DNA from: Suicoccus acidiformans
GTDB taxonomy: Bacteria > Bacillota > Bacilli > Lactobacillales > Aerococcaceae
Direction: 5' to 3'
Assembly: GCF_003546865.1 (NCBI RefSeq)
Contig: NZ_CP023434.1
Coordinates: forward strand, 1,364,001-1,428,000
DNA: 64,000 nt
Of the stretch, positions 1 through 64,000 are shown piece by piece. The translations under genes and the position numbers were made by a program. Position 1 is the stretch's first letter; every line of letters begins with the position of its first letter. The notes beneath the pieces were generated by a model. That model saw nothing but the letters and a program-made list of their open reading frames with translations. It did no database searches and was not told the origin of the DNA.

Positions 1-461
1 TTGCTATCAAAGGCATCCAAACCGTAGCCTAACATAAATTCAGAGTTCGGCAGAACACGCGCTTTAATATCCGGTGAATCAAGAATTTGACGCAAGTGCA
101 TTTGCGCACGAGACGAACCTAAACGACCATAAGAAGACCCAGTAATCATCACGGGTTTATCGGTGAATGGGTAAATGTGGTAAGATAACCAGTTCAAAGC
201 ATTCACAAGTGGTGCTGGCACAGTGTGGTCATATTCCGGTGTCGAAATAATTACCCCATCCGCTGCTTCAATCTTGGCGGCCATGTCCTTGGCTTGCTGT
301 GGAACTTCCTTATCCGCTGGCTTATTAAATAGCGGTAAGCCATCGATTTCCATTAATTCAATATCCGCCTGATCTGCAAAATGTTTAGAAATAAAGTTCA
401 ACAAATCACGGTTCGTTGATTTCTTCGAATTCGTACCAACCATTGCTACGAGTTTTTTCAT
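1..461 (-). CDS. NADPH-dependent FMN reductase (3' end outside window)
   Basis: Flavodoxin-like NAD(P)H:FMN reductase of the NADPH_dep_FMN_red (YieF/SsuE-like) family; 153 codons are visible and the C-terminus runs off the window. The N-terminus KKLVAMVGTNSKKSTNRDLL is the family's phosphate-binding loop, and STPEYDHTVPAPLVNALNWL matches its FMN/dimer region. Such enzymes reduce free FMN or quinones with NADPH in the cytoplasm. The ATG at 459-461 follows a purine-rich stretch (AGGAAAGGGAGCG). It lies 17 bp after the stop of the ApbE gene on the same strand, so the two probably form a flavin-handling operon. Family call is confident; the physiological substrate is not known. Confidence 0.87.
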   Translation of the reverse strand, partial: MKKLVAMVGTNSKKSTNRDLLNFISKHFADQADIELMEIDGLPLFNKPADKEVPQQAKDMAAKIEAADGVIISTPEYDHTVPAPLVNALNWLSYHIYPFTDKPVMITGSSYGRLGSSRAQMHLRQILDSPDIKARVLPNSEFMLGYGLDAFDS

Positions 462-478
462 ATTGTTCGCTCCCTTTC

Positions 479-1480
479 CTACGCTAACACTATTATATCG
501 TTTTGAATCCCAGGACTTGCGTACACGTCGCGGTCTTCAGTAATTATAATCGTCTCAATTGCCTCCAACTGCTCCACTTGAGTCAAGATTTCCTCCAGAC
601 TCTTGCCAAATAAACGCGTCGTCCAAATCTCCCCGTCCACAGACCGGTCCGAAATGATCGTAATACTCGCCACATCTGTCGCCACCGGATAACCCGTCTC
701 ACTATCAAAAATATGGTGATAGGTCTTCCCGTCAACGGTGAGCTGCCGCTCATAAATGCCTGACGTCACCACCGATTGGTCATAAGACTTGACGATGACC
801 CGGTTCTCGCCCCGGGGCTTGGTCGGGTCTTGAATACCTACCCGCCATTTGCCGTCCGGCCGTTTAGTCGGTGGCGGTCCTAGGGTGAGCAAATTCCCGC
901 CCAAATTAATCATACCTTGGGTCACCCCAATATCCCGGAAGAACTCAATAATGAGATCGGCCGAATAGCCCTTGGCCAGGGCTCCCAGGTCAAGCTTCAT
1001 CCCCGCACGCTTGAGAAAGACGCTCGTATCTTGGTCATTCAGTTCAATTTGGCTTGGATCAATCAATTGTAAGGCTGTCTGAATCTGATTTGTAGAAGGT
1101 AGTTGCGCATCACTGAAGCCAATTCGCCAAAGTTGCACCAGCGGACCTATCGCAATGTTCAAATGACTCCCATGGGCCAGACTATGCTGGAGGCCAAGCT
1201 TGATCAAGGCATATAAATCCGGATGAACTGAGACGGCCTTTTGACCGGCTGCCTGATTCACCTTCATTAATTCTGAACTGGCATCATTGGCACTAAAGCG
1301 CTGCTCATATTCCTGCAAGCGTGCCTCGACCTCATTTAAGATAATATCAGCATGAGGATGGGTCACAGAAATTGTGATAACTGTTCCCATTTGCTTGACT
1401 TCCCTTTGTAAGCGCACCATCCTTGTCTCATCAGCTCCTATCCGACTATAATCTTCTTTAATATTATCATTTATTGACAA
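479..1480 (-). CDS. apbE: FAD:protein FMN transferase (ApbE family)
   Basis: ApbE uses FAD to attach FMN covalently to a Ser/Thr in the Dxx(S/T)GA(S/T) motif of FMN_bind domains. The 333-residue length is normal. Visible family signatures are MGTVITISV near the N-terminus, DLGALAKGYSADLI and GMINLGGNLLTLG in the middle, and YHHIFDSETGYPV near the C-terminus, where ApbE binds metal and FAD. There is no signal peptide or lipobox, so it should act in the cytoplasm, unlike the lipoprotein ApbE of many Firmicutes. The start could be the first ATG or the Met at residue 21. Likely targets in this window are the FMN_bind reductases at 27.4 and 61.7 kb. The FMN reductase follows in the same operon. 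Confidence 0.93.
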   Translation of the reverse strand: MSINDNIKEDYSRIGADETRMVRLQREVKQMGTVITISVTHPHADIILNEVEARLQEYEQRFSANDASSELMKVNQAAGQKAVSVHPDLYALIKLGLQHSLAHGSHLNIAIGPLVQLWRIGFSDAQLPSTNQIQTALQLIDPSQIELNDQDTSVFLKRAGMKLDLGALAKGYSADLIIEFFRDIGVTQGMINLGGNLLTLGPPPTKRPDGKWRVGIQDPTKPRGENRVIVKSYDQSVVTSGIYERQLTVDGKTYHHIFDSETGYPVATDVASITIISDRSVDGEIWTTRLFGKSLEEILTQVEQLEAIETIIITEDRDVYASPGIQNDIIVLA

Positions 1481-1495
1481 TAATACAAGTATTTT

Positions 1496-1536
1496 TCACA
1501 AAGTTAAATAAGTTAATTTGTTTACAAACTTTGTGA
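1496..1536. promoter_or_regulatory. Inverted repeat upstream of apbE
   Basis: TCACAAAGTT (1496-1505) is repeated as a perfect inverted copy AACTTTGTGA (1527-1536), with a 21-bp spacer. It lies 15 bp upstream of the apbE start codon on the minus strand, where an operator or leader hairpin could act. The half-site TTGTGA resembles Rex/CRP-type half-sites, but the spacing does not fit those consensus sites, so no regulator is assigned. Confidence 0.4.
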
Positions 1537-1780
1537 TGAGTTAACAATTTTAGTTAGAGTTTAATCTACTGGGATTTGTGACGGCTATACCGCAGAGACT
1601 TGTCTTATTTAATATGCAGGAAATCTTTTGTGGAATTTGGCGCAAACTTTATATAGAAATTGTGACACTTCCCCAGGCAAAAAATTTGGTTATTGCTTGT
1701 CGCATGCAAGTACCGATTTTCGCTGTGAGGACTTATGGCGCTCTATCCTGAAATTTAGCTCTGTAACTTGGCGCGAAATG

Positions 1781-1789
1781 TGATATACT
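1781..1789 (+). promoter_or_regulatory. Extended -10 promoter of asd
   Basis: TGATATACT is an extended -10 element (TG-n-TATACT) 47 bp before the asd start codon; no good -35 box is seen, as expected for this promoter class. Confidence 0.55.
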
Positions 1790-1836
1790 AAGTTGACATT
1801 GAAACGATGTTTCATTTTTTGAGAGGAGATGGATTC

Positions 1837-2826
1837 ATGTCAAATACATATCATGTTGCTGTTGTAGGCGCCTCCGGAGTGGTTGGGCGCAAGATTGTGC
1901 AAGTGTTGGAAGAGCGCGACTTCCCAGTCGGCGAATTGAGCTTATTCTCATCCGCTCGCTCAGCGGGTCAAACGATTCCCTTCAAAGGCGAAGAAATCAC
2001 TATTCAAGAGTTAACCGAGGATTCCTTGAAAGCACCAATTCAAATCGCAATCTTCTCTGCCGGTGGCGAAACATCCAAGCAATACGCACCGATTGCAGCT
2101 GCCAACGGCGTCACTGTCATCGATAACAGCTCTGCTTGGCGCATGGACGCGGACAAACCGCTCGTCGTCCCAGAAGTAAATCCCGACACCTTGCATAAAG
2201 AAGACAAGATTATTGCCAACCCGAACTGCTCAACCATCCAATCCGTTGTCCCGTTGAAACCCCTTCACGACAACTACGGCATTAACCGCGTAGTATACAA
2301 CACTTACCAAGCCGTATCAGGAGCTGGCCGAGCAGGCATCGAAGACTTGGAAAACCACACTACCAACAATTTCCCGTACGCCATCAACGAAACCGTCATC
2401 CCACAAATTGACGTCTTCCTCGAAGATGGCTACACCAAAGAAGAGCAAAAAATGATTGACGAAACACGCAAAATCCTCGGCGAACCAGACCTCCGCGTCA
2501 CCGCCACCGCCGTTCGTGTCCCAATAAAAACTTCACACGGCGTGTCCATCAACATCGAACTCGCCAAAGAATTCGACCTAGACCAAATCCGTGAAGAAAT
2601 CGGCGCTATCCCAGGCGTCATCATCGCAGACGACCCAGACAACCTACGTTACCCACTACAATCCGAAGCAGCCGACACCGACAACGTCTACGTCGGCCGC
2701 ATCCGCCGCGACCCATCCGTCGAAAACGGCTTGAACCTATTCGTCGTTGCCGATAACCTACGCAAAGGAGCTGCAACGAACTCGGTGCAAATTGCCGAGA
2801 CATTAGTGGAGAGAAACTTGGTTTAG
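1837..2826 (+). CDS. asd: Aspartate-semialdehyde dehydrogenase
   Basis: NADP-dependent reduction of aspartyl phosphate to aspartate semialdehyde, the branch point to lysine/diaminopimelate, threonine and methionine. The 329-residue protein has the nucleotide-binding loop VGASGVVGRKIV near the N-terminus and the catalytic cysteine in NPNCSTIQ (Cys131). The start is placed at 1837, ten codons inside the longest frame, because GAGAGGAG (1821-1828) sits 8 bp before this ATG. It appears to be a single-gene transcript: an extended -10 element lies upstream and a hairpin terminator follows 21 bp after the stop. The rest of the aspartate pathway is not in the window. Confidence 0.97.
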   Translation: MSNTYHVAVVGASGVVGRKIVQVLEERDFPVGELSLFSSARSAGQTIPFKGEEITIQELTEDSLKAPIQIAIFSAGGETSKQYAPIAAANGVTVIDNSSAWRMDADKPLVVPEVNPDTLHKEDKIIANPNCSTIQSVVPLKPLHDNYGINRVVYNTYQAVSGAGRAGIEDLENHTTNNFPYAINETVIPQIDVFLEDGYTKEEQKMIDETRKILGEPDLRVTATAVRVPIKTSHGVSINIELAKEFDLDQIREEIGAIPGVIIADDPDNLRYPLQSEAADTDNVYVGRIRRDPSVENGLNLFVVADNLRKGAATNSVQIAETLVERNLV

Positions 2827-2847
2827 TATAGATTAACTTAGTTAGAT

Positions 2848-2888
2848 CAGGTAAGGAGCATTGAAAGTGCTACTTGCCTGTTTTTTTA
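2848..2888 (+). terminator. Rho-independent terminator of asd
   Basis: CAGGTAAGGAGCA and TGCTACTTGCCTG form a 13-bp stem with two mismatches around a 7-nt loop (TTGAAAG), followed by a run of seven T. Confidence 0.85.
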
Positions 2889-2938
2889 TGGTCAGGGTTT
2901 GTGCGGTTTGACTGGCTTGTGCGGCTTGACCAATCCTG

Positions 2939-3943
2939 ACTATCGTGGTGCACCTCTACCACAATAGTGAAACAGGGCTTGACTTACGTGGTAGGGATCT
3001 ACCACGATAGTCGGAAGCGATTTGACTTGCGTGGTGCACTGCTACCACGGTAGTCTAAGTGGGGTTGACTTACGTGGTAGGTTGTTACCACGTAAGTCTG
3101 ATTTCCAGGCGAGGGTGAAAAATAGGAACCGTCTAGAATTAGAAGGACAACTTAACGGGTCTCGGCAGAAATACAGAGCTGATTTAGGTGCAAATGCAAA
3201 GTTTGGCTCAGTAACTTAGATCTACTACCCTCCTCGGATCTAATGAAGGTTGATGCCACGGCCGCGGCCGTGGCTTCCTTAGCTTAATATAGAATTTGTG
3301 CCCTGCACCCTACTTTGTTAGAAGCACGGGTTGTGAGCAAACCGCAGCTTGACCAATCCTGACTATCGTGGTGCACCTCTACCACGATAGTGAAACAGGG
3401 CTTGACTTACGTGGTAGAACCCTACCACGATAGTCGGAAGCGATTTGACTTGCGTGGTGCACTGCTACCACGGTAGTCTAAGTGGGGTTGACTTACGTGG
3501 TAGATTGTTACCACGTAAGTCTGATTTCCAGGCGAGGGTGAAAAATAGGAACCGTCTAGAATTAGAAGGACAACTTAACGGGGCTCGACAGAAAATCCAA
3601 GTTGGTTTGAGTACAAAAACAAAATTCGTCTTAGTAACTTAGTTCTACCACCCTCCTCAGATCTAATAAAGGTTGATGCCACGGCCGAGGTCGTGGCTTC
3701 CTTAGCTTAATTTAGAATTTGTGCCCTGCACCCCACTTTGTTAGAAGAACGGATTGTGTACAAACCGCAGCTTGACCAATCCTGACTATCGTGGTGCACC
3801 TCTACCACGATAGTGAAACAAGGCTTGACTTACGTGGTAGAACCCTACCACGATAGTCGGAAGCGATTTGACTTGCGTGGTGCACTTCTACCACGATAGT
3901 CTATGTGGGTTTGACTTACGTGGTAGGTTGTTACCACGTAAGT
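2939..3943. repeat. Phased palindrome array A (family 1, 12 copies)
   Basis: Twelve 30-bp palindromes with core CGTGGT, 8 bases, ACCACG begin at 2939, 2982, 3025, 3068; 3362, 3405, 3448, 3491; 3785, 3828, 3871 and 3914. Within each group of four the spacers are exactly 13 bp, a 43-bp period. The groups repeat every 423 bp, together with about 260 bp of conserved sequence that includes a GCCACGGC/GCCGTGGC hairpin (near 3258 and 3681). Outer arms are ACTAT, ACTTA or ACTTG on the left and ATAGT, GTAGT or TAAGT on the right. The array fills the gap between asd and the DUF1002 gene. I see no real coding sequence in it, no transposase and no terminal repeats. Confidence 0.93.
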
Positions 3944-4140
3944 CTGATTTCCAGGCGAGGATGAAAAATAGGATTCGTCCAACAATCGCGCGACTTACTT
4001 AGCTACCTCAAGCCGCTCTTTATCCAGTTTTTGAATAATTTTAGAATCATCTTAATAATTGTTGCAGAATTGTTACAAATAGATTAATATTGTGTTAAGG
4101 AGAAAATCCTAAATATTAAATAAAGAAAGAAGGGGACCAC

Positions 4141-6039
4141 ATGTCGCTCAAAAAGCTTTACCTTAGCATTTCTGCACTGACTCTTTTCGCCGTTCCAATT
4201 ATTGGAACTGTCACACCGTTTTCGAACGTTCAAGTCATACAAGCCACCCAAGAACAGATTTCCAAACAAGCCGCTCTTGGCGCAAGTTTATCGCAAGCTG
4301 ATCGCCAGCGCACCTTGCAGTTACTGCAAGGCACAGACGTTGCCAATGTCTTGTACATTGACGGTCCTACTATTAACTCGATTTTAAATGATGGATCGAC
4401 TGCGTCGACAAATGTTTACTCGAGCGTCGTGGTTGAGCCTCGCGAAGCCGGTTACGGGGTGCAAGTGCAAATTCTGACTCCGGATACGATTCTCAATGTT
4501 TCCCCACAAACTTACCAGAATGCTGCGCTCACTGCAGGAGCGAAAGATGTTTTGATACGGATTGCTTCATTGTATCCGGTGACGGGTGAAGGCGCACTGG
4601 CCGGGGTGTATCGCATTTATAATCATCAAGGACGGGCCTTGAAGCCGCAGGAGATACATGTGGCTGAGCAAGAGATTAAGATTGTCAATAATTTAACGCA
4701 AAATTATAACATTACCAATTACGAAATTAACCAGATTATTAGCCAGATTAAGTTGGAGATTAACCAAACGGCGGTGAATAATACGACGATTACAGCGGAG
4801 AATGTTGAGCAGATTGTGGCTCAATATATTCAACAATTCGAGCAAGAGACGGGCAAAGTGATGCCTGAGGAGGCTCGCCGAATTATTCTAGACTTTATGA
4901 AGGAGTATGTGGTGAGTGTCGATTTGAACCAAAGCCAAAGTGAACAAATTCAAGCTTCGACAGCGAATACGTGGACACCGGAGCAGGCAATCGACTTCTG
5001 GGAAGGCCACTTCATAGTCGACCCGAATCAAATGCCAAGCCACTATGACCGCAGCTATTGGGAAATTCTATCTAATGAAGGACCGACCATTCGCATGCGC
5101 CAGAATAACCATCAGGATAACCCTACCTTTGAATTGACCAAAAGCGGTGAATACACGATTATTGCCCAGTCCAGCAACGATGACCCTGCCACGCGTATTG
5201 AGTATCTCGTGCCGAACAACAACATTCAAACCATTGCTGGCATACGTGCACCGCAAGCTTTAGCCGATAACGGTAAACTCGTCTGGGATGTTCAGCAAAT
5301 CCGCCAATATCTCGTCGAAAACATCGGCCTAGAAGCCGAAGCCCTCGGCGAAATCCAACTCGATCCAGAAGCCCAAATAGCCCGCGCCTTCTACACCCCT
5401 CAAAATGGGGAAGCAACCGACCTCGAAGTTAATGCTGAAGGCTGGGTAAGCTACCTACCGTTTACCGGCAGTCTGCCAAGCGATTCGAGCGAAGCAGCCG
5501 AAGAACCGGGTGAATCGAGTGACCAGGCCGAACAAGATAGCAAAGATATTTTGAATGAAGAATCTACTGCTGAGACTTCCGAAGATTCAAGCGACGTGAC
5601 CGAAGCGACAACTTACTGGAATATCGACAAATACTACGCTCTCGACAACTTTATTAAAACCCAGTGGAACGCCAACTACCTATCCTACTCCCCATATAAT
5701 CCGGGTGATATGTACGGCGTGGAATTCCCGGTGGCAGTCATGGCTAGCGCTGCCTTTGACGGCCACAACTATCCGACCGCTTGGTCTGAAGACGGCATGC
5801 TGGCAGACACCTTCAACGTTGTCGCCGCTTATTCAAACTACGAAGCCCAAACTATGGACGCTGCCAACTTGACAACTGAATCGAGCATGCCGACTTACTA
5901 CCTTTTTGTCATCTATAACGGCCAACCAATGGTCTTCCAAAGCCAGCAAAATCAAGGCTCACCCGATGGCATAATCCAATTCACTAGCGGTGTTGACGCC
6001 AACCTTTACAATGCTTTCGTTAACATTGTCGACCAATAA
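4141..6039 (+). CDS. Secreted DUF1002 (YpuA-like) protein with C-terminal DUF4767-like domain
   Basis: The 632-residue protein begins with a signal peptide (KK, hydrophobic segment, likely cut near residue 35). Residues about 38-190 match DUF1002: ALGASLSQADRQRTLQLLQG, the GVQVQILTPDTI segment and VTGEGALAGVYRIY. A helical Asn/Gln-rich stretch follows to about residue 275. The middle part (about 280-430) is not recognised. An acidic Ser/Glu linker (about 445-490) leads to a C-terminal region with the W...Y..LDNFIKTQWN pattern of DUF4767, a domain of secreted or lipid-anchored Lactobacillales proteins. There is no LPXTG or lipobox, so it is probably released. Function is unknown. The ATG follows AGAAGGGG; a strong terminator follows. 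Confidence 0.85.
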   Translation: MSLKKLYLSISALTLFAVPIIGTVTPFSNVQVIQATQEQISKQAALGASLSQADRQRTLQLLQGTDVANVLYIDGPTINSILNDGSTASTNVYSSVVVEPREAGYGVQVQILTPDTILNVSPQTYQNAALTAGAKDVLIRIASLYPVTGEGALAGVYRIYNHQGRALKPQEIHVAEQEIKIVNNLTQNYNITNYEINQIISQIKLEINQTAVNNTTITAENVEQIVAQYIQQFEQETGKVMPEEARRIILDFMKEYVVSVDLNQSQSEQIQASTANTWTPEQAIDFWEGHFIVDPNQMPSHYDRSYWEILSNEGPTIRMRQNNHQDNPTFELTKSGEYTIIAQSSNDDPATRIEYLVPNNNIQTIAGIRAPQALADNGKLVWDVQQIRQYLVENIGLEAEALGEIQLDPEAQIARAFYTPQNGEATDLEVNAEGWVSYLPFTGSLPSDSSEAAEEPGESSDQAEQDSKDILNEESTAETSEDSSDVTEATTYWNIDKYYALDNFIKTQWNANYLSYSPYNPGDMYGVEFPVAVMASAAFDGHNYPTAWSEDGMLADTFNVVAAYSNYEAQTMDAANLTTESSMPTYYLFVIYNGQPMVFQSQQNQGSPDGIIQFTSGVDANLYNAFVNIVDQ

Positions 6040-6053
6040 AAATCATTGAGTTG

Positions 6054-6084
6054 AAACCGGAGCGCGTCGGGCACTCCGGTTTTT
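6054..6084 (+). terminator. Rho-independent terminator after the DUF1002 gene
   Basis: ACCGGAG and CTCCGGT form the stem, directly followed by TTTTT. Confidence 0.85.
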
Positions 6085-6197
6085 ACTTCTGAGGCTGGGT
6101 TGGGTTGAGTGGTTATATTGTCGTGTATAGTGGTCGAATGGGATTTGCTAATAAAAGAATCAGAAACTTGTATTAGCAAGTTAGTTTCCTAATCTCG

Positions 6198-7385
6198 ATT
6201 GTCAATTTAAGTTAGAAATTTCTACACTATATGATGATTGATTGAACTTGGTGATACACTTGTGTTAACCGCCTTAAACAGCCCCCTTCATCAAGCTCCT
6301 GAGGAGTCAGGTGCTTGATGAAACCATATTACTTAAGTGGTTGGCATAATAGCCAGGTGTTTGATCCAAAAGTTGGGCCAAAAACCTCTAGGGGAGTGTA
6401 GTAGTTAAGAGATTTACGTGGAATGATATGTCACTTGAAGGTTACTTCCTTAAGAAAGTCTTCATCTACTTCATTAAAATCAGTACCTTTAGGCAGACCA
6501 TCTCTTCTTAACCATCCGTTAGTATGCTCATTCCGTTCTCTTTGAGATGGGCATCCTGGGTCTGCAAAGAAGATATCGATATCAAATTCATTGCTTAAGT
6601 CTTTCCAGTTAGAAAACTCTTTGCCATTGTCCAAAGTCAGAAATTTAAGCAGACGGTCAGGGATTTTAAGGAAGAAACGCCTCAATGAATCCGTTACTTG
6701 ACATGCTTTACGACCTTCTGTCTTCAGGGTGATTGCTAATTTACTTATTCGTTCAACTAGTGTAATGGCCGCACTTTAGTGGTTCTTACCAACGACAGTA
6801 TCTCCTTCAAAATGACCAAATTCCTCATTGTACTCAGGATAAGCCTCTTGACGCTGTTCTAGTCTTCTGCGGTTATTTAGACGGCCCCTCGTTTCAACAT
6901 GATGATTCGCTTTTCGTTTACCTTGCATGGGTAAATCTCTGACATCAAAAGCAGGGTCATCTTGGAAGCGACGGTAAAGTGTTTTTGCACAGCAATTCAA
7001 GTCAGTTTCCTGGCGTCCAATCATTAAGTCCGGTGACCACCTTTGTGACTCCCGGTCATTGATATAGGTGATTTGATCTTCTATGAACTGCTTCTTCTTA
7101 GAGCCACACTTAGATTTGTTAGTTTTGTAGCGTTCATAATAGTCGATGATAGTCCCACCAGCGTCTAAATAATGATAGACATTATAGATGGTTTGAGCAG
7201 ATTTTCTTAACTTTTTAGCGACTATGTAAGCTTTTCGCCAATTTCGTAATAGTTTTCTATCCAAGTCAGTTCTTTCGTGGCAAGATGTGTGTAGGCCATT
7301 TTGTGTCTACTCCTTATTTATGAATGCTCTCATAAATAGTGTAGCACAAATGGTCTTATTTGTTTTTCTAGCTTAATTTTACAAT
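6198..7385 (-). mobile_element. IS30-family element, decayed
   Basis: The ends are imperfect inverted repeats: ATTGTCAATTTAAGTTAGAAA at the left, and on the opposite strand at the right ATTGTAAAATTAAGCTAGAAA. About 1.19 kb lies between them, typical of IS30. The single transposase gene inside has several lesions. A 5'-truncated relative in the same orientation lies at 63574-63955, so this IS has been active in this genome. Confidence 0.85.
6307..7299 (-). pseudogene. IS30-family transposase, inactivated
   Basis: Reading from the ATG at 7299 gives MAYTHLATKELTWIENYYEI, the usual N-terminus with a helix-turn-helix. A one-base loss around 7230 (GGCGAAAAGCT) shifts the frame. The main body then runs from 7229 to a TAA at 6776 (VGKNH-stop-SAAITL, probably from AAA), continues in the same frame through the DDE region (LTLDNGKEFSNWKDL) to a TGA at 6431, and finally has a 2-base deletion near 6384 when compared with the copy at 63.7 kb. 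The protein cannot be functional. The DDE residues seen are the D of LDNGKE and the E of RERNEHTNGWLRR. Confidence 0.9.
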
Positions 7386-7517
7386 TCAGGTTTTGTTTTA
7401 ATGGGAGTTGATGTATTTATACCGAACGCATCAACTATGTATACAGCCGTGTGAGGACAATTCGATTTTTAGTTAGGACTGTCTTCATCAGTTGCAGTTC
7501 TTAGAATTGAAAACTTT

Positions 7518-8273
7518 TTAACTACCAATCAGCCTCTGTTTCAACTCATCTACTTCGACCTTAGTAAATCCAAGTCGCTGAATAAAGTATTCTTCAAAGC
7601 TGCTATATTCTTTTAACAAATATTCATAGGTAATCCGCATATTCTCTGGATTACTTTTCAATACACTTAAGGGATATACTTCCCACAAAGGAGAACCATC
7701 CACCAATTAATCATAACTTTCTTGTATATGAGTGAAGCTTATTTCGTAGTTCGCCACTATGTCTTCTTTATTTACACCTGCTAAACCAAGGAGTAAAAAG
7801 GCTACCACACCTGTGCGATCCTTACCTTGCGAGCAATTAAATAGAACGGTTCCCTTCTCTATCTGTAGCATTTCCAGGAATATTTTCCGCATACCTTGGG
7901 TGTGCTCTAACATTTCGATATACAAGCGACTCATAAACGTTGGATCACTTTCTGCCCCTGCAAAACGAGAAGCTGATGAAATATAACCTTCCCCAATATC
8001 TAATAAATCAATATTGATACATACAACATCTTCCAAGAATTCGGATACGGGATAATCCTTCATCTTTTCTTTCGAGCTTAGATCAATTATTAATTTAAGT
8101 TCTTCTCCATAATTTTTCAGCACAGTCGCGCTTTCTTCTGTCAAATCAGTTAATCGACTTGAACGCAGAAATCGACCCCATTGAGTTTTGTTCGTTGTAC
8201 CCGCTGCATAGCCTCCCAAATCACGACAATTGTTAACACCATCAAGCGGCAATCTAACAAAATACTGGATCAT
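7518..8273 (-). pseudogene. Tyrosine/serine protein phosphatase (Y_phosphatase3 family), interrupted by a stop codon
   Basis: The first part (8273-7710, 188 residues) holds NNCRDLGGY near the N-terminus and the P-loop NCSQGKDRTG, with Cys as nucleophile and Arg binding the phosphate. An in-frame TAA at 7707-7709 splits it from 61 more residues in the same frame (LVDGSPLWEVYP...), which give the family's usual length of about 250. The ATG at 8273 is chosen because AAGGAG lies 6 bp before it; the longer frame starting at 8315 has no such site. It is the last gene of the ABC-importer operon, so it may have removed phosphate from the imported compound. The truncated form keeps the catalytic loop, so residual activity is possible; one in-frame stop could also be a sequencing error. 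Confidence 0.8.
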
Positions 8274-8364
8274 AGAAAACTCCTTCTTTAAGCGAAAAAC
8301 GCTTACTATACTCAATAAAAGAAAACTAGGTCGGCATTCTTACACCAACCTAGTGTGAAATATA

Positions 8365-9204
8365 TTAATTCTTCTGCCATTCGTCTTCTTTCAAATTACT
8401 TCGAATGTAAATGAAAGCACCACCTAAAGCTACAATAAACATGAGCACCGATAAAGCTGCTGCCCGATTATAGTCGAGATAAACGTTAACTTGCTCGTAT
8501 AACAGTACACCAAGCATCTTTGGATGATTGGGACCAATGAGAAATGGTATCGTAAAAGAACCAATTTGTCCCATAAGTATAAACGTTGCCGCAACGATTA
8601 CATCTCGGTAAGTTAAAGGCCAGATAATCTCTTTGAGTATGCTCCACCAGTTACCTCCAACATCGCGCATACTTTCAATATAAGCATCAGAAACGTTAGA
8701 TAAACTCGCCGAAATAAGCATAGTAGCAAATGGTATGTTAAACCATAAATTGCTAAGAACGATCCCTTTAATGTCATAGAGCAAGCCTAGGTGACACTCA
8801 ATACCAAATATTAGTAAGAAACGATGGATAAAACCGGCATCTTTAATGATATTCATAACAGCATACACCGCTACAATTCCAGGAATGAAACGCGGTAAGA
8901 TGTACATTCTACTTAGGATTCGAGAAATCCTAGAATCTGAAAACCGTAAGTACAAGGCAAGGAAGAAACTAATTATTACTGCGAATAATACGATTAATAT
9001 CGCTGCTGTTAAGGTGAATATCAGACTATCAAACGCTTCTTTTGACTGGAAGAAATATAGATAATTATCAAAAGTGAAGGTTGCGTCTTTCGTTGTAAAA
9101 GACTCTACTAAGGTTGACCCTATCGGTATGATAACCACTAGCAACATTAATAACATCGCAGGAGTAATAAGTATATACGGGAGTGCTTTTTGCCTTGTCT
9201 CCAT
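8365..9204 (-). CDS. ABC transporter permease (binding-protein-dependent importer, second permease)
   Basis: The 279-residue inner-membrane protein has about six hydrophobic segments. A BPD_transp_1 domain carries the EAA-type loop ESMRDVGGNWWSILKEIIWP that contacts the ATPase. It resembles the permeases of the spermidine/putrescine, iron and 2-aminoethylphosphonate importers. It belongs to a minus-strand operon whose order of transcription is 13.6 kb to 7.5 kb; it lies 31 bp after the binding-protein gene and is followed by the phosphatase. Together with the permease at 11.4-12.2 kb it should form the heterodimeric channel. The substrate cannot be read from the sequence. Confidence 0.9.
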   Translation of the reverse strand: METRQKALPYILITPAMLLMLLVVIIPIGSTLVESFTTKDATFTFDNYLYFFQSKEAFDSLIFTLTAAILIVLFAVIISFFLALYLRFSDSRISRILSRMYILPRFIPGIVAVYAVMNIIKDAGFIHRFLLIFGIECHLGLLYDIKGIVLSNLWFNIPFATMLISASLSNVSDAYIESMRDVGGNWWSILKEIIWPLTYRDVIVAATFILMGQIGSFTIPFLIGPNHPKMLGVLLYEQVNVYLDYNRAAALSVLMFIVALGGAFIYIRSNLKEDEWQKN

Positions 9205-9235
9205 AATCCATCTCTTTCCCTTCTAAAAATTATTG

Positions 9236-10414
9236 TTAATCTAAGTTACTTACTTCTTCCGTCCAACGAGTCTGTAGAACTGTACGGTTATCACCAATAT
9301 TGAAGTAACGTAGTTCATCTAAGTTTGTTTCTTCTAACCATTCTTGATTTTCTAATCCTTCTAATTGAGCTGAATCAACAACAGGAGTTGCAAACATTTC
9401 ATTCCAGCTCATTGCTTGTGCCTCATAAGATAAGAAATAATCAATAACTGAATGAGCCGCTTCTTTATCAGATCCAATTGTTGGCATTAAGAATCCTGCC
9501 AAACCACCTAAGAATGATGGTTCAATTTGAGTTAATTTAATGTTTTCTGGAAGTACACCCATTGAACGTTGATCTAATACCATATTGGCAAATGCAGGAA
9601 TCATATCTACTTGTTGCGTCGTCAGCAAATCTAAAGATCCCGCATTCTTATGTGGATATTGAACGCTTCCAGCTGTTTGATACATATGTGGGTGTAATTC
9701 TTGAAGTAATGCAATACCGTTGTCCCATTCTTCTTGATGTTCTTCAACCCATTTAGCATCACCTGAAGTCGCTGCTTCTTCTGGCAATTGGTTATAAATT
9801 GCGTTAGCAACAAAAGCAAAACCAGAATTACCTGTTGATGGGTCACAATATGTAAAGCGTCCAGGGTTATCTTTAATCCATTGATATAATTCTTCATCAG
9901 TCTTTGGAGGCTCAGGTACAACGTCTTCGTTATAAGCTAAATAAACAGCAGTACCACGGTAAGGAATAAATGTATCACCTACAATATTATCTTTGTAAAC
10001 TACGTTCTCATAATTAGGAATTTGATTCGTATCGATTGGTTCGAAGAAATTTTCATCCGTTTGTGCAACAATCGCCCCAATCGCACTATCATCAATAGCA
10101 ATTAAATCGAAATCAGTCTCAGTTTCACCGGCTTCATAAGCTGCTGCTAAACGGTCATTTAAACTTTGTTCATTTGTACCTGATACAACGAACTGGATTT
10201 CTACCTGAGCTTTTGCCCCGTATTCTGGATCAGCATTATGAGCATCTGCTACAGCTTGAAGTGCGTCACGAACTTCTTGTCCACCGCTTCCCCAAATTGT
10301 AACCGTTGGAACGTCTTCAGCAGAAACGGCAGGCGCTTGAGCTGGAGCTAAAGTAAACCCCAAAGTCATCAAAGATAGAACACCAGTTAAGATTTTTCTC
10401 GTTAATTTTTGCAT
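9236..10414 (-). CDS. ABC transporter substrate-binding protein (extracellular)
   Basis: The 392-residue solute-binding protein is of the iron/spermidine/aminoethylphosphonate type. It begins with a signal peptide (KLTRK, hydrophobic stretch, likely cut after VSA at residue 32). The mature part begins VPTVTIWGSGGQEV, a typical first strand of a type II periplasmic-binding fold, and contains the family's FIPYRGTAVYLAYNEDVV hinge region. There is no lipobox cysteine, which is unusual for a Gram-positive binding protein: it must be released, or held by an uncleaved signal peptide or by its permeases. The start has AAGGAG 6 bp upstream. Its gene lies between the ATPase and second permease genes. 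Confidence 0.9.
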   Translation of the reverse strand: MQKLTRKILTGVLSLMTLGFTLAPAQAPAVSAEDVPTVTIWGSGGQEVRDALQAVADAHNADPEYGAKAQVEIQFVVSGTNEQSLNDRLAAAYEAGETETDFDLIAIDDSAIGAIVAQTDENFFEPIDTNQIPNYENVVYKDNIVGDTFIPYRGTAVYLAYNEDVVPEPPKTDEELYQWIKDNPGRFTYCDPSTGNSGFAFVANAIYNQLPEEAATSGDAKWVEEHQEEWDNGIALLQELHPHMYQTAGSVQYPHKNAGSLDLLTTQQVDMIPAFANMVLDQRSMGVLPENIKLTQIEPSFLGGLAGFLMPTIGSDKEAAHSVIDYFLSYEAQAMSWNEMFATPVVDSAQLEGLENQEWLEETNLDELRYFNIGDNRTVLQTRWTEEVSNLD

Positions 10415-10424
10415 GTTTTTCTCC

Positions 10425-11390
10425 TTATACTGTAAAGTTTATTTTATCTTGAATTGTTATATCAACAGTATCACCAATAACATAATCTATTTCCATGTCT
10501 CGATTAACAAAAACTTTTACTTCTTCTTGTGTGTTTGATTCAGCCAGAATAACCTGAGAATAATGTCCCAGGGACATCATTTGCTGGACGACATACCCCC
10601 CTTCAATGGATTTTGTAATACGTATATTTTCAGGTCGGACACCATAAGTTACATCTTGTTCAGAGAAGATATTCATATCGCCAATAAATTCTGCAACAAA
10701 CCGAGTATTTGGACGATCATAAATATCATTAGGTCCACCAATTTGCTCAATATTCCCTTTATTCATAACAATGATGCGATCAGAAATGAACATAGCTTCC
10801 TCTTGATCATGAGTTACGAATAAGATAGTCAGATTCGCATCATCTTGTATACGTTTTAACTCCTCTCGCATATGTTGACGAATTTTTGCATCGAGCGCTG
10901 AGAACGGTTCATCTAGCAGAAGTAACGACGGTTCTAAGACGAGAGAGCGAGCTATAGCAACCCGTTGTTGTTGACCACCAGAGAGCTGAGATGGGAATTT
11001 ATTAATATGTTCTGGCATCCTAACCAATTCCAATGCTTTTTCTATTTTCTCACGACGTTTTTTCTTGTCAATCTTACGCAACTTTAGTCCATACTCCATA
11101 TTCTCAAAAACGGTCATATGGGGCCACAAATTATAGCCTTGGAAAACCATTCCAGTAGCACGTTTTTCAGGGGGAAAGTCTTGAATTTCTTGACCATCTA
11201 AGATTATTTTTCCAGAATCAATTTCATGGAAACCACCAACAGAACGAAGAATAGTTGTCTTCCCACAACCAGATGGTCCAAGCAAAGTTACTAGTTCTTT
11301 GTCCTGAATATCTAAATTGATATTCTCAATTCCATCATTTTTATTAAATTTCTTTGTAAGTTGTTCAATTTGTAACTTAGTAGTCATCAT
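10425..11390 (-). CDS. ABC transporter ATP-binding protein
   Basis: The 321-residue ATPase energises the importer. It has Walker A GPSGCGKTT (about residues 38-46), Q-loop GMVFQGYNLWP, signature LSGGQQQR, Walker B LLLLDEP and the switch histidine in FVTHDQEEA. A C-terminal TOBE-like region (from about residue 245) is typical of MalK/PotA-type ATPases that regulate or sense substrate. Two consecutive ATGs occur at the start (11390 and 11387), and AAAGGG lies upstream of both. It lies 10 bp from the binding-protein gene and 11 bp from the first permease, so it is translated from the same operon message. Confidence 0.94.
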   Translation of the reverse strand: MMTTKLQIEQLTKKFNKNDGIENINLDIQDKELVTLLGPSGCGKTTILRSVGGFHEIDSGKIILDGQEIQDFPPEKRATGMVFQGYNLWPHMTVFENMEYGLKLRKIDKKKRREKIEKALELVRMPEHINKFPSQLSGGQQQRVAIARSLVLEPSLLLLDEPFSALDAKIRQHMREELKRIQDDANLTILFVTHDQEEAMFISDRIIVMNKGNIEQIGGPNDIYDRPNTRFVAEFIGDMNIFSEQDVTYGVRPENIRITKSIEGGYVVQQMMSLGHYSQVILAESNTQEEVKVFVNRDMEIDYVIGDTVDITIQDKINFTV

Positions 11391-11401
11391 AATCCCTTTC
11401 T

Positions 11402-12223
11402 TTAATCACGCATACCTTTAGAGAGTGCATCAGCGCTGAGATATTTACGGAAAACAATCAAAACAATGATTGATGGAATCAGCAAAATAACGGCGAATAC
11501 GGAACCAGCTGTTTCTGGATACGATTGAATCAAACCATATAATTCACTCGGCATTGTATGCACATTTGGTAAACCAACTAATAGTGAACCCTGAGCTTCC
11601 TCCATAGATCCTAAGAACGTATATAACGAAGCAACAATTATTCCAGGTTTAGCCATCGGCATAGTAATATCAAAGAATACCCTAAACGGACTGGCACCCA
11701 CGTCCCTGGCAGATTCTTCCTGTTGAATATGTACACTTCTAAAGGATCCACTAGGAATCCACACCATAAACATCATTGTGTTAACAATATGAACAAGCAC
11801 TACACCTGTAAAAGTCCCCATTAAGTTTAATTTATAAAAAACTACCGCCATCGCTGTATAGATTCCCATTTTAGGAAAAGCATTCGTCAGTAAAAAGCTT
11901 GCTCGAACAAGATTACGGCCTCTAAAGTCATGTCGCGCAATTGCATATGCTGCAGGTAAACAAATAGCTAGTGAAACAAAAGTAACGACAATTGCTAACA
12001 GCAGTGACGTAATAATTGATTCCACCAAATTTGGATTCGAAAGAATATAGTCCCACCACTTTAAGCCGTAAGTCTGAGGTATTGGATTAGGATATGTATA
12101 ATCTTCTGCAAAAGAAATAACAATCATATGTGTTAAAGGTCCATAAAAGAAAAGAATGAAGATTGCGAAGAAAATCCATTCCAGAAACTTCTTCAGCCCT
12201 ATCGAATGATACATGCGCCTCAT
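11402..12223 (-). CDS. ABC transporter permease (first permease)
   Basis: The 273-residue membrane protein is of the BPD_transp_1 family, with about six transmembrane segments (first near residues 14-34) and the EAA loop EESARDVGASPFRVFFDITMP that docks on the ATPase. Its start codon overlaps the stop of the PHP-domain gene by 4 bp (ATGA), so translation is probably coupled. It pairs with the second permease gene at 8.4-9.2 kb; the separated order permease-ATPase-binding protein-permease is a feature of this transporter subgroup. Confidence 0.92.
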   Translation of the reverse strand: MRRMYHSIGLKKFLEWIFFAIFILFFYGPLTHMIVISFAEDYTYPNPIPQTYGLKWWDYILSNPNLVESIITSLLLAIVVTFVSLAICLPAAYAIARHDFRGRNLVRASFLLTNAFPKMGIYTAMAVVFYKLNLMGTFTGVVLVHIVNTMMFMVWIPSGSFRSVHIQQEESARDVGASPFRVFFDITMPMAKPGIIVASLYTFLGSMEEAQGSLLVGLPNVHTMPSELYGLIQSYPETAGSVFAVILLIPSIIVLIVFRKYLSADALSKGMRD

Positions 12224-13188
12224 GCGTGGCCTCCTTGTTTAAAAACTTTTCCAGCTAGGATTATGCTTTGATTAGAAATCTCTTTATCGTAAATTCGAAG
12301 TGTCACTCGATCTGCTTTCTTTGCAAGAGGCAAAACTACTTCTTCAGATTTAAAAGTTATATCAAATATTTCTTCCTCCTCATTTGAATAACGAACGCTA
12401 ATTACAGGTTTTAAGTCTTGATATACTTCATGCCAATTCAAATAAGTGTTACGATGATCAAATTTTAGATGAAGTTTCATTCCACGTAGTTCACCAGTAA
12501 GCCATGGTCCTTTCGTAATAAATGTCTCTTGACGTTTAATTCCGTTAATCACTTGACGAGTTTTATCCGATGCCTTTGTTTCAACCGGAACATAGGTTAG
12601 AAACACCTCTTCATATTCAGGTCGTACGTCATGTAAATCCTTACCTGTTAAAGCCGCTAAGTCATAACCTTGATGGACTAAATCTTCCCACCAATTAAGT
12701 GCATCATAATTTCCCGTAAAACGGTCACCTAATTCTGTGTCTCCACCACTTGTGTTATATACTTCTATGTAGTCAATCAAACGGTAGTCATCTAATTCCA
12801 TAGTATATCGACAACCGGTCATAATTGGATTACCGATACAGAAAGGATGAGCAATCCCTATCACTTCAGCCCCACATGCACGCATATTGAGAAAGAAGGA
12901 GTCTGGCTCATAAGGATTCAATTCTATAAAATCAAACATATCTTCCATTCCTAGGCCCAGTATATGACCATATATGGTTGTTACTTCGACACCCTTAATC
13001 AATTGTGTTGTATAATGATTTTTTTCAATTGCAGCAGCAACTTTTGATTGACCACTCACAACGTTATGATCTGTTAAGGCATAAACTTCAAAATTATGTT
13101 CTGCAGCATATGCAGCTAATTCTTCAGCAGACAAATTCCCATCAGATTCATTAGTATGGTTGTGCAGCTCACATCGAATAAATTCCAC
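12220..13188 (-). CDS. PHP-domain metal-dependent phosphoesterase (CehA/McbA-like)
   Basis: The PHP fold is seen in its metal-binding motifs: CELHNHTNESDG near the N-terminus, ALTDHN about 30 residues later, GIAHPF in the middle and ALTGKDLHD further on. Such proteins hydrolyse phosphate esters using two or three metal ions. The C-terminal 90 residues look like a beta-rich accessory domain. I place the start at a GTG (13188) because GAGGTGG precedes it by 6 bp and it begins one base after the previous stop; a TTG at 13203 is the alternative. There is no signal peptide, so it works in the cytoplasm. Within an ABC-importer operon it probably processes the imported phosphorylated compound. Confidence 0.82.
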   Translation of the reverse strand: MEFIRCELHNHTNESDGNLSAEELAAYAAEHNFEVYALTDHNVVSGQSKVAAAIEKNHYTTQLIKGVEVTTIYGHILGLGMEDMFDFIELNPYEPDSFFLNMRACGAEVIGIAHPFCIGNPIMTGCRYTMELDDYRLIDYIEVYNTSGGDTELGDRFTGNYDALNWWEDLVHQGYDLAALTGKDLHDVRPEYEEVFLTYVPVETKASDKTRQVINGIKRQETFITKGPWLTGELRGMKLHLKFDHRNTYLNWHEVYQDLKPVISVRYSNEEEEIFDITFKSEEVVLPLAKKADRVTLRIYDKEISNQSIILAGKVFKQGGHA

Positions 13189-13189
13189 C

Positions 13190-13636
13190 TTAGGCCACCT
13201 CAACTTTCAATTCGTACGGCGTATTATCATTGACAACTGAAATTACATTTAAAATAATTTTTATTATTCCCCTTCTCCCATGATATGGTTGAAAACCTAG
13301 GGATGCATCAGTCTTCGTTATTTTCACTATTTTATTTGTATCATCTCGATGTGCCGCACCAATAAATTGATCATTTATAAAAAGAGAAAAGTTTATCTCA
13401 CCTTTTTGACGTGCGATAATTTCTTTTATCGTCTCATCATCGGCAGGTTCGGGATAATTAGCCTGCCAAGATGTTTGTATATCTTCAACTAGCGTTTTAT
13501 CGATAACTTTTACTTCTCGCATACCAAAGGATAACGTTACATTTAATTCTTCGAAATCATCGGGAATGAGTGTGATGTATGTAATTCCACCCGTAAACCC
13601 TTTATTCAAACTTCCCTTTATCTTCATGATTTCCAT
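13190..13636 (-). CDS. Unknown protein, first gene of the ABC/PHP operon
   Basis: I do not recognise this 148-residue soluble protein. It has no signal peptide or membrane segment, and is predicted beta-rich at the start (GFTGGITYITLIPDDFEELN) and end. Its wording resembles the accessory beta domain at the C-terminus of the PHP protein encoded next to it, so the two may interact or derive from a larger family protein. The ATG at 13636 follows AAGGTGG by 4 bp; a second ATG three codons later is possible. It lies directly behind the presumed promoter and operator region of the operon. Confidence 0.7.
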   Translation of the reverse strand: MEIMKIKGSLNKGFTGGITYITLIPDDFEELNVTLSFGMREVKVIDKTLVEDIQTSWQANYPEPADDETIKEIIARQKGEINFSLFINDQFIGAAHRDDTNKIVKITKTDASLGFQPYHGRRGIIKIILNVISVVNDNTPYELKVEVA

Positions 13637-13675
13637 ATTGCCACCTTCTTTTCAAATACTTGTCAATCAAGAATG

Positions 13676-13772
13676 TAAATTTAGTATAGCCCATCACGGA
13701 ATTTACTTCCATAAATTTTATGTAAAGATGATGTAAATTCCATGTTAAGGAAGTGTAAATTTAATGTAAATA
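13676..13772 (-). promoter_or_regulatory. Operator-like region of the ABC/PHP operon
   Basis: The AT-rich 130 bp upstream of the operon contain five repeats of TGTAAA(T) at about 13673, 13722, 13733, 13754 and 13765, plus a 9-bp inverted repeat GGAATTTAC/GTAAATTCC (near 13697 and 13736). This is a plausible binding region for the RpiR-type regulator encoded at 16.3-17.1 kb. No clear promoter was picked. Confidence 0.4.
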
Positions 13773-13774
13773 AA

Positions 13775-13804
13775 AAACTTATCCTCACAGATAAGGATAA
13801 GTTT
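13775..13804 (-). terminator. Hairpin terminator upstream of the ABC operon
   Basis: AAACTTATCC and GGATAAGTTT form a perfect 10-bp stem; on the minus strand it is followed by TTTATTT. Before the IS21 insertion it would have lain directly behind rpiR, so it may be the original rpiR terminator. Confidence 0.6.
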
Positions 13805-13954
13805 AAATATGCCTAACGAAACCAAAAATCACTGATTGTTGTAAATGCTAAACTAAAGTTACCAGTTTCTGCTAATTAAGTTTTTCCACTTTTGCTACTC
13901 ATTTACTGGATCATCTTGTACAATATTATTTTCAATATTTAATGAGGTGAATCT

Positions 13955-15511
13955 ATGATAGGAGCAAAATTAATGCTATATATTCAAGTTAAGCAGCTTT
14001 ATGAGAAAAAGATGAAGATTTCTCAAATAGCTAAGACACTCGGTCTATCCAGGCCAACAGTCCGGAAATATTTAAGTATGTCCTTTGAGGAAGCAGAAGA
14101 CTGGAGTCATAAGCAAGGAAAGCGTAAGAAAATTCTTGATGAGTACCAAGAGTGGATACTCGAATGGTTGAGGGAATACCCTCATCTTAGCAGTGCTCAA
14201 GTCAAGGATTGGTTATTGGAACGCTTTCCGGATTTGAAAGTCGGTGATAGTACTGTGCGACTATATGTCACGCACCTTAGAGAGGTACATCAAATACCTA
14301 AGCAGGAAAGTCCGCGACAGTATCAAGCAGTGCCCGAACTGCCAATGGGCCAACAAATACAAGTAGATTGGGGTGAGAGTACACAGAAGACAGATAAAGG
14401 AACAAGCATTAAGCTATACGTAATGTGCTTTATTCTGTCGCATTCTCGATACAAATATATGTATTGGCTAGACCGTCCCTTCACAACTCAAGATGCCATT
14501 CGTGGCCATGAGTTAGCCTTCCAGTACTTTGGTGGACGAACTGAAGAGATTGTCTATGACCAAGACCGGATCATATCTGTATCAGAGAATGCGGGAGATT
14601 TAATATTAACATGTCGCTTTCAACAGTATGTCAATGAAAGAGGCTTTAAAGTCAGCTTGTGTCGTGCAGCGGATCCTGAATCTAAAGGAAAAATTGAAAG
14701 TATGGTGAAATATGTAAAACAAAACTTTGCTGATAGTCGCGTATATTCTAATCTTGATAATTGGAATAAACGTGCCATCCGATGGCTCGAGCGAACAGGC
14801 AATGAGAAGAAACATGAAGTAACGAAAAAAAGACCCAGAGAAGTATTCGCTACCGAAAAAGAATACTTAATCCAGGTCCCTCAATTAAACACATTTCCAG
14901 ATGTGATTAACACAAGTATAACAAGAAAAATTAGTAAAGACAATACAGTCATGTATAAGAGTAATCGATATTCCGTTCCGCTTGGAACGTATGGCGCATT
15001 GCCTCACAATCAATGCTTAGTGTCACTGACTGATGAAGAACTATCAGTGATACATCCTGTTACACAGGAAGTGATAGCCACGCACAAATTAAATCAAGGA
15101 AAAGGAGCATTAATCCAAAAGAAAAGCCACTGTCGTGACAAAAACCGAAGTTCACAACATTTGAAAGAGTCATTACTAAAGCAGCTTCAAACAGATACGA
15201 TTGCGACTCGCTATGTGAAGACCGTTTGTAAGAACTATCCTCGTTATCAAATTGATCAACTGACGATGATTCAATCGGTTGTAGATGACGATATAAACAT
15301 CGCTATTAAAGGGATACACCAATGTGACAAGCTCAACTTATACAGCGCAAATGATCTACGCTTGATAGTTCAATCTTTAAAGCAGCGCGAAGCATCTGAA
15401 CGCATTGATATTGATGGATCTAGTGATAATACAATGAGGGATACCTATTATGTAACGACTAGACCCATGTCAATATATACAGACATTCTGAAAGGGAGTG
15501 AACACAAATGA
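13955..15511 (+). CDS. istA: IS21 transposase IstA
   Basis: The 518-residue DDE transposase has an N-terminal helix-turn-helix (KISQIAKTLGLSRPTVRKYL) and the catalytic core with Asp in IQVDWGE, Asp in VYDQDR and Glu in AADPESKGKIESMV, the Lys/Arg of that motif being normal for IstA. The beta-barrel-like C-terminal domain (NRYSVP pattern) is present. RBS GAGGTGA precedes the ATG by 4 bp. Length and motifs are intact, so it may still be active. Confidence 0.96.
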   Translation: MIGAKLMLYIQVKQLYEKKMKISQIAKTLGLSRPTVRKYLSMSFEEAEDWSHKQGKRKKILDEYQEWILEWLREYPHLSSAQVKDWLLERFPDLKVGDSTVRLYVTHLREVHQIPKQESPRQYQAVPELPMGQQIQVDWGESTQKTDKGTSIKLYVMCFILSHSRYKYMYWLDRPFTTQDAIRGHELAFQYFGGRTEEIVYDQDRIISVSENAGDLILTCRFQQYVNERGFKVSLCRAADPESKGKIESMVKYVKQNFADSRVYSNLDNWNKRAIRWLERTGNEKKHEVTKKRPREVFATEKEYLIQVPQLNTFPDVINTSITRKISKDNTVMYKSNRYSVPLGTYGALPHNQCLVSLTDEELSVIHPVTQEVIATHKLNQGKGALIQKKSHCRDKNRSSQHLKESLLKQLQTDTIATRYVKTVCKNYPRYQIDQLTMIQSVVDDDINIAIKGIHQCDKLNLYSANDLRLIVQSLKQREASERIDIDGSSDNTMRDTYYVTTRPMSIYTDILKGSEHK

Positions 15512-16266
15512 CACAGTCTGTCAGTGACCTTCAAGAGAGCTTCAAGCAGCTGAAATTAGGTGAAACAGCGCAACAGTTACCGATACTGTTAAGGCAAGCA
15601 GAGCAAGACAACTTGACCTATTTGGAATTTTTAACGGAGTTGGTAAGATACGAACAAACACAACGAGACGCCAAGCGTGTAGAACGGTATATGAAATGGG
15701 CACAATTTCCCTATCATAAACGTTTGTCACAATTTGATATTCAGGCTCAACAGAGTCTAAGCCAGCGACAATTAAAGCAATTAGGCGAACTAACTTGGAT
15801 TGATGACCAGTTCAATTTGATTTTACTGGGACCTCCAGGCGTTGGCAAGACGGCTTTAAGTGTAGGCCTTGGCATTGAGGCGATTGAACAAGGCTATCGA
15901 GTGATGTTCGTGACTATGGGGCAATTAATGACCTATTTAAAAACTGAAGAATTCACACGCAAATCGCAAATTCAACTGAACCGCATACGCCAGGCCGATT
16001 TAGTCATCGTTGATGATTTAATGTATATGGCGATGGAAACTTATGAAGCGAACTTGTTTTTCCAGTTGATAAGTCAATTATATGAACATTCATCGCTAAT
16101 AATTAGCTCAAATAAAGCCCCAGATCACTGGGGTGAGCTAATTGGTGATCCTGGCATTACAACGGCTATATTAGACCGAATTTTACACAGAGTAGAGGTG
16201 ATTAATCTAAACGGTGATAGTTACCGCATGAAAAATAATCAGAAAATTTTTTCCGCTGAAACTTAG
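15508..16266 (+). CDS. istB: IS21 transposition helper ATPase IstB
   Basis: The 252-residue AAA+ ATPase of the DnaC/IstB family assembles with IstA on target DNA. It has Walker A GPPGVGKTALS, Walker B DLVIVDDLMY and the C-terminal region TTAILDRILHRVEVI. Its ATG overlaps the istA stop by 4 bp (ATGA), indicating translational coupling. It appears complete. Confidence 0.96.
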   Translation: MTQSVSDLQESFKQLKLGETAQQLPILLRQAEQDNLTYLEFLTELVRYEQTQRDAKRVERYMKWAQFPYHKRLSQFDIQAQQSLSQRQLKQLGELTWIDDQFNLILLGPPGVGKTALSVGLGIEAIEQGYRVMFVTMGQLMTYLKTEEFTRKSQIQLNRIRQADLVIVDDLMYMAMETYEANLFFQLISQLYEHSSLIISSNKAPDHWGELIGDPGITTAILDRILHRVEVINLNGDSYRMKNNQKIFSAET

Positions 16267-16305
16267 CAGAAGTGGAAAATATTATTTAGCAAAAAGTGGA
16301 AAATT

Positions 16306-17142
16306 TTACTTGACGGTAACAATTGTTTGCTTATCATTACCATCTTGTTTTTCTTTCTTCATTAAAAGGTAAATATATAAGCTATCGAAAATTAGTTTCA
16401 TAATAGATTCAGTATCAATGTATTTTGTTTCGCGGTTACTGTAATTTGATACGGGAATTATTTGGTAATCACCCATTTTATAGAGAGAACTATTCATTGA
16501 TGTAGTAAAACTTATAATGTGAGCACCTTTCTTCTTAGCTTCATGCACGAAGGTAATTACATCATCTGTCTCCCCGCTTTGACTAATAGCAATGACTAAA
16601 TCACCCTCGCCTAACCAGCTTTGCTCTAAGATAGATGAAGTAAAACTGTCAATTAGAAAAACATTCTTGTAAAGCAAGCGCAGACGATAATATAAATTTT
16701 GGGCCAGATTTCCTGATAAATATGCGCCAACAATATAAAGATTATCATTAGCATCAATTAACTCAGCTACTTCTGACAAAGTTTTTGTATTGAGCTGTTT
16801 AAGGTTATTTTGGATATTACTGATATGGTTAAGGAAGAAATTATGCATAACATTTGCATAATCTGTACTTTCTATTTCTAATTCATCGTAATGAGACACT
16901 CTGTTTTCTGACACATCTTGTGCACATACATATTTAAAGTCTCGAAATCCTGAATAACCAAGTTTCTTCGTAAAACGAACAATACTAGATTCAGAGACAT
17001 CAATATCTTTAGAAATATCACCAATGTTAATATGAATAATTTCTTCGTAATGTTCTAGAATATACCTAGCAATCTTCTCCTCACCAGTAGCATAACTATC
17101 CATCTGTGCCTTAATTAAGTTGCTGGGTGACATCTTATCCAT
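16306..17142 (-). CDS. MurR/RpiR-family transcriptional regulator
   Basis: The 278-residue regulator has an N-terminal HTH_6 domain (about residues 1-77: SKDIDVSESSIVRFTKKLGYSGFRDFK) and a SIS sugar-phosphate-binding domain (about 120-250: IVGAYLSGNLAQNLYYRL, AISQSGETDD). Such proteins sense phosphorylated sugars or related compounds. It was probably the first gene before the ABC/PHP operon on the same strand and is now cut off by IS21. The last residues (TVK) and the stop lie at the very border of the IS, so the original C-terminus may have been replaced. The operator candidate at 13.68-13.77 kb is on the far side of the IS. Confidence 0.9.
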   Translation of the reverse strand: MDKMSPSNLIKAQMDSYATGEEKIARYILEHYEEIIHINIGDISKDIDVSESSIVRFTKKLGYSGFRDFKYVCAQDVSENRVSHYDELEIESTDYANVMHNFFLNHISNIQNNLKQLNTKTLSEVAELIDANDNLYIVGAYLSGNLAQNLYYRLRLLYKNVFLIDSFTSSILEQSWLGEGDLVIAISQSGETDDVITFVHEAKKKGAHIISFTTSMNSSLYKMGDYQIIPVSNYSNRETKYIDTESIMKLIFDSLYIYLLMKKEKQDGNDKQTIVTVK

Positions 17143-17354
17143 AAGCTTTCCTTTCCGAGCATTTTATATATTTTAAATTAAAGTTATTTCACAGAGTTTA
17201 TTTTAAACGAGCTTGAAAATTTTAGCAATCCTTGTCATTAAAGTTTACAAAAGCAACTCTTAAGAGAGTAGCTTAAACTAATGAGTTTTATCTTAACATT
17301 ATCCTTATCTGATATTTCTACGTAACACAAAATTCATACTTAACCATAAATAAC

Positions 17355-17388
17355 AGCAGTCTACCTAATTATCCTTTAGGTAGACTGC
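17355..17388 (-). terminator. Terminator behind the restriction-modification genes
   Basis: GCAGTCTACCTAA and TTAGGTAGACTGC form a perfect 13-bp stem. On the minus strand it follows the methyltransferase gene; T-rich sequence lies on both sides, so it may work in both directions. Confidence 0.75.
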
Positions 17389-17393
17389 TCCTT

Positions 17394-18695
17394 TTATCTA
17401 TACTCGGTGTCAATCGCCTTCAATTCTTCACCGATTCGTTTTACAATCCCTGTCACTAACGCATTTCCCATAAAGAATAAACGCATCCGTTTGCTTACTT
17501 CAACAACTTCACCAGTATCAAGTTGTTTATACTTGGTCCAGTCGTCTGGGAAGTCCTGAAGTCTCTCTGCCTCAATCGGCGTAATAAAGCGAAGGCGTCC
17601 ATTCTGATTGACAATATGTGTAGAGCGGTTGACGGTTCCTTCTGACGTTAACATCGTTCGACCTGGCAAGTCAAGCGCATCATGAGGGCTCATACCACCT
17701 TCGGAATAAACATAAGTATGTCCATCAGCTGAAGTGCGTTCAATCTTCTTAGGGCCTCTGAGATATGCAAACTTCTCTACCTGCTCAGGCGTTAAATAAT
17801 ACTCCTCGGAAACCTCTGATTCGTCTTGAAGAATTTCACCCAGGGTAATAGGAGTCTCATCACCTAAAGGATCAGTGTCAGCTGTGTAATAATAACCATA
17901 GCGCATAATACCACTATTCCAGAATTTACCATCTGAGAATTCATCTGAAACCTTCGCAACATCTTCTTCAAGGATATTGAAGTTTCTTCGGTTTCTAAAT
18001 GGAATTTCTTTGACCGGAAATTGCCGAGCGAATAGTCCATCCTTAAAGATATAGTCAGCATACGTATCGAAATCTTTTAAATTCAGTAGATTATCTTCTT
18101 GAGCTGTTTCATATTTGGAATCTAAGTAATTTCCCCATCCACTATCATTGCGAAACACAAAGAAGAATACGCGGCGTCTTCTTTGGGACCGGCCATATTC
18201 AGCTGCATTAATCACTCGCCATTCTACTGAATAGCCTAATTGATTAAAAGCAGCTAACATAACCGCGAAATCGCGGCCTCTTTGGCTTGAAGGTGCTTTA
18301 AGTAGTCGGTCTACATTCTCCAGGATGAGATATTTAGGTTCAATGATACGGGTGGCTCGAATAATTTCCCAGAAGAGGACCCCTTTCTTGCCTTCGATTC
18401 CCATTTCATTCTTCTTGCTTCTTGCAACGGAGTAATCCTGACAAGGAAATCCGCCGACAATCATATCTACGCCCTCTTCCTTCATTTGCTCAAAGCGAGC
18501 ATCTGGGATGTCTGCTACGTCATCTGGAATATGCGTCATATCTGGATAACGGTATACGCCTACTTCATAGGCGTCTTGACTTTTTCTTGATGGTTCATAT
18601 TGATTTGAATAAATGGTTTGAAAGAATTCTGAATCAGCATTATCTAATCCAACCGTAAATCCTCCCACCCCATCAAACATTGAGAAAATTTTCAT
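17394..18695 (-). CDS. DNA (cytosine-5) methyltransferase, Sau3AI-type partner
   Basis: The 433-residue m5C methyltransferase shows motif I (SMFDGVGGFTVGLDNA), motif IV with catalytic cysteine (GGFPCQDYSVA), motif VI (LENVDRLL), motif VIII (QRRRRVFFF) and the C-terminal motif X (FMGNALVTGIV). The variable region between VIII and IX should read the target. It follows an endonuclease of the Sau3AI/MutH family on the same strand, so it most likely methylates the cytosine in GATC and protects the host. The ATG has AAAGGAAC 5 bp upstream. It has its own promoter in the 83-bp gap behind the nuclease gene. Confidence 0.93.
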   Translation of the reverse strand: MKIFSMFDGVGGFTVGLDNADSEFFQTIYSNQYEPSRKSQDAYEVGVYRYPDMTHIPDDVADIPDARFEQMKEEGVDMIVGGFPCQDYSVARSKKNEMGIEGKKGVLFWEIIRATRIIEPKYLILENVDRLLKAPSSQRGRDFAVMLAAFNQLGYSVEWRVINAAEYGRSQRRRRVFFFVFRNDSGWGNYLDSKYETAQEDNLLNLKDFDTYADYIFKDGLFARQFPVKEIPFRNRRNFNILEEDVAKVSDEFSDGKFWNSGIMRYGYYYTADTDPLGDETPITLGEILQDESEVSEEYYLTPEQVEKFAYLRGPKKIERTSADGHTYVYSEGGMSPHDALDLPGRTMLTSEGTVNRSTHIVNQNGRLRFITPIEAERLQDFPDDWTKYKQLDTGEVVEVSKRMRLFFMGNALVTGIVKRIGEELKAIDTEYR

Positions 18696-18712
18696 AGGAT
18701 GTTCCTTTCGGT

Positions 18713-18724
18713 ACGAACTTTCGT
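18713..18724 (-). promoter_or_regulatory. Palindrome in the methyltransferase leader
   Basis: ACGAACTTTCGT is a palindrome with 5-bp arms (ACGAA/TTCGT) between the -10 box and the ribosome binding site of the methyltransferase gene, where a repressor or the enzyme itself could bind. Confidence 0.35.
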
Positions 18725-18739
18725 TCTTGTTGCTTAATT

Positions 18740-18768
18740 ATTATACTTCAAAGAAGAAAAAAGATCAA
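18740..18768 (-). promoter_or_regulatory. Promoter of the methyltransferase gene, -35 box contains GATC
   Basis: On the minus strand TTGATC (18768-18763), 17 bp and TATAAT (18745-18740) form a near-consensus promoter. The -35 hexamer includes GATC, the expected recognition site of this system, so methylation could feed back on expression. Confidence 0.7.
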
Positions 18769-18778
18769 GCATTTTCGC

Positions 18779-20149
18779 TTAATCTTTTACAATGTCTGCA
18801 ATATACCCATTGTTAAGCCAATATGCCTGCTTCGTAACCATTTGACCGTCAGGTAGTTGCACTTTATCGCTAGCTTTTTGAGCTTTAGGTCGTATGTGAC
18901 ACACGCCGTTAAATTTGGCTCCTGGTAAGTTGTTCGATACACCACGGAATGTCGGGGTGAATTTAACGCCTTCCCTTAGAACCGCTCGGCCTGCTTGCCA
19001 CATGTTTCGTAACTCATTTTGGATAGTCCGTTCTGGCATATTCCAAAGTACGATTTTCTTAAGATACAATTCTCGGTTCGGATTCTCACGTGCTGTCTCG
19101 CGGTACTCAAAGACCGTGAAGAGGAATTTCGTTGCTTCAAATTTCTCATAGAACTGTGAATCTTCAAAATCTTCAGTTAACCAACGCTGAAAGTCAACTT
19201 GTTCAAAAGACATATGCTCCTTCGGCAAACCATTAGGTTCCAAGCGAATCGTCTTGAATTCGATATTTGCTTTGGAGAATTCTTCGATTGCTTCGAGTTT
19301 CGTTCCTTTAATGCCCAATATACGTGAGACAATTGGTATAATCCGTGCTTTATTCTTTTTATTGAGGGGTAAGCTAAATTGTTCGCTTAACTCGGTCAAT
19401 GTCTTGCCAATATAAGGCGCGAAACGTTCTTGAAGGATTTCTTCGATTGTCTTTTCTTGTAATTCTTGAGAAGTCGTTAGGCGTTGAACTTCTTCTTGAT
19501 TGAATTCCCGACGAACTATGGCGGTCATGTAAGATTGCTTCAAGGAGAAAGCTCTTTGCATAGCAGGAATATCTGAGAAAGGTTGCTGACGAAGTGATTT
19601 TCTATTAGCGCCTTTGGTACATGCTCCAAGATACATCGTATCGCCTTCGGATAACTCATGGGCCTCGCCTTTTAGAATCCGTTCAACAATATATTCCCAA
19701 TCCTGGCGAATAATTTCAAAATCTTTATCCGAGAATTCGTGAACGATTGATTTAAGGATATGATATTCATCACGCGACTTTTCCTTTTCCCATAAGTAGA
19801 ACATCAATAATAGGCGCTCATTCTTCCGCCAAAATGCAGAATCTTCAAAAACATATTTATACTCACTCATGAAATCAATAATATTTAACACAAGTCTCTC
19901 TTTGGCTGAATAAGTACCATTCTTGTTTTCTTTAATCGGGGTAACTTTCAGTTCAAGGCCTAACTCTTTGAAATCAGCTTCAGGATTACTATTAATTTCA
20001 TAGCCGAAAAGCCCTTCTTCAATGATTTGACCAAGGCCACCCTTATTCCCTCTGGACGCTAGACGATTATGTTTGTCATATTGTTTAAATTGGTGGCCTG
20101 ATGCGGTATTAGCGGTATTAAGTACTTCTTCAATCGATTTGTATTGCAT
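18779..20149 (-). CDS. Type II restriction endonuclease, Sau3AI/MutH family (GATC)
   Basis: The 456-residue nuclease matches Sau3AI along its length. The N-terminal MutH-like catalytic domain has Asp/Glu/Lys in EADFKELGLELKVTP (the E-x-K metal site) and the following KERLVLNIIDF. KGEAHELSEGDTMYLGACTK and LRQQPFSDIPAMQRAFSLK are characteristic, and the second half is the pseudo-MutH domain used for allosteric DNA looping. C-terminal landmarks NNLPGAKFNGVCHIRPKA and YWLNNGYI are present. Known Sau3AI enzymes cut before GATC and are blocked by cytosine methylation. RBS AAGGAGG lies 7 bp before the ATG. The gene appears intact. Confidence 0.92.
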   Translation of the reverse strand: MQYKSIEEVLNTANTASGHQFKQYDKHNRLASRGNKGGLGQIIEEGLFGYEINSNPEADFKELGLELKVTPIKENKNGTYSAKERLVLNIIDFMSEYKYVFEDSAFWRKNERLLLMFYLWEKEKSRDEYHILKSIVHEFSDKDFEIIRQDWEYIVERILKGEAHELSEGDTMYLGACTKGANRKSLRQQPFSDIPAMQRAFSLKQSYMTAIVRREFNQEEVQRLTTSQELQEKTIEEILQERFAPYIGKTLTELSEQFSLPLNKKNKARIIPIVSRILGIKGTKLEAIEEFSKANIEFKTIRLEPNGLPKEHMSFEQVDFQRWLTEDFEDSQFYEKFEATKFLFTVFEYRETARENPNRELYLKKIVLWNMPERTIQNELRNMWQAGRAVLREGVKFTPTFRGVSNNLPGAKFNGVCHIRPKAQKASDKVQLPDGQMVTKQAYWLNNGYIADIVKD

Positions 20150-20267
20150 AATCGGGCCTCCTTAAAAAATTCAGTGTATCTACTATACCATATTTGCTGT
20201 AACTTCGGGAATAAATGATTTTACCAGGTCATTCAGGCACTCTTTCTTACCATTCAGGCAACTTTCG

Positions 20268-20295
20268 TTTACGCCCATTTATTTCCTGGTATATT
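20268..20295 (+). promoter_or_regulatory. Promoter of the 20.3 kb gene
   Basis: TTTACG, 16 bp and TATATT preceded by TGG (extended -10) lie 47 bp before the first ATG of the following gene. Confidence 0.5.
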
Positions 20296-20341
20296 AAGGC
20301 TGTAAGATAAATGAATCATCTAAGGCTGAGCAGGTAGGACG

Positions 20342-20800
20342 ATGGGTATGATGGCGACAGATGTAAGTTATTTAACAGATTTTATGATTGCTTTCTCGTA
20401 TTCACTCCAGCAACCCGGAACGTTACAGACTACTCCGCTGGTCGCGGGACTGGATACTGTCGCTGCTCTCATGCGCCTCTTAGAGGCCATTCCAGAATCA
20501 ATGGCAACTGAACCAGCCTTTGACTTAGCTCTGTTAGATGATTCTTGGTTCCTCTTACAGCATGCAATGCAATCCCTTGCACCCCTGACTGCGAATTTGC
20601 GCTTTGAAGTGCAGTATTTCGCTGATGGGAGCATTGCATATGAGCGGGATATTGATACCCCTAAATTATTATTGCCGGCTTTCTGGGAAGTTTTTGTTCA
20701 GCGTTTAATTCAAGAAGTCATTCAACTCTCTCAAGGAAAAATCTCTTACCTCGAATTAACGCATCGCTTCGACAGAGCTTGCCAGATTTGGCTGGGATAA
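20342..20800 (+). CDS. Small protein of unknown function
   Basis: I do not recognise this 152-residue protein. It is mostly helical, soluble and acidic, with no signal peptide or membrane segment. Three ATGs lie close together (20342, 20348, 20351); the second has the best distance to the weak site GTAGG. It has its own extended -10 promoter and a strong terminator, so it is a single-gene unit in real use. It stands between the divergently oriented restriction gene and a decayed reductase; no link to either can be shown. Confidence 0.7.
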   Translation: MGMMATDVSYLTDFMIAFSYSLQQPGTLQTTPLVAGLDTVAALMRLLEAIPESMATEPAFDLALLDDSWFLLQHAMQSLAPLTANLRFEVQYFADGSIAYERDIDTPKLLLPAFWEVFVQRLIQEVIQLSQGKISYLELTHRFDRACQIWLG

Positions 20801-20804
20801 TGAG

Positions 20805-20842
20805 ACAAGCGTCCGAGTTTTGTACCTGGACGCTTGTTTTTT
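20805..20842 (+). terminator. Rho-independent terminator
   Basis: ACAAGCGTCC and GGACGCTTGT form a perfect 10-bp stem followed by six T. Confidence 0.9.
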
Positions 20843-20906
20843 CGTTATTTAGGTAAAAGTCTTGCTTGAGAATTAGTTGCGTAATGAAATATGTTCGCTA
20901 AGCTAA

Positions 20907-22705
20907 TTACTCATCTGCTACTGCCGTTTCTCCAGCAAGTTTGCCAAATACCACGGTGTCGGTTAAGGCATGTCCGCCTATGCGATTTCCTCCGTGAATG
21001 CCTTCTACGACCTTGCTGCCAGCAGTGTAAAGACCAGGTATAACTTCTCCATTCTCGTCGAGAACATGAGCTTGTGTATCAATACGCAGCCCATCCATTG
21101 TATGGTGATGTGAAGGAATTCTTGGTAGTGCATAGAATGGTCCAGTCTCATTTTTTGAGTTAATAACTTCCGGGCGAATGGGTCATTGTCACTATCCACG
21201 TCTTCATTATAGGTTTCAATGGATGCTTTGAGAGCATCTGCTGGAACCCCCCATTTCTTCGGCTAATTATTCAAGCGTTTCATCTTGCACCCAGCCATAT
21301 GCACCAATATCTAATAGTTCCTGCATTGGAATACCATCGATATTCAGATTGTTTTCTGGTTCATCTAATGAATCTGTTGAATTTATCAGCCACATCATAG
21401 CGTCTGTTTGATCAAAGACACCTAAGGAAATTACATCACGTCTTTCATCCTCTGCTACGAAGCGTTCACCTTCTTGATTGACAAAGATAACGATTTCTGC
21501 TGAAACATCATATACACCTGAGAGTATCCCAGTATTTGGTGCGCCTAGATAGAGGAATTGCATTTGATCCATATCTCCTAAATCAGCACCAGCTTCGATA
21601 CCCATTTCAATTCCATCACCTTGGATACTATTCATATTTGTAGAGACGGTATCTTTATCAAGCTGTCGCCATTTCTCACTATCCGCATATTCTAGAACTA
21701 AATCCATATTCTTTGAGAAACCTCCAGTGGCTAGAATAATACCATTCGCTGCATTCAGTATTAATTCACTACCATCTGGATTGGTAACAATAACTCCTTG
21801 AACTTCATCATCTTCCGATTGGATAAGAGATTCCCCCTTAGTGTTATATAGAATCTCCACACTGTCCAAAGATTCAATGCTTTCTATGTAACTTCAATAA
21901 TTCCAATTCCTAAAGGTTCGGTAGTATTATGAGAACGAGAATGAAGGTTATTTGGTGCTTGGATAATTTCATCCACAAACTCAACATCTAATAAGCGCAA
22001 CCATGCTAAACCAGAATATGCCTCTTCTACTAAATAATTACTAACTCAGGGCCAGCGATATTATCTCCACCTTCAAGGGTTTGCTCTGCAAATAATTCAG
22101 ACGAATCTTTAATATCTTGCTCAGGTTGTCTAACAGAATCAGGCGAATTATAAACACCACCAGATACGACAAGGTTCCCCTCAGCAATACCATTTGTTTC
22201 AATAACGATTACATTAGCGCCTGCTTGACCTGCCGAAACAGCTGTGGCAAGTCCTGCACCACCGCCTCCGATAATCACGACATCAACATTCTTTTCTGTT
22301 TCATAATCTTTCGGTTCCACTGCATCAGCAAATATATCTTCAGAAGCACCTGCTTCTTCTAGCGCTTCACGCACAATGCGTTTAACACATTTGAAGAATT
22401 AGTAGCCGCCGTAACTCCTTCGACTTCAGTGGTCTGTTCATTTAAGATGTCTCCAACAATTAATTGAATAGCAACTTTTCCAACACCTTCCGTTTCGAAG
22501 TTGTCTTTAATTTGAATATCTGTAATGCTTGACTCATCCACTGTCACTTCAACAATCATCCTACCCCCAAAACCACTAGTTTCGACCTCATAAGTCCCAG
22601 GGGGGACAAGGCGTTAGATTCGACATGGACATTCTGGACATAAATATCTGAAAAACTTGAACAGAGCAACATCGACGTTAGCAGAATTTTCCCAATTATT
22701 CTCAT
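20907..22705 (-). pseudogene. FMN_bind/FAD_binding_2 reductase (fumarate/urocanate reductase-like), decayed
   Basis: Pieces of one gene are spread over several frames. From the 5' end they are: a signal peptide (MRIIGKILLTSMLLCS, ATG at 22705), an FMN_bind domain (RMIVEVTVDESSITDIQIKD) whose flavinylation motif is ruined (EGVTAATNSS), the FAD loop VVIIGGGGAGLATA (22.2-22.3 kb), a middle piece with LILNAANGIILATGGF and FVNQEGERFVAEDE, and a C-terminal piece [20 protein letters not shown]. Frameshifts or stops occur near 22600, 22560-22370, 22030, 21880, 21265 and 21110-21200. The intact relative is the reductase at 27.4-29.1 kb. The gene is clearly dead. Confidence 0.88.
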
Positions 22706-22869
22706 AAAAATCCTCCTTGATAAATAAATCGTAGTAACACTATCATGAAAACGCTTTATGGTTAAAGGAAAACTCTCATGAAACACTCACTTATTTAGCA
22801 TTATTAACGCAGCCTGTAACAAACCTTCTTCAGTTCCTATAAATAAGTTCTACTAACATCTATTTTACA

Positions 22870-22899
22870 AAAAATCCAGGTCATACAACCTGGATTTTT
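22870..22899 (-). terminator. Terminator behind the hyu operon
   Basis: AAAAATCCAGGT and ACCTGGATTTTT form a perfect 12-bp stem with T-rich flanks; on the minus strand it follows the cupin gene by 55 bp. Confidence 0.88.
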
Positions 22900-22954
22900 C
22901 AGTATTCCCATAAGCTTTGTAAGAGTGTACAACTCCATAAAGACTAAACTACTC

Positions 22955-23269
22955 CTATTCCACCATAATATAAAACAACGTTACTGGCTCATCAGAACGA
23001 TTTTCACACCAATGGACTTCTCCTTTGGGAATAAAGCTTAACTCTCCTTCTTGAATTTCAAAGGGTTTTCCACCTGACTCACCAAAGAGTTGACCATTAA
23101 TAATGATCGAATATTCGTCGCCAGCGTGCTCTGAGTAACCTGTTTCTGGTAATTTTGTATGAGGTGGTATGATGGATTGGCCCATGCTCACTTGATGGTA
23201 GTTGCCTTTCTGTTCGAGGAGGCCTTCAACAATATGGCTGACTTGGGTATTGATTTGAAATTTGTCCAT
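22955..23269 (-). CDS. Small cupin-domain protein
   Basis: The 104-residue single-domain cupin (Cupin_2) has metal-binding motif 1 seen as IPPHTKLPETGYSEHAGDE and motif 2 as IPKGEVHWCENRSD. Such proteins bind a metal and may act as isomerase, oxygenase or sensor. It is the third gene of the hyuA-hyuB operon, 8 bp after hyuB, with GGTGGAG before its ATG, so it probably takes part in the same hydrolytic pathway. The reaction is unknown. Confidence 0.87.
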   Translation of the reverse strand: MDKFQINTQVSHIVEGLLEQKGNYHQVSMGQSIIPPHTKLPETGYSEHAGDEYSIIINGQLFGESGGKPFEIQEGELSFIPKGEVHWCENRSDEPVTLFYIMVE

Positions 23270-23277
23270 TGCTCCAC

Positions 23278-24987
23278 CTAAATTCGTTGGCCCGTCTCAA
23301 CATTAACTCCAAAGATTTCTCTAGCAATATCGGCATTGTAGTAGCCGTTGCGAACATCTTTGATTACTTGGTCTACCGGACGGTCAGTAGGAAAACCGTA
23401 TCCGCCGCCTGTCCCAGTCTTGAGGATGACTCGGTCATCGGTATTTAGAATATACCTTGGATACATACCGTAAGGACCATCGATGCTTCCATCTTTCTTC
23501 TCGAAGTATACGTCGTTGGAAGAGCCTTCATGTCCACCATCCACACCCCATGGCTTAGATTCATGGTGTCCGAAAGTTACACTGGCAGTTTGACCGTCAT
23601 TTAAGGCGCGATATATTCGAGTGATACCGAAACCACCAATATATTCCCCTGCGCCTGCCCCATCATTATCAATACGCAAACTGTATTCATCAACTAGGAC
23701 ACCGTAACGTGTTTCAGCAACTTCTACGGGCACATTGTAGGTTTCGCCGTTGCCGTAACAGAATTGGCCGGATTGACCATCTGCATTGGGGCTTGCACCC
23801 CAACCGCCGTTTGTAGGTTCAACCAGTAAGAAGGCTTGGTCGGTTTCAGGATGCAGACCTCCCAAAACTAAGGAACAGACGGCTGAATAGTGACCTGCGC
23901 CTAAGCGATGTGGTAGAATATCGGCTAAGGCTTTTTGGATAACGTTGATGACTTCTAACATGGTAATGAAATAGTTTGATACTGGCACTGGGCGTTCGGC
24001 TGACATTATGGACTTAGGTTTGGCAATGATATGCATCGGTCGGAAGATACCGTCATTGACTTCCTGATCCGGTGTCGCAATCGACAGGAAGATGGCTCGA
24101 ACACCAGCAACCAGACCGGAATAGGTTAAATTGATTGGGCCAGGTGCTTGCCCGGCTGAACCGGTGAAGTCAAAGGTTATTTCCTCACCGTCAATGGTTA
24201 TTTTGACTTTGACGAGGAAGGGGCCATTACCTAAGCCATCCGTATCAATGTATTCTTCTGCTTCATAGATACCATCAGGTAATTTCGCCAATTCTTGTCG
24301 AGAAATGGTCTCCCCGTGATTTAATAAATAGCGTACAGATTCTTCCATGACTTCTGGGGTGTAACGCTCGTAGAGTTCAAGGAGACGTTGTTCACCTAAG
24401 CGTAAAGCCGATATTTGGGCCCACATATCACCGAGAGATTGATCAGGAAAGCGCACGTTGGAACGTATTATGTCGACTAATGCTTCATTAATCTCACCTT
24501 CGTTGAAGAGTTTCACGCAAGAGAATTGCAGGCCTTCTTGATAGATGTCTACAGAATCATTAGTGAAGGAACCTACGTCTTTACCACCAACTTCAGACCA
24601 ATGAGCTTTATTAGCCGAGAAGCCAACTAGATTATTCTGATAGAAGATAGGTAGGACTAGGCCAACGTCAGATAAGTGTGAGCCACCGCCTTGATAGGGA
24701 TCGTTAATGATAATCAAGTCGCCTGGTTTCAGTTGCTCACCAGGGAATTTTGCTAAGGTCTCTTTGACCATGAAGGTTAACATTCCGATAAAGCCGGTGA
24801 TACCATTGCCTTGAGTCAAGAGATTTCCTTCGCGGTCCGTAAGTCCACTAGCATAATCTAGCGTTTCATAGATAATTGTCGACATGGATGTCCGAGCAAG
24901 AGAGGTGAACATTTCCTCGCCAATGGAATGCAGGGCATCTTTAATAATTTCCAATGTAAATGGATCTGTATGGTATTGTTGGCTCAT
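23278..24987 (-). CDS. hyuB: Hydantoinase B / 5-oxoprolinase-type subunit
   Basis: The 569-residue Hydantoinase_B subunit of an ATP-dependent amidohydrolase opens cyclic amides such as 5-oxoproline or N-substituted hydantoins with the HyuA subunit. Family marks are DPFTLEIIKDALHSIGEEMF at the start, GDLIIINDPYQGGGSHLSDV, the AHWSEVGG segment and the Gly-rich C-terminal GTGGGYGFPTDRPVDQV. Length is normal. It starts 2 bp after hyuA with AGGAGG 7 bp before its ATG. The substrate cannot be read from the sequence; the T-box upstream hints at methionine or a derivative. Confidence 0.92.
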   Translation of the reverse strand: MSQQYHTDPFTLEIIKDALHSIGEEMFTSLARTSMSTIIYETLDYASGLTDREGNLLTQGNGITGFIGMLTFMVKETLAKFPGEQLKPGDLIIINDPYQGGGSHLSDVGLVLPIFYQNNLVGFSANKAHWSEVGGKDVGSFTNDSVDIYQEGLQFSCVKLFNEGEINEALVDIIRSNVRFPDQSLGDMWAQISALRLGEQRLLELYERYTPEVMEESVRYLLNHGETISRQELAKLPDGIYEAEEYIDTDGLGNGPFLVKVKITIDGEEITFDFTGSAGQAPGPINLTYSGLVAGVRAIFLSIATPDQEVNDGIFRPMHIIAKPKSIMSAERPVPVSNYFITMLEVINVIQKALADILPHRLGAGHYSAVCSLVLGGLHPETDQAFLLVEPTNGGWGASPNADGQSGQFCYGNGETYNVPVEVAETRYGVLVDEYSLRIDNDGAGAGEYIGGFGITRIYRALNDGQTASVTFGHHESKPWGVDGGHEGSSNDVYFEKKDGSIDGPYGMYPRYILNTDDRVILKTGTGGGYGFPTDRPVDQVIKDVRNGYYNADIAREIFGVNVETGQRI

Positions 24988-24989
24988 CT

Positions 24990-27029
24990 TTAGGCCTCCT
25001 TCTCAATAATTAAGTTGCCATATTTATCGCGGTAGACGACTTGTTCCGGATAGACAACGGTCGTCGCCGCTGCTTCTTCTACAATCACAGGACCTTGAAG
25101 CTTATCACCGACAGGTAAAAGCTCCCGGTCATATACTTTCGTCTGCAGCCAACCTTTTTGTTCAAAAAGAACAGAGCGTTCTTCCACAAAAGCATCTTCC
25201 AGCGTTGAGTTTACCTCGATTTCAGCAATTTCCGGCTTATCCACTTGGCCGTAGCCAGTTAGATGATAATTGACAATTTCTATCGGATTTCCTGGAAGCG
25301 TAAAGTTATAAGCTTTCTCGTGAGCAGCGTGGAAAGTCTGGATAATATCGGTAATATCCGCTTGAGTCAATTCACCGTCTGGCAAGCTCACTTTCACAGT
25401 ATGTTCTTGCCCTGCGTATCGCATGTCGAAGGCATGGTGGAAGCTCACTTTGTCTAACGAAAAGTTCTCTGCTTCAAAATCTGCCCGGCAATTTACTTCA
25501 AGTCGCTGCCATTCCTGGTTTACTTCAGCGATATCAATCGTATCAAAGGTTGCGATATGCGTTTGAATGTAGTCATGGCGTAAATCGGTCATCAACATTC
25601 CCCAAGCAGAAAAGACTGGAGATGCGATTGGAATAACGACACGTTTAACCCCAAGTTCCAAGGCTAGAGCTGGTGCATGCATTGAGCCACCACCACCAAA
25701 GGCTAGCAGTGTAAAGTCGGTTGGATCATAGCCCTTGCGGACGGAGACTAGCTTCAAAGCATTGAGCATATTTGAATTCGCTATGCGAATAATTCCGAGT
25801 GCCGCATCATCCGTTGATACACCCATCGGCTGGGCAATCTGTGTATCCAGTGCTTGGCGAACTTTTGCTAAATCCACATCGTAATTGAAATGGCGAGTCG
25901 CTAGCCTTCCAGTTAGAATATTCGCATCGGTTGTTGTGGGTTCCGTACCCCCTTGGTTGTAAGCGACAGGTCCTGGATCAGCACCCGCGGACTGTGGCCC
26001 TACTTTTAACGTACCTGCTTTATCCAACCAAGCAATAGAACCACCACCGTTACCTATCTCAACAATATCAACTACTGGTACTTTAATTGGATAACCTGCG
26101 TGACGGTCATCCCGTTCAATATAATAATCTGTTGAAGTCTTTACTTCGCCGCTTTCTATGAGGGAACATTTCGCGGTTGTTCCACCAATGTCAAAGGCGA
26201 TAATATTCTCTTCGCCAATCAGTTTACCCAAGGTAGCCGCCCCATAAATACCAGCGACCGGACCAGATTCAACCATATTTACTGGCACACTTTTCGCATT
26301 CGCAAAAGACGTGGTTCCACCGTTAGACTGCATAATATATTTTTGATGGATGGTTAAGTTATTGTCTAATTCCTTTTCAAGCTGATTGACATAAGCCGAC
26401 GCAATGGGCTTGACAAAGGCATTCAGTGCCGTTGTATTGGTGCGCTCGTATTCTCGCCATTCCTTTGTTATATCACTAGAGGCGGACACGTGAACTTCAG
26501 GCCACAATTCTTCAATGATTTGAACCGTTTCTTGCTCATGCGTATCATTGACATAGGCGTGTAAGTAAACGACAGCAATTGATTCTACGCCTTCTTCTTT
26601 GAAGTAAGTTACCGCTTCTTCAACATCAGCTCGCTTAAGCGGTTGAACTACTTCGCCTTGGTAATTCATCCGCTCTTCTACTTCCAATCGCAAGTAGCGT
26701 TCAATGAAAGGCGTTGGTTTCTGATACTGAACATTAAATAAATCGGGACGATTACCCCGTGCAATCTCTAAGACATCGCGGAAACCTTTCGTCGTCAATA
26801 AACCTGTCTTAGCACCCTGTCTTTGGGTCAAAGCATTAATAATAACCGTCGTCCCATGAATAAATGTTTCAACTTCTGCTTGCGATAAATCATTCTCCCG
26901 CAGCACATTCATAACCCCTTGCTCGAAATTCGGTGGGGTTGTCGCTGATTTCGCATACTGTATCTGCCCTGCTTCATCAATATAAGCTAAATCAGTAAAT
27001 GTACCGCCAATATCTGTTGCAATTTTCAT
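24990..27029 (-). CDS. hyuA: Hydantoinase A / 5-oxoprolinase-type ATPase subunit
   Basis: The 679-residue subunit has the N-terminal Hydt_A_N domain (IATDIGGTFTDLAY, HGTTVIINALTQRQGAKTGLL) and the hydantoinase_A ATP-binding domain of the actin-like fold (NIIAFDIGGTTAKCSLIESG, LLAFGGGGSMHAPALA). It phosphorylates the cyclic amide with ATP so that HyuB can hydrolyse it. It is the first gene of the operon hyuA-hyuB-cupin. RBS GGAGG lies 7 bp before the ATG. Transcription is controlled by the T-box leader that ends 17 bp upstream. Confidence 0.94.
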   Translation of the reverse strand: MKIATDIGGTFTDLAYIDEAGQIQYAKSATTPPNFEQGVMNVLRENDLSQAEVETFIHGTTVIINALTQRQGAKTGLLTTKGFRDVLEIARGNRPDLFNVQYQKPTPFIERYLRLEVEERMNYQGEVVQPLKRADVEEAVTYFKEEGVESIAVVYLHAYVNDTHEQETVQIIEELWPEVHVSASSDITKEWREYERTNTTALNAFVKPIASAYVNQLEKELDNNLTIHQKYIMQSNGGTTSFANAKSVPVNMVESGPVAGIYGAATLGKLIGEENIIAFDIGGTTAKCSLIESGEVKTSTDYYIERDDRHAGYPIKVPVVDIVEIGNGGGSIAWLDKAGTLKVGPQSAGADPGPVAYNQGGTEPTTTDANILTGRLATRHFNYDVDLAKVRQALDTQIAQPMGVSTDDAALGIIRIANSNMLNALKLVSVRKGYDPTDFTLLAFGGGGSMHAPALALELGVKRVVIPIASPVFSAWGMLMTDLRHDYIQTHIATFDTIDIAEVNQEWQRLEVNCRADFEAENFSLDKVSFHHAFDMRYAGQEHTVKVSLPDGELTQADITDIIQTFHAAHEKAYNFTLPGNPIEIVNYHLTGYGQVDKPEIAEIEVNSTLEDAFVEERSVLFEQKGWLQTKVYDRELLPVGDKLQGPVIVEEAAATTVVYPEQVVYRDKYGNLIIEKEA

Positions 27030-27045
27030 ACTTATTCCTCCTCTT

Positions 27046-27296
27046 ACCCAAAAAACACATCCGCCCTCTCCATTGCTGGAAAAGGGACGAATGTGCTCCG
27101 TGTTACCACCCTAATTCAGGTTGTCAATATGAAACCTCTCTCGTAAACTTACGTTCAGTCATAACGGACTGCTCCGTCTAAGTAGCTTGCACTATTTAGA
27201 TACTCCAAGCTCATTTTCAAGCAGGTTCTGTACTCTTTCTCACCAAGCAAGAGCTCTCTGATACATTCCCTACTTTACTCTACTCTTCACTGCGTT
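27046..27296 (-). ncRNA. T-box riboswitch, specifier AUG (methionine)
   Basis: On the minus strand the leader carries the conserved T-box AATTAGGGTGGTAACACGG (27116-27098), then a terminator stem ACACATCCGCCC/GGGACGAATGTGCT with a T run. Stem I is recognisable: AGTA and GAA of the loop E, a 7-bp helix AAGTAGG/CCTGCTT, AGAGAG and the GGTGAGAA distal loop. The bases after GAA are A-ATG-A (ATG at 27214-27212). In the B. subtilis glyQS leader the codon follows GAA plus one base and is followed by A, so the specifier here is AUG, i.e. tRNA-Met. It turns on the hyuA-hyuB-cupin operon when methionyl-tRNA is short. Confidence 0.9.
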
Positions 27297-27302
27297 GTAA
27301 GT

Positions 27303-27331
27303 ATATTATCTAAGAAAAATCTCATTGTCAA
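27303..27331 (-). promoter_or_regulatory. Promoter of the T-box/hyu operon
   Basis: On the minus strand TTGACA (27331-27326), 17 bp and TAATAT (27308-27303) give a near-consensus promoter, directly before the T-box leader. Confidence 0.88.
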
Positions 27332-27359
27332 GGGCTTTTATTTTAACTTTTCTATAATC

Positions 27360-29117
27360 TTATTGCGTGATATGTTGGGCTAGACCGCGAGCTAATGTTA
27401 GGAAACTAATGATAGCCGTACCTGAGCCTGGGTAATCTTCAATCATATATTGACCATTGGCCACTTCGCCCACAGCATATAAGCCAGGAATTGCTTCATT
27501 ATTTTCATCGAGGACTTCTCCGTTTAAGGTAACTACTAAGCCACCGTGTGTACCACTATTCGATGTAGTTAATTTCAAAGCGTAATAAGTTTCTCCTTCA
27601 ATCGGCGTTAGAAAATCCGCGTCTTTATTGAAGTCATCATCTTGGCCTTTTCCAGCTAATTCATTGTACCGTTCAACGGTGGTGAGGAATGCAGCTTCAT
27701 CAAATTTTTTCTCACCTTCAGCTTGATTTTCAGCAATGGCTTGAGCCAAATCCTCTAGAGAAGACGCCTTGTAAGCATTCCCTTCTTCAACAGATTGTTC
27801 AACTAAATCGGTCGACTCCGTCGTAATAGCATAAGTTATCGTTTCGCCCATATCTAGCATATTACTAGAACGAACAAAATGAAATTCTGATTCATCCATA
27901 TACCGTTGGCCTTCTTCCGAAACTAATAAACCTTTAAATTCTTCACCATAACCATAGTATGTTGGAATATTCGTTGCTAAATCAATCCCGGCATCATGGA
28001 AGAGTGTCTGTGCACCGACTGCTTTAGCCATTTGGATTCCGTCACCGGTATTGCCAGAACCACCGTTTATTGTATAAACGTCTAAAGTCGGGTGATACTC
28101 TTTCAACATAGCTTCATTCTGATTATAACCACCCGTCGCAAGCACCACATGTTCAGCTTTGACCACTACTGTATTTCCAGCTGAATCAATCGCTTCAACC
28201 CCAATAATGCGTCCATCTTTTTCGATTAAGGTATGCGCTTCAGTCGTCATTAAAATTTCAACGCCACGTTCTTCTAAAGATTCAACCAATGGGTTAACAA
28301 AAGATGCCCCATTACGTTCTTTAGGATAATGACCCCAGGCGTGTTCATGACTACTATGCAGTTTAACAGCATCATCCGCAAAGTCTACCCCATTATCAGC
28401 TAGGAATTGAATCCCTTCACCCGAGTTCTGCGCAATGTAATCATAGAATTCCTTATCGCCTACTTCATTGGAGATTTCATAAAAATAATTCGCCAAATCT
28501 TCCCAGCTTGACTCATTACCCAAAGCCTCTTGGATGGGACTTTCTGCCGCTAAAATTTCCCCACCAGATAAGATGGTCGAACCGCCAACTAAGCCTTGTT
28601 TCTCAAGAACAAGAACATCTGCACCGTTGTCTTTCGCTTCAATCGCGGTTGCTAAACCGGCAATTCCTGAGCCAACCACCACAACCTCTGTACTGTATTC
28701 AATCGTCTCGCCTGCTTCAGAATCTTCTGTTTCTTGGAAGAAGTCTGACACTTCCCCACCAGCTTGCGTAATGGCATCAGATACCGCATCACGAATAGCA
28801 TTTGACGTGACGGTTGCACCTGCCACTGCATCTACATTTATAGAATTAGCTTCAACAATCGCAGCCGGAATTTGGTCAATCGCTGGATCGGAAATACCTT
28901 CAGATTCTGAATGGTCTTTAACTTGAACATCAGCTAATTTACCATCTTCTATTGTCGTCTCAATGACCATGGGGCCATTATGACCTTCAACTTCGGTTTC
29001 ATATACACCATCTTCAATGACAGCTGCTTCAGCCGAAACTGCTAGAGTAGAAGCGCTCCCCATTAAGACACCTAGAGACATTAACAATATTGTTAGCCAA
29101 CTAAAATACTTTCGCAT
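27360..29117 (-). CDS. Secreted FMN_bind/FAD_binding_2 reductase (fumarate/urocanate reductase-like)
   Basis: The 585-residue protein has a signal peptide (about residues 1-29), an FMN_bind domain (about 35-115) with the flavinylation motif DAVAGAT (Thr102 is the expected FMN site), and a flavocytochrome c-type FAD domain starting with VVVVGSGIAGLATA (about 145-160). The C-terminal FAD contact is IPGLYAVGEVANGQYMIEDYPG. Such proteins pass electrons from FMN to FAD and reduce fumarate, urocanate or other enoates outside the cell. ApbE at 0.5-1.5 kb could load the FMN, although that enzyme lacks a signal peptide. The ATG at 29117 has AAAGGTGG 7 bp upstream. It lies 70 bp behind a TetR gene on the same strand. 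Confidence 0.92.
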   Translation of the reverse strand: MRKYFSWLTILLMSLGVLMGSASTLAVSAEAAVIEDGVYETEVEGHNGPMVIETTIEDGKLADVQVKDHSESEGISDPAIDQIPAAIVEANSINVDAVAGATVTSNAIRDAVSDAITQAGGEVSDFFQETEDSEAGETIEYSTEVVVVGSGIAGLATAIEAKDNGADVLVLEKQGLVGGSTILSGGEILAAESPIQEALGNESSWEDLANYFYEISNEVGDKEFYDYIAQNSGEGIQFLADNGVDFADDAVKLHSSHEHAWGHYPKERNGASFVNPLVESLEERGVEILMTTEAHTLIEKDGRIIGVEAIDSAGNTVVVKAEHVVLATGGYNQNEAMLKEYHPTLDVYTINGGSGNTGDGIQMAKAVGAQTLFHDAGIDLATNIPTYYGYGEEFKGLLVSEEGQRYMDESEFHFVRSSNMLDMGETITYAITTESTDLVEQSVEEGNAYKASSLEDLAQAIAENQAEGEKKFDEAAFLTTVERYNELAGKGQDDDFNKDADFLTPIEGETYYALKLTTSNSGTHGGLVVTLNGEVLDENNEAIPGLYAVGEVANGQYMIEDYPGSGTAIISFLTLARGLAQHITQ

Positions 29118-29187
29118 CAAATTGCCACCTTTCCTATTAATATATTGATTATACCTGTTTGTGATTTAATGAACAATATACGTTTGC

Positions 29188-29718
29188 TTATTCACTCACA
29201 TTCACCAACCAAAGAGGCATGGACTTATCAAATAACTCACCCATTTCTTGGGGATCTATCACCTCGTTGTTAAGTTTATGTTTCCAAACTTCAGCGCCGC
29301 CAAGCGACCATACAGCTAGGTCAAAAGCTTCTTGCGTTGTGAGTTCACGCGCCATTTTAGACTCATATTTCTGTTTCCAAAAATCATAAAAAGTATTTGA
29401 TACGAAGTTAAAGAAGCTATTTTGGTCATCTTTTTGATTCATCATGACTTGCATGAAGTTCTTATCATCCTCTCCCATGAACTTGGATAAGCCGTAGAAT
29501 ATATCATAAGGTGTCTTATTCCTTTCATCTTGGAAAACCGCCTCTGCTTTCAGGCGATAGTACCAATTTGCGACTTCATATTTGTCAGTAAAGTGACGAT
29601 AGAAAGTCGCACGTGAAATAGCTGCTTGGTTAGCAAGTTGGATGACAGTTATTTCATCAAAGCGAAATTTGTCGAGTAACTCTTCAAGGGCTAATAAGAT
29701 GAGTCGTTTAGTTTTCAA
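29188..29718 (-). CDS. TetR/AcrR-family transcriptional regulator
   Basis: The N-terminal helix-turn-helix is clear (KTKRLILLALEELLDKFRFDEITVIQLANQAAISRATFYRHF), followed by a ligand-binding C-terminal part of the DhaS-like type, 176 residues in all. I prefer a TTG start at 29718 because AAGAAAGGTG lies 8 bp before it; an ATG at 29760 would give 190 residues but has no ribosome binding site and would run into the tandem repeats upstream. It sits between two reductase genes, one on its own strand and one divergent, and probably controls one or both. Confidence 0.88.
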   Translation of the reverse strand: MKTKRLILLALEELLDKFRFDEITVIQLANQAAISRATFYRHFTDKYEVANWYYRLKAEAVFQDERNKTPYDIFYGLSKFMGEDDKNFMQVMMNQKDDQNSFFNFVSNTFYDFWKQKYESKMARELTTQEAFDLAVWSLGGAEVWKHKLNNEVIDPQEMGELFDKSMPLWLVNVSE

Positions 29719-29732
29719 AGAAATCACCTTTC

Positions 29733-29816
29733 TTGAGACAATGTCAGTCATTTGTTTCATTTTGAGACAAAAGCTAGATTGTGATTATTGTAACTATGTT
29801 AGCGCTATTATACTAT
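29733..29816 (+). promoter_or_regulatory. Promoter and operator candidates between TetR gene and divergent reductase
   Basis: TTGTAA (29788-29793), 17 bp and TACTAT (29811-29816) form a promoter for the plus-strand reductase. The palindrome TAGCGCTA (29800-29807) lies inside its spacer. TTGAGACAA occurs twice, at 29733 and 29762. These are plausible TetR operators. Confidence 0.5.
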
Positions 29817-29846
29817 ATCTATAACATAAAAAGGAGGAAATATGAT

Positions 29847-31298
29847 ATGACTGAAGCATATTATGATGTTGTAGTAGTAGGTTCTGGGGCATCAGGAATG
29901 GCTGCAGCTGTTCAAGCGATAGATGACGGCCTTTCAGTCCTTTTGCTTGAGAAAGGTCGAACAATTGGTGGTTCTTCTAATTATACAGAGGGCATGTTTG
30001 CAATTGGTTCTAACATGCAGAAAGAAGCTGGCATTGAAATTAGTAAAGCGCAAATGCTTGAAGAGGAAATGCACTACTCTAATTATCGTGCGGATTCCAG
30101 TATTTGGGAGAAATACATCGATAACAGTGCAGCAACCGTAAACTGGCTACAAGAACATGGCGTGGAATTCGACCGTGTCCAAGGAATGGGTGCTGGTGTT
30201 AAATCATGGCATATTTATAAAGGCTTTGGTGACACTGTGATTGTTGATACGCTTTTACCTTATTTAGAAAGTAAGGGAGCGACTATTCTAACGCAACATG
30301 CCGGCTGTAAAATTCATAAAGATAATGATGGCAAAGTATATGCTATAGATGTGAAAGATGTGGTTACCGATAAGATTAAGCATATTGAAACAAAAGCAGT
30401 CGTATTAGCAACTGGGGGATACTTAGATAATCCAGAGATGGTGAAGGATTATACACATTATGATACTGAACGTTTAATTCCGGTAAGCTGTGGTAAAGAT
30501 ACGGGCGACGGCTTACGGATGGGCTGGGAAGTAGGCGGCAAGGAGACTGGCATGGGTACATTGATGCTTTTCGGAGGCTATTTAGATGATCCGAATCGTC
30601 CTGCTTACGAATTAATGCGCTCCCAAATGTGTGTGGCAGCAGGTCAACAACCTCTTTTCTGGGTAAATGAGCGTGGAAACCGCTTCGTCAATGAGGAGGT
30701 AATATATAATTTCTCTCAAGCGGGGAATGCTTTATATACTCAAGAGAAAGTGTATAGTATTCTCGACCAAGGAGTTATCGACTTAATGGCTACTGATGGT
30801 AACTTCATGGGGCTTGGAGTATATATTGAACGCGGCGATAAGATGGATGAGCTTCAAGTTGAAATTGAGTCTGCCGTAAAAGCCAAGAAACCTTACTTAC
30901 GTGTGGCAGATTCCATCGAAGATTTAGCTGAGCAGATAAATGTACCTGTTGAGAATCTGGTCGCTGCTGTAGAGCGTTATAATAAAGACGCTGAAGCTGG
31001 AGAAGATAGTCAATTTGGAAAACCAGCTGAATATATGGTTCCCCTCTCGACTGGACCTTTCTATGCCTTTGAATTATCTGTTGGCTCCTTCTGTTCCATG
31101 GGAGGATTGAAAATTAATAACAATAATGAAGTGTTAAATGAAGACGGTGTACAAATTCCAGGCTTGTATGCGGTTGGTAATGATGCGAGTGGTTTAGTCG
31201 GGGATACTTATGGTCCTGATAAGCCAGGCTCATGCGTTGGTTACGCCTTCTATTCAGGACGTAACGCCGCATTGAATATTAAAGAGTATGTAGGTTAA
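29847..31298 (+). CDS. Cytoplasmic FAD-dependent reductase (FAD_binding_2, without FMN_bind)
   Basis: The 483-residue flavoprotein is of the fumarate reductase/succinate dehydrogenase flavoprotein family. It has an N-terminal FAD loop DVVVVGSGASGMAAAVQA (about residues 7-24), EKGRTIGGSSNYTEG, the FAD ribose contact VVLATGGYLDNP and a C-terminal IPGLYAVGNDASGLVGDTYG. It lacks an FMN_bind domain and a signal peptide, so it must take electrons from a separate donor in the cytoplasm. I place the start at 29847 because AAGGAGG lies 9 bp upstream; the longer frame from 29781 has none. It is transcribed away from the TetR gene. Substrate is unknown. Confidence 0.9.
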   Translation: MTEAYYDVVVVGSGASGMAAAVQAIDDGLSVLLLEKGRTIGGSSNYTEGMFAIGSNMQKEAGIEISKAQMLEEEMHYSNYRADSSIWEKYIDNSAATVNWLQEHGVEFDRVQGMGAGVKSWHIYKGFGDTVIVDTLLPYLESKGATILTQHAGCKIHKDNDGKVYAIDVKDVVTDKIKHIETKAVVLATGGYLDNPEMVKDYTHYDTERLIPVSCGKDTGDGLRMGWEVGGKETGMGTLMLFGGYLDDPNRPAYELMRSQMCVAAGQQPLFWVNERGNRFVNEEVIYNFSQAGNALYTQEKVYSILDQGVIDLMATDGNFMGLGVYIERGDKMDELQVEIESAVKAKKPYLRVADSIEDLAEQINVPVENLVAAVERYNKDAEAGEDSQFGKPAEYMVPLSTGPFYAFELSVGSFCSMGGLKINNNNEVLNEDGVQIPGLYAVGNDASGLVGDTYGPDKPGSCVGYAFYSGRNAALNIKEYVG

Positions 31299-31937
31299 AT
31301 TTAAACTGCGCTTAGGTTACTTTCTAAGCGCGATTTGTCTAATTATTATAGAAAGGATAGTACATTAACTTTTAGGTGCGAGACGTGAGGCTGTGTAGTG
31401 AAGCAACGCAGTACAAGAGCTGGGTTCTGGGCACAGGAGTGGGTCCGTACAGTAGGATTCCGTCGGACCCTATACTGACAGCATACCACCCTGTTTAAGC
31501 GATAAACGCAAAGACTTAGCATAAGGATCCGCATTTATAAAGAAAGGAAGCCTAAAGCTCGGTGGCTTTAGGCTATTCAATATATCAGTTTGTAAATTAG
31601 CATGACTAGCAGAGCTGGCGTTGTCTAATAAATGAATACGCCGTGTGGTGGTTCGGTGCAGAGTGGTGAGTTAGCCGGGTTTGAGTGTTTAAATCGGATA
31701 GATTATGCTGTTTGCGTGGTAAATTCGGTACGGTTAAGTACCGTTAAGCGTTTTTGGTAATGTTTGAATGGATCCTCATACATTAGCAAGTTCATTTCGT
31801 AAGGTTTGAATCGATGTTCAAACCTTACGAACCACTAATATCCGTGCAGTTCAACTAGCCATACTAAGCACAAGACCCCATCTTCAGGTTTGTACGCACC
31901 AAAGCTAATCCCAATTCTTGTAGTGCATCCCTGCTGG
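31299..31937. other. Gene-free spacer with repeat element R3, copy 1
   Basis: No coding sequence is seen. The part 31388-31560 resembles 37118-37285: both have GTGAARCRACGC, AGAGCTRGG, TTTAAGCGAT and TAGCATAAGG in the same order, then a hairpin (here AGCCTAAAGC/GCTTTAGGCT at 31549-31574). In both places a family-2 palindrome array follows. This suggests a compound intergenic element. Confidence 0.5.
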
Positions 31938-32049
31938 ATTCCGTGGGACTTAGCTCCCACGGGTTTTGCACTTCTTTTTATTCCGTCGGAATACTTCTCC
32001 ACGAAATGATTTACGCCATTTATTCCGTCGGGCCGCTTCCCAAGAAATA
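31938..32049. repeat. Family-2 phased palindromes, 3 copies
   Basis: Palindromes of the ATTCCGTSGGA type begin at 31938, 31980 and 32022, exactly 42 bp apart (28 bp plus 14 bp). They lie between two convergent genes. The following stretch to 32225 shows no gene. Confidence 0.85.
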
Positions 32050-32225
32050 TCGTCGCATTTAAGCGACAGCCCTAGTTCTCAGCATCTACGCCTAGCACCC
32101 TGCACCAACCATCCCCGAGCACTCAGCGCATCCCTGCACCAACAACCTACCTCGCCACGACCCGCCACCAGGTCCACCGGGCAGAAACTCCGTACGGGCT
32201 CAGTCGCGGATCTTAAATTCACTGC

Positions 32226-32258
32226 AAGGAAAAACCCACAGCGCTGGGCTGTGGGTTT
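32226..32258 (-). terminator. Terminator behind the 32.3 kb membrane protein gene
   Basis: AAACCCACAGC and GCTGTGGGTTT form a perfect 11-bp stem; on the minus strand TTTCC follows. It lies 38 bp behind the stop codon of that gene. Confidence 0.82.
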
Positions 32259-32296
32259 GTTCAACTGCTTATAGTTATTCAGTTATAAGCTATCGC

Positions 32297-33397
32297 TTAT
32301 GAGCGTCCTTCGTTGACCCAGCGAACTGCGGTATTCACTCCGAGTGAACCGCCGATGGCTGAGATGACTGCACCAAGAACGACTCCGACGAAGGCCCAGA
32401 TAGCTCCAGATGAAGCAGAGTCTGTAACTTCATTCGTTGTAACTGCAGCTTCTTGGGCAAATTGGTCTACCGATTCGCTAACTTGGGCTGCGGTATTTTG
32501 TAATTCGGCTGATGCTGTGTTGATGGCATCACGTGCCTGAGTTGCTAGGTCGTTGTAGCCGTCGATAATGTTCTGAGTTGCTTCTTCTGCTTCGGCTTGG
32601 GTTAAGTCAGTGTTCTCTTCGATTGCGTTCGCCACTGCTTCTTCATCTAAAGATTCCGCAATATTGTCAACGCGAGTCGTTAATGAGTTACCTAAGTCGT
32701 TGAGAATTTGCTCAGAATTTTCAGGGTTTACGACTAATTCTTGCGCGGCATTGCCGATTTCCGTTGCTACTTCGCTAACTTGATTGCTCAAGTAGTCTGG
32801 TTGCAACTCAGGAATGTCTGTGTCGACAAGAATTTCTTGCACGTCTTCGTTGAATTGGTCAACGTCTGCTTGGTTCAAGTTGACATTATCTGCTAAAGCG
32901 CTCACGCCTGAAGATACAGCGTCACCTGCAGTGGATGCTACTGAACTTACTGCGTCACCAGCGACATTAGCTGTGGTTGAGATGGCGCTACCTACTGCCG
33001 AAAGTGCAGAAGATGCGACCCATGTTAAAAGGACAACCGTTGCTAATAAACTACCTGCCCACGTTAAGAAACCGTGAACAAAACCAACACGACGTGACGT
33101 CAATCCTGACACAAATCCAGCGCCAAGGAATGATAGAATCAGAGCAATCACTGTCCAAATTGCTTGGCCAGTCCCTACCCCGGCAAACGGATTTGGTTGC
33201 GTTGGGTCAAATTGTCCGAAGCCAAGTGCTGCATTAATCAAAGAGAGCGTAAAAAGTAAGGCAATAAATGTTATAATACCGGCAAATATTGCTCCCCAGG
33301 ACAAGTTGTAGCCTGCTTCTTTCTCCTCCTTTACTAAGAAGTCACGTTGGACTTCAGTTTGCTGATTCAAATAAGTTTTGTTAGTTTCTTTACTCAT
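32297..33397 (-). CDS. Membrane protein of unknown function with long Ala/Glu/Asn-rich outer region
   Basis: The 366-residue protein has three N-terminal transmembrane segments (about residues 21-45, 65-88 and 93-122). An Ala/Ser/Val-rich stretch follows (TAGDAVSSVASTAGDAVSSG), then an acidic helical region of about 180 residues, probably coiled coil, and one more C-terminal membrane segment (GAIWAFVGVVLGAVISAIGG) before a short tail. I do not recognise the family with confidence; the arrangement resembles YrzE-like stress or envelope proteins. The ATG at 33397 is chosen because AAGGAGG lies 8 bp before it. It is transcribed alone and ends at a good terminator. Confidence 0.75.
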   Translation of the reverse strand: MSKETNKTYLNQQTEVQRDFLVKEEKEAGYNLSWGAIFAGIITFIALLFTLSLINAALGFGQFDPTQPNPFAGVGTGQAIWTVIALILSFLGAGFVSGLTSRRVGFVHGFLTWAGSLLATVVLLTWVASSALSAVGSAISTTANVAGDAVSSVASTAGDAVSSGVSALADNVNLNQADVDQFNEDVQEILVDTDIPELQPDYLSNQVSEVATEIGNAAQELVVNPENSEQILNDLGNSLTTRVDNIAESLDEEAVANAIEENTDLTQAEAEEATQNIIDGYNDLATQARDAINTASAELQNTAAQVSESVDQFAQEAAVTTNEVTDSASSGAIWAFVGVVLGAVISAIGGSLGVNTAVRWVNEGRS

Positions 33398-33788
33398 GAG
33401 AATCGCCTCCTTTTCTTTTATTAACCTCAATATACCACACTTGTAATTTATTGCAATTTATATGCTTATTTCCGACGCAAAAAAATTACAAACACTTCAA
33501 ACGACTCTTTTACCTAAAGAGCTTTACATAAAATTAACAGAAAAATGTGCACATTCGCTCACTTCTTAGACATTTTTGTGCGCACTTGTCCATTCCGCAA
33601 TATGGCTACTCATAGTTCCCATACTGGGCCGACTGCTCACACGGCCTGCCCTCCGCACGAAATTCGCTGAAGACTTCAATACTGAGTCTGTCGAAGTGCA
33701 CTTGCTCCTGCTCAGCGTAATGCTCAGACAATACAATCGGGATCGCCTGGCTAAGCTTATCGATTAAAAGAAAGGGCCGGTCGCGGTA

Positions 33789-35427
33789 TGAACTGCCCCC
33801 TGTCAAGTAGACAGACAAAAAACAAATTATTTTGTACCATGCTTGATTTATTCAGGCATGGTTTTTCTTATGCTAGAATTTTAAGCCCCATAGCTAAAGT
33901 CACTCGCTCATTATTGTAGAAATCAATATAGCGTGCGATATCTACCTCAAGTTCCTCAAATCTATCATAAGTCTTCAAACGATACACCTCTTCTTTCAGG
34001 GTGCTCGAAATGGCCTCCATCGGTCCATTATCGAGGCATTTTCCGACCCGAGACATGCTTCGGATTAACTCATGCTTGTCCACAAAGGCTTTAAAGAAAT
34101 GAGAAGTATATTGAAAGCCTCGATCGCTATGAAAGAGGGTTTCGCCAGAAATGATTTCATCCTCAATTTGGACGACTGTATCTTCTACTAATTGATTATT
34201 GTTGCGCTTAGACACCTGACGGGCAATGATTTTCTTCTCCCCGTAATCTAAGACGGCACTCAAATAGGCCTTGCAGGTCTTCCCGTATTTCAATTCGGTC
34301 ACATCCGTCAGGAGGATCTGTCTAGGTTTATAAGGCTAGTCAAATGACCGATTCAACACATTCTCAGCGACATATTGAGGGGTGCTGGGTCCATACTGAT
34401 AGCGTTTGTGTCGGATAACTGCTTTCAGTCCCATCAGCTTCATTAAGCGGTACACACTTATGATTGACCTTAGCGTCCTATAATAATTCAGATAGATGGT
34501 TAAGCGCCGATAGCCATAAATCCCTTTGTGTTTGTCATAAGCTTCTTAGATTTGCTTCATCAGCCATTCCAAGCGCAACTGGGAAGGCGAAGGAACGCGT
34601 TTCAACCATTTGTAGTAAGCCGATCGCCTGACTCCTAAAACCTCGCACAAATAGGTTATTTTGTATCCTTCTTGCTTCAGTTTCTGAATCGCCTTGAATT
34701 CCGCTTGGTATTTTGTTCTTGTAACAGCAACTCTCTTTCCAATTCTTGCATTTTTTTTAAGGCAGCGTTCTCCGTTTCTAAATACTCATTACGAACTTTT
34801 AAAGCAGCGATCTCTGTTTTAAGCTTCTCTTCTTCTGTTTGAATGCTGTCAGGTTTTCTCCTGCCCTACCATCGAAGAGGCCATCCGGCCTATGCTTGCG
34901 GTACTTTTTAACCCAAGAATAGACATTGTTGTAAGATACTTGATATTTCTCAGCAGTTTCTCTATAGGACATCTCAGTTGCTAGATAATTTTTGACAATC
35001 TCAATTTTTTCTGCTTGTGTTTTCTTCTGGCTTTTCATTGTATACACCTCGGGTTTAGGAGCGGAGTCCTTATTTTCTTCTCTTTAGTATACTTGATTAG
35101 CCAATCTCGTACAGTCGTTGCTGAAGGTATTTGACACTTTCGAGCCAATCACTGGGTAAGCGCTTGAGTTTCAAGTTATTCTTTGAGGATAGGTCTGATT
35201 GTGTTTATGAGACTGTAAAACTGACTAGTCATGCATTCTGTACTTTAATCGATATCCTTTAAAGACACTCTCAGAGATGAGGAGACCATAGGATTCTTTC
35301 AGCTCACGATAACTAACGCCTTCTAAGTTGAGCTGGATAAACTGTTCTAATTCTTCAGCTGAATGCTTTTTATTTGAACGCACAAAAACTCCCCCTAAAG
35401 TAGATTTACTTTAGGGGGAGCATATCA
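33789..35427 (-). mobile_element. IS3-family element (IS150-like), decayed
   Basis: The ends are related inverted repeats: TGAACTGCCCCCTGTCAAG at 33789, and on the other strand TGATATGCTCCCCCTAAAG from 35427. The flanks carry the 3-bp direct repeat GTA (33786-33788 and 35428-35430), typical of IS3. Two transposase genes are inside, both damaged. A solo copy of the left end lies at 42637-42665. Confidence 0.83.
33868..35383 (-). pseudogene. IS3-family transposase OrfA and OrfB, inactivated
   Basis: OrfA begins at a GTG (35383) with RSNKKHSAEELEQFIQLNLE, a first helix-turn-helix. It is broken by stops near 35240 and 35150, and continues as 35047-34799 with a second helix-turn-helix (YRETAEKYQVSYNNVYSWVKKYR) before a frameshift. 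OrfB has lost its frame between 34700 and 34303 (stop codons near 34548 and 34334). Its C-terminal DDE part is open (34302-33868) with LSAVLDYGEKK, the HSDRGFQYTS motif and the DNGPMEAISSTLKEE motif. Neither protein can be made whole. Confidence 0.85.
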
Positions 35428-35663
35428 GTATTCGTGTTAGACTTGCTGGTAGATGTCGCGGACGACGGTCTCTAAGGCAACGCGCTCGCTCCGTATGAGG
35501 TAGGGAAAGCCGGAGCAGATGTCGGTTGAGATGTAGCTTTTGGGTACGAGGAGATGAATGGTTAACTTCAACGTCGCCAAATGCACCTCGTATTCACCGA
35601 CGAGTTCAATGGTGTGACTTATAAATTGCATGGTCACGCTTAGGTGTTCACTCCTTTTGTCAA

Positions 35664-36494
35664 CTAAGGCATTTCAATGTCAAACATATAATGTAGGAAG
35701 GCCGGGAAATGAGTGGCCCAGTATTTCTCGTGGTGGCTTTCTTCAGCTAAGATGCGCAGCCATATTTTGGCCATGGGGTGGTCATGGGCTAGTAAATTCT
35801 GATAGTACATTAAAGAGGAATCGATATAGGTTTGCTTCATGGATCCGTGAATGAATTGGGCATCGGTATCATCGCCTTCATCCGTCCCGACTTGGATATA
35901 CACCTTCGTCTCCGGATGCAAAGGATGCTCAGCCACATACCGTTGAAAGGCGTCCTCACTAAACCAAGAAGCTGACGAGAAGACACCTAGCCCACCGAAG
36001 ACCTCAGGATAGGCCGAGCCCATATAGGCAGTAATAATCCCACCCATAGAACTTCCTGCCAGCAGCGTATTGGCCCGGTCCGTCTTCGTCCGGTAATGGC
36101 TATCAATGAAGGGCTTCACCGTATTCACCACCCAATTACCGTAAGCAATCCCGTCACCGCCCATACCACTCACATCCGTATCCGTTTCCCAAGGACCGTA
36201 CTCATCCAGGCGACGCTCCTCAGCATTATCAATCCCTACAATAATCATCTTCGGCAATTGCGGATTATTCTTAATCGTCGGAATCACCTTCCAAGAATGC
36301 CCCACGAACGCCTCCTTACTATAAAAGACATTCTGCCCGTCATGCATATACACCACCGGATAATACTGATCAACCTCATTAGCATAATCCTTCGGCAACA
36401 AGACGCGCACCCGACGCTTATGGTTATAATACGGCACATGAATATAATGCGCATTCATCTTCAAATAATAATACTCTGGGCCCTTGTGTCTCAA
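35664..36494 (-). CDS. Putative esterase (alpha/beta hydrolase, esterase D family)
   Basis: The 276-residue cytoplasmic hydrolase is of the PF00756 family (enterobactin-esterase/antigen 85-like). The nucleophile elbow is GSSMGG (Ser about 147), and the oxyanion region is PVVYMHDGQNVF. Candidate Asp and His are in QVGTDEGDD and ESHHEKYW. There is no signal peptide. The start is a TTG at 36494 with GAGGGAG 7 bp upstream; an ATG 12 codons later is the alternative. A small gene, now split by IS3, follows 26 bp downstream. The substrate is unknown. Confidence 0.88.
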   Translation of the reverse strand: MRHKGPEYYYLKMNAHYIHVPYYNHKRRVRVLLPKDYANEVDQYYPVVYMHDGQNVFYSKEAFVGHSWKVIPTIKNNPQLPKMIIVGIDNAEERRLDEYGPWETDTDVSGMGGDGIAYGNWVVNTVKPFIDSHYRTKTDRANTLLAGSSMGGIITAYMGSAYPEVFGGLGVFSSASWFSEDAFQRYVAEHPLHPETKVYIQVGTDEGDDTDAQFIHGSMKQTYIDSSLMYYQNLLAHDHPMAKIWLRILAEESHHEKYWATHFPAFLHYMFDIEMP

Positions 36495-37365
36495 CGGAAC
36501 ACTCCCTCTCTATCAAATCATACTTTTATCAAAAAATTAGCCACTACTCATAAAAGCAATGCCTGGTGATCATTTCTAAAAATCCCAATGGATGGTTTGC
36601 TGGGCTAGGGTTCATTAAAAAAACGTCAATGATGAGTTCTATCAGTAAACGACGGCGGCTCTCCTTATTTCTGCAAAGTTAAGCATACCATGACCTGAAA
36701 TCCACTCTATCTATATTTCACACCGTATTCGCTAAAGTGAGCCTTAGCCTACCATAGCGAAAAAGATGCTCGTAGCGCCGAGCTGTGTCAGGGAACAAAA
36801 CAGTGCAATCCGTCCGGCTTCGCCGATACATCTGCTTCGCTAAAGACTTAGCCTAACAAGCAAACCACTATGCTCCTTGCAGCACGCAGTGATGGAAAGC
36901 TTTAAGCGTTCCCGTCACTATGGCAGCTCAGTTCAGATTTCAACCCTGTAGCCTCGCCCTCATAGTTTAACAAGTTTTCCGTCAATTACCAAGTAAATAT
37001 AAAAGATTCTCTGACTTTCCCCGGCCATTCTTAACCTCTGGATTATTGGAAGCGCAATCATCGTGCACTTATCAAATAAGTGCGCTAGGTACTTCATCGG
37101 TGCAAATAGCTTGTTCGGCTATTAGTTACACGTAGCAGTGAAACGACGCTGTTTTAGAGCTAGGGGCTTAGTGCTGGGGCGTGGTCGTGGACTCCATTCC
37201 GACGTCGTTCCGTCGTTTTTAAGCGATCTGCGCAGGAACCTAGCATAAGGTAGCCTCAAGCAGGAGAGCTTGAGGTAATTGAACAAGGCGGTTTGTGGTA
37301 TGGAACGACTGGCAGAGATAATGCTGACTAAAAACTGCAGTCAACAAGCACTGTCTCGTTCCCGG
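36495..37365. other. Gene-free spacer with repeat element R3, copy 2
   Basis: No gene is seen in 870 bp. The stretch 37118-37285 is the counterpart of the R3 copy at 31388-31560 and ends in the hairpin GCCTCAAGC/GCTTGAGG (37253-37278). The stretch 36720-36900 holds further motifs GCTAAAGWSWNNCTTAGCCTA twice (near 36733 and 36838), perhaps decayed parts of the same element. Confidence 0.45.
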
Positions 37366-37477
37366 ATTCCGTGGGAGCACGTTCCCACGGAATGATTTCC
37401 GGCCATAATTTCGTGGGGAGACTTCTCCACGGAATTTAGCGCTAATTTTATTCCGTCGGGCGTAGTTCTCACGGAAT
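37366..37477. repeat. Family-2 phased palindromes, 3 copies
   Basis: Palindromes begin at 37366, 37408 and 37450, exactly 42 bp apart, each 28 bp with 14-bp spacers. They end 65 bp before the recQ promoter. Confidence 0.88.
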
Positions 37478-37541
37478 CCGAATCGAATCAGCCCGCCCCG
37501 CTACGGTAAGAATTCGTCAACTTTTTGCGCTGCAGGAGGGG

Positions 37542-37571
37542 TTATACAGGGCGGGAGAAATTTGTTATACT
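37542..37571 (+). promoter_or_regulatory. Promoter of recQ
   Basis: TTATAC (37542) and the extended -10 TGTTATACT (37563-37571) are spaced about 18 bp apart, 31 bp before the recQ start codon. Confidence 0.5.
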
Positions 37572-37602
37572 AGGTTTATATTTTGCAAGAAGGAGGGCTT
37601 TG

Positions 37603-39405
37603 ATGAGCCTTGAACATGCATTAAGTCAATATTTCGGTTACGAAGCCTTTCGCAGTGGGCAGAGGGAGATTGTCGAGGCAATTCTGCGCCAGGAGGATGT
37701 TCTGGCAATTCTGCCGACGGGGGGCGGTAAGTCTATTTGCTATCAGCTGCCTGCCCTGCTTATGGAGGGGCTGACGATTGTTATTTCGCCGCTAATTTCG
37801 TTGATGAAGGATCAGGTGGATACGCTGGTTAATCATAATATTCCGGCGGCTTATTTAAATTCTTCCTTGTCGACTGAGGATTATATTCAAACCATGCAAG
37901 CCTTGCGCGCGGGGGAATTGAAACTTCTCTATGTGGCACCGGAGCGGCTGGAGCAAGATGGGTTTATCCAGCAGATGAATGCGCTGAATATTGCGATGAT
38001 TGCCGTGGACGAAGCCCACTGTGTGTCCCAATGGGGGCACGATTTCCGGCCGAGTTACCGAACGATTACGGATTTTATCAATCAGCTGGATGAGCGGCCG
38101 ATTGTGGCTGCTTTTACGGCGACGGCTACCCAGCTGGTGCGGGATGATATTGCGGTGCAGCTGGATTTAGCAGAGCCGGCCGTTTTCCTGAACTCTTTTG
38201 ACCGGCCGAATATTAAATTTACTGTGAAGGAGCCAGCCCACAAGTTCAACGAGCTGCTCCAGGAAGTCAATGAAGCGGATGCCATGGTCATCTATGCCAA
38301 TTCTCGCAAAAATGTTGACCAACTCTACGACAAGTTGAAAGCCCGCCGCTACCGCGTCGCCAAGTATCATGCCGGCCTTGCCGCTGAGGCGCGTGATCAG
38401 GCGCAGAATGACTTTATTTATGACGAAGTGAATTTGATTGTGGCGACGAACGCTTTTGGGATGGGGATTGACAAGACGGACGTCCGCAAGGTCATCCACT
38501 ACAATATGCCCAAGGACTTGGAAAGCTACTACCAGGAAGCCGGCCGGGCTGGGCGCGATTCGTTGGAAGCTGAGGCGGTGTTGCTTTTTGGCAATCAGGA
38601 TATTGTGCAAAGTCGCTTCCTGATTGATCAGAGCCAGGACCCTTATGTCAACGAACGCTTGAACCAGATGATTCAATATACCCAGTATACGGGCTGCTTG
38701 CGGCAATTTATCTTGCGTTATTTCGGTGAAGAACTGGCCGAGCCCTGCATGAATTGCTCAAGTTGCCTGCGTGAATTTCGTCAAAAAGATGTCACCAAAG
38801 AGGCGCAAATGGTGCTGTCTTGCATTATTCGCATGAAGCAGCCTTTTGGGACGACGATGGTGGCTGATGTCTTGCGCGGTAGCCAAAATCAGAAGATTAA
38901 GGATTGGTCTTTCGACCGTCTGTCGACCTATGGCCTGCTCAAGAATCGCTCGGATAGCGAAGTAAAAGATATTATTTCCCAGTTGCTAGCTAGTGGCGAC
39001 TTGGGCGTAAATGAATTCCGCGGGCTGGTGCCGACCCAGCAAGCTACGCAAGTGCTCAAGGGCGAGCGCAGTGTGCTGATTAAAGAGAAGAAACGGACCA
39101 GACGGCAGACGCGACCGACCGAAGTGTCGGGGAATTTTAAGGCGGTGTTGGCGGATGAGGACAAGGAATTGTTCGAGATTTTGCGCGAGGTGCGCAGTGT
39201 GCTGGCCAAGCAAGAGAAGATGCCGGCCTATATTATCTTTAATAATCGCAGCCTGATTGATATGAGCCAGAAGCGGCCGACCACCTATGTGGATTTTCTG
39301 AACGTGGAAGGCGTTGGACAGGTCAAGGCGAATAAATATTGGGAAGTCTTCACGGACGCCATTCAAGCCTATGTGGATGGTGCCGATGATATTGGAATTG
39401 ATTAG
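37603..39405 (+). CDS. recQ: ATP-dependent DNA helicase RecQ
   Basis: The 600-residue superfamily 2 helicase unwinds DNA 3' to 5' in recombinational repair. It has Walker A LPTGGGKSICYQ (about residues 42-53), DEAH box VDEAHCVSQWGHDFRP, motif III TATAT and motif VI QEAGRAGRD. The zinc-binding domain uses the cysteines of TGCLRQFILRYF and CMNCSSC, then a winged helix and a C-terminal HRDC domain (about 515-590). The ATG at 37603 follows AAGGAGG by 6 bp. It is a single-gene unit with a promoter just upstream and a GCCACGGC/GCCGTGGC terminator. Base composition is richer in G+C than the flanking spacers. Confidence 0.97.
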   Translation: MSLEHALSQYFGYEAFRSGQREIVEAILRQEDVLAILPTGGGKSICYQLPALLMEGLTIVISPLISLMKDQVDTLVNHNIPAAYLNSSLSTEDYIQTMQALRAGELKLLYVAPERLEQDGFIQQMNALNIAMIAVDEAHCVSQWGHDFRPSYRTITDFINQLDERPIVAAFTATATQLVRDDIAVQLDLAEPAVFLNSFDRPNIKFTVKEPAHKFNELLQEVNEADAMVIYANSRKNVDQLYDKLKARRYRVAKYHAGLAAEARDQAQNDFIYDEVNLIVATNAFGMGIDKTDVRKVIHYNMPKDLESYYQEAGRAGRDSLEAEAVLLFGNQDIVQSRFLIDQSQDPYVNERLNQMIQYTQYTGCLRQFILRYFGEELAEPCMNCSSCLREFRQKDVTKEAQMVLSCIIRMKQPFGTTMVADVLRGSQNQKIKDWSFDRLSTYGLLKNRSDSEVKDIISQLLASGDLGVNEFRGLVPTQQATQVLKGERSVLIKEKKRTRRQTRPTEVSGNFKAVLADEDKELFEILREVRSVLAKQEKMPAYIIFNNRSLIDMSQKRPTTYVDFLNVEGVGQVKANKYWEVFTDAIQAYVDGADDIGID

Positions 39406-39417
39406 CAAAAAAGTTTT

Positions 39418-39445
39418 GCCACGGCCGGTGCCGTGGCTTCTTTAT
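39418..39445 (+). terminator. Terminator of recQ (GCCACGGC hairpin)
   Basis: GCCACGGC and GCCGTGGC form an 8-bp stem with loop CGGT and a downstream TTCTTTAT. The same hairpin type recurs within the palindrome macro-units. Confidence 0.7.
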
Positions 39446-39479
39446 GTATAAAGACAAGCATAATCCAAGTACAACAAAA

Positions 39480-39733
39480 CTAAAGCTTGGCCAACCTCCG
39501 TCCCGCTTGCTGCAGGGCTAGGAGCCACAAGGCGCCGAAGACGAGGCAGAGAACCGCAATCAGTTTCCACGCGGTCGCATAGCCCACCACCATCGCCAGG
39601 CTTGCTACTAAGAGAGACCCGGTCGCCACGCCGAGGCACTGGGTGACCGCATGGAGGAAAACATTGGCCAAGGTAATCGCAATCGGCGGCATGATCACGC
39701 AGACGACCAGAACACCCGTAACAATACGACAAC
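39480..39733 (-). pseudogene. Remnant of a membrane transporter (C-terminal part)
   Basis: The frame at 39698-39480 reads VFLHAVTQCLGVATGSLLVASLAMVV... followed by another hydrophobic stretch (KLIAVLCLVFGALWLLAL) and a basic tail. This looks like the last two membrane segments of a major facilitator transporter. No start, ribosome binding site or upstream part is found; family-2 palindromes begin where the rest should be. Call is tentative. Confidence 0.35.
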
Positions 39734-39846
39734 ATTCCGTGAGAACAGCGATTGACGGAATATAAATCCAGCTAAAATTCCGTGGAATCGGTCTCCCTCG
39801 GAATAAACGGCCAAAATCATTCCGTGGGAACGCGCTCCGACGGAAT
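39734..39846. repeat. Family-2 phased palindromes, 3 copies
   Basis: Palindromes begin at 39734, 39777 and 39819 (spacing 43 and 42 bp), each 28 bp. Confidence 0.82.
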
Positions 39847-39985
39847 CCCGGAGATCAGAATTGGCGTTGTCCGTGCAGGTACTCTCGGGTGTATAATAAA
39901 GAAGTACGGCACTTAGCCGTGGCGAATCGGGATTGTATACAAACCGTCTTGTTCTGCTACGAAACTGCCCTCAAGCAGAAAGAGG

Positions 39986-40013
39986 CTTCGATGAGAAGCC
40001 CCTTTTTGCAATA
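39986..40013 (-). terminator. Terminator behind the SufT-like gene
   Basis: GGCTTC/GAAGCC hairpin just behind the stop codon (minus strand); T-rich sequence on both sides, stronger on the plus strand. Confidence 0.6.
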
Positions 40014-40019
40014 AATATA

Positions 40020-40337
40020 TTAACCGATGCCTAGGGCAATCCGGGCGTAGCGACTCATGTTGTCGACGGTCCACGGTGGGTCAAAAGTGATCTCCAGATC
40101 GACTTCATCCACCCCATCAATTTGCTTGAGTGCATTATGCACGTCGTCGGCGATAACATCAATCAGCGGACAGCCAATCGTAGTCAAGGTCATCAGCACG
40201 TAGGCCTGCTTGAGCGGCTCCTTATAGCCCACCTCATAAACAAGCCCCAGATTCACAATATCAATCCCCAGCTCCGGATCAATCACCGACTCCAGCTGCG
40301 AAGCGATCTGCTCTTCCATCGTCAAAGCTTCTTCCAT
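40020..40337 (-). CDS. MIP18/DUF59-family iron-sulfur assembly factor (SufT-like)
   Basis: The 105-residue single-domain DUF59 protein reads SVIDPELGIDIVNLGLVYEV at the start, with the conserved cysteine in LTTIGCPLIDVI and the C-terminal FDPPWTVDNMS. Family members such as SufT and PaaD help mature iron-sulfur proteins in the cytoplasm. The ATG at 40337 has AGGAGG 6 bp upstream; the longer frame (40352) does not. The gene stands alone, with palindrome array B upstream. Confidence 0.9.
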   Translation of the reverse strand: MEEALTMEEQIASQLESVIDPELGIDIVNLGLVYEVGYKEPLKQAYVLMTLTTIGCPLIDVIADDVHNALKQIDGVDEVDLEITFDPPWTVDNMSRYARIALGIG

Positions 40338-40496
40338 GTTCAACCTCCTCATTGTCCTTCTATTCTACACATTTCTCGCAAAAAATCCACGCCTTTCGCT
40401 CAGGGTTTGTGGATTCATGGCTTAGTTGTGCACGAATGGTGGTAATTGTGCACCAAATCAAGTCAATCGCTCTATCTGGATTAGGATAAGGTTGGT

Positions 40497-40524
40497 GCCA
40501 CGGCTGCGGCCGTGGCTTCCTTAT
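40497..40524. repeat. GCCACGGC/GCCGTGGC hairpin before array B
   Basis: The stem with CTGCG-type loop is embedded in AAGGTTGGT and CTTCCTTATC, the same context as in the macro-units of arrays A, B and C. Confidence 0.7.
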
Positions 40525-40604
40525 CTTGATTGGTTATTTGTGCACTAATCTTGATTGGGTGATAAGGGCGCAGATTTCGGTTGAAACCGGCTTGACCATT
40601 CCTG

Positions 40605-41602
40605 ACTATCGTGGTGCGCACTTACCACGATAGTCTAGAACCAACTGACTGGCGTGGTAGGATTCCACCACGTAACTCAAACCCCGGTTCACTACCGTGG
40701 TAAAACTCTACCACGATAGTTTAAGTCCAATCCACTTACGTGGTAGAACTCTACCACGATAGTCTACTCCCCGCATCGAAGCAAAAAAAGCACCCCTACC
40801 AAACGCAGCTACAAATTCCTGCTCCCAGCACCAATTCTGTTCAGTTAGGCTACCAATACAAAGTTTAGCCCTCCAACTATATTCAAGCATCTACCACGGA
40901 TCAGATAAAGGTTGGTGCCACGGCGCTCGCCGTGGCTTCCTTATCTCAATTTACAATTTGCGCCCTAAACCTCACTGCACAACAAAGGCACAAATTTCAG
41001 ACATACCAATTTGACCATTATTGACTACCGTGGTGCGCACTTACCACGATAGTCTAGAGCCAACTGACTGGCGTGGTAGGATTCCACCACGTAACTCAAA
41101 CCCCGGTTCACTACCGTGGTAAAACTCTACCACGATAGTTTAAGCCCAATCCACTTACGTGGTAGAACTCTACCACGATAGTCTACTCCCCGCATCGAAG
41201 CAAAAAACGCACCCCCTACCAAACGCAGCTACAAATTCCTGCTCCCAGCACCAATTCTGTTCAGTTAGGCTACCAATACAAAGTTTAGCCCACCAACTAT
41301 ATTCAAGCATCCACCACGGATCAGATAAAGGTTGGTGCCACGGCGCTCGCCGTGGCTTCCTTATCTCAATTTACAATTTGCGCCCTAAACCTCACTGCAC
41401 AACAAAGGCACAAATTTCAGACATACCCCTTTGACCATTCCTGACTACCGTGGTGCGCACTTACCACGATAGTCTAGAACCAACTGACTGGCGTGGTAGG
41501 ATTCCACCACGTAACTCAAACCCCGGTTCACTACCGTGGTAAAACTCTACCACGTTAGTTTAAGCCCAATCCACTTACGTGGTAGAACTCTACCACGATA
41601 GT
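40605..41602. repeat. Phased palindrome array B (family 1, 12 copies)
   Basis: Copies begin at 40605, 40648, 40691, 40734; 41024, 41067, 41110, 41153; 41444, 41487, 41530 and 41573. Each is 30 bp (core CGTGGT, 8 bases, ACCACG) with 13-bp spacers; the groups of four repeat every 419-420 bp. Between groups lies conserved sequence with the GCCACGGC/GCCGTGGC hairpin. The second copy of each group has the odd arms ACTGG and TAACT. The array fills the divergent spacer between the SufT-like and HAD genes. Confidence 0.93.
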
Positions 41603-41691
41603 CTACTCCCCGCCATACCCATCACGCAGGCCTCAGCACAAACTCACCAATCCCCCCAAACCTCGCGCTACCACCAACCTTTTTTTAGTAT

Positions 41692-41720
41692 TTGTCAGCT
41701 GGGGCAAATTCCGCTATAAT
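41692..41720 (+). promoter_or_regulatory. Promoter of the HAD phosphatase gene
   Basis: TTGTCA (41692-41697), 17 bp and TATAAT (41715-41720) form a near-consensus promoter 30 bp before the start codon. Confidence 0.88.
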
Positions 41721-41749
41721 CAGTGGGAACTGAAGGAGGCTTCCATATT

Positions 41750-42565
41750 ATGAAAAGACATCTAATTGCGATTGACTTGGATGGAACGACGTTGAATGAT
41801 GAATCGAAATTGAGTGTGCTGACTATTCAGACCTTGCGCCGTTTGAATGACCTGGGGCATATGGTGATGATTGTGACGGGGCGCCCGTATCGGAACAGTA
41901 AGGCTATTTACCGGCAAATTGGCATTGATTCGCCGATGGTCAACTTCAATGGGGCTTTGTGCCACTTTCCTGGCAACGACCACTGGTTACCTTATTACCA
42001 CGAAGAGCTGGACCGGGAGATTGCTTTTGAACTCTTTAATCATCAAGATGAGCTGGACATCAGCCTTCTCATTGCCGAAGGTAAGGAGCACCTGTACACC
42101 ACCTCAGCCCAACTGCCTGACAGCCCCTTCTACCCTATCGATCAACTCAAAATATCGCGCCTCTCGCGTGAGTCACTGACCTATAACCCCACTGCCCTGT
42201 CAATTTTCTGTGACGATGCCAAGCAAGAAACCATCGAAACCGAGCTCATGAAGCGCTACGGCGACACGATTTCCGTGCGGACCTGGGGTGGCATCTTGCC
42301 CGTCTTGGAAGTGGTGCGGGCCGGCATTAACAAGGCCGTCGGCGTCCAGCGCGTTGCGGACTTCTACCACATTCCGCAAGACTGTATTCTCGCTTTTGGC
42401 GATGAGAATAATGACTACGAAATGATTCAATACGCCGGTCTAGGCGTGGCCATGGCCAATGCGACTGACGAAATCAAAAGCATTGCTGACACGCAAACCG
42501 AGCGCACCAATGATGAAGATGGCCTAGCGCATTTCTTGCTGGATTACTTCGACATTACCTTATAG
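41750..42565 (+). CDS. Cof-type HAD-IIB family phosphatase
   Basis: The 271-residue haloacid dehalogenase-like phosphatase of the Cof subfamily is a cytoplasmic hydrolase for sugar phosphates, nucleotides or flavin-related phosphates. It has motif I IDLDGTTLND (nucleophile and acid Asp), motif II VTGRP, a type IIB cap (about residues 85-190), a Lys in GINKAVGVQ, and motif IV FGDENNDYEM. The ATG at 41750 follows AAGGAGG by 9 bp. It has its own strong promoter. Typical members are about 270 residues, so it is complete. Confidence 0.92.
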   Translation: MKRHLIAIDLDGTTLNDESKLSVLTIQTLRRLNDLGHMVMIVTGRPYRNSKAIYRQIGIDSPMVNFNGALCHFPGNDHWLPYYHEELDREIAFELFNHQDELDISLLIAEGKEHLYTTSAQLPDSPFYPIDQLKISRLSRESLTYNPTALSIFCDDAKQETIETELMKRYGDTISVRTWGGILPVLEVVRAGINKAVGVQRVADFYHIPQDCILAFGDENNDYEMIQYAGLGVAMANATDEIKSIADTQTERTNDEDGLAHFLLDYFDITL

Positions 42566-43034
42566 TTTGAATAAAACTGAAAGTTGTGCTGTCTCTAAAA
42601 AAATTAAAGCCTCCAGTCCTTGTCAAAATGAAATGTCCCCTGTCTACTTGACAGGGGCAGTTCAAAAAGGGTGCTGGGGGCTATATTTTATTACTTAAAT
42701 TTTACCATACCCTCATCTGTCCAGTATCTAAAGGTTAAATCAGAAACCATCCTCCGCAACAAACGCATTGCCCAATCCCTCCCAATTCCGGCGGACGACG
42801 TTCCCACGGAATTTTCGCTCAATTTTATTCCGTCGGGACCAAGCCCAACGGAATCCTGACACGTATACCAGACATAAAATAGCGAATCAAGCGAAATGTG
42901 TCACATTTATGGGACGCGATCTGCAACCACCAACCTCGCCACACGCACCAACCCTCCCCTTTCCAGCACAAAAACACCCACCAACTTTTTCAAGTCAGTG
43001 GATGCTTCACATTACTCATGTAAATACTCTGCCT
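42566..43034. other. Gene-free spacer with an IS3 end remnant and family-2 palindromes
   Basis: At 42637-42665 the minus strand reads GAACTGCCCCTGTCAAGTAG, which matches the left end of the IS3 element at 33.8 kb except for one missing C; no transposase follows. Family-2 palindromes begin at 42785. Short GC-rich stretches follow to 42960. No coding sequence is seen. Confidence 0.6.
42785..42854. repeat. Family-2 phased palindromes, 2 copies
   Basis: Palindromes begin at 42785 and 42827, exactly 42 bp apart, between convergent genes. Confidence 0.82.
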
Positions 43035-43457
43035 TTAACCCAACTTCTCTGCCAACTCCGGAATAATATTCTTAGCAATAGCGGAGCCGATCACAATCGT
43101 TTGGTACAAAGGTTCCGGATCACTGCCACTACGCATGAGTGAGCGCAGGAAGATCTCGCCATCGCCGGCTAGGAATAGGTAGTAGTAGCCTGTTTTGCTT
43201 TCGTTCAGCTCGTTGATTAGGCGTAAGGCGTCGGCTTCTTTGTTTCGGTCTTGCAGAAGGTGTAATTGGCGGTAGATCATTTGCACGTCGGCATAGTCGT
43301 CATCGCTGTGTTGGATAATGACTTCAACCACGACGGATCGGTCGTCTGTAATGCGGTAGCGCATGCGGAATAAGTGGTTGCCGCCTTGAATTTCTTGGTA
43401 GTCGTAAGGAACTTTTTTGCCATCGAGATGGGCTTTGAAATTTTCGTGTAAGGACAT
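43035..43457 (-). CDS. Unknown protein, YbjN-like
   Basis: The 140-residue soluble protein has alternating strands and helices (HLFRMRYRITDDRSVVVEVII, ALRLINELNESKTGYYYLFL). It resembles the YbjN/type III chaperone-like fold, a family of small proteins without an agreed function. AAGGTGG lies 8 bp before the ATG. It stands just downstream of rplS on the same strand but behind a terminator, so it is likely a separate unit. Confidence 0.68.
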   Translation of the reverse strand: MSLHENFKAHLDGKKVPYDYQEIQGGNHLFRMRYRITDDRSVVVEVIIQHSDDDYADVQMIYRQLHLLQDRNKEADALRLINELNESKTGYYYLFLAGDGEIFLRSLMRSGSDPEPLYQTIVIGSAIAKNIIPELAEKLG

Positions 43458-43515
43458 CTTCTTCCACCTTTATCATTTAATTTGAATTGATGCCTTTATT
43501 ATAACAAACTTCCTT

Positions 43516-43551
43516 GCAAAAAAATACCCCGCCCAGTGAAATGGACGAGGT
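43516..43551 (-). terminator. Terminator of the rimM-trmD-rplS operon
   Basis: ACCTCGTCCA and TGGGCGGGGT pair (with two G-T pairs) on the minus strand and are followed by ATTTTTTT. Confidence 0.88.
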
Positions 43552-43559
43552 AGGTATGA

Positions 43560-43910
43560 CTAGTTGCGCTCTGCAATACGAGCAGCTTTTCCGGAAAGGT
43601 TACGGATGTAGTACAATTTCGCACGACGTACTTTACCTTTGCGGAGTACTTCAATCTTTTGCACGCGAGGTGTGTGTACAGGGAAAGTACGTTCAACACC
43701 AACACCGTTTGAGATTTTACGAACAGTGTAAGTTTCGCTAATGCCTTGGCCGCGGCGTTTGATTACTAAACCTTCGAATAACTGAACACGTTCACGTTCA
43801 CCTTCGACGATTAAAGCGTGGACACGTACAGTGTCACCGGCGCGGAATTCTGGGATATCATCACGCAATTGTGCGGATGTAATCTTATCAATAATTGGAT
43901 TGATACTCAT
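43560..43910 (-). CDS. rplS: 50S ribosomal protein L19
   Basis: The 116-residue ribosomal protein sits at the 30S-50S interface. [20 protein letters not shown] and [20 protein letters not shown] are diagnostic, as is [33 protein letters not shown] lies 6 bp before the ATG. It follows trmD on the same strand after a 179-bp leader that might hold an L19 leader structure, though I could not confirm one. Confidence 0.98.
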
Positions 43911-44089
43911 GTTCTTTCTCCTTTATCTCACAACATTCATTACAAGGCAGCGCCCTAAGCGGAATATTGGTAATACGTGACCCGTGGCCACCTCATCTAT
44001 TATACAGAAATAAATTTACTTGTAAAGGGATATTCCAGCAAAAAATCAACACTTTCGCCAAAAACTCGGTGCCTCAGCCTAGTTTCCTG

Positions 44090-44821
44090 TTACTCTGCGC
44101 CCTCTTCCCGCTGCACTTCCACCAAATCCTGCGCCTCTTCCGGCGTTAATTCTGCCTGCTGCAATAAATCCGGCCGGCGCAAATACGTCCGCCGAATCGC
44201 TTCCTTGCGTTGCCAAGCGGCAATACGTTCGTGGTGGCCAGATAAGAGCGTCTCCGGCACTTCCATGCCCCGAAATTCGCGGGGACGAGTATACTGCGGA
44301 TATTCCAGCAAAGAGCGCTGATGGGATTCTTGGACAGTCCCTTCGTCATTGCCGAGCACTTCCGGCAGCAGGCGCACCGTGGCGTCAATCATGACCATGG
44401 TCGCCAGTTCGCCGTTAGTTAAGACATAGTCCCCCAAGGACACTTCGTCGGTTACATAGTGACGTACCCGCTCATCAAAGCCTTCATAGTGGCCACAGAC
44501 AAAGATTAAATGCGCCTCTTGCGACCATTCGGCCGCCGTCTCCTGGGTAAATTTCTGCCCCGCCGGATCTAACAAAATAATGCGCGGTGCATCGGCTTGA
44601 TCAATGGCTTCAAGGGCTTGGACAATCGGCTCAACCCGGAGCAGCATGCCTGCCCCGCCACCATAAGGATAGTCGTCGACGTGGCCATGTTTATTTACGG
44701 CGTAGTCGCGGAAATTGTGCAAGGTCAAATCCAGCTGGCCACTTTCTTGGGCTTGCTTCATCATCGAGTGATGCATCGGCTCGAACATTTCCGGAAATAA
44801 CGTCAGTACATCAATCTTCAT
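44090..44821 (-). CDS. trmD: tRNA (guanine37-N1)-methyltransferase
   Basis: The 243-residue SPOUT methyltransferase methylates G37 of tRNAs with SAM, which prevents frameshifting. The start [13 protein letters not shown] and the trefoil-knot motifs [13 protein letters not shown] and [15 protein letters not shown] are present; the catalytic Asp follows in [13 protein letters not shown] place the start at 44821, overlapping rimM by 11 bp, instead of 44854, because the family always begins with this [10 protein letters not shown] sequence. GGAAGGG lies upstream. Confidence 0.98.
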
Positions 44822-45335
44822 CGTCAATAAGCCCTTCCATAAGTTCAATTTCAACGACGTTCTGCTCGAGGTCTACTTTTTTGACAACGTCATCGATGTA
44901 AGGGATTAAAGCGTCGCGCTTTCCCGGTTCGCGCCGCTTGACGACCCAAACGTCATTGGAGCCAAGGGCGAGAATATCCTTAATCGTCCCCAAATCCCGA
45001 CCCGTCTCAGTGATAACGTCCAAGCCGATAATTTCATGATAATAAAAGCTATCCTCAGCCAGCTCCTCCTGCTGATCAGCCGAAATCGACAGGTGACCTT
45101 CCTTGAAACGCTCCACATCGTTAATATTATCAAACTCCGCAAACTTCACAATATAAGCACCCTTATGCTGGCGCGCATGCTCAATCGTCACGGGAATCAT
45201 CTCTGCGTGCGCCTCAATAAAAGCCGTCTCCCCTTTGGCGAAACGCTTCTCCGGAAAATCCGTATCCGATAATAATTTCAACTCGCCCCGAATGCCATAG
45301 GTATTGACAATCCGGGCAATACGATAATTACTCAT
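44811..45335 (-). CDS. rimM: Ribosome maturation factor RimM
   Basis: The 174-residue protein assists 30S subunit maturation by binding S19. The N-terminal RimM domain ([20 protein letters not shown]) and the PRC-barrel part ([20 protein letters not shown]) are both clear. The ATG at 45335 has GGGAGG 7 bp upstream, so the 11 residues before it in the open frame are not used. It is the first gene of rimM-trmD-rplS, which in related species follows rpsP and khpA directly; here those are 5.6 kb away. Confidence 0.97.
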
Positions 45336-45368
45336 TCCGTGTCCTCCCAATTCAAACATTGTGTTCAT

Positions 45369-45873
45369 TATACACGAAAGTCACCGGGATTTCTTTGGTA
45401 AATTTGCGATTGATAACGACGAGCTTTCGAGGTTTGGTGAAATGTAAAAACCCCCAAGCAGCTGTAACTATTTCGGGGGATGAGCAATAAGGGACTTCAC
45501 CGAAACCCTCTCCTATAATCTAGCACACCCTCAAAAAATGTTCTACATTGTGCTCTAGTTATTACAAAGTCACCCACTCCAAAAGAAGGTGATTTCGTAA
45601 AAATCCGTCTAAAGCAAATCATTGGCCCAGTCAGTACAGAAATCATCTTGAGACTGCACAATGACCGTTAATTCCTAACCATCACACATCATAACCTCAA
45701 ACTGTCGACAAAAATACCCCAAGTAGTAGCCGCTACTTGGGGTATTGTGATTTTATGAGTCCTTCTGAGGTATCCTCACTTATATTCTACCACACAGATC
45801 GGGAAAGTAAAATAGAAAGAACAGACGTTCAGCCTACTCCTGCCACTGATACAAGCCGTCTAGCACCTATTCC
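45369..45873. other. Gene-free spacer upstream of rimM
   Basis: No coding sequence is seen. A hairpin of CCCCC/GGGGG type lies at 45453-45482. A perfect 13-bp hairpin ATACCCCAAGTAG/CTACTTGGGGTAT (45714-45745) could terminate transcription from either side, since Rrf2 on the minus strand ends at 45874. The stretch between is degenerate. Confidence 0.6.
45714..45745 (-). terminator. Terminator-like perfect hairpin
   Basis: ATACCCCAAGTAG and CTACTTGGGGTAT pair perfectly around a 6-nt loop, followed on the minus strand by TTTTGTCG. It is placed to end the Rrf2 transcript. Confidence 0.7.
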
Positions 45874-46305
45874 CTAAACCAAACGCGTGTGTATATCCTC
45901 CGCAACGTCCGCCACAGTTAACTTCGCCAGCTCGGCTTCCATCGTTTTTTGGATAAGGGTGAGGCGATTGCTGAGGGCTGCTTCAATATGACTGCCAATG
46001 GGGCACTCAGGGTCGGGCTGGTCGTGCATGCTGAAAAGCCCAGCATCATCCACTGCATCGACGGCCATATATACATCATAGAAGCGAATCTCGTCCAAAG
46101 GCTTCAGCAAACGAATGCCCGCCCGACCTTGTTGCGTTTCAATCATCCCAGCTGCCTTCAAAGAAGACATCAAATTGCGAATCGTCATCGGATTCGTCCC
46201 AACACTATTAGCCAGCAGCGCACTCGTCACCGGCTGCTGATTCGAGAAATACTCAATCGCCCCCAACATATGAATCGCAATTGTAAAGCGACTCGAAATC
46301 TGCAT
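45874..46305 (-). CDS. Rrf2-family transcriptional regulator (YwnA-like)
   Basis: The 143-residue winged-helix regulator has SSRFTIAIHMLGAIEYFSNQ at the start, a recognition helix region SVGTNPMTIRNLMSSLKAAGMI and wing GRAGIRLLKPLDEI. Iron-sulfur Rrf2 proteins such as IscR carry three cysteines, but here only one remains (PECPIGSHI), so it likely does not bind a cluster and resembles the YwnA/CymR side of the family. The target genes are not evident. Confidence 0.9.
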   Translation of the reverse strand: MQISSRFTIAIHMLGAIEYFSNQQPVTSALLANSVGTNPMTIRNLMSSLKAAGMIETQQGRAGIRLLKPLDEIRFYDVYMAVDAVDDAGLFSMHDQPDPECPIGSHIEAALSNRLTLIQKTMEAELAKLTVADVAEDIHTRLV

Positions 46306-46910
46306 CTAAATCGCCCCCTTCCCTCTCAAGTTAATTATATCACAAAAAGTCCAAAGCTTTACAAAATGAGCCTGCAGCGGGACACGGTTTGTGGTGCTAG
46401 AAGCGGGTATGCGGTTTGCGCCACAAGCGAGTGTACGGCTTGCGCCACAATTTGCTTTAGCTGCTGAGATTAACAATCCTGCGACCCGCGACATTGCGGA
46501 TCCATTCCAGGGGCTTGCGGAATCCAGCTCCCCCCCACGAAAGCATTAATTCATTCCGTGGGAACCTCCGCCCACGGAATAAATTCCGCCGTTTATTCCG
46601 TCGGACCAGGTCCCACGGAAGTTTGAGCGATTATTCTTCCGTCGGACACCTTTCCCACGGAATTTTTATCCAATTTTATTCCGTCAGACCAGATCCCTAC
46701 GGAATCCTGTTGCGTATAGACGACGCACACAGGCTTGCGCAGAAATTTAGGGTAAGAACACGTCACGGCCCCCTGCCGTGGCTACCTCATTTATAGCAAT
46801 AAGGTAGCCTAAAGCAAGCTCTGCTTTAGGCTCAACCCTTTCAACCCAACCTTTCGCGCTTTGCGCAATAGACAGGGCGAAACGCAGAAATGTCAACCCT
46901 ATTCTTGCAC
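46306..46910. other. Gene-free spacer with family-2 palindromes and two hairpins
   Basis: Besides the array at 46553-46705 it holds a GCCACGG-type hairpin (46763-46783, CACGGCCCCCTGCCGTGG) and a GCCTAAAGC/GCTTTAGGC hairpin (46806-46830), which may end transcription of the osmoprotectant operon. No gene is seen. Confidence 0.6.
46553..46705. repeat. Family-2 phased palindromes, 4 copies
   Basis: Palindromes begin at 46553, 46595, 46636 and 46678 (spacing 42, 41, 42 bp). A shorter 20-bp palindrome of the same type lies at 46504. This is the longest family-2 array in the window. Confidence 0.88.
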
Positions 46911-48425
46911 TTATTCCAAGAATCCTGCTCCCTGCAGATACTCGCGGGCCACTTCGCGGGCCGGCCGGTCTTCGACGTCGACGGCGTAGTTCATGGCTTG
47001 CATCTCTTCTTCGCTAATGCGGCCGGCTAATTGGTTCAAAACCGGCTCAATTTCGGGATATTCTGCTAAGGTGTCCGCCAACAGTAAAGGCGCGCCTTGA
47101 TATGGCAGGAAGAGTTGCCGGTCGTCTTCTAAGAGGACTAAGTCGTAGCTGATGAGTTGGCTGTCGGTGGAATAGGCATCGATGACTTGGACTTCGTCGT
47201 TGGCGATGGCTTGGTAGCGCAGAGCCGGTTCCATAGTGGCCACTTCCATGTCCAAGCCGTACAGGGCCTGCAAGCCTTTGTTACCGTCTTCCCGGTCCGC
47301 AAATTCCAAGGTGAAGCCGGCGACTAAGTCATCCTCCAAAGCTTTCAAGTCCGAAATTGTCGCCAAATCGTGGGCTTCGGCAAAGTCACGTCGCACCGCT
47401 AAGGCGTAAGTATTTTGGAAGGCGAGGGGTTCTAAGTAGGCCATCTCGTATTCTTGCAAAATATGTTCGCGGGCAGCTTCGTAGACTTGACGCGGGTCGT
47501 TGGTCAAGTCGGTTGGTGGTGCCGTGAGCAAGGAATTGATGACCGTACCGCTAAATTCCGGGTAAATATCAATGTCCCCATTTTGCACGGCTTCAAAGAC
47601 AAAGGTCGTCTTGCCGAAGTTAGGCTTCACCGCCACTTCCAAGTCCGTCTCCGCCTCCAGCAACTGCTCGTACATATTGATCAAAATTTCCGGCTCCGCC
47701 CCCAGCTTCCCGCCGATGACCAGATCTGGCCCCGACTGACCCATGACGGGCACATAGGAGGCAACCACCACCAGAATCAGCGCGAGAAAGGACAGCACAA
47801 TCCGGCGCAAAAGCTGGTGCTCCAGCCAGCCGATGACGTAGTTGAAGATAATGGCCAGCAAGGCTGAGAAGATGGCTCCGAGGAGAATGAGCGACGTGTC
47901 GTGCCGGTCAATACCCAGCAGAATAAAGGAGCCTAGGCCACCCGCCCCGATGAGGGCCGCCAATGTGGCTGTCCCAATAATGGACACGGCCGCCGTGCGC
48001 ACCCCGGACATGAGCACTGGCATGGCCAGGGCTAGCTGAAACTTCCGCAACTTCTCCCAACGCGTCATGCCAAAGGCTTCGGCCGCCTCCTCCAAGGCTG
48101 GATCAATTTCCATAAAGCCGGTCAACGTATTTTGTAGAATTGGGAATAAAGCGTAAACGACTAAGGCAATGATGGCCGGCACAGTGCCAATCCCCACCAA
48201 AGGAATTAACAAGCCTAGAATGGCCAAGGACGGAATCGTCTGCACAACGGCCGACATTTGCAAGACGAATTGCCGAGCGCGCGGTCGTTCTTTGATGACA
48301 ATCGCCAGCGGCACCGCAATGAGAATCGCCAGCAACAAGGCCAGAAGCGAGATCTGCAAGTGCTCCAAGATTGCCTGACCCAAAGCGCCCCGCCGTTCAT
48401 TAAAGGTTGTCAGTAAAGCTTCCAT
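46911..48425 (-). CDS. Osmoprotectant ABC transporter, fused permease and binding protein (OpuB/BilE-like)
   Basis: The 504-residue fusion has residues about 1-205 as a BPD_transp_1 permease with five or six membrane segments and the EAAEAFGMTRWEKLRKFQLA loop. After a further membrane segment comes an OpuAC-type binding domain (about 225-500: LVIGGKLGAEPEILINMYEQ, IDIYPEFSGTVINSLL), exposed outside. It should import glycine betaine, carnitine or choline for osmotic protection. The ATG at 48425 is chosen because GGGGAG lies 6 bp upstream; it overlaps the ATPase gene by 26 bp. Confidence 0.92.
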   Translation of the reverse strand: MEALLTTFNERRGALGQAILEHLQISLLALLLAILIAVPLAIVIKERPRARQFVLQMSAVVQTIPSLAILGLLIPLVGIGTVPAIIALVVYALFPILQNTLTGFMEIDPALEEAAEAFGMTRWEKLRKFQLALAMPVLMSGVRTAAVSIIGTATLAALIGAGGLGSFILLGIDRHDTSLILLGAIFSALLAIIFNYVIGWLEHQLLRRIVLSFLALILVVVASYVPVMGQSGPDLVIGGKLGAEPEILINMYEQLLEAETDLEVAVKPNFGKTTFVFEAVQNGDIDIYPEFSGTVINSLLTAPPTDLTNDPRQVYEAAREHILQEYEMAYLEPLAFQNTYALAVRRDFAEAHDLATISDLKALEDDLVAGFTLEFADREDGNKGLQALYGLDMEVATMEPALRYQAIANDEVQVIDAYSTDSQLISYDLVLLEDDRQLFLPYQGAPLLLADTLAEYPEIEPVLNQLAGRISEEEMQAMNYAVDVEDRPAREVAREYLQGAGFLE

Positions 48426-49152
48426 TTGCATCTCCCCGCTTCTCAAAAAACTCCGCCACAAAATCATTCGCCGGCTGCGCTTGAATCCCCTCCGGCGTAT
48501 CCACCTGCTGAACCCGGCCGTCCTTAATAATGCAAATCCGGCCGCCCAAATAAAGCGCCTCAGACATCTGATGCGTCACAAACACAATCGTCAAATCCAA
48601 CTTCTCCTGCAAATCACGCATCTCATCCTGCAACTGCCGTCGGGTAATCGGATCCAGGGCCGAGAAAGGCTCATCCATCAACAAAACCTTCGGCTCCCCA
48701 ATCAACGCCCGCAAAATACCAACCCGCTGCTGCTCGCCCCCAGACAATTCCCGCGGATAGCGATCAGCATACACATCAGCTGCCATTCCTACCCGGTCCA
48801 ACCAATCGCGGGCCTTCTGCCGCCGGACGTCCTTGGCCATCCCCTTCATCTCCGGAATCAACTCAATATTCTCCAACACCGTCAAGTTCGGAAACAGGGC
48901 AATTTTCTGTAAGACGTAGCCCATCTCCAAACGCAAATCACGCAAATCCATCGCCTGCGTATCCTGCCCATCAATCAGAATTTGCCCACCATCCGGGTCC
49001 TCCAGCCGATTCAGCAACTTCAACAAGGTCGTCTTACCACTTCCCGACGGCCCAACCAGCACGAAAAACTCATTATCCGCAATCTGCAAATCAATCGCCT
49101 CCAACACCACCTGGCCCGCAAACTCCTTCGCGACCCCCTTCACCTCAATCAT
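48400..49152 (-). CDS. Osmoprotectant ABC transporter ATP-binding protein (OpuCA-like, without CBS domains)
   Basis: The 250-residue ATPase has Walker A GPSGSGKTTLLKLL, Q-loop GYVLQKIALFPNLT, signature ELSGGEQQRVGILRAL, Walker B VLLMDEPFSALDP and switch FVTHQMSEAL. Typical OpuCA/OpuAA proteins continue with two CBS domains that sense ionic strength; these are absent here, so any osmotic control must be elsewhere. The ATG overlaps the last codons of a 35-residue reading frame by 8 bp. It is followed by the fused permease/binding gene. Confidence 0.93.
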   Translation of the reverse strand: MIEVKGVAKEFAGQVVLEAIDLQIADNEFFVLVGPSGSGKTTLLKLLNRLEDPDGGQILIDGQDTQAMDLRDLRLEMGYVLQKIALFPNLTVLENIELIPEMKGMAKDVRRQKARDWLDRVGMAADVYADRYPRELSGGEQQRVGILRALIGEPKVLLMDEPFSALDPITRRQLQDEMRDLQEKLDLTIVFVTHQMSEALYLGGRICIIKDGRVQQVDTPEGIQAQPANDFVAEFFEKRGDANGSFTDNL

Positions 49153-49252
49153 TCAGCGCAACCCCCTCTATCCAAAAATCCGCCAAATCCCAGTTCATTG
49201 CACCGAGATAGCTCATCGTCTGCTCACTTAGTCGTCTAATCCGATCATTCAT
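49145..49252 (-). CDS. Putative 35-residue leader peptide/microprotein of the osmoprotectant operon
   Basis: The frame starts at ATG 49252, 7 bp after GAGGAG, and ends inside the first codons of the ATPase gene (8-bp overlap). The product begins MNDRIRRLSEQTMSYLGAMN and ends in an acidic, Trp-containing helix (DLADFWIEGVALND). It looks amphipathic and soluble. Good ribosome binding site and overlap suggest translation coupled with the ATPase. I do not recognise the sequence; it could be a small regulatory subunit or just a coupling leader. Confidence 0.6.
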   Translation of the reverse strand: MNDRIRRLSEQTMSYLGAMNWDLADFWIEGVALND

Positions 49253-49428
49253 CCCTTATCTCCTCTGCTTTGTTGTATATTGAACATGTAATATAAGTAG
49301 TTAGAGGGTGAGTATAAAGAAAATGCCTAACAGGGTCAAGTGATATGAACTGGGCAGAAGTGGGTTAAGGACGGGGGAGTTTGTGGTGGAGACGCAGATT
49401 GCATAAATGGCGGTTTGACCAATATTGA

Positions 49429-50883
49429 CTATCGTGGTACAAACTTACCACGTAACTCAAACACGGATTCACTATCGTGGTAGAACTCCACCACGATAGT
49501 CTGGAGCCAGTTCACTTACGTGGTGCAGCCCTACCACGATAGTCAACTTCCTGTACTGAGCCAAAAAACGGGCTTATCCAACTAATTCGTTACAATTTCA
49601 GCTCCCAGCACCAATTCAACTCATTTAGCCCACCCATACTAAGTTCAGCTCACCAACAAAAGCCCAGCAACCACCTCGGATCAAAGAAAGGTTGATGCCA
49701 CGGCGCCCGCCGTGGCTTCCTTATCCTATTTAGAGTTGGAGCCCTAAAATTCATTGCGCAACAGAAACGCAAATTCCGAACAAACCACTTTGAATATTCC
49801 TGACTATCGTGGTGCACACTTACCACGTAACTCAAACACAGATTCACTATCGTGGTGCGCCCTCACCACGTAACTCAAACACGGATTCACTATCGTGGTA
49901 CAACTCCACCACGATAGTCTGGAGCCAGTTCACTTACGTGGTACAACTCTACCACGATAGTCAACTTCCTGTACTGAGCCAAAAAACGGGCTATCCAACT
50001 AATTCGTTACAAATTCAGCTCCCAGCACCAATTCCACTCAGTTAGCACACCCATACTAAGTTCAGCTCACTAACAAAAGCCCAGCAACCACCTCGGATCA
50101 AAGAAAGGTTAATGCCACGGCGCCCGCCGTGGCTTCCTTATCCTATTTAGAGTTGGCGCCCTAAAATTCATTGCGCAACAGAAGCGCAATTTCCGAACAA
50201 ACCGATTTGACTATTCCTGACTATCGTGGTGCACACTTACCACGTAACTCAAACACGGATTCACTATCGTGGTAGAACTCCACCACGATAGTCCAAACCC
50301 AATTCACTTACGTGGTGCGACCCTACCACGATAGTCTGGAGCCAGTTCACTTACGTGGTGCAGCCCTACCACGATAGTCAACTTCCTGTACTAAGCCAAA
50401 AAACTGGCTTCACCAATAAATTCAGCTACAATTTCCACTCCCAGCACCAATTCCACTCAGTTAGCCCACCCATACAAAGTTCAGCTCACCAACAAAAGCT
50501 CAGCACCCACCTCGAATCAAAGAAAGGTTGGTGCCAAGGCCCCCGCCGTGGCTTCCTTATCCTATTTAGAGTTGGAGCCCTAAAATTCATTGCGCAACAG
50601 AGGCGCAAATTTCAAATAAACCGCTTTGACTATTCCTGACTATCGTGGTGCACACTTACCACGTAACTCAAACACGGATTCACTATCGTGGTAGAACTCC
50701 ACCACGATAGTCTAAGCTCAGTTCACTTACGTGGTACAACTCCACCACGATAGTCCAAACCCAATTCACTTCCGTGGTAAGGTGCTACCACGTAAGTCAG
50801 TAGAGATGCGCTATAGCGTAGTAGGATGCTAACACGGGAGGCGGCGGATGTGCACTGGCGTGGAGTAGCCCTACCCAAGCGTG
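49429..50883. repeat. Phased palindrome array C (family 1, 15 clear and 2 decayed copies)
   Basis: Copies begin at 49429, 49472, 49515; 49803, 49846, 49889, 49932; 50220, 50263, 50306, 50349; 50639, 50682, 50725, 50768. Two degenerate copies at 50811 and 50854 keep the 43-bp phase. Groups are 374, 417 and 419 bp apart; 374 equals 417 minus one 43-bp unit. The sequence between groups, with a GCCACGGC/GCCGTGGC hairpin, is close to that of array B (shared GCTCCCAGCACCAATTC). The array fills the spacer between khpA and the osmoprotectant operon. Confidence 0.93.
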
Positions 50884-50994
50884 TCTAAAGCGAAGCGCTA
50901 TCACGGCACAACCACCCACGCCACAAACTACACCCACAATCCCCGCTCCAAACAAAAAGAAACTGCCAACAACAGCGTTGGCAGTTTCTTTTTG

Positions 50995-51252
50995 TTATGC
51001 TTGATCAGGTTCCCCTTCAGCTACGACAACACGTGAGCGTTTCTCACCTTTGGGACGGATACTGTAGACAATTGTGCGAATAGAGCGGATAACCCGGCCT
51101 TTACGGCCAATCACACGTCCAATATCCTCCGGATTTAAGTTTAAGTGGTACTCCATAAATTCATCCCCTTCAATAACTTCAACACTGAAGTCTTCAGGGT
51201 GCTCGATAAGTGGCGTTACCATACTCGTGATCAATTCAATAATGTTTGGCAT
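50995..51252 (-). CDS. khpA: KH-domain RNA-binding protein KhpA (YlqC)
   Basis: The 85-residue single KH domain has the GxxG loop in GRVIGRKGRVIRSIRTIV. KhpA binds many RNAs, usually with KhpB, and affects cell division and size in streptococci. It directly follows rpsP (42 bp), as in most Firmicutes. The usual next genes rimM-trmD-rplS are not adjacent here. The start at 51252 has AGAGGATG upstream. Confidence 0.94.
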   Translation of the reverse strand: MPNIIELITSMVTPLIEHPEDFSVEVIEGDEFMEYHLNLNPEDIGRVIGRKGRVIRSIRTIVYSIRPKGEKRSRVVVAEGEPDQA

Positions 51253-51294
51253 TTTGATATCATCCTCTACATTATAGTGCTATCGATTCAAAGC

Positions 51295-51558
51295 TTATTT
51301 AGATTCGTGGAACTTTTGCATAATTCCTTGAGAAGAGAATAAGTTGCGAACAGTATCAGAAGGTTGCGCACCTTCACCTAACCATTTCATTGCTAACTCT
51401 TCGTCGATATTTAATTCCTTAGGTTCAGCTACTGGATTGTAAGTACCGATTTGCTCAATAATACGACCATCACGTGGTGCACGCGCATCAGCAACAACAA
51501 TACGGTAGAAAGGTCTCTTCTTAGAACCCATACGTTTCATACGAATTTTAACTGCCAT
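51295..51558 (-). CDS. rpsP: 30S ribosomal protein S16
   Basis: The 87-residue ribosomal protein begins [20 protein letters not shown] and contains [22 protein letters not shown], both diagnostic. GGAGGTG lies 7 bp before the ATG. It precedes khpA on the same strand, and the signal recognition particle gene ffh lies 400 bp upstream. Confidence 0.98.
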
Positions 51559-51955
51559 TATTTCACCTCCGTTGCTTCTTGACTACAGTTAGATATACTA
51601 CCAGAAATCAAATCACCTGTAAACCTTTTTTTGTTTACAGGGAGCAAAAAATTCTAAAAACCGCGCCATACCGCAGTTTCCTCATGTAAAAAAATGCGCC
51701 CTAGCCGAAATTTCCCCTGCCAGACGCCAAAAACTGCCACACTGCTGGAACTTTTTACGCCTTACCAGCAACACAGCCCAGCTCCTGCACAAACACCCCA
51801 CTATTAAAAAAAGCCACAGCAACCGCCGTGGCCCTAATCCATTAACCCTAGCAATAAATACTCTAAATCCATGCATCAATCATACTTCATCTGTGCCTTG
51901 CGCAAATTCAACAATACCTCTGCATCAATTCGCCAAGCGAAGTGGTCGCCCAATC
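51559..51955. other. Spacer between ffh and rpsP
   Basis: No gene is seen in about 400 bp. A 9-bp hairpin CCTGTAAAC/GTTTACAGG (51622-51646) lies upstream of rpsP and could be part of its leader. A GCCAC/GTGGC hairpin near 51812-51830 resembles the GC-rich hairpin family and may end the ffh transcript. Confidence 0.5.
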
Positions 51956-53440
51956 TTAACGCCGCTTTTTCATCTTTCTTAAGCGGTTTTGGAGTTTCTT
52001 GTCTTCGCGCTCTTTCTCGAGCTGCTCTGGTGTTTTGAAGGCATTGTCCATACCTGGTAGGTTCATGCCAGGCATTCCTTGGCCGCCACCTGACATTTGA
52101 CGCATTTGGCGCATGGTTTTCTTCATGCCGGAAGTCTTGCCTTTGGATAGTTGGCTCATCATATCGCGTGACTGGTTGAACTGCTTAATCAGTTGGTTTA
52201 CTGCCTGCAAGTCCTGGCCACTCCCGCGCGCAATCCGGCGACGACGGCTTTGGGAGATGATGTCCGGATTGGCCCGCTCTTCCTTGGTCATGGAATAAAT
52301 AATCGCCTTCAAGTGGCCCATGTCCTTTTCATCAATATTCAAATCATCGATGCCGGGAATTTTGTTCAAGCCGGGAATCATCTTAATAATATCTTTGATG
52401 GAACCCATCTTATTGACTTGGTCGAGTTGCTCGAGGAAGTCGTCGAAACTGTAAGTTGCGTCCTTAATCTTGGCCGCCATCTCTTCCGCTTGCGCTTCGT
52501 CGTAATCCTTCTGGGCGCGCTCGATCAGCGTCATCATGTCCCCCATACCGAGAATACGGCTGGACATCCGTTCCGGATAGAATGGCTCTAAGGCGTCGAG
52601 TTTCTCGCCTTGACCGGTAAATTTAATCGGTTTTTGCGTAATTTCGCGAATCGACAAGGCCGCCCCACCGCGGGTGTCCCCGTCGAGTTTGGTAATGATT
52701 ACCCCGGTGATGTCCAAGGCTTCGTTAAAAGCCTGGGCCACATTCACTGCGTCCTGACCAGTCATCGCGTCAACCGTCAAGAGGATTTCTTGCGGTTGGA
52801 CGGCTGCTTTAATGTTGCGCAATTCGTTCATCAAGGTCTCATCAACGTGCAGGCGACCCGCCGTATCAATTAGAACCAAGTCATGGCCATTGTCCTTCGC
52901 ATAAGCTAAGGCTTCGCTGGCAATATCGACCGGATTGGCCTCGGTCCCCTTGCTGAAGACGTCAACGTCCAATTGGCGGGCGATAGTTTGCAGCTGGTCA
53001 ATAGCGGCCGGCCGGTAAACGTCAGCGGCGACAAGGAGCGGTTTACGTATTTTGGTTTCTTCGGTTAAGTAATTGGCTAACTTCCCGACAGTGGTCGTCT
53101 TACCGGCCCCTTGGAGACCCGCCATCATCATAACGGTTGGACCGCTGGTAGCTAAGATTACTTCCTCGCGCTCGCCGCCCATTAATTCGGTTAACTCTTC
53201 ATCAACAATCTTCAATACTTGCTGGGCCGGTGTCAATGACTCCAGCACATCAGATCCCAGCGCCCGCTCATTCACCCGGCGGACAAAGGTCTTCACCACT
53301 TGGAAATTGACGTCCGCTTCTAAGAGCGCTAGACGAATTTCCCGCATCATCTGCTTCAAATCTGCTTCAGTAATCTGACCCCCGGTCCCTACTGAAGAAA
53401 TCGCATTTTGGAGGCGTTCGGATAATCCTTCAAATGCCAT
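51956..53440 (-). CDS. ffh: Signal recognition particle protein Ffh
   Basis: The 494-residue SRP54 GTPase brings ribosomes making membrane proteins to FtsY. The N domain begins MAFEGLSERLQNAISSVGTG. The G domain has G1 AGLQGAGKTTTVGKLA, DVYRPAA, DTAGRLHVD and TKLDGDTRGG. The M domain (from about residue 325) holds the signal-peptide groove, the RNA-binding SRRRRIARGSG motif and a Met-rich segment (MRQMSGGGQGMPGMNLPGMD). It follows ylxM by 14 bp on the same strand. Confidence 0.98.
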   Translation of the reverse strand: MAFEGLSERLQNAISSVGTGGQITEADLKQMMREIRLALLEADVNFQVVKTFVRRVNERALGSDVLESLTPAQQVLKIVDEELTELMGGEREEVILATSGPTVMMMAGLQGAGKTTTVGKLANYLTEETKIRKPLLVAADVYRPAAIDQLQTIARQLDVDVFSKGTEANPVDIASEALAYAKDNGHDLVLIDTAGRLHVDETLMNELRNIKAAVQPQEILLTVDAMTGQDAVNVAQAFNEALDITGVIITKLDGDTRGGAALSIREITQKPIKFTGQGEKLDALEPFYPERMSSRILGMGDMMTLIERAQKDYDEAQAEEMAAKIKDATYSFDDFLEQLDQVNKMGSIKDIIKMIPGLNKIPGIDDLNIDEKDMGHLKAIIYSMTKEERANPDIISQSRRRRIARGSGQDLQAVNQLIKQFNQSRDMMSQLSKGKTSGMKKTMRQMRQMSGGGQGMPGMNLPGMDNAFKTPEQLEKEREDKKLQNRLRKMKKRR

Positions 53441-53454
53441 CGTATCAAACTCCT

Positions 53455-53787
53455 TTAATCATCTAATTCTTTCAATTCATCTACTAATAATAGTAGTTCT
53501 TGCGCACTTTGTCGAGTATGAATCCCAGAAGCTAACTGATCCAAAAGTTCCCGCCGCTCTTTCGCCTTCACCAAAAGGCCCAACTTCGCCTCATACTCCT
53601 CCAAGCTCGCCTCCGCCTGCTTCACCGTCCGATGCACCGCCTGGCGGCTAATCTCATACTGCTCAGCAATCTCCGCCAAAGACAAATCATCTGCATAATA
53701 TAACTGAACCAGCTCTTGTTGGTGGGCCGTTAATAAATCCCAATAATACCCAATGAGCTGGTTCACACGTAGTGTTTTCTCTAACAT
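53455..53787 (-). CDS. ylxM: YlxM, SRP-associated helix-turn-helix protein
   Basis: The 110-residue UPF0122 family protein is a sigma-like helix-turn-helix, with LIGYYWDLLTAHQQELVQLYYADDLSLAEIAEQYEISRQAVHRTVK. In Firmicutes it precedes ffh and modulates SRP GTPase activity in streptococci. Only 14 bp separate it from ffh, so they share a message. The ATG is preceded by GGAGGATTTAAGGCGA. Confidence 0.95.
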   Translation of the reverse strand: MLEKTLRVNQLIGYYWDLLTAHQQELVQLYYADDLSLAEIAEQYEISRQAVHRTVKQAEASLEEYEAKLGLLVKAKERRELLDQLASGIHTRQSAQELLLLVDELKELDD

Positions 53788-53885
53788 TCGCCTTAAATCC
53801 TCCCTGACATATGTTCACCAGAAAATTACAGCAAAATCACCATAAACCCAGGGAAATTCGCCTTACTCACCGATCAGACGACCGA

Positions 53886-54266
53886 CTAATCATGCGCCGT
53901 CCAATCCGCGCGATAATCAATAAACTCCGCCAAGCGCTCCGCCATATCATCCGGCGTCGAATGCTCCAAAATCTCCGCAATATCATGCACTTCGGACTTC
54001 TCATAACCTAAAGCATTCACCAAGAAATACTCCCAAACCTCATGCTTGCGAATCAAACTCGTCGCCAAATCATTCCCCTTATCCGTCAGGCGTACCCCTT
54101 GATAAGGCCGCAAATCAACAAGCTCCTCCTCGGCCAGCTTCTTCAACATCTCCGTGACAGACGCCGGTGAGACACTCAGCCCTTGCGCTATATCCTTATT
54201 CGCAACACGGTCCCCCTGACCGAACTCATAAATATATTTTACATAATCTTCTCTACTTTGTGACAT
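53886..54266 (-). CDS. DtxR-family metal-dependent regulator (MntR/ScaR type, short)
   Basis: The 126-residue regulator has a winged helix (about residues 4-62: DIAQGLSVSPASVTEMLKKLAEEELVDL) and a dimerisation and metal-binding domain (HEVWEYFLVNALGY, DIAEILEHS). Residue Asp7 and the EILEH and HEVWE sites agree with manganese- or iron-sensing members. ScaR/MtsR-like relatives also have a C-terminal SH3-like domain, which is missing, so the protein has the MntR length. The ATG at 54266 follows AAGGTGG by 8 bp. No metal transporter is nearby. Confidence 0.88.
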   Translation of the reverse strand: MSQSREDYVKYIYEFGQGDRVANKDIAQGLSVSPASVTEMLKKLAEEELVDLRPYQGVRLTDKGNDLATSLIRKHEVWEYFLVNALGYEKSEVHDIAEILEHSTPDDMAERLAEFIDYRADWTAHD

Positions 54267-54308
54267 CTTGTATTCCACCTTTGCATTATACATTTCATAT
54301 TTTACCAC

Positions 54309-54638
54309 GTTTTAAACCATGCGACAAATATTTAATCAAGCACCTATCCCTATATTTACAAGCAAAAAAGTTAGGAACACCTGCAATCAAGCGCCGAATA
54401 TACCCCTTCACCTGAAAAAATAAAAATGCGTCTCAACTGCACTCTATTGCATACAAAATGGCTACAAGCAAAGCGGTCTTTTCTGCGCCTATCCTTTGCT
54501 ACTGCCCAAAGGGAAAAGTGCCTTCAGTCACCAGCCTAAAAGCAGTACAAGAGCGTCCTTTCAAGCAAGCCAGCCTGCCCAAACTTCCGCGAAGAATTCG
54601 TTCCAAGCCAGCGCTGGAGAGCGGTCCTCGCCATATAT
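54309..54638. other. Spacer between the DtxR gene and gtfB
   Basis: No gene is found in about 330 bp. Open frames on the plus strand here (from 54458 and 54496) continue antisense into gtfB and have no ribosome binding sites. I see no palindromes of either family. Confidence 0.5.
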
Positions 54639-55847
54639 CTACCCCCCAGCCACAAACTGTTGCACGTCCGCAGATTGCTTCAAGGCACCCGGTTCGGCAG
54701 CAAACTCCTGCAAGACCGGAACCATCGCGTCCAGATCTGTAAAAGTCAGCACGTCCAAGGTAAAGTCCGGTCCATGCTTCGCCTCGGCCAAGGCCAAGAT
54801 TACTTGCTTATGCAGGAAAGCCCGATACACACTTCCCGGTACGCCCACACCTTGGGCAATATCCAAGAACAAGTCACAATCCCGGTACAAGTCAGCCAAC
54901 TGCGGTTCTGTCACAGCCGGATACAAGGTCACGTGCTCAAAGCGCGCCAAATCCTTTAGAGGATCCGCCATTTTAGTTGTGGTAGCAATATGGAACTGCA
55001 CTTCCGGTAAGGCTGCCACCAAGGTCGCCAGACCTGGCACTTCACTAGTTGCTGTAAAGACGAGCGCACTGGCCCGGCCGGTATTCTCAGCTTGAAAGGG
55101 GTAGGCGAAGTCCATTTTAGGACGGGCGCTTTCACCTAAGGCTTCCTGCACTGCTGGGTGGAATACGGTATAAGTGTGGCCGGCCGGTAATTCAGTCACT
55201 GTCGGATATGGGTAGACAATGTCAGCGGCTTGCTGGTAATAGGGCCGCAGTTCGGGATGCTCGATGAAGCGCACCTCACCGGCCTGGGCAAGCACACTGG
55301 CGAAGAGTTCTTTTTGGACTGCTTGAAGGCTTTCGACAAAAAGCGTCCGACCGTCCAAATCATGCACCATCACGGACCCAGTCAACTGGTCCATCACCAG
55401 GCGCACCCGACCCTTGTGGTCTTTGTACAGGGACAACTCAGGCAGGCCCTGGGTGGAATAAGTCAGCGTGTGCATATTCAGCCCATACTGATTGTAAAAG
55501 TCCACCCGCTCCAGCCGCCCGCTCGGGCTCAGCCATTCAACCGACTGCACCCAACGCTTGCCGGACGTATCAGTGTAGCGAATATTCCCCCGTTTCTGGC
55601 CCCGGTAGAAGATCTCACCTTGAACATGACTCCCCTGAATGTCGAAAAACGGCGGCACCGGCACTTGATTGAAATACAACGGCTTAAAGGGCAGCTGCTT
55701 GTTGCCGTAAAGGAACAAGGTCAAAATCGACTCATAACCCTCCGGTAGAAAGCCATCATCTTTGACCAGAATCCGCCGACCGCCCGCTTCCAGCGTCTCC
55801 AAGGCCACATGACCCAGCACGGTCCAATCATACATTATCGAAATCAT
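54639..55847 (-). CDS. gtfB: GtfB, accessory subunit of the serine-rich protein glycosyltransferase
   Basis: The 402-residue partner of GtfA stabilises and guides it. MISIMYDWTVLGHVALETLEAGG is typical of GtfB, as are the FDIQGSHVQGEIFYRGQKRG middle part and the glycosyltransferase-like C-terminal half (LVFTATSEVPGLATLVAALP, LFLDIAQGVGVPGSVYRA). The start overlaps the gtfA stop by 4 bp (ATGA) with GAGGAGGG just upstream, so the two are coupled. Known GtfB proteins have about 440 residues; this one is a little short at the end. Confidence 0.9.
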   Translation of the reverse strand: MISIMYDWTVLGHVALETLEAGGRRILVKDDGFLPEGYESILTLFLYGNKQLPFKPLYFNQVPVPPFFDIQGSHVQGEIFYRGQKRGNIRYTDTSGKRWVQSVEWLSPSGRLERVDFYNQYGLNMHTLTYSTQGLPELSLYKDHKGRVRLVMDQLTGSVMVHDLDGRTLFVESLQAVQKELFASVLAQAGEVRFIEHPELRPYYQQAADIVYPYPTVTELPAGHTYTVFHPAVQEALGESARPKMDFAYPFQAENTGRASALVFTATSEVPGLATLVAALPEVQFHIATTTKMADPLKDLARFEHVTLYPAVTEPQLADLYRDCDLFLDIAQGVGVPGSVYRAFLHKQVILALAEAKHGPDFTLDVLTFTDLDAMVPVLQEFAAEPGALKQSADVQQFVAGG

Positions 55848-57343
55848 AAGCCCTCCTCGGCGATTTGTCGCCACTCTTCCTGCGATACTTCCGTCAAAAA
55901 GTCTTCCCCCGCCCGGTAAGCGCGTTCCCGCACGTCAGCCAAATCCTCCTGGGTAAAGAGTTGAACGATGGCCTGGGCCAAGTGGGCGATAGTATCCGCC
56001 TCATCAGGTGCTAACGGCACCGCAAAGCCACTTTGCTCGGGTTTGATAAATAGATCCGCCCCATAAGGCATATCCAAGCCAATAATCGGCAGGCCGGACC
56101 CCAGCGCCTCCATAAAAGCCAAGGGGAAGCACTCCGACGTCGTCCCCGATACAAAGGCCTCATACGTCTGATAAAGCTCCGTTGCATCCACTTGGCCCTG
56201 GAAGTGCACAAAGTCCTCAGCACCTAACTCCTCCACCAAGGCCTTCAGCCGCAGCTCCTCGGCACCCGAGCCATAAATATCTAGCGTTAACTCTGGCACA
56301 GTCTCCTTAGCCTGGACCACAGCGCGAATCACCCAATCCACATGCTTTTCCGGCGCCAAAGGCGACGCCGTCATAAGACTATAAGATTTGCGCCCTGTCT
56401 CTGGACGACGTAACTGGTCCAAACTGCCGGCGCGACCGCGTAATATTTTGCTAGAATGACCGAGGTAGTACATTTGTTGAGCTTTAATCAAACTTTCCTG
56501 GGCCGCGGACTGGACGATGAGAAAATCATACATATCCGGCTGATTGAGCGGATACTCATACTGCTCATGCCACAGAATATGATGGGCATCCGTATACTGC
56601 GCCACATAATGCTCCGCATGCAACATCGCAGCCACACGTCCACCTGTTCGGCGAACCGTTTCCGTCACAATCGGACCCAGACGTTTACTGCGATCCAAGA
56701 CAAAAAGGTCCTCCCGGCTCAACTCTAAATCCGCCAGCATATAAGCGATGAACTCATTCACCCCGTAAATTACGTCCCCGCGCACATGGAAAACCGACCC
56801 ATCCTCTGTGCGGTGTTCCTCATAGGCCACGCTCCCATCCTCATTCAAGAAATGGCGTAAACGTGACACCGGCACCCCATCAACCGTCTGAAAATACTCG
56901 GTAATCGTCTGCGTATAGGTAAAGTGCTCCTTCAACACCAAATTCCCTTGGTAAACGTACTCTACCGCATTAATAAAGCGCTCATCCAGCGCCTTAAAGA
57001 AAGTCACCAGCACCTGCGCCTCCGGCTCATGATAGCGGACAAACTCTACCGTCTCCTCACGCAAGGACAAGTCATAAGGAATCTGCGGCAGAATATCCGC
57101 CACCTGCGTACTCGACTTCGCCAGACTTACATCCGTGAAATAATTATAAAGCCAAAGCAACTCATCCGCCTCAAAGCCATAGCTCTGCGCATTCTCCACC
57201 AAATTCCCCCGCACAAACCACGGCGTAAAGATAAACTTCGCCGGAATCCCCAGCTGGCGCAACAAATTCGCCCGATAAGCCTGCGAATGATCCACACTAC
57301 TGCCCTTCCGCTCCAACGTCGTATTTAAATGATATACCGTCAT
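55844..57343 (-). CDS. gtfA: GtfA, GlcNAc-transferase of the accessory Sec system
   Basis: The 499-residue enzyme adds the first GlcNAc to serine-rich repeat adhesins. N-terminal family marks are VYHLNTTLERKGSSVDHSQA, and the GT-B C-terminal half carries MTASPLAPEKHVDWVIRAV, the TTSECFPLAFMEALGSGLPI sugar-nucleotide site and YGADLFIKPEQSGF. It acts in the cytoplasm before export. The usual partners secA2, secY2, asp1-3 and the adhesin gene are not in the window. It is the first gene of a two-gene unit with gtfB. Confidence 0.93.
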   Translation of the reverse strand: MTVYHLNTTLERKGSSVDHSQAYRANLLRQLGIPAKFIFTPWFVRGNLVENAQSYGFEADELLWLYNYFTDVSLAKSSTQVADILPQIPYDLSLREETVEFVRYHEPEAQVLVTFFKALDERFINAVEYVYQGNLVLKEHFTYTQTITEYFQTVDGVPVSRLRHFLNEDGSVAYEEHRTEDGSVFHVRGDVIYGVNEFIAYMLADLELSREDLFVLDRSKRLGPIVTETVRRTGGRVAAMLHAEHYVAQYTDAHHILWHEQYEYPLNQPDMYDFLIVQSAAQESLIKAQQMYYLGHSSKILRGRAGSLDQLRRPETGRKSYSLMTASPLAPEKHVDWVIRAVVQAKETVPELTLDIYGSGAEELRLKALVEELGAEDFVHFQGQVDATELYQTYEAFVSGTTSECFPLAFMEALGSGLPIIGLDMPYGADLFIKPEQSGFAVPLAPDEADTIAHLAQAIVQLFTQEDLADVRERAYRAGEDFLTEVSQEEWRQIAEEGL

Positions 57344-57492
57344 CGTCTCACCCTTTCCAAAAACTCCCTACTCTAGTTATACCATAAAATGACCACAGAC
57401 ACTCGCAGTTTCTGGTTGAAAATAAGGGAAGTTGGTCCATGGTGGGTGTGAGTGTAGAAGGGCTGGGTTGGGATGGGGAATGGGGATGGGAT

Positions 57493-57512
57493 GCCACGGC
57501 GGGGGCCGTGGA
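57493..57512 (-). repeat. GCCACGGC-type hairpin behind the antitoxin genes
   Basis: GCCACGG and CCGTGG arms flanking a G-rich loop, followed by ATTCCTTAT on the plus strand, as in the palindrome macro-units. It may stop transcription. Confidence 0.5.
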
Positions 57513-57621
57513 TTCCTTATTAAATAGAAAGAAGCTTTGATGAGAAGACGTCTGTCTTCTTACCAAAGCAATTATACACAACTTTGCTGAACCAGCATCA
57601 ACCTTGAACTTCACTTCACCA

Positions 57622-57897
57622 CTAAACTTCATACTCACTCTCATCTTCAGCCACCAAATAAGCCACAGACCGTTCCACTCCGCCCTTGCCTCGGCGAAGC
57701 TCGCCATACTTATCAGTAACTTTAGAATTCTGCAAACTCACCCGAAACGGCAATGCCCGCTCCCGTAGACTCTGTTTCAAGAACAAATTCACCGCCGTCG
57801 TCAAACTCATTCCCAGCTCCTCAAACAAAGCCATCGCCTCATCCTTCGTCGCCTTATCCACATTAATCGACAAACGCTCTTTTTGCACCTCAGCCAT
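57622..57897 (-). CDS. RelB/DinJ-family antitoxin, apparently without toxin
   Basis: The 91-residue protein has a ribbon-helix-helix N-terminus (ERLSINVDKATKDEAMALFEELGMSLTTAVNLFLKQSLRERALPF), typical of RelB/DinJ, and a charged C-terminal tail that would bind a RelE/YafQ toxin. No toxin gene follows: the next 300 bp hold no open frame on this strand with RelE features. It stands 62 bp behind a second antitoxin gene of the same type. GGAGGATGTT precedes the ATG. Confidence 0.88.
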   Translation of the reverse strand: MAEVQKERLSINVDKATKDEAMALFEELGMSLTTAVNLFLKQSLRERALPFRVSLQNSKVTDKYGELRRGKGGVERSVAYLVAEDESEYEV

Positions 57898-57959
57898 AAC
57901 ATCCTCCTAGCCCTAAGCCTATTATCTAAAAACGCGCTTCCTTCAGATCAGCTTAACTA

Positions 57960-58220
57960 CTAATCATAAAGAATCTCTTCCTCACCCGTATCATACCAAA
58001 TATCCTGCCCCTCACCGCGTAAAGATTGCGCTAAATCCACTTCCATTTGCTCAATCTCCTCCTTTGACAAAGTCGGCTGAAACGGCAAACCGTCCTCACG
58101 CAATGCCTGCTTCAAGAACAACTCCACCCCCGTAGACAAACTCATCCCCAACTCCTTAAACAAAGCAACCGCCTTACGACTCGTCTCCAAATCCACAATA
58201 AATCGCATTGATACTTTCAT
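57960..58220 (-). CDS. RelB/DinJ-family antitoxin, second copy
   Basis: The 86-residue antitoxin reads MKVSMRFIVDLETSRKAVAL at the start and LFKELGMSLSTGVELFLKQAL in the ribbon-helix-helix domain, then an acidic tail. It is a paralogue of the antitoxin encoded just downstream. The ATG at 58220 has AGAGGTG 6 bp upstream; the longer frame (58229) does not. A promoter with the palindrome ATGTACAT at the -10 box lies upstream, fit for autorepression. Confidence 0.87.
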   Translation of the reverse strand: MKVSMRFIVDLETSRKAVALFKELGMSLSTGVELFLKQALREDGLPFQPTLSKEEIEQMEVDLAQSLRGEGQDIWYDTGEEEILYD

Positions 58221-58245
58221 TTTATACACCTCTTATGTACCTTTT

Positions 58246-58280
58246 ATGTACATTATACACATATAAAATACAAATGTGAA
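58246..58280 (-). promoter_or_regulatory. Promoter and operator of the antitoxin genes
   Basis: On the minus strand TTCACA (58280-58275), 17 bp and TATAAT (58257-58252). The palindrome ATGTACAT (58253-58246) overlaps the -10 box, and GTACATAA is repeated 12 bp downstream, giving a likely autoregulatory operator. Confidence 0.75.
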
Positions 58281-58302
58281 GCTCCCAAAAAACCATCCTC
58301 GG

Positions 58303-58372
58303 ATTCCGTGGGAACCAATCTCCGCGGAATTTTAAGCTATTTTTATGCCGTGGGGTTCCAGCCCCACGGAAT
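58303..58372. repeat. Family-2 phased palindromes, 2 copies
   Basis: Palindromes begin at 58303 and 58345, exactly 42 bp apart, directly upstream of the antitoxin promoter. Confidence 0.85.
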
Positions 58373-58569
58373 CCAGCACCCTGCCTCTGCACTACCACAA
58401 GCCAATATCCAATCAGCACGGCCCGAGACGTGGCTTCCTTATTAAATAGAATGAAGTCTTGGCAAGAAGACGGTGTGTCTTCTTGCTAAAGCAATTGAAT
58501 ACGCCATTGTTTGTTAACAAGGGTAATAGCACTAACTTAAGTTCTGCTTAAACGCAAAGTTTGTGCCGG

Positions 58570-58640
58570 ATTTCGTCGGACACCGCTCCCAAAGGAATTT
58601 TCAGCCATTTTTATTCCGTGGGAACCAATCTCCACGGAAT
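58570..58640. repeat. Family-2 phased palindromes, 2 copies
   Basis: Palindromes begin at 58570 (29 bp, somewhat decayed) and 58613 (28 bp). Between this pair and the previous one lies a decayed GC hairpin (CACGGCCCGAGACGTGG, 58417-58433). The stretch to 59110 shows no gene; an imperfect stem (58808-58842) may be a terminator. Confidence 0.75.
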
Positions 58641-59110
58641 CCAGCTCCTAACCTCTGTACAACCATAAACCAATATTCAATCAGCCAATCACCCCGCCGT
58701 GGCTTCATTTGTAAATATAACCGCAAACTATTCAATATACTGTTTGAACCACCGCTAACCTTAACCCCACACACATCACACCTTCATAAAAATAAAAAAT
58801 CCCCCAAGTAACAAAAGTTACCTAGGAGATCAGGATTTTTAGAGGTATGCTGCTAACCTCTTTCTTATTGCAACACAAATATTCACTAAAAGTAACCCCC
58901 AGAACACTCGTTCCAATCCATAAAAAATTCATACCTGCACTTCAACCTCACCGAGAACGGCCAAAAATGATCATTGCATGATATTTCGAAAAAGAAATCT
59001 GAAATACAACTGAATCCGCAACTAATGGCCTATATTACTAACACTATCTCTACCAACTGCATAGAACCCATTCGCTACCAACTCATGCTGAACAAGCAAA
59101 ACCAGCAGTA

Positions 59111-59254
59111 ATGGAGCTTAGCTGGACGCCTGAGCAACAAGGCTGCCACTACACAATACAACAAGCACAAGACCTCGATCCATCTGCCAATCCAGACATC
59201 CTCAAAACTAAGTTTTACCAGAGAATTTCTGCAGAAGGTACCACTCATGAATGA
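59111..59254 (+). CDS. Possible 47-residue reading frame, maybe the end of a lost gene
   Basis: The frame reads MELSWTPEQQGCHYTIQQAQ and ends by overlapping the next gene by 8 bp. It is open upstream to about 59045 (reading EQAKPAV before the Met) but has no start codon or ribosome binding site there. Composition is protein-like. It may be the C-terminal remnant of a gene that was coupled with the next one, or a chance frame. Confidence 0.35.
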   Translation: MELSWTPEQQGCHYTIQQAQDLDPSANPDILKTKFYQRISAEGTTHE

Positions 59255-59789
59255 ACAAGAACAATGGCTCAACAATAAATTCTGCCACTTAACCAATGAG
59301 GCAAACCATCTTATCAGAGAATACCTCCCCAAAGACATTGATAACTACCGAGCGACCCTTCTGATCTGGATCGGCCAATATTACGCCTATATCCTCGTCA
59401 AAGTCCAACACATCGTCCTCAGTTCAGAACACTTGCCGCTCCTATACCCAGACCTCGATGCAAACTTTCTGGCTAAAGATAGCGACGTCAAAGACGAACT
59501 CATCAGCTTCTTTCTCGAAATGATCGTCTATGCCCAGCAAGCCGATCCTTCAGATATCCTGATACACTACTCCTTCCGTAACAAAGGCGATACCTTCCAA
59601 AATCTGTATAATTTGCTAAGCAGCGCCCACTATAAATTCAGCGCTAACTTCTCAGCCGAAACCTTTCACCAAGAGGAAATTCAAGAACTTCACGCAGAAG
59701 CAAACAAGGAAATCAAAGAACTCGGCTTCTTCAAAGGCCGGTCAGTGTTGAAAGACGTTACCCAGTTTTATGACACACACAACTTATAA
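59247..59789 (+). CDS. Protein of unknown function
   Basis: I do not recognise this 180-residue protein. It is largely helical, soluble and rich in charged and aromatic residues (LLIWIGQYYAYILVKVQHIV near residues 37-57 is the most hydrophobic part, too polar for a membrane helix). There is no signal peptide. AGAAGG lies 7 bp before the ATG. An imperfect hairpin (GGTCAGTGACTC and GACTCACTGGCC) follows the stop. Neighbours give no hint about its role. Confidence 0.72.
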   Translation: MNEQEQWLNNKFCHLTNEANHLIREYLPKDIDNYRATLLIWIGQYYAYILVKVQHIVLSSEHLPLLYPDLDANFLAKDSDVKDELISFFLEMIVYAQQADPSDILIHYSFRNKGDTFQNLYNLLSSAHYKFSANFSAETFHQEEIQELHAEANKEIKELGFFKGRSVLKDVTQFYDTHNL

Positions 59790-60481
59790 TTCCAAGGTCA
59801 GTGACTCTACTTGCAGCTACCTTGCCAGAAGACTCACTGGCCTATTTATTACGCAAAAAACGTGCCAGTGAGATTCGCCCACTCGCACGTTTGAAGGTAC
59901 ACCAAAAATTCAATCCCTACCTTAGCTTAAACCATTTGCGCCATGCCAACCGGACTCCTTGCCTGAACACCTGATTCTATCGACGTATTACATACACAAT
60001 GCCGGTTCAATCAACAAGCTTCAAAAAGCACTATAGGTGAATTACCTCAAGTGTAGCCCACCGTGTCCGCAGCGATGAACTGCAGAGGTCCATGCACTCA
60101 TTGGCTAAACTAATTTAGATAAACAAAAGCGCAAAACCCGTAGCCGCCTCATCTCCTACTCATTTATCTAAATTAATTTCGCGAAGCTCTTGCACTCAAA
60201 CGAAACAGCCCACAAAGGTACTCCCTCAGTCAACATCATCCTATCCGGTAAGTCCTTCTAGTCTATCCGCCGAATTAAAATAGACAACTCATGAACCCAT
60301 TAAGGCAAGTGCATTCAAAAAGGACATCATCTACTCCCATTAGCGAATCGGTGGATGTGCTCAAATTGTAATTAAATCTTTTTACCGAAGGAGAAACGAT
60401 GTCTCTGCAAGCAATACAGCTCACCTTAATGTTGCTTATAAATGCGCTACAATCGCTTTTGCACATTCAACGCCAACCAAT
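59790..60481. other. Gene-free spacer with a 13-bp inverted repeat
   Basis: About 690 bp without a convincing gene. TAATTTAGATAAA (60111-60123) and TTTATCTAAATTA (60163-60175) form a perfect inverted repeat around 39 bp. The remaining sequence looks degenerate; palindrome families 1 and 2 are absent. Confidence 0.55.
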
Positions 60482-61378
60482 TTAAAAGTCGTTGGTTTGT
60501 GACAGATACTCCACTATCTGATCGTAACTACTCTTATGATAGCCCCCTGTTATGTCGAGATTTTCATCATCTTCAACGTCATAATCACAATACTTGATAT
60601 CCCTAGTGGTCATTTTTAACTTAACAGCTAAACCAAGGGTCATTTGATGATGAATGTTCGTGTCAGGCTCTAGGATTAAAGTTGGCGGAAAAGCTCCAAT
60701 GGCAAGGGGATTCATGTAACTGGGTGAAAGAATTGGGTCTACAGCATCATGCTCACCTACATAGGCCAGCTGGTAGAATAATTTCTCTGACAGCAGGGGT
60801 ATCTTGCCTGCGTCAACGTGGTCCTTGCGAATTCTCATACTCACATCCATAATTGGACTATCAAGGATTAACCTAGCTGGTTTGGGTAAATTTCTTGAAC
60901 ATAATTTCTGGACAACACCTAATGCTAGATTAGCGCCTGCCTCTCGCCCTACAATATAAATACTATCTTGTTTCGTATGATATAATTCGGAGGCTCCTAG
61001 AATGAAGTGGATGGCAGAATAACACTCTTTCGCCGCTAGCGGGTAAGGATGTTCAGGGGATAAGGAATAGATAATATGAACGTAATGCATGCCAAATTCT
61101 TCGGCGAGCGCTTGACAGAACCATAAATCACGCTCCGTTCCTGGCCTAATAAAGCTTCCTCCATGGATATTGATTAACAAAGGCCTCTTCTGATCAACAG
61201 CATCCACATGCTGCCCGAAAATTACCTTCACACGACCTTTATGCCGGGGAATCTCTCGAACTCTCTCGATGAAAGGCGACTTACTCAGATTATTATAATC
61301 AATCAAATGATCCTTCATCTCTTCCCGAGCCTGCTTAGTAATATTAAAAATTTGTTCCTTAATTAACTTATCGTCCAT
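60482..61378 (-). CDS. Alpha/beta-hydrolase-fold protein lacking the catalytic serine
   Basis: The 298-residue protein resembles the hormone-sensitive-lipase type esterases: the oxyanion motif HGGSFIRPGTERD and the HYVHIIYSLSPEHPYP segment are clear. The nucleophile elbow, normally GDSAGG, reads GREAGANLALG, so Glu stands in place of Ser. Remaining candidates are Asp in LEPDTNIHH and His in GGYHKSSYD. It is either a pseudoenzyme or has another chemistry. The start is uncertain: the Met at 61378 (MDDKLIKEQIF) is preferred, while the frame is open to a GTG at 61438. A single gene, upstream of the flavoprotein on the same strand order. Confidence 0.8.
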   Translation of the reverse strand: MDDKLIKEQIFNITKQAREEMKDHLIDYNNLSKSPFIERVREIPRHKGRVKVIFGQHVDAVDQKRPLLINIHGGSFIRPGTERDLWFCQALAEEFGMHYVHIIYSLSPEHPYPLAAKECYSAIHFILGASELYHTKQDSIYIVGREAGANLALGVVQKLCSRNLPKPARLILDSPIMDVSMRIRKDHVDAGKIPLLSEKLFYQLAYVGEHDAVDPILSPSYMNPLAIGAFPPTLILEPDTNIHHQMTLGLAVKLKMTTRDIKYCDYDVEDDENLDITGGYHKSSYDQIVEYLSQTNDF

Positions 61379-61438
61379 AAGACACCATCCATGATAATCG
61401 TTATTCCCTAGCAACATTAACAACATGGCAGGATACAC

Positions 61439-61684
61439 ACTGCCTAACCAGACAATTCCATTAAATTAAAGGTTCGCTATATCCAATCCACTTAAACAAA
61501 AAGTCCCTTATCATAGAAATGGATGGCCGTTCCAAATCCAAAATAAAGGACTTCGTTACAAATAATTATAAAGCAAAAAATGAGTTTTGTGAATAGGTAA
61601 TATCGGCTCTTCTCCAAAAGATCATTCACCTATGACAAAGCTTCAAGCAAACACACAAACTTTCTACAAACCATCACGCATTAA
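61439..61684. other. Short spacer with imperfect inverted repeat
   Basis: AAGTCCCTTAT (61500) and ATAAAGGACTT (61545) form an 11-bp inverted repeat with one mismatch, which may end transcription of the flavoprotein gene. Nothing else is seen. Confidence 0.45.
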
Positions 61685-63505
61685 CTAGCCCAAGCCCACA
61701 ATCGTCTGAGCTGCCTTACGCCCTTGGTGAATAATCCCTGCAATCGCCGTACCTGAGCCCGGATAATAACTACCCAACCAGCCGCCAGCATTCAAGCCCG
61801 CTGCATACAGACCAGGAATCACCTCACCCAGATGATTCAGCACCTGACAAGCCACATTAATCTTCAAGCCTCCAATCGAGCCCAAATTCGTCGCCCGATT
61901 CTTCATGGCGAAGAATGGTGCTTTAATTGGGGCTAAGCCTTGTTGCCGACCAAAACTTAAATCCTCTCCAGCTTCTGCATAAGCATTCCAAGAAGCCAAT
62001 GTTTGCTGCAAGCTGCTTGCCGGCAACTTAAGCGCCTCGGCCAAGGCTTCTACAGTCTCAGCTTGAATTACCACACCTTGTTCAACATCAACTTGCAGAG
62101 ATTCTGCCGTCCACGCAGAACCTGGTGCTTCAATCGACGACTGACCGAAGATCATATAAGTTGGTCGACCGAATTGCTTTTCCTGCTGGAAAATAGCTCG
62201 GTAGCCATATGCATACGTTGCATCCTCACAAACGAAACGCTCACCCCCCGCATTCACATAAATCATTGGCATACTTGGAATACGGTTATTTGTCGCATTA
62301 CCTGTCTTACCATCAAAATCGATACAGCCGTGATTGCCACTAACTGCTGCACCAGCCTGCATGCCCATAAGAATTCCGTCGCCAGTATTCGTCTCTGCGC
62401 TTAATATCGTACTGTAGTTCAAATCATGGAACTGCTGAGGATTCAAATCTTTAGCAAGCGCAGGATTGCGGTCAATACTCGCCGTTGCCAAAATAACTCC
62501 CTGCTTGGCTTCAATGAAGATGTCTTGACCATCTTGTTGAATGAGAGCGCCTTTAACTGCACCTGACACCTTATCTTGAATCAAACTCGTTACTGGCGCA
62601 TCATAGCGAATCTCACCACCAGCTTCTGCCAAGGCCTTCAAGAGCGCTTCGATAATAAAGGTTCCCGAACCCGATCCACCGCCATGCTTGTAGACATGAA
62701 TCCGCTCAGCGTAATCTGCTTCATCCACGTAAGGAATAGGCGAATGACCATACATATCCTGCCACTCGATACCCATTTCAGCCAGCCACTCAATATTATC
62801 TGGACTTCCTTGAGCTAAGTCACGTACCAACGCCTCATCCGCTAAGCCTTCACTTGCCCGAAGCCACAAATTCGCATGCTTTTCAGGGGTGTCATTCTGA
62901 TAGTCTGTAAATTCCTTCTGATAGCGCGTGCCAGCTGCTTGCATAACTCCACCAGAATAATTCGTCGTCCCACCAGGAATTCCCGACTTCTCGCATACCA
63001 AGACTGACAAACCAGCTCGACTCGCCTCTACTGCAGCCGAAAGCCCCGCTCCACCAGAACCAGCAATAATCACATCATAACTCTCATCAAAAGCAAAATC
63101 CGCCGTATAAGCCACCGTTGCCTGAGTAATACTCGTATTCTCCTGCACCTGATTTGGATTCACAGAAGCAGACGACTCAGCATCCGTATCCGAAGCATTC
63201 AGCTTATAATCTGCATCCAGTGCCTGCTCTTGACTGATTTCACCTTCATAAGAAGCAATAGCTTTTCTAGCCGCCTCTAAGAGTGCTCCTGAACTGAAAC
63301 TTGCCCCCGTTACCGTATCCACTTCCAACGACTGCTTCGCGTGAATCTCCTCAACCATACGCTCAATCCCTAATTTGCCGACATAGGCTGTATCGCTATA
63401 ATCTGCCTCGACCTTGAGTACTTTGTCCCCTTCAAGGGTAACGTGCGCTGTCACTTCACCATGGAAACCTTGTGCTACCCCTTTTACGTTGACCGTTTGA
63501 GACAT
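61685..63505 (-). CDS. Cytoplasmic FMN_bind/FAD_binding_2 reductase
   Basis: The 606-residue protein has an FMN_bind domain at residues about 10-85 with flavinylation motif DTVTGAS (Ser69 is the expected FMN site), a Ser/Asp/Gln-rich linker (90-140) and the FAD domain starting DVIIAGSGGAGLSAAVEA (about 144-161). GVILATASIDRNPALAKD and IPGLYAAGLNAGGWLGSYYP are FAD contacts. There is no signal peptide, in contrast with the paralogue at 27.4 kb, so it should be flavinylated by the cytoplasmic ApbE and reduce its enoate substrate inside the cell. AGGAGG lies 7 bp before the ATG. A 23-bp perfect palindrome lies 34 bp upstream. Confidence 0.92.
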   Translation of the reverse strand: MSQTVNVKGVAQGFHGEVTAHVTLEGDKVLKVEADYSDTAYVGKLGIERMVEEIHAKQSLEVDTVTGASFSSGALLEAARKAIASYEGEISQEQALDADYKLNASDTDAESSASVNPNQVQENTSITQATVAYTADFAFDESYDVIIAGSGGAGLSAAVEASRAGLSVLVCEKSGIPGGTTNYSGGVMQAAGTRYQKEFTDYQNDTPEKHANLWLRASEGLADEALVRDLAQGSPDNIEWLAEMGIEWQDMYGHSPIPYVDEADYAERIHVYKHGGGSGSGTFIIEALLKALAEAGGEIRYDAPVTSLIQDKVSGAVKGALIQQDGQDIFIEAKQGVILATASIDRNPALAKDLNPQQFHDLNYSTILSAETNTGDGILMGMQAGAAVSGNHGCIDFDGKTGNATNNRIPSMPMIYVNAGGERFVCEDATYAYGYRAIFQQEKQFGRPTYMIFGQSSIEAPGSAWTAESLQVDVEQGVVIQAETVEALAEALKLPASSLQQTLASWNAYAEAGEDLSFGRQQGLAPIKAPFFAMKNRATNLGSIGGLKINVACQVLNHLGEVIPGLYAAGLNAGGWLGSYYPGSGTAIAGIIHQGRKAAQTIVGLG

Positions 63506-63539
63506 ATTGATTCCTCCTTGATGTAATTGATATATGTAT

Positions 63540-63562
63540 ATTTTATCACAAAGTGATAAAAT
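63540..63562 (-). promoter_or_regulatory. Operator-like palindrome upstream of the cytoplasmic reductase
   Basis: ATTTTATCAC and GTGATAAAAT are perfect 10-bp arms around AAA, between a TATAAT-like box (TATAAT on the minus strand at about 63561-63566) and the start codon. The half-site TATCAC resembles FNR/CRP-family half-sites, but the short spacing excludes a standard match. Confidence 0.55.
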
Positions 63563-63573
63563 TATAAGTCTTG

Positions 63574-63955
63574 ATTGTCTATTTAAGTTAGAAATTTTTA
63601 AACTATATTATTAGTGATTAAACTTGGTGACACACTTGTACTAACCACCTTAACCCCCCTTCATCAAACTCCTGACTAGTCAAGAGGAAAGGCGCTAGCG
63701 ACTCTGGAGGAGTCAGGTTCTTGATGAAACCATATTTCTTAAGTGGCTGGCATAATATCCAGGTGTTTGATTCAAAAGATGGGCCAAGAAAACCTCCAGG
63801 TGAGTGTAGTAGTTAAGAGATTTACGTGGAATGATATGTCGTTTGAAGGTTACTTCCTTAGGAAAGTCTTCATCCACTTCATTAAAATCAGTACCTTTAG
63901 GCAGACCATCTCTTCTTAACAATCCGTTAGTATGCTCATTCAGTCCTATTTGAGA
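63574..63955 (-). mobile_element. Truncated IS30-family element
   Basis: It begins with the same end as the IS at 6.2 kb (ATTGTCTATTTAAGTTAGAAA). Homology runs to about 63955, within the transposase gene, and then stops abruptly. The frame 63949-63713 reads the transposase C-terminus (RRDGLPKGTDFNEVDEDF... to a stop at 63713) without the stop and frameshift found in the 6.2 kb copy. The 5' part is lost or lies elsewhere. Confidence 0.85.
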
Positions 63956-64000
63956 GTAAACGGTCGATAATTAGGTGACTTGATAATTCTCTGACAACCT

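Follow-up and report, generated by a model that had tools for sequence, protein, structure and literature searches.

Phased palindromic satellite arrays in Suicoccus acidiformans and its relatives

Results

Palindrome arrays in the window

The window analysed here is a stretch of 64,000 nucleotides from the genome of Suicoccus acidiformans (contig NZ_CP023434.1, positions 1,364,001 to 1,428,000). Near its start lies array A (2939-3943), made of 12 palindromes of 30 bp with the core CGTGGT-N8-ACCACG, which we call family 1. Each site consists of two 11-bp inverted arms around an 8-bp centre (11+8+11), and the centre, rather than being free, includes symmetric bases. As the initial annotation had described, the palindromes form three groups of four in which every within-group interval is 43 bp; the first palindrome (2939) has one core mismatch. 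Two further family-1 arrays, B and C, lie in the same window, and in all three a block of palindromes plus its linker repeats tandemly at about 420 bp. Overall, the window contains 39 family-1 sites at ≤1 mismatch, compared with a mean of 0.06 in 100 shuffles. Members of a second palindrome family, family 2, lie at further positions of the window. The features are as follows (unstranded unless a strand is given).

2924..3973: array A overall, 2.5 copies of a higher-order unit of 423 bp
2939..3097: first group of array A, with four palindromes of family 1 starting at 2939, 2982, 3025 and 3068, 43-bp period
3255..3274, plus strand: hairpin H core (GCCACGGC...GCCGTGGC, then TTCCTTA) in the linker between groups 1 and 2 of array A
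3362..3520: second group of array A, with four palindromes of family 1 starting at 3362, 3405, 3448 and 3491
3678..3697, plus strand: hairpin H core in the linker between groups 2 and 3 of array A
3785..3943: third group of array A, with four palindromes of family 1 starting at 3785, 3828, 3871 and 3914
31937..32008: family-2 pair, 42-bp interval
37365..37478: family-2 triplet, 42-bp period
39733..39847: family-2 triplet, intervals of 43 and 42 bp
40497 (ahead of the first group), 40917 and 41337: hairpin H in array B
40592..41613: array B, family-1 palindromes in three groups of four, 420-bp unit
42784..42855: family-2 pair, 42-bp interval
46552..46706: family-2 cluster, three sites counted (intervals of 83 and 42 bp); the scan passed over an extra site-like unit lying between sites one and two
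49424..50797: array C, family-1 palindromes in groups of 3, 4, 4 and 4, 417-bp unit
49697, 50114 and 50533: hairpin H in array C
58302..58373: family-2 pair, 42-bp interval
58612..58641: lone family-2 palindrome

In array A, promoter and terminator signals did not rise above those of shuffled sequence. Elsewhere in the window, the minus strand carries a T-box leader (27080-27299, 115.5 bits) and, at 6431-7264, two short frames that by eye resemble pieces of a broken transposase gene.

The groups of multi-group family-1 arrays are joined by linkers, the 13 that we aligned being 188-304 bp long. Hairpin H, with the core GCCACGG...CCGTGGCTTCC, was present in all 24 between-group linkers at ≤3 substitutions; by eye it has an outer stem (GATAAGG/CCTTATC) and an asymmetric inner loop. 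Solitary copies of GCCACGGC...GCCGTGGC, or a near form of it, occur at window positions 39418, 51813 and 57493, some of them followed by a T-rich, terminator-like tract. Judged by this resemblance, hairpin H may be derived from such a terminator.

Copy number and spacing across the genome

The genome, G000, is a single contig of 2,572,159 bases and contains 156 exact CGTGGT-N8-ACCACG sites, the same number as in the stretches that we read. At ≤1 mismatch, those stretches hold 194 sites in 44 blocks of 1 to 36 units, with at least four copies in 26 of the blocks. The spacing, which the initial annotation had proposed to check genome-wide, does not vary freely: 143 of 150 within-block intervals are 43 bp, with two at 42, four at 86 (twice 43) and one at 127, and the longest run has 36 units with all intervals at 43 bp. 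Beside this 36-copy array, at genome position 1869910, stands a lone 30-bp palindrome, ATCGCCGTCGT-N8-ACGACGGCGAT, which has the anatomy of family 1 in a different sequence.

Copy number differs among loci by whole 43-bp units, and at 874.7-875.1 kb of the genome ten near-identical units stand in a row. For these two reasons array growth in 43-bp steps, which had also been suggested from array A, appears likely, the comparison being between loci rather than strains.

Family 2 (ATTCCGTSGG-N10-CCSACGGAAT) has the core letters CGTSG in common with family 1. It occurs in small clusters, often of just two or three copies, from 296 to 2148 kb of the genome. Its period is 42 bp in 46 of 52 intervals; of the other six, three are 43, and 41, 83 and 84 account for one each. 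By eye, the final palindrome of many family-2 arrays is directly followed by a short inverted repeat like GTCGYATWTANNYGAC, for example at window 46707-46726.

Conservation of core, spacing and pairing

To measure conservation within family 1, we chose internal units solely by their register, which gave 113 units, of which 103 are distinct; 6 of the 113 fail to match the core at ≤1 mismatch. Over the distinct units, mean identity was 96.3% across the 12 core positions and 88% at the ACT/AGT ends, falling to 47.5% at the two variable positions of each arm, 54.6% in the 8-bp centre and 53.7% in the 13-bp spacer. In pairwise alignments between loci, gap openings numbered 28 for 18 blocks (16,688 bp aligned), compared with 247 for the 13 linkers (10,188 bp). 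Blocks and linkers have similar identity (66.6% and 64.8%), yet blocks have 14 times fewer gaps per base, a figure that is a ratio and not a P value, as the alignment pairs share sequences. The phasing of family 1 is thus real and its spacing is constrained.

The variable positions of the family-1 arms do not covary, and at the S position of family 2 we counted 28 C/C and 12 G/G mismatches against one compensated pair (83 distinct sites). Because the variable arm positions are uncorrelated and the family-2 mismatches uncompensated, the half-site is kept as a sequence rather than as one side of a stem, and we rejected hairpin pairing as a conserved trait of either family.

Genomic setting

The arrays lie between ordinary genes. 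In S. acidiformans, 33 of 35 loci are intergenic, as are 40 of 42 loci in a relative, genome G011, and 5 of 6 in the other relatives. Of the 33 in S. acidiformans, 20 are flanked by codirectional, 8 by convergent and 5 by divergent genes. Two G011 loci (of the 102-bp class described below) and one locus in genome G001 overlap long frames, which may be either coding or chance frames. G011 arrays are under-represented in divergent gaps (2 of 36; background, 36 of 170) and over-represented in convergent gaps (11 of 36; background, 25 of 170).

We compared 40 proteins from family-1 loci with Pfam, namely 38 of the 83 frames of at least 100 amino acids in ten family-1 stretches and the two genes beside array A. 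These were metabolic enzymes, transporters, one MarR and one GntR protein and two transposase-like proteins; among the 40 there was neither a recurrent DNA-binding neighbour nor a cas gene. The sole recurrent neighbour family that we noted was an M20 peptidase, which adjoins four family-1 arrays.

L010, L015, L016 and L017 (genome 629, 1325, 1526 and 1874 kb): family-1 arrays with an M20 peptidase gene close by

Three of the four peptidases are 30-38% identical and the fourth does not align; at ≤38% identity, they are ruled out as recent copies of one another.

Families 1 and 2 are both absent from a 721-kb region that runs from 2148 kb through 0 to 296 kb and includes dnaA (3.45 kb). The probability of a largest gap of this size by chance was 0.0001, 0.006 or 0.15 when loci were thinned at 5, 20 or 50 kb. 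Five of 19 other frames for DnaA-like ATPases fall inside the gap, which does include such frames of the insertion-sequence type. Avoidance of the origin was rejected as a general rule, since G011 has an array at about 2.019 Mb, <5 kb from dnaA. Separately, the S. acidiformans genome has, in many places, eleven 279-amino-acid frames with equal DnaA-like scores, which probably encode the IstB-like ATPase of a multi-copy insertion sequence.

Arrays in relatives have unrelated sequences and near-whole-turn periods

The sequences of the S. acidiformans arrays are confined to that genome in the collections searched. Among 395 genomes of the order, S. acidiformans alone has a pair of cores at 42-44-bp spacing, and in a set of 60 relatives it alone has the longer site. 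The 30-bp site occurs in 12 stretches of named genomes, none of them an array; three IMG/VR contigs have one pair each and no array; and one 424-bp unit used as a query had no match among plasmids.

Relatives were surveyed with a scan blind to sequence, which calls an array wherever three or more inverted repeats with similar arms stand at equal distances. As a control, it recovered arrays from 11 of 11 sources of the S. acidiformans genome and none from the shuffled window. Applied to 16 genomes of the same family (1.92 Mb), the scan found 61 arrays in five genomes: 53 in G011, four in G001, two in G004 and one each in G003 and G006. Known matches had guided the choice of ten of the 29 stretches from G011, and the other 19 (380 kb) contain 20 of its 53 arrays; several other genomes of the family were sampled by only 20-40 kb, so that absence there says little. 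Other families of the order, sampled by 15 stretches (300 kb), gave no arrays, and neither did 580 kb of locally shuffled G011 DNA.

Array sequences differ across families and genera. One G011 array family, sought in 76 genomes of the bacterial family, was found in a single one at ≤2 mismatches, and at three mismatches G001 and G003 each added one chance-like place. No k-mer common to the array families exceeded shuffles, and we accordingly rejected a single half-site motif shared by all of them.

Clustering by sequence gave 29 clusters, most of them from G011, partly over-split and with S. acidiformans families 1 and 2 merged; their commonest periods were 31 bp (2 clusters), 40-43 bp (21), 51-52 bp (4) and 102 bp (2). 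In the 102-bp class, the distance between palindromes alternates between 41 bp and a gap of about 61 bp. A spacing of 111-112 bp is also present at the higher-order level, where units span 102-112 bp. The periods of 31, 40-43 and 51-52 bp correspond to about three, four and five helical turns. For the 27 periods ≤60 bp, the best-fitting repeat was 10.32 bp (R 0.908; range tried, 9-13 bp), and at 10.4 bp none of 5,000 uniform draws was as concentrated; this statistic is dominated by the four-turn class, with separate weight coming from the 31-bp arrays of G011 and the 51-52-bp arrays of G003, G004 and G011.

In the same stretches, Tandem Repeats Finder reported 89 palindromic repeats, with periods of 31 (7), 40-43 (66), 51-52 (2), 80-86 (7) and 102-104 bp (3) and single outliers at 24, 25 and 27 bp, each of two copies, and at 112 bp. 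Among 94 non-palindromic repeats, 45 were at 40-43 bp, 16 at 21 bp and some at 24 bp. One of the 51-bp families, in G011 (L085:7440-8500), has 20 plus 7 copies.

Discussion

Candidate explanations for the arrays

We propose, in line with a suggestion of the initial annotation, that the arrays are satellites of putative binding sites for a dimeric protein, lying side by side on one face of the helix, and judge the chance that this is right to be about even. Each 30-bp unit would be an inverted pair of half-sites (ACTNNCGTGGTR in family 1, ATTCCGTSGG in family 2), and a fixed period of about four turns would place neighbouring dimers on the same face, where they could touch. Touching dimers would in turn build a cooperative intergenic nucleoprotein stretch that would probably contribute to the architecture of the nucleoid or act as a local insulator. 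This arrangement fits the conservation of half-sites, the absence of compensation, the exact spacing and the whole-turn periods; the protein, its cooperativity and its role in the cell are what we infer. A difficulty is that G011 would need some 15 to 20 specificities.

The alternative that survives best, which we consider unlikely though well within reach, is that the arrays are selfish or neutral satellites whose unit length is set by the amplification process (hairpin slippage, unequal crossing-over or some form of transposition), with no function for the host. Such an origin would agree with the spread of 1 to 36 copies per block, the near-identical and young-looking state of some arrays, the 420-bp higher-order duplications, the confinement of sequences to one genome (1 of 395 and 1 of 76) and the many families within G011. 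A purely mutational origin does not, however, predict that core and spacing are kept, and diverged blocks retain both (96% in the core) whereas spacers fall to 54% and linkers gather 14 times more gaps per base.

Arrays that act as RNA or single-strand hairpins, that is, chains of transcribed hairpins serving as small RNAs, sponges or mRNA stabilisers, seem to us distinctly improbable. A group of four folds strongly (z −9.0), although strong folding is expected of any palindrome, and the excess of G011 arrays in convergent gaps would suit transcripts, whereas the S. acidiformans arrays occupy gaps of all types. The 52-nt satellites of B. coagulans are transcribed, according to the available part of the report on them (PMC8625621). 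Against this stand the lack of compensatory changes and the integer-turn periods, which have no reason in RNA; moreover, no Rfam family passed threshold in the window other than the T-box, which lies elsewhere, and array B gave only sub-threshold miRNA matches.

Core sites of a tyrosine recombinase would share the 11+8+11 layout of two inverted arms and a centre, and the arm of the G011 51-bp family at L085 resembles the arm of a known phage recombination site. This reading is nevertheless very improbable: G011 has five PF00589 matches for its 15 to 20 site families, G012 and G013 have eight each, and 200 kb of the former and 140 kb of the latter yielded no array; in addition, the symmetric bases of the 8-bp centre are at odds with a free one. 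Least probable of all are REP/BIME-like elements moved by a Y1 (HUH) transposase, which would account for clustered, many-copy intergenic palindromes but not for the distribution of PF01797 (none in G011, which has the most arrays, or in G001, a fragment only in S. acidiformans, and four, one and seven matches in G004, G012 and G013) or for the E. coli BIME control (200 kb), in which the scan picked up a single array (direct period, 113 bp) along with pairs at 88, 98, 113 and 114 bp.

A broader and much more tentative idea would be that such satellites in Bacilli form one class by geometry and not by sequence. Inverted half-sites would then recur at whole turns (two, three, four or five), each family being read by its own member of a group of fast-diverging dimeric proteins that polymerise on one face of the DNA, a new type of bacterial chromatin organiser. 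Were this true, these bacteria would have sequence-directed nucleoprotein filaments of a kind so far undescribed, and the sites could be used to fish out the protein.

Comparison with known repeat systems

Several known systems resemble the arrays in part. CRISPR loci likewise have regular palindromic repeats and spacers, but the spacers here are 13 bp long and mutually similar, and one genome has 44 blocks. We rejected CRISPR, in agreement with the initial annotation, as the spacers have common consensus bases (53.7% on average) and the repeat centres vary. REP/BIME elements are also clustered intergenic palindromes; they differ in the two respects given above, the lack of a Y1 transposase in the array-richest genome and the 113-bp repeat of the E. 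coli array. STAR elements of Staphylococcus aureus, in the part of the description available (PMC3532100), are, like the present arrays, clusters of a motif between genes whose spacers are specific to the locus and whose copy number changes, but the STAR motif is a 14-bp GC-rich direct repeat, in contrast to inverted half-sites at one exact period. BOX elements of Streptococcus pneumoniae have boxA and boxC ends with terminal inverted repeats and target-site duplications, and are alike in layout in that an intergenic composite holds a tandem inner module of variable copy number (boxB) between other modules, again as far as the available text describes them (PMC3049150).

The closest match is with published bacterial satellites, and in literature outside most subscription journals we found nothing nearer to these arrays. 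The initial annotation knew of no described element of this form; non-coding satellites of constant size and variable sequence are, however, in print. The available part of the 2021 paper by Subirana and Messeguer (PMC8161180) describes bacterial satellites of 52 or 20-21 nt, with several unrelated families per species of Bacillus that are non-coding, species-specific, dispersed and present in a few to tens of copies. Their units contain short conserved 'signals', often also reversed within the same repeat, and the authors propose a protein polymerising on DNA, stabilisation of the nucleoid or a small RNA. They note 20-21 nt as two helix turns and call the few sizes of 40-41 related to it; in that text as available, the word stem 'palindrom-' does not occur and the single use of 'turns' concerns the 20-21 size (PMC8161180). 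In the available part of a 2019 survey by the same authors, Leptospira interrogans (37, 46 and 69 bp) and Methanocella conradii (37 bp) are the only species in which long repeats form families that are dispersed and non-coding (PMC6749651); these sizes are not near whole turns of 10.3-10.5 bp.

The present arrays have much in common with the constant-size satellites as described in that part of the 2021 paper (PMC8161180), being non-coding tandem repeats of one exact size, species-specific and dispersed. Family 1 has at least four tandem copies of one length in 26 of 44 blocks, 143 of 150 intervals being 43 bp; 33 of 35 S. acidiformans loci are intergenic, and neither 43 nor 31 is a multiple of three; and several families coexist per genome, two with a common core in S. 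acidiformans (43 and 42 bp) and many at 40-43 bp in G011. The differences from the published description, as far as it is available, are that the S. acidiformans sizes are 43 and 42 bp rather than 52 or 20-21, with 51-52 bp only in G003, G004 and G011, and that family-1 units are parts of a larger composite that also includes linkers and hairpin H.

Inverted repeats are present in our arrays by construction of the scan and are not part of the satellite authors' own definition. Of the 27 published Bacillus consensus units (2021 Table 1), six contain a perfect 8-bp arm, where 0.04 would be expected among the first 24; inverted symmetry reaches P ≤0.1 in 17 units and is unremarkable in six (P >0.3). 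Given the six units with a perfect arm and the six with nothing unusual, inverted symmetry, in these consensus sequences, appears to be common but not universal among published satellites.

Collectively, the arrays belong with the published constant-size satellites, following the same logic at different sizes. What is new is the sizes of 42-43 and 31 bp, the inverted half-site anatomy and the measured constraint on spacing. The four-turn size is new subject to the 2020 survey of Subirana and Messeguer, which reportedly includes sizes of 22/44 and 52 nt and, if so, already has it in print. An unexplained class of satellites thereby gains an anatomy of inverted half-sites, a geometric rule of near-whole-turn periods and a measured spacing constraint, and its 'constant size', so far without known meaning, becomes directly testable.
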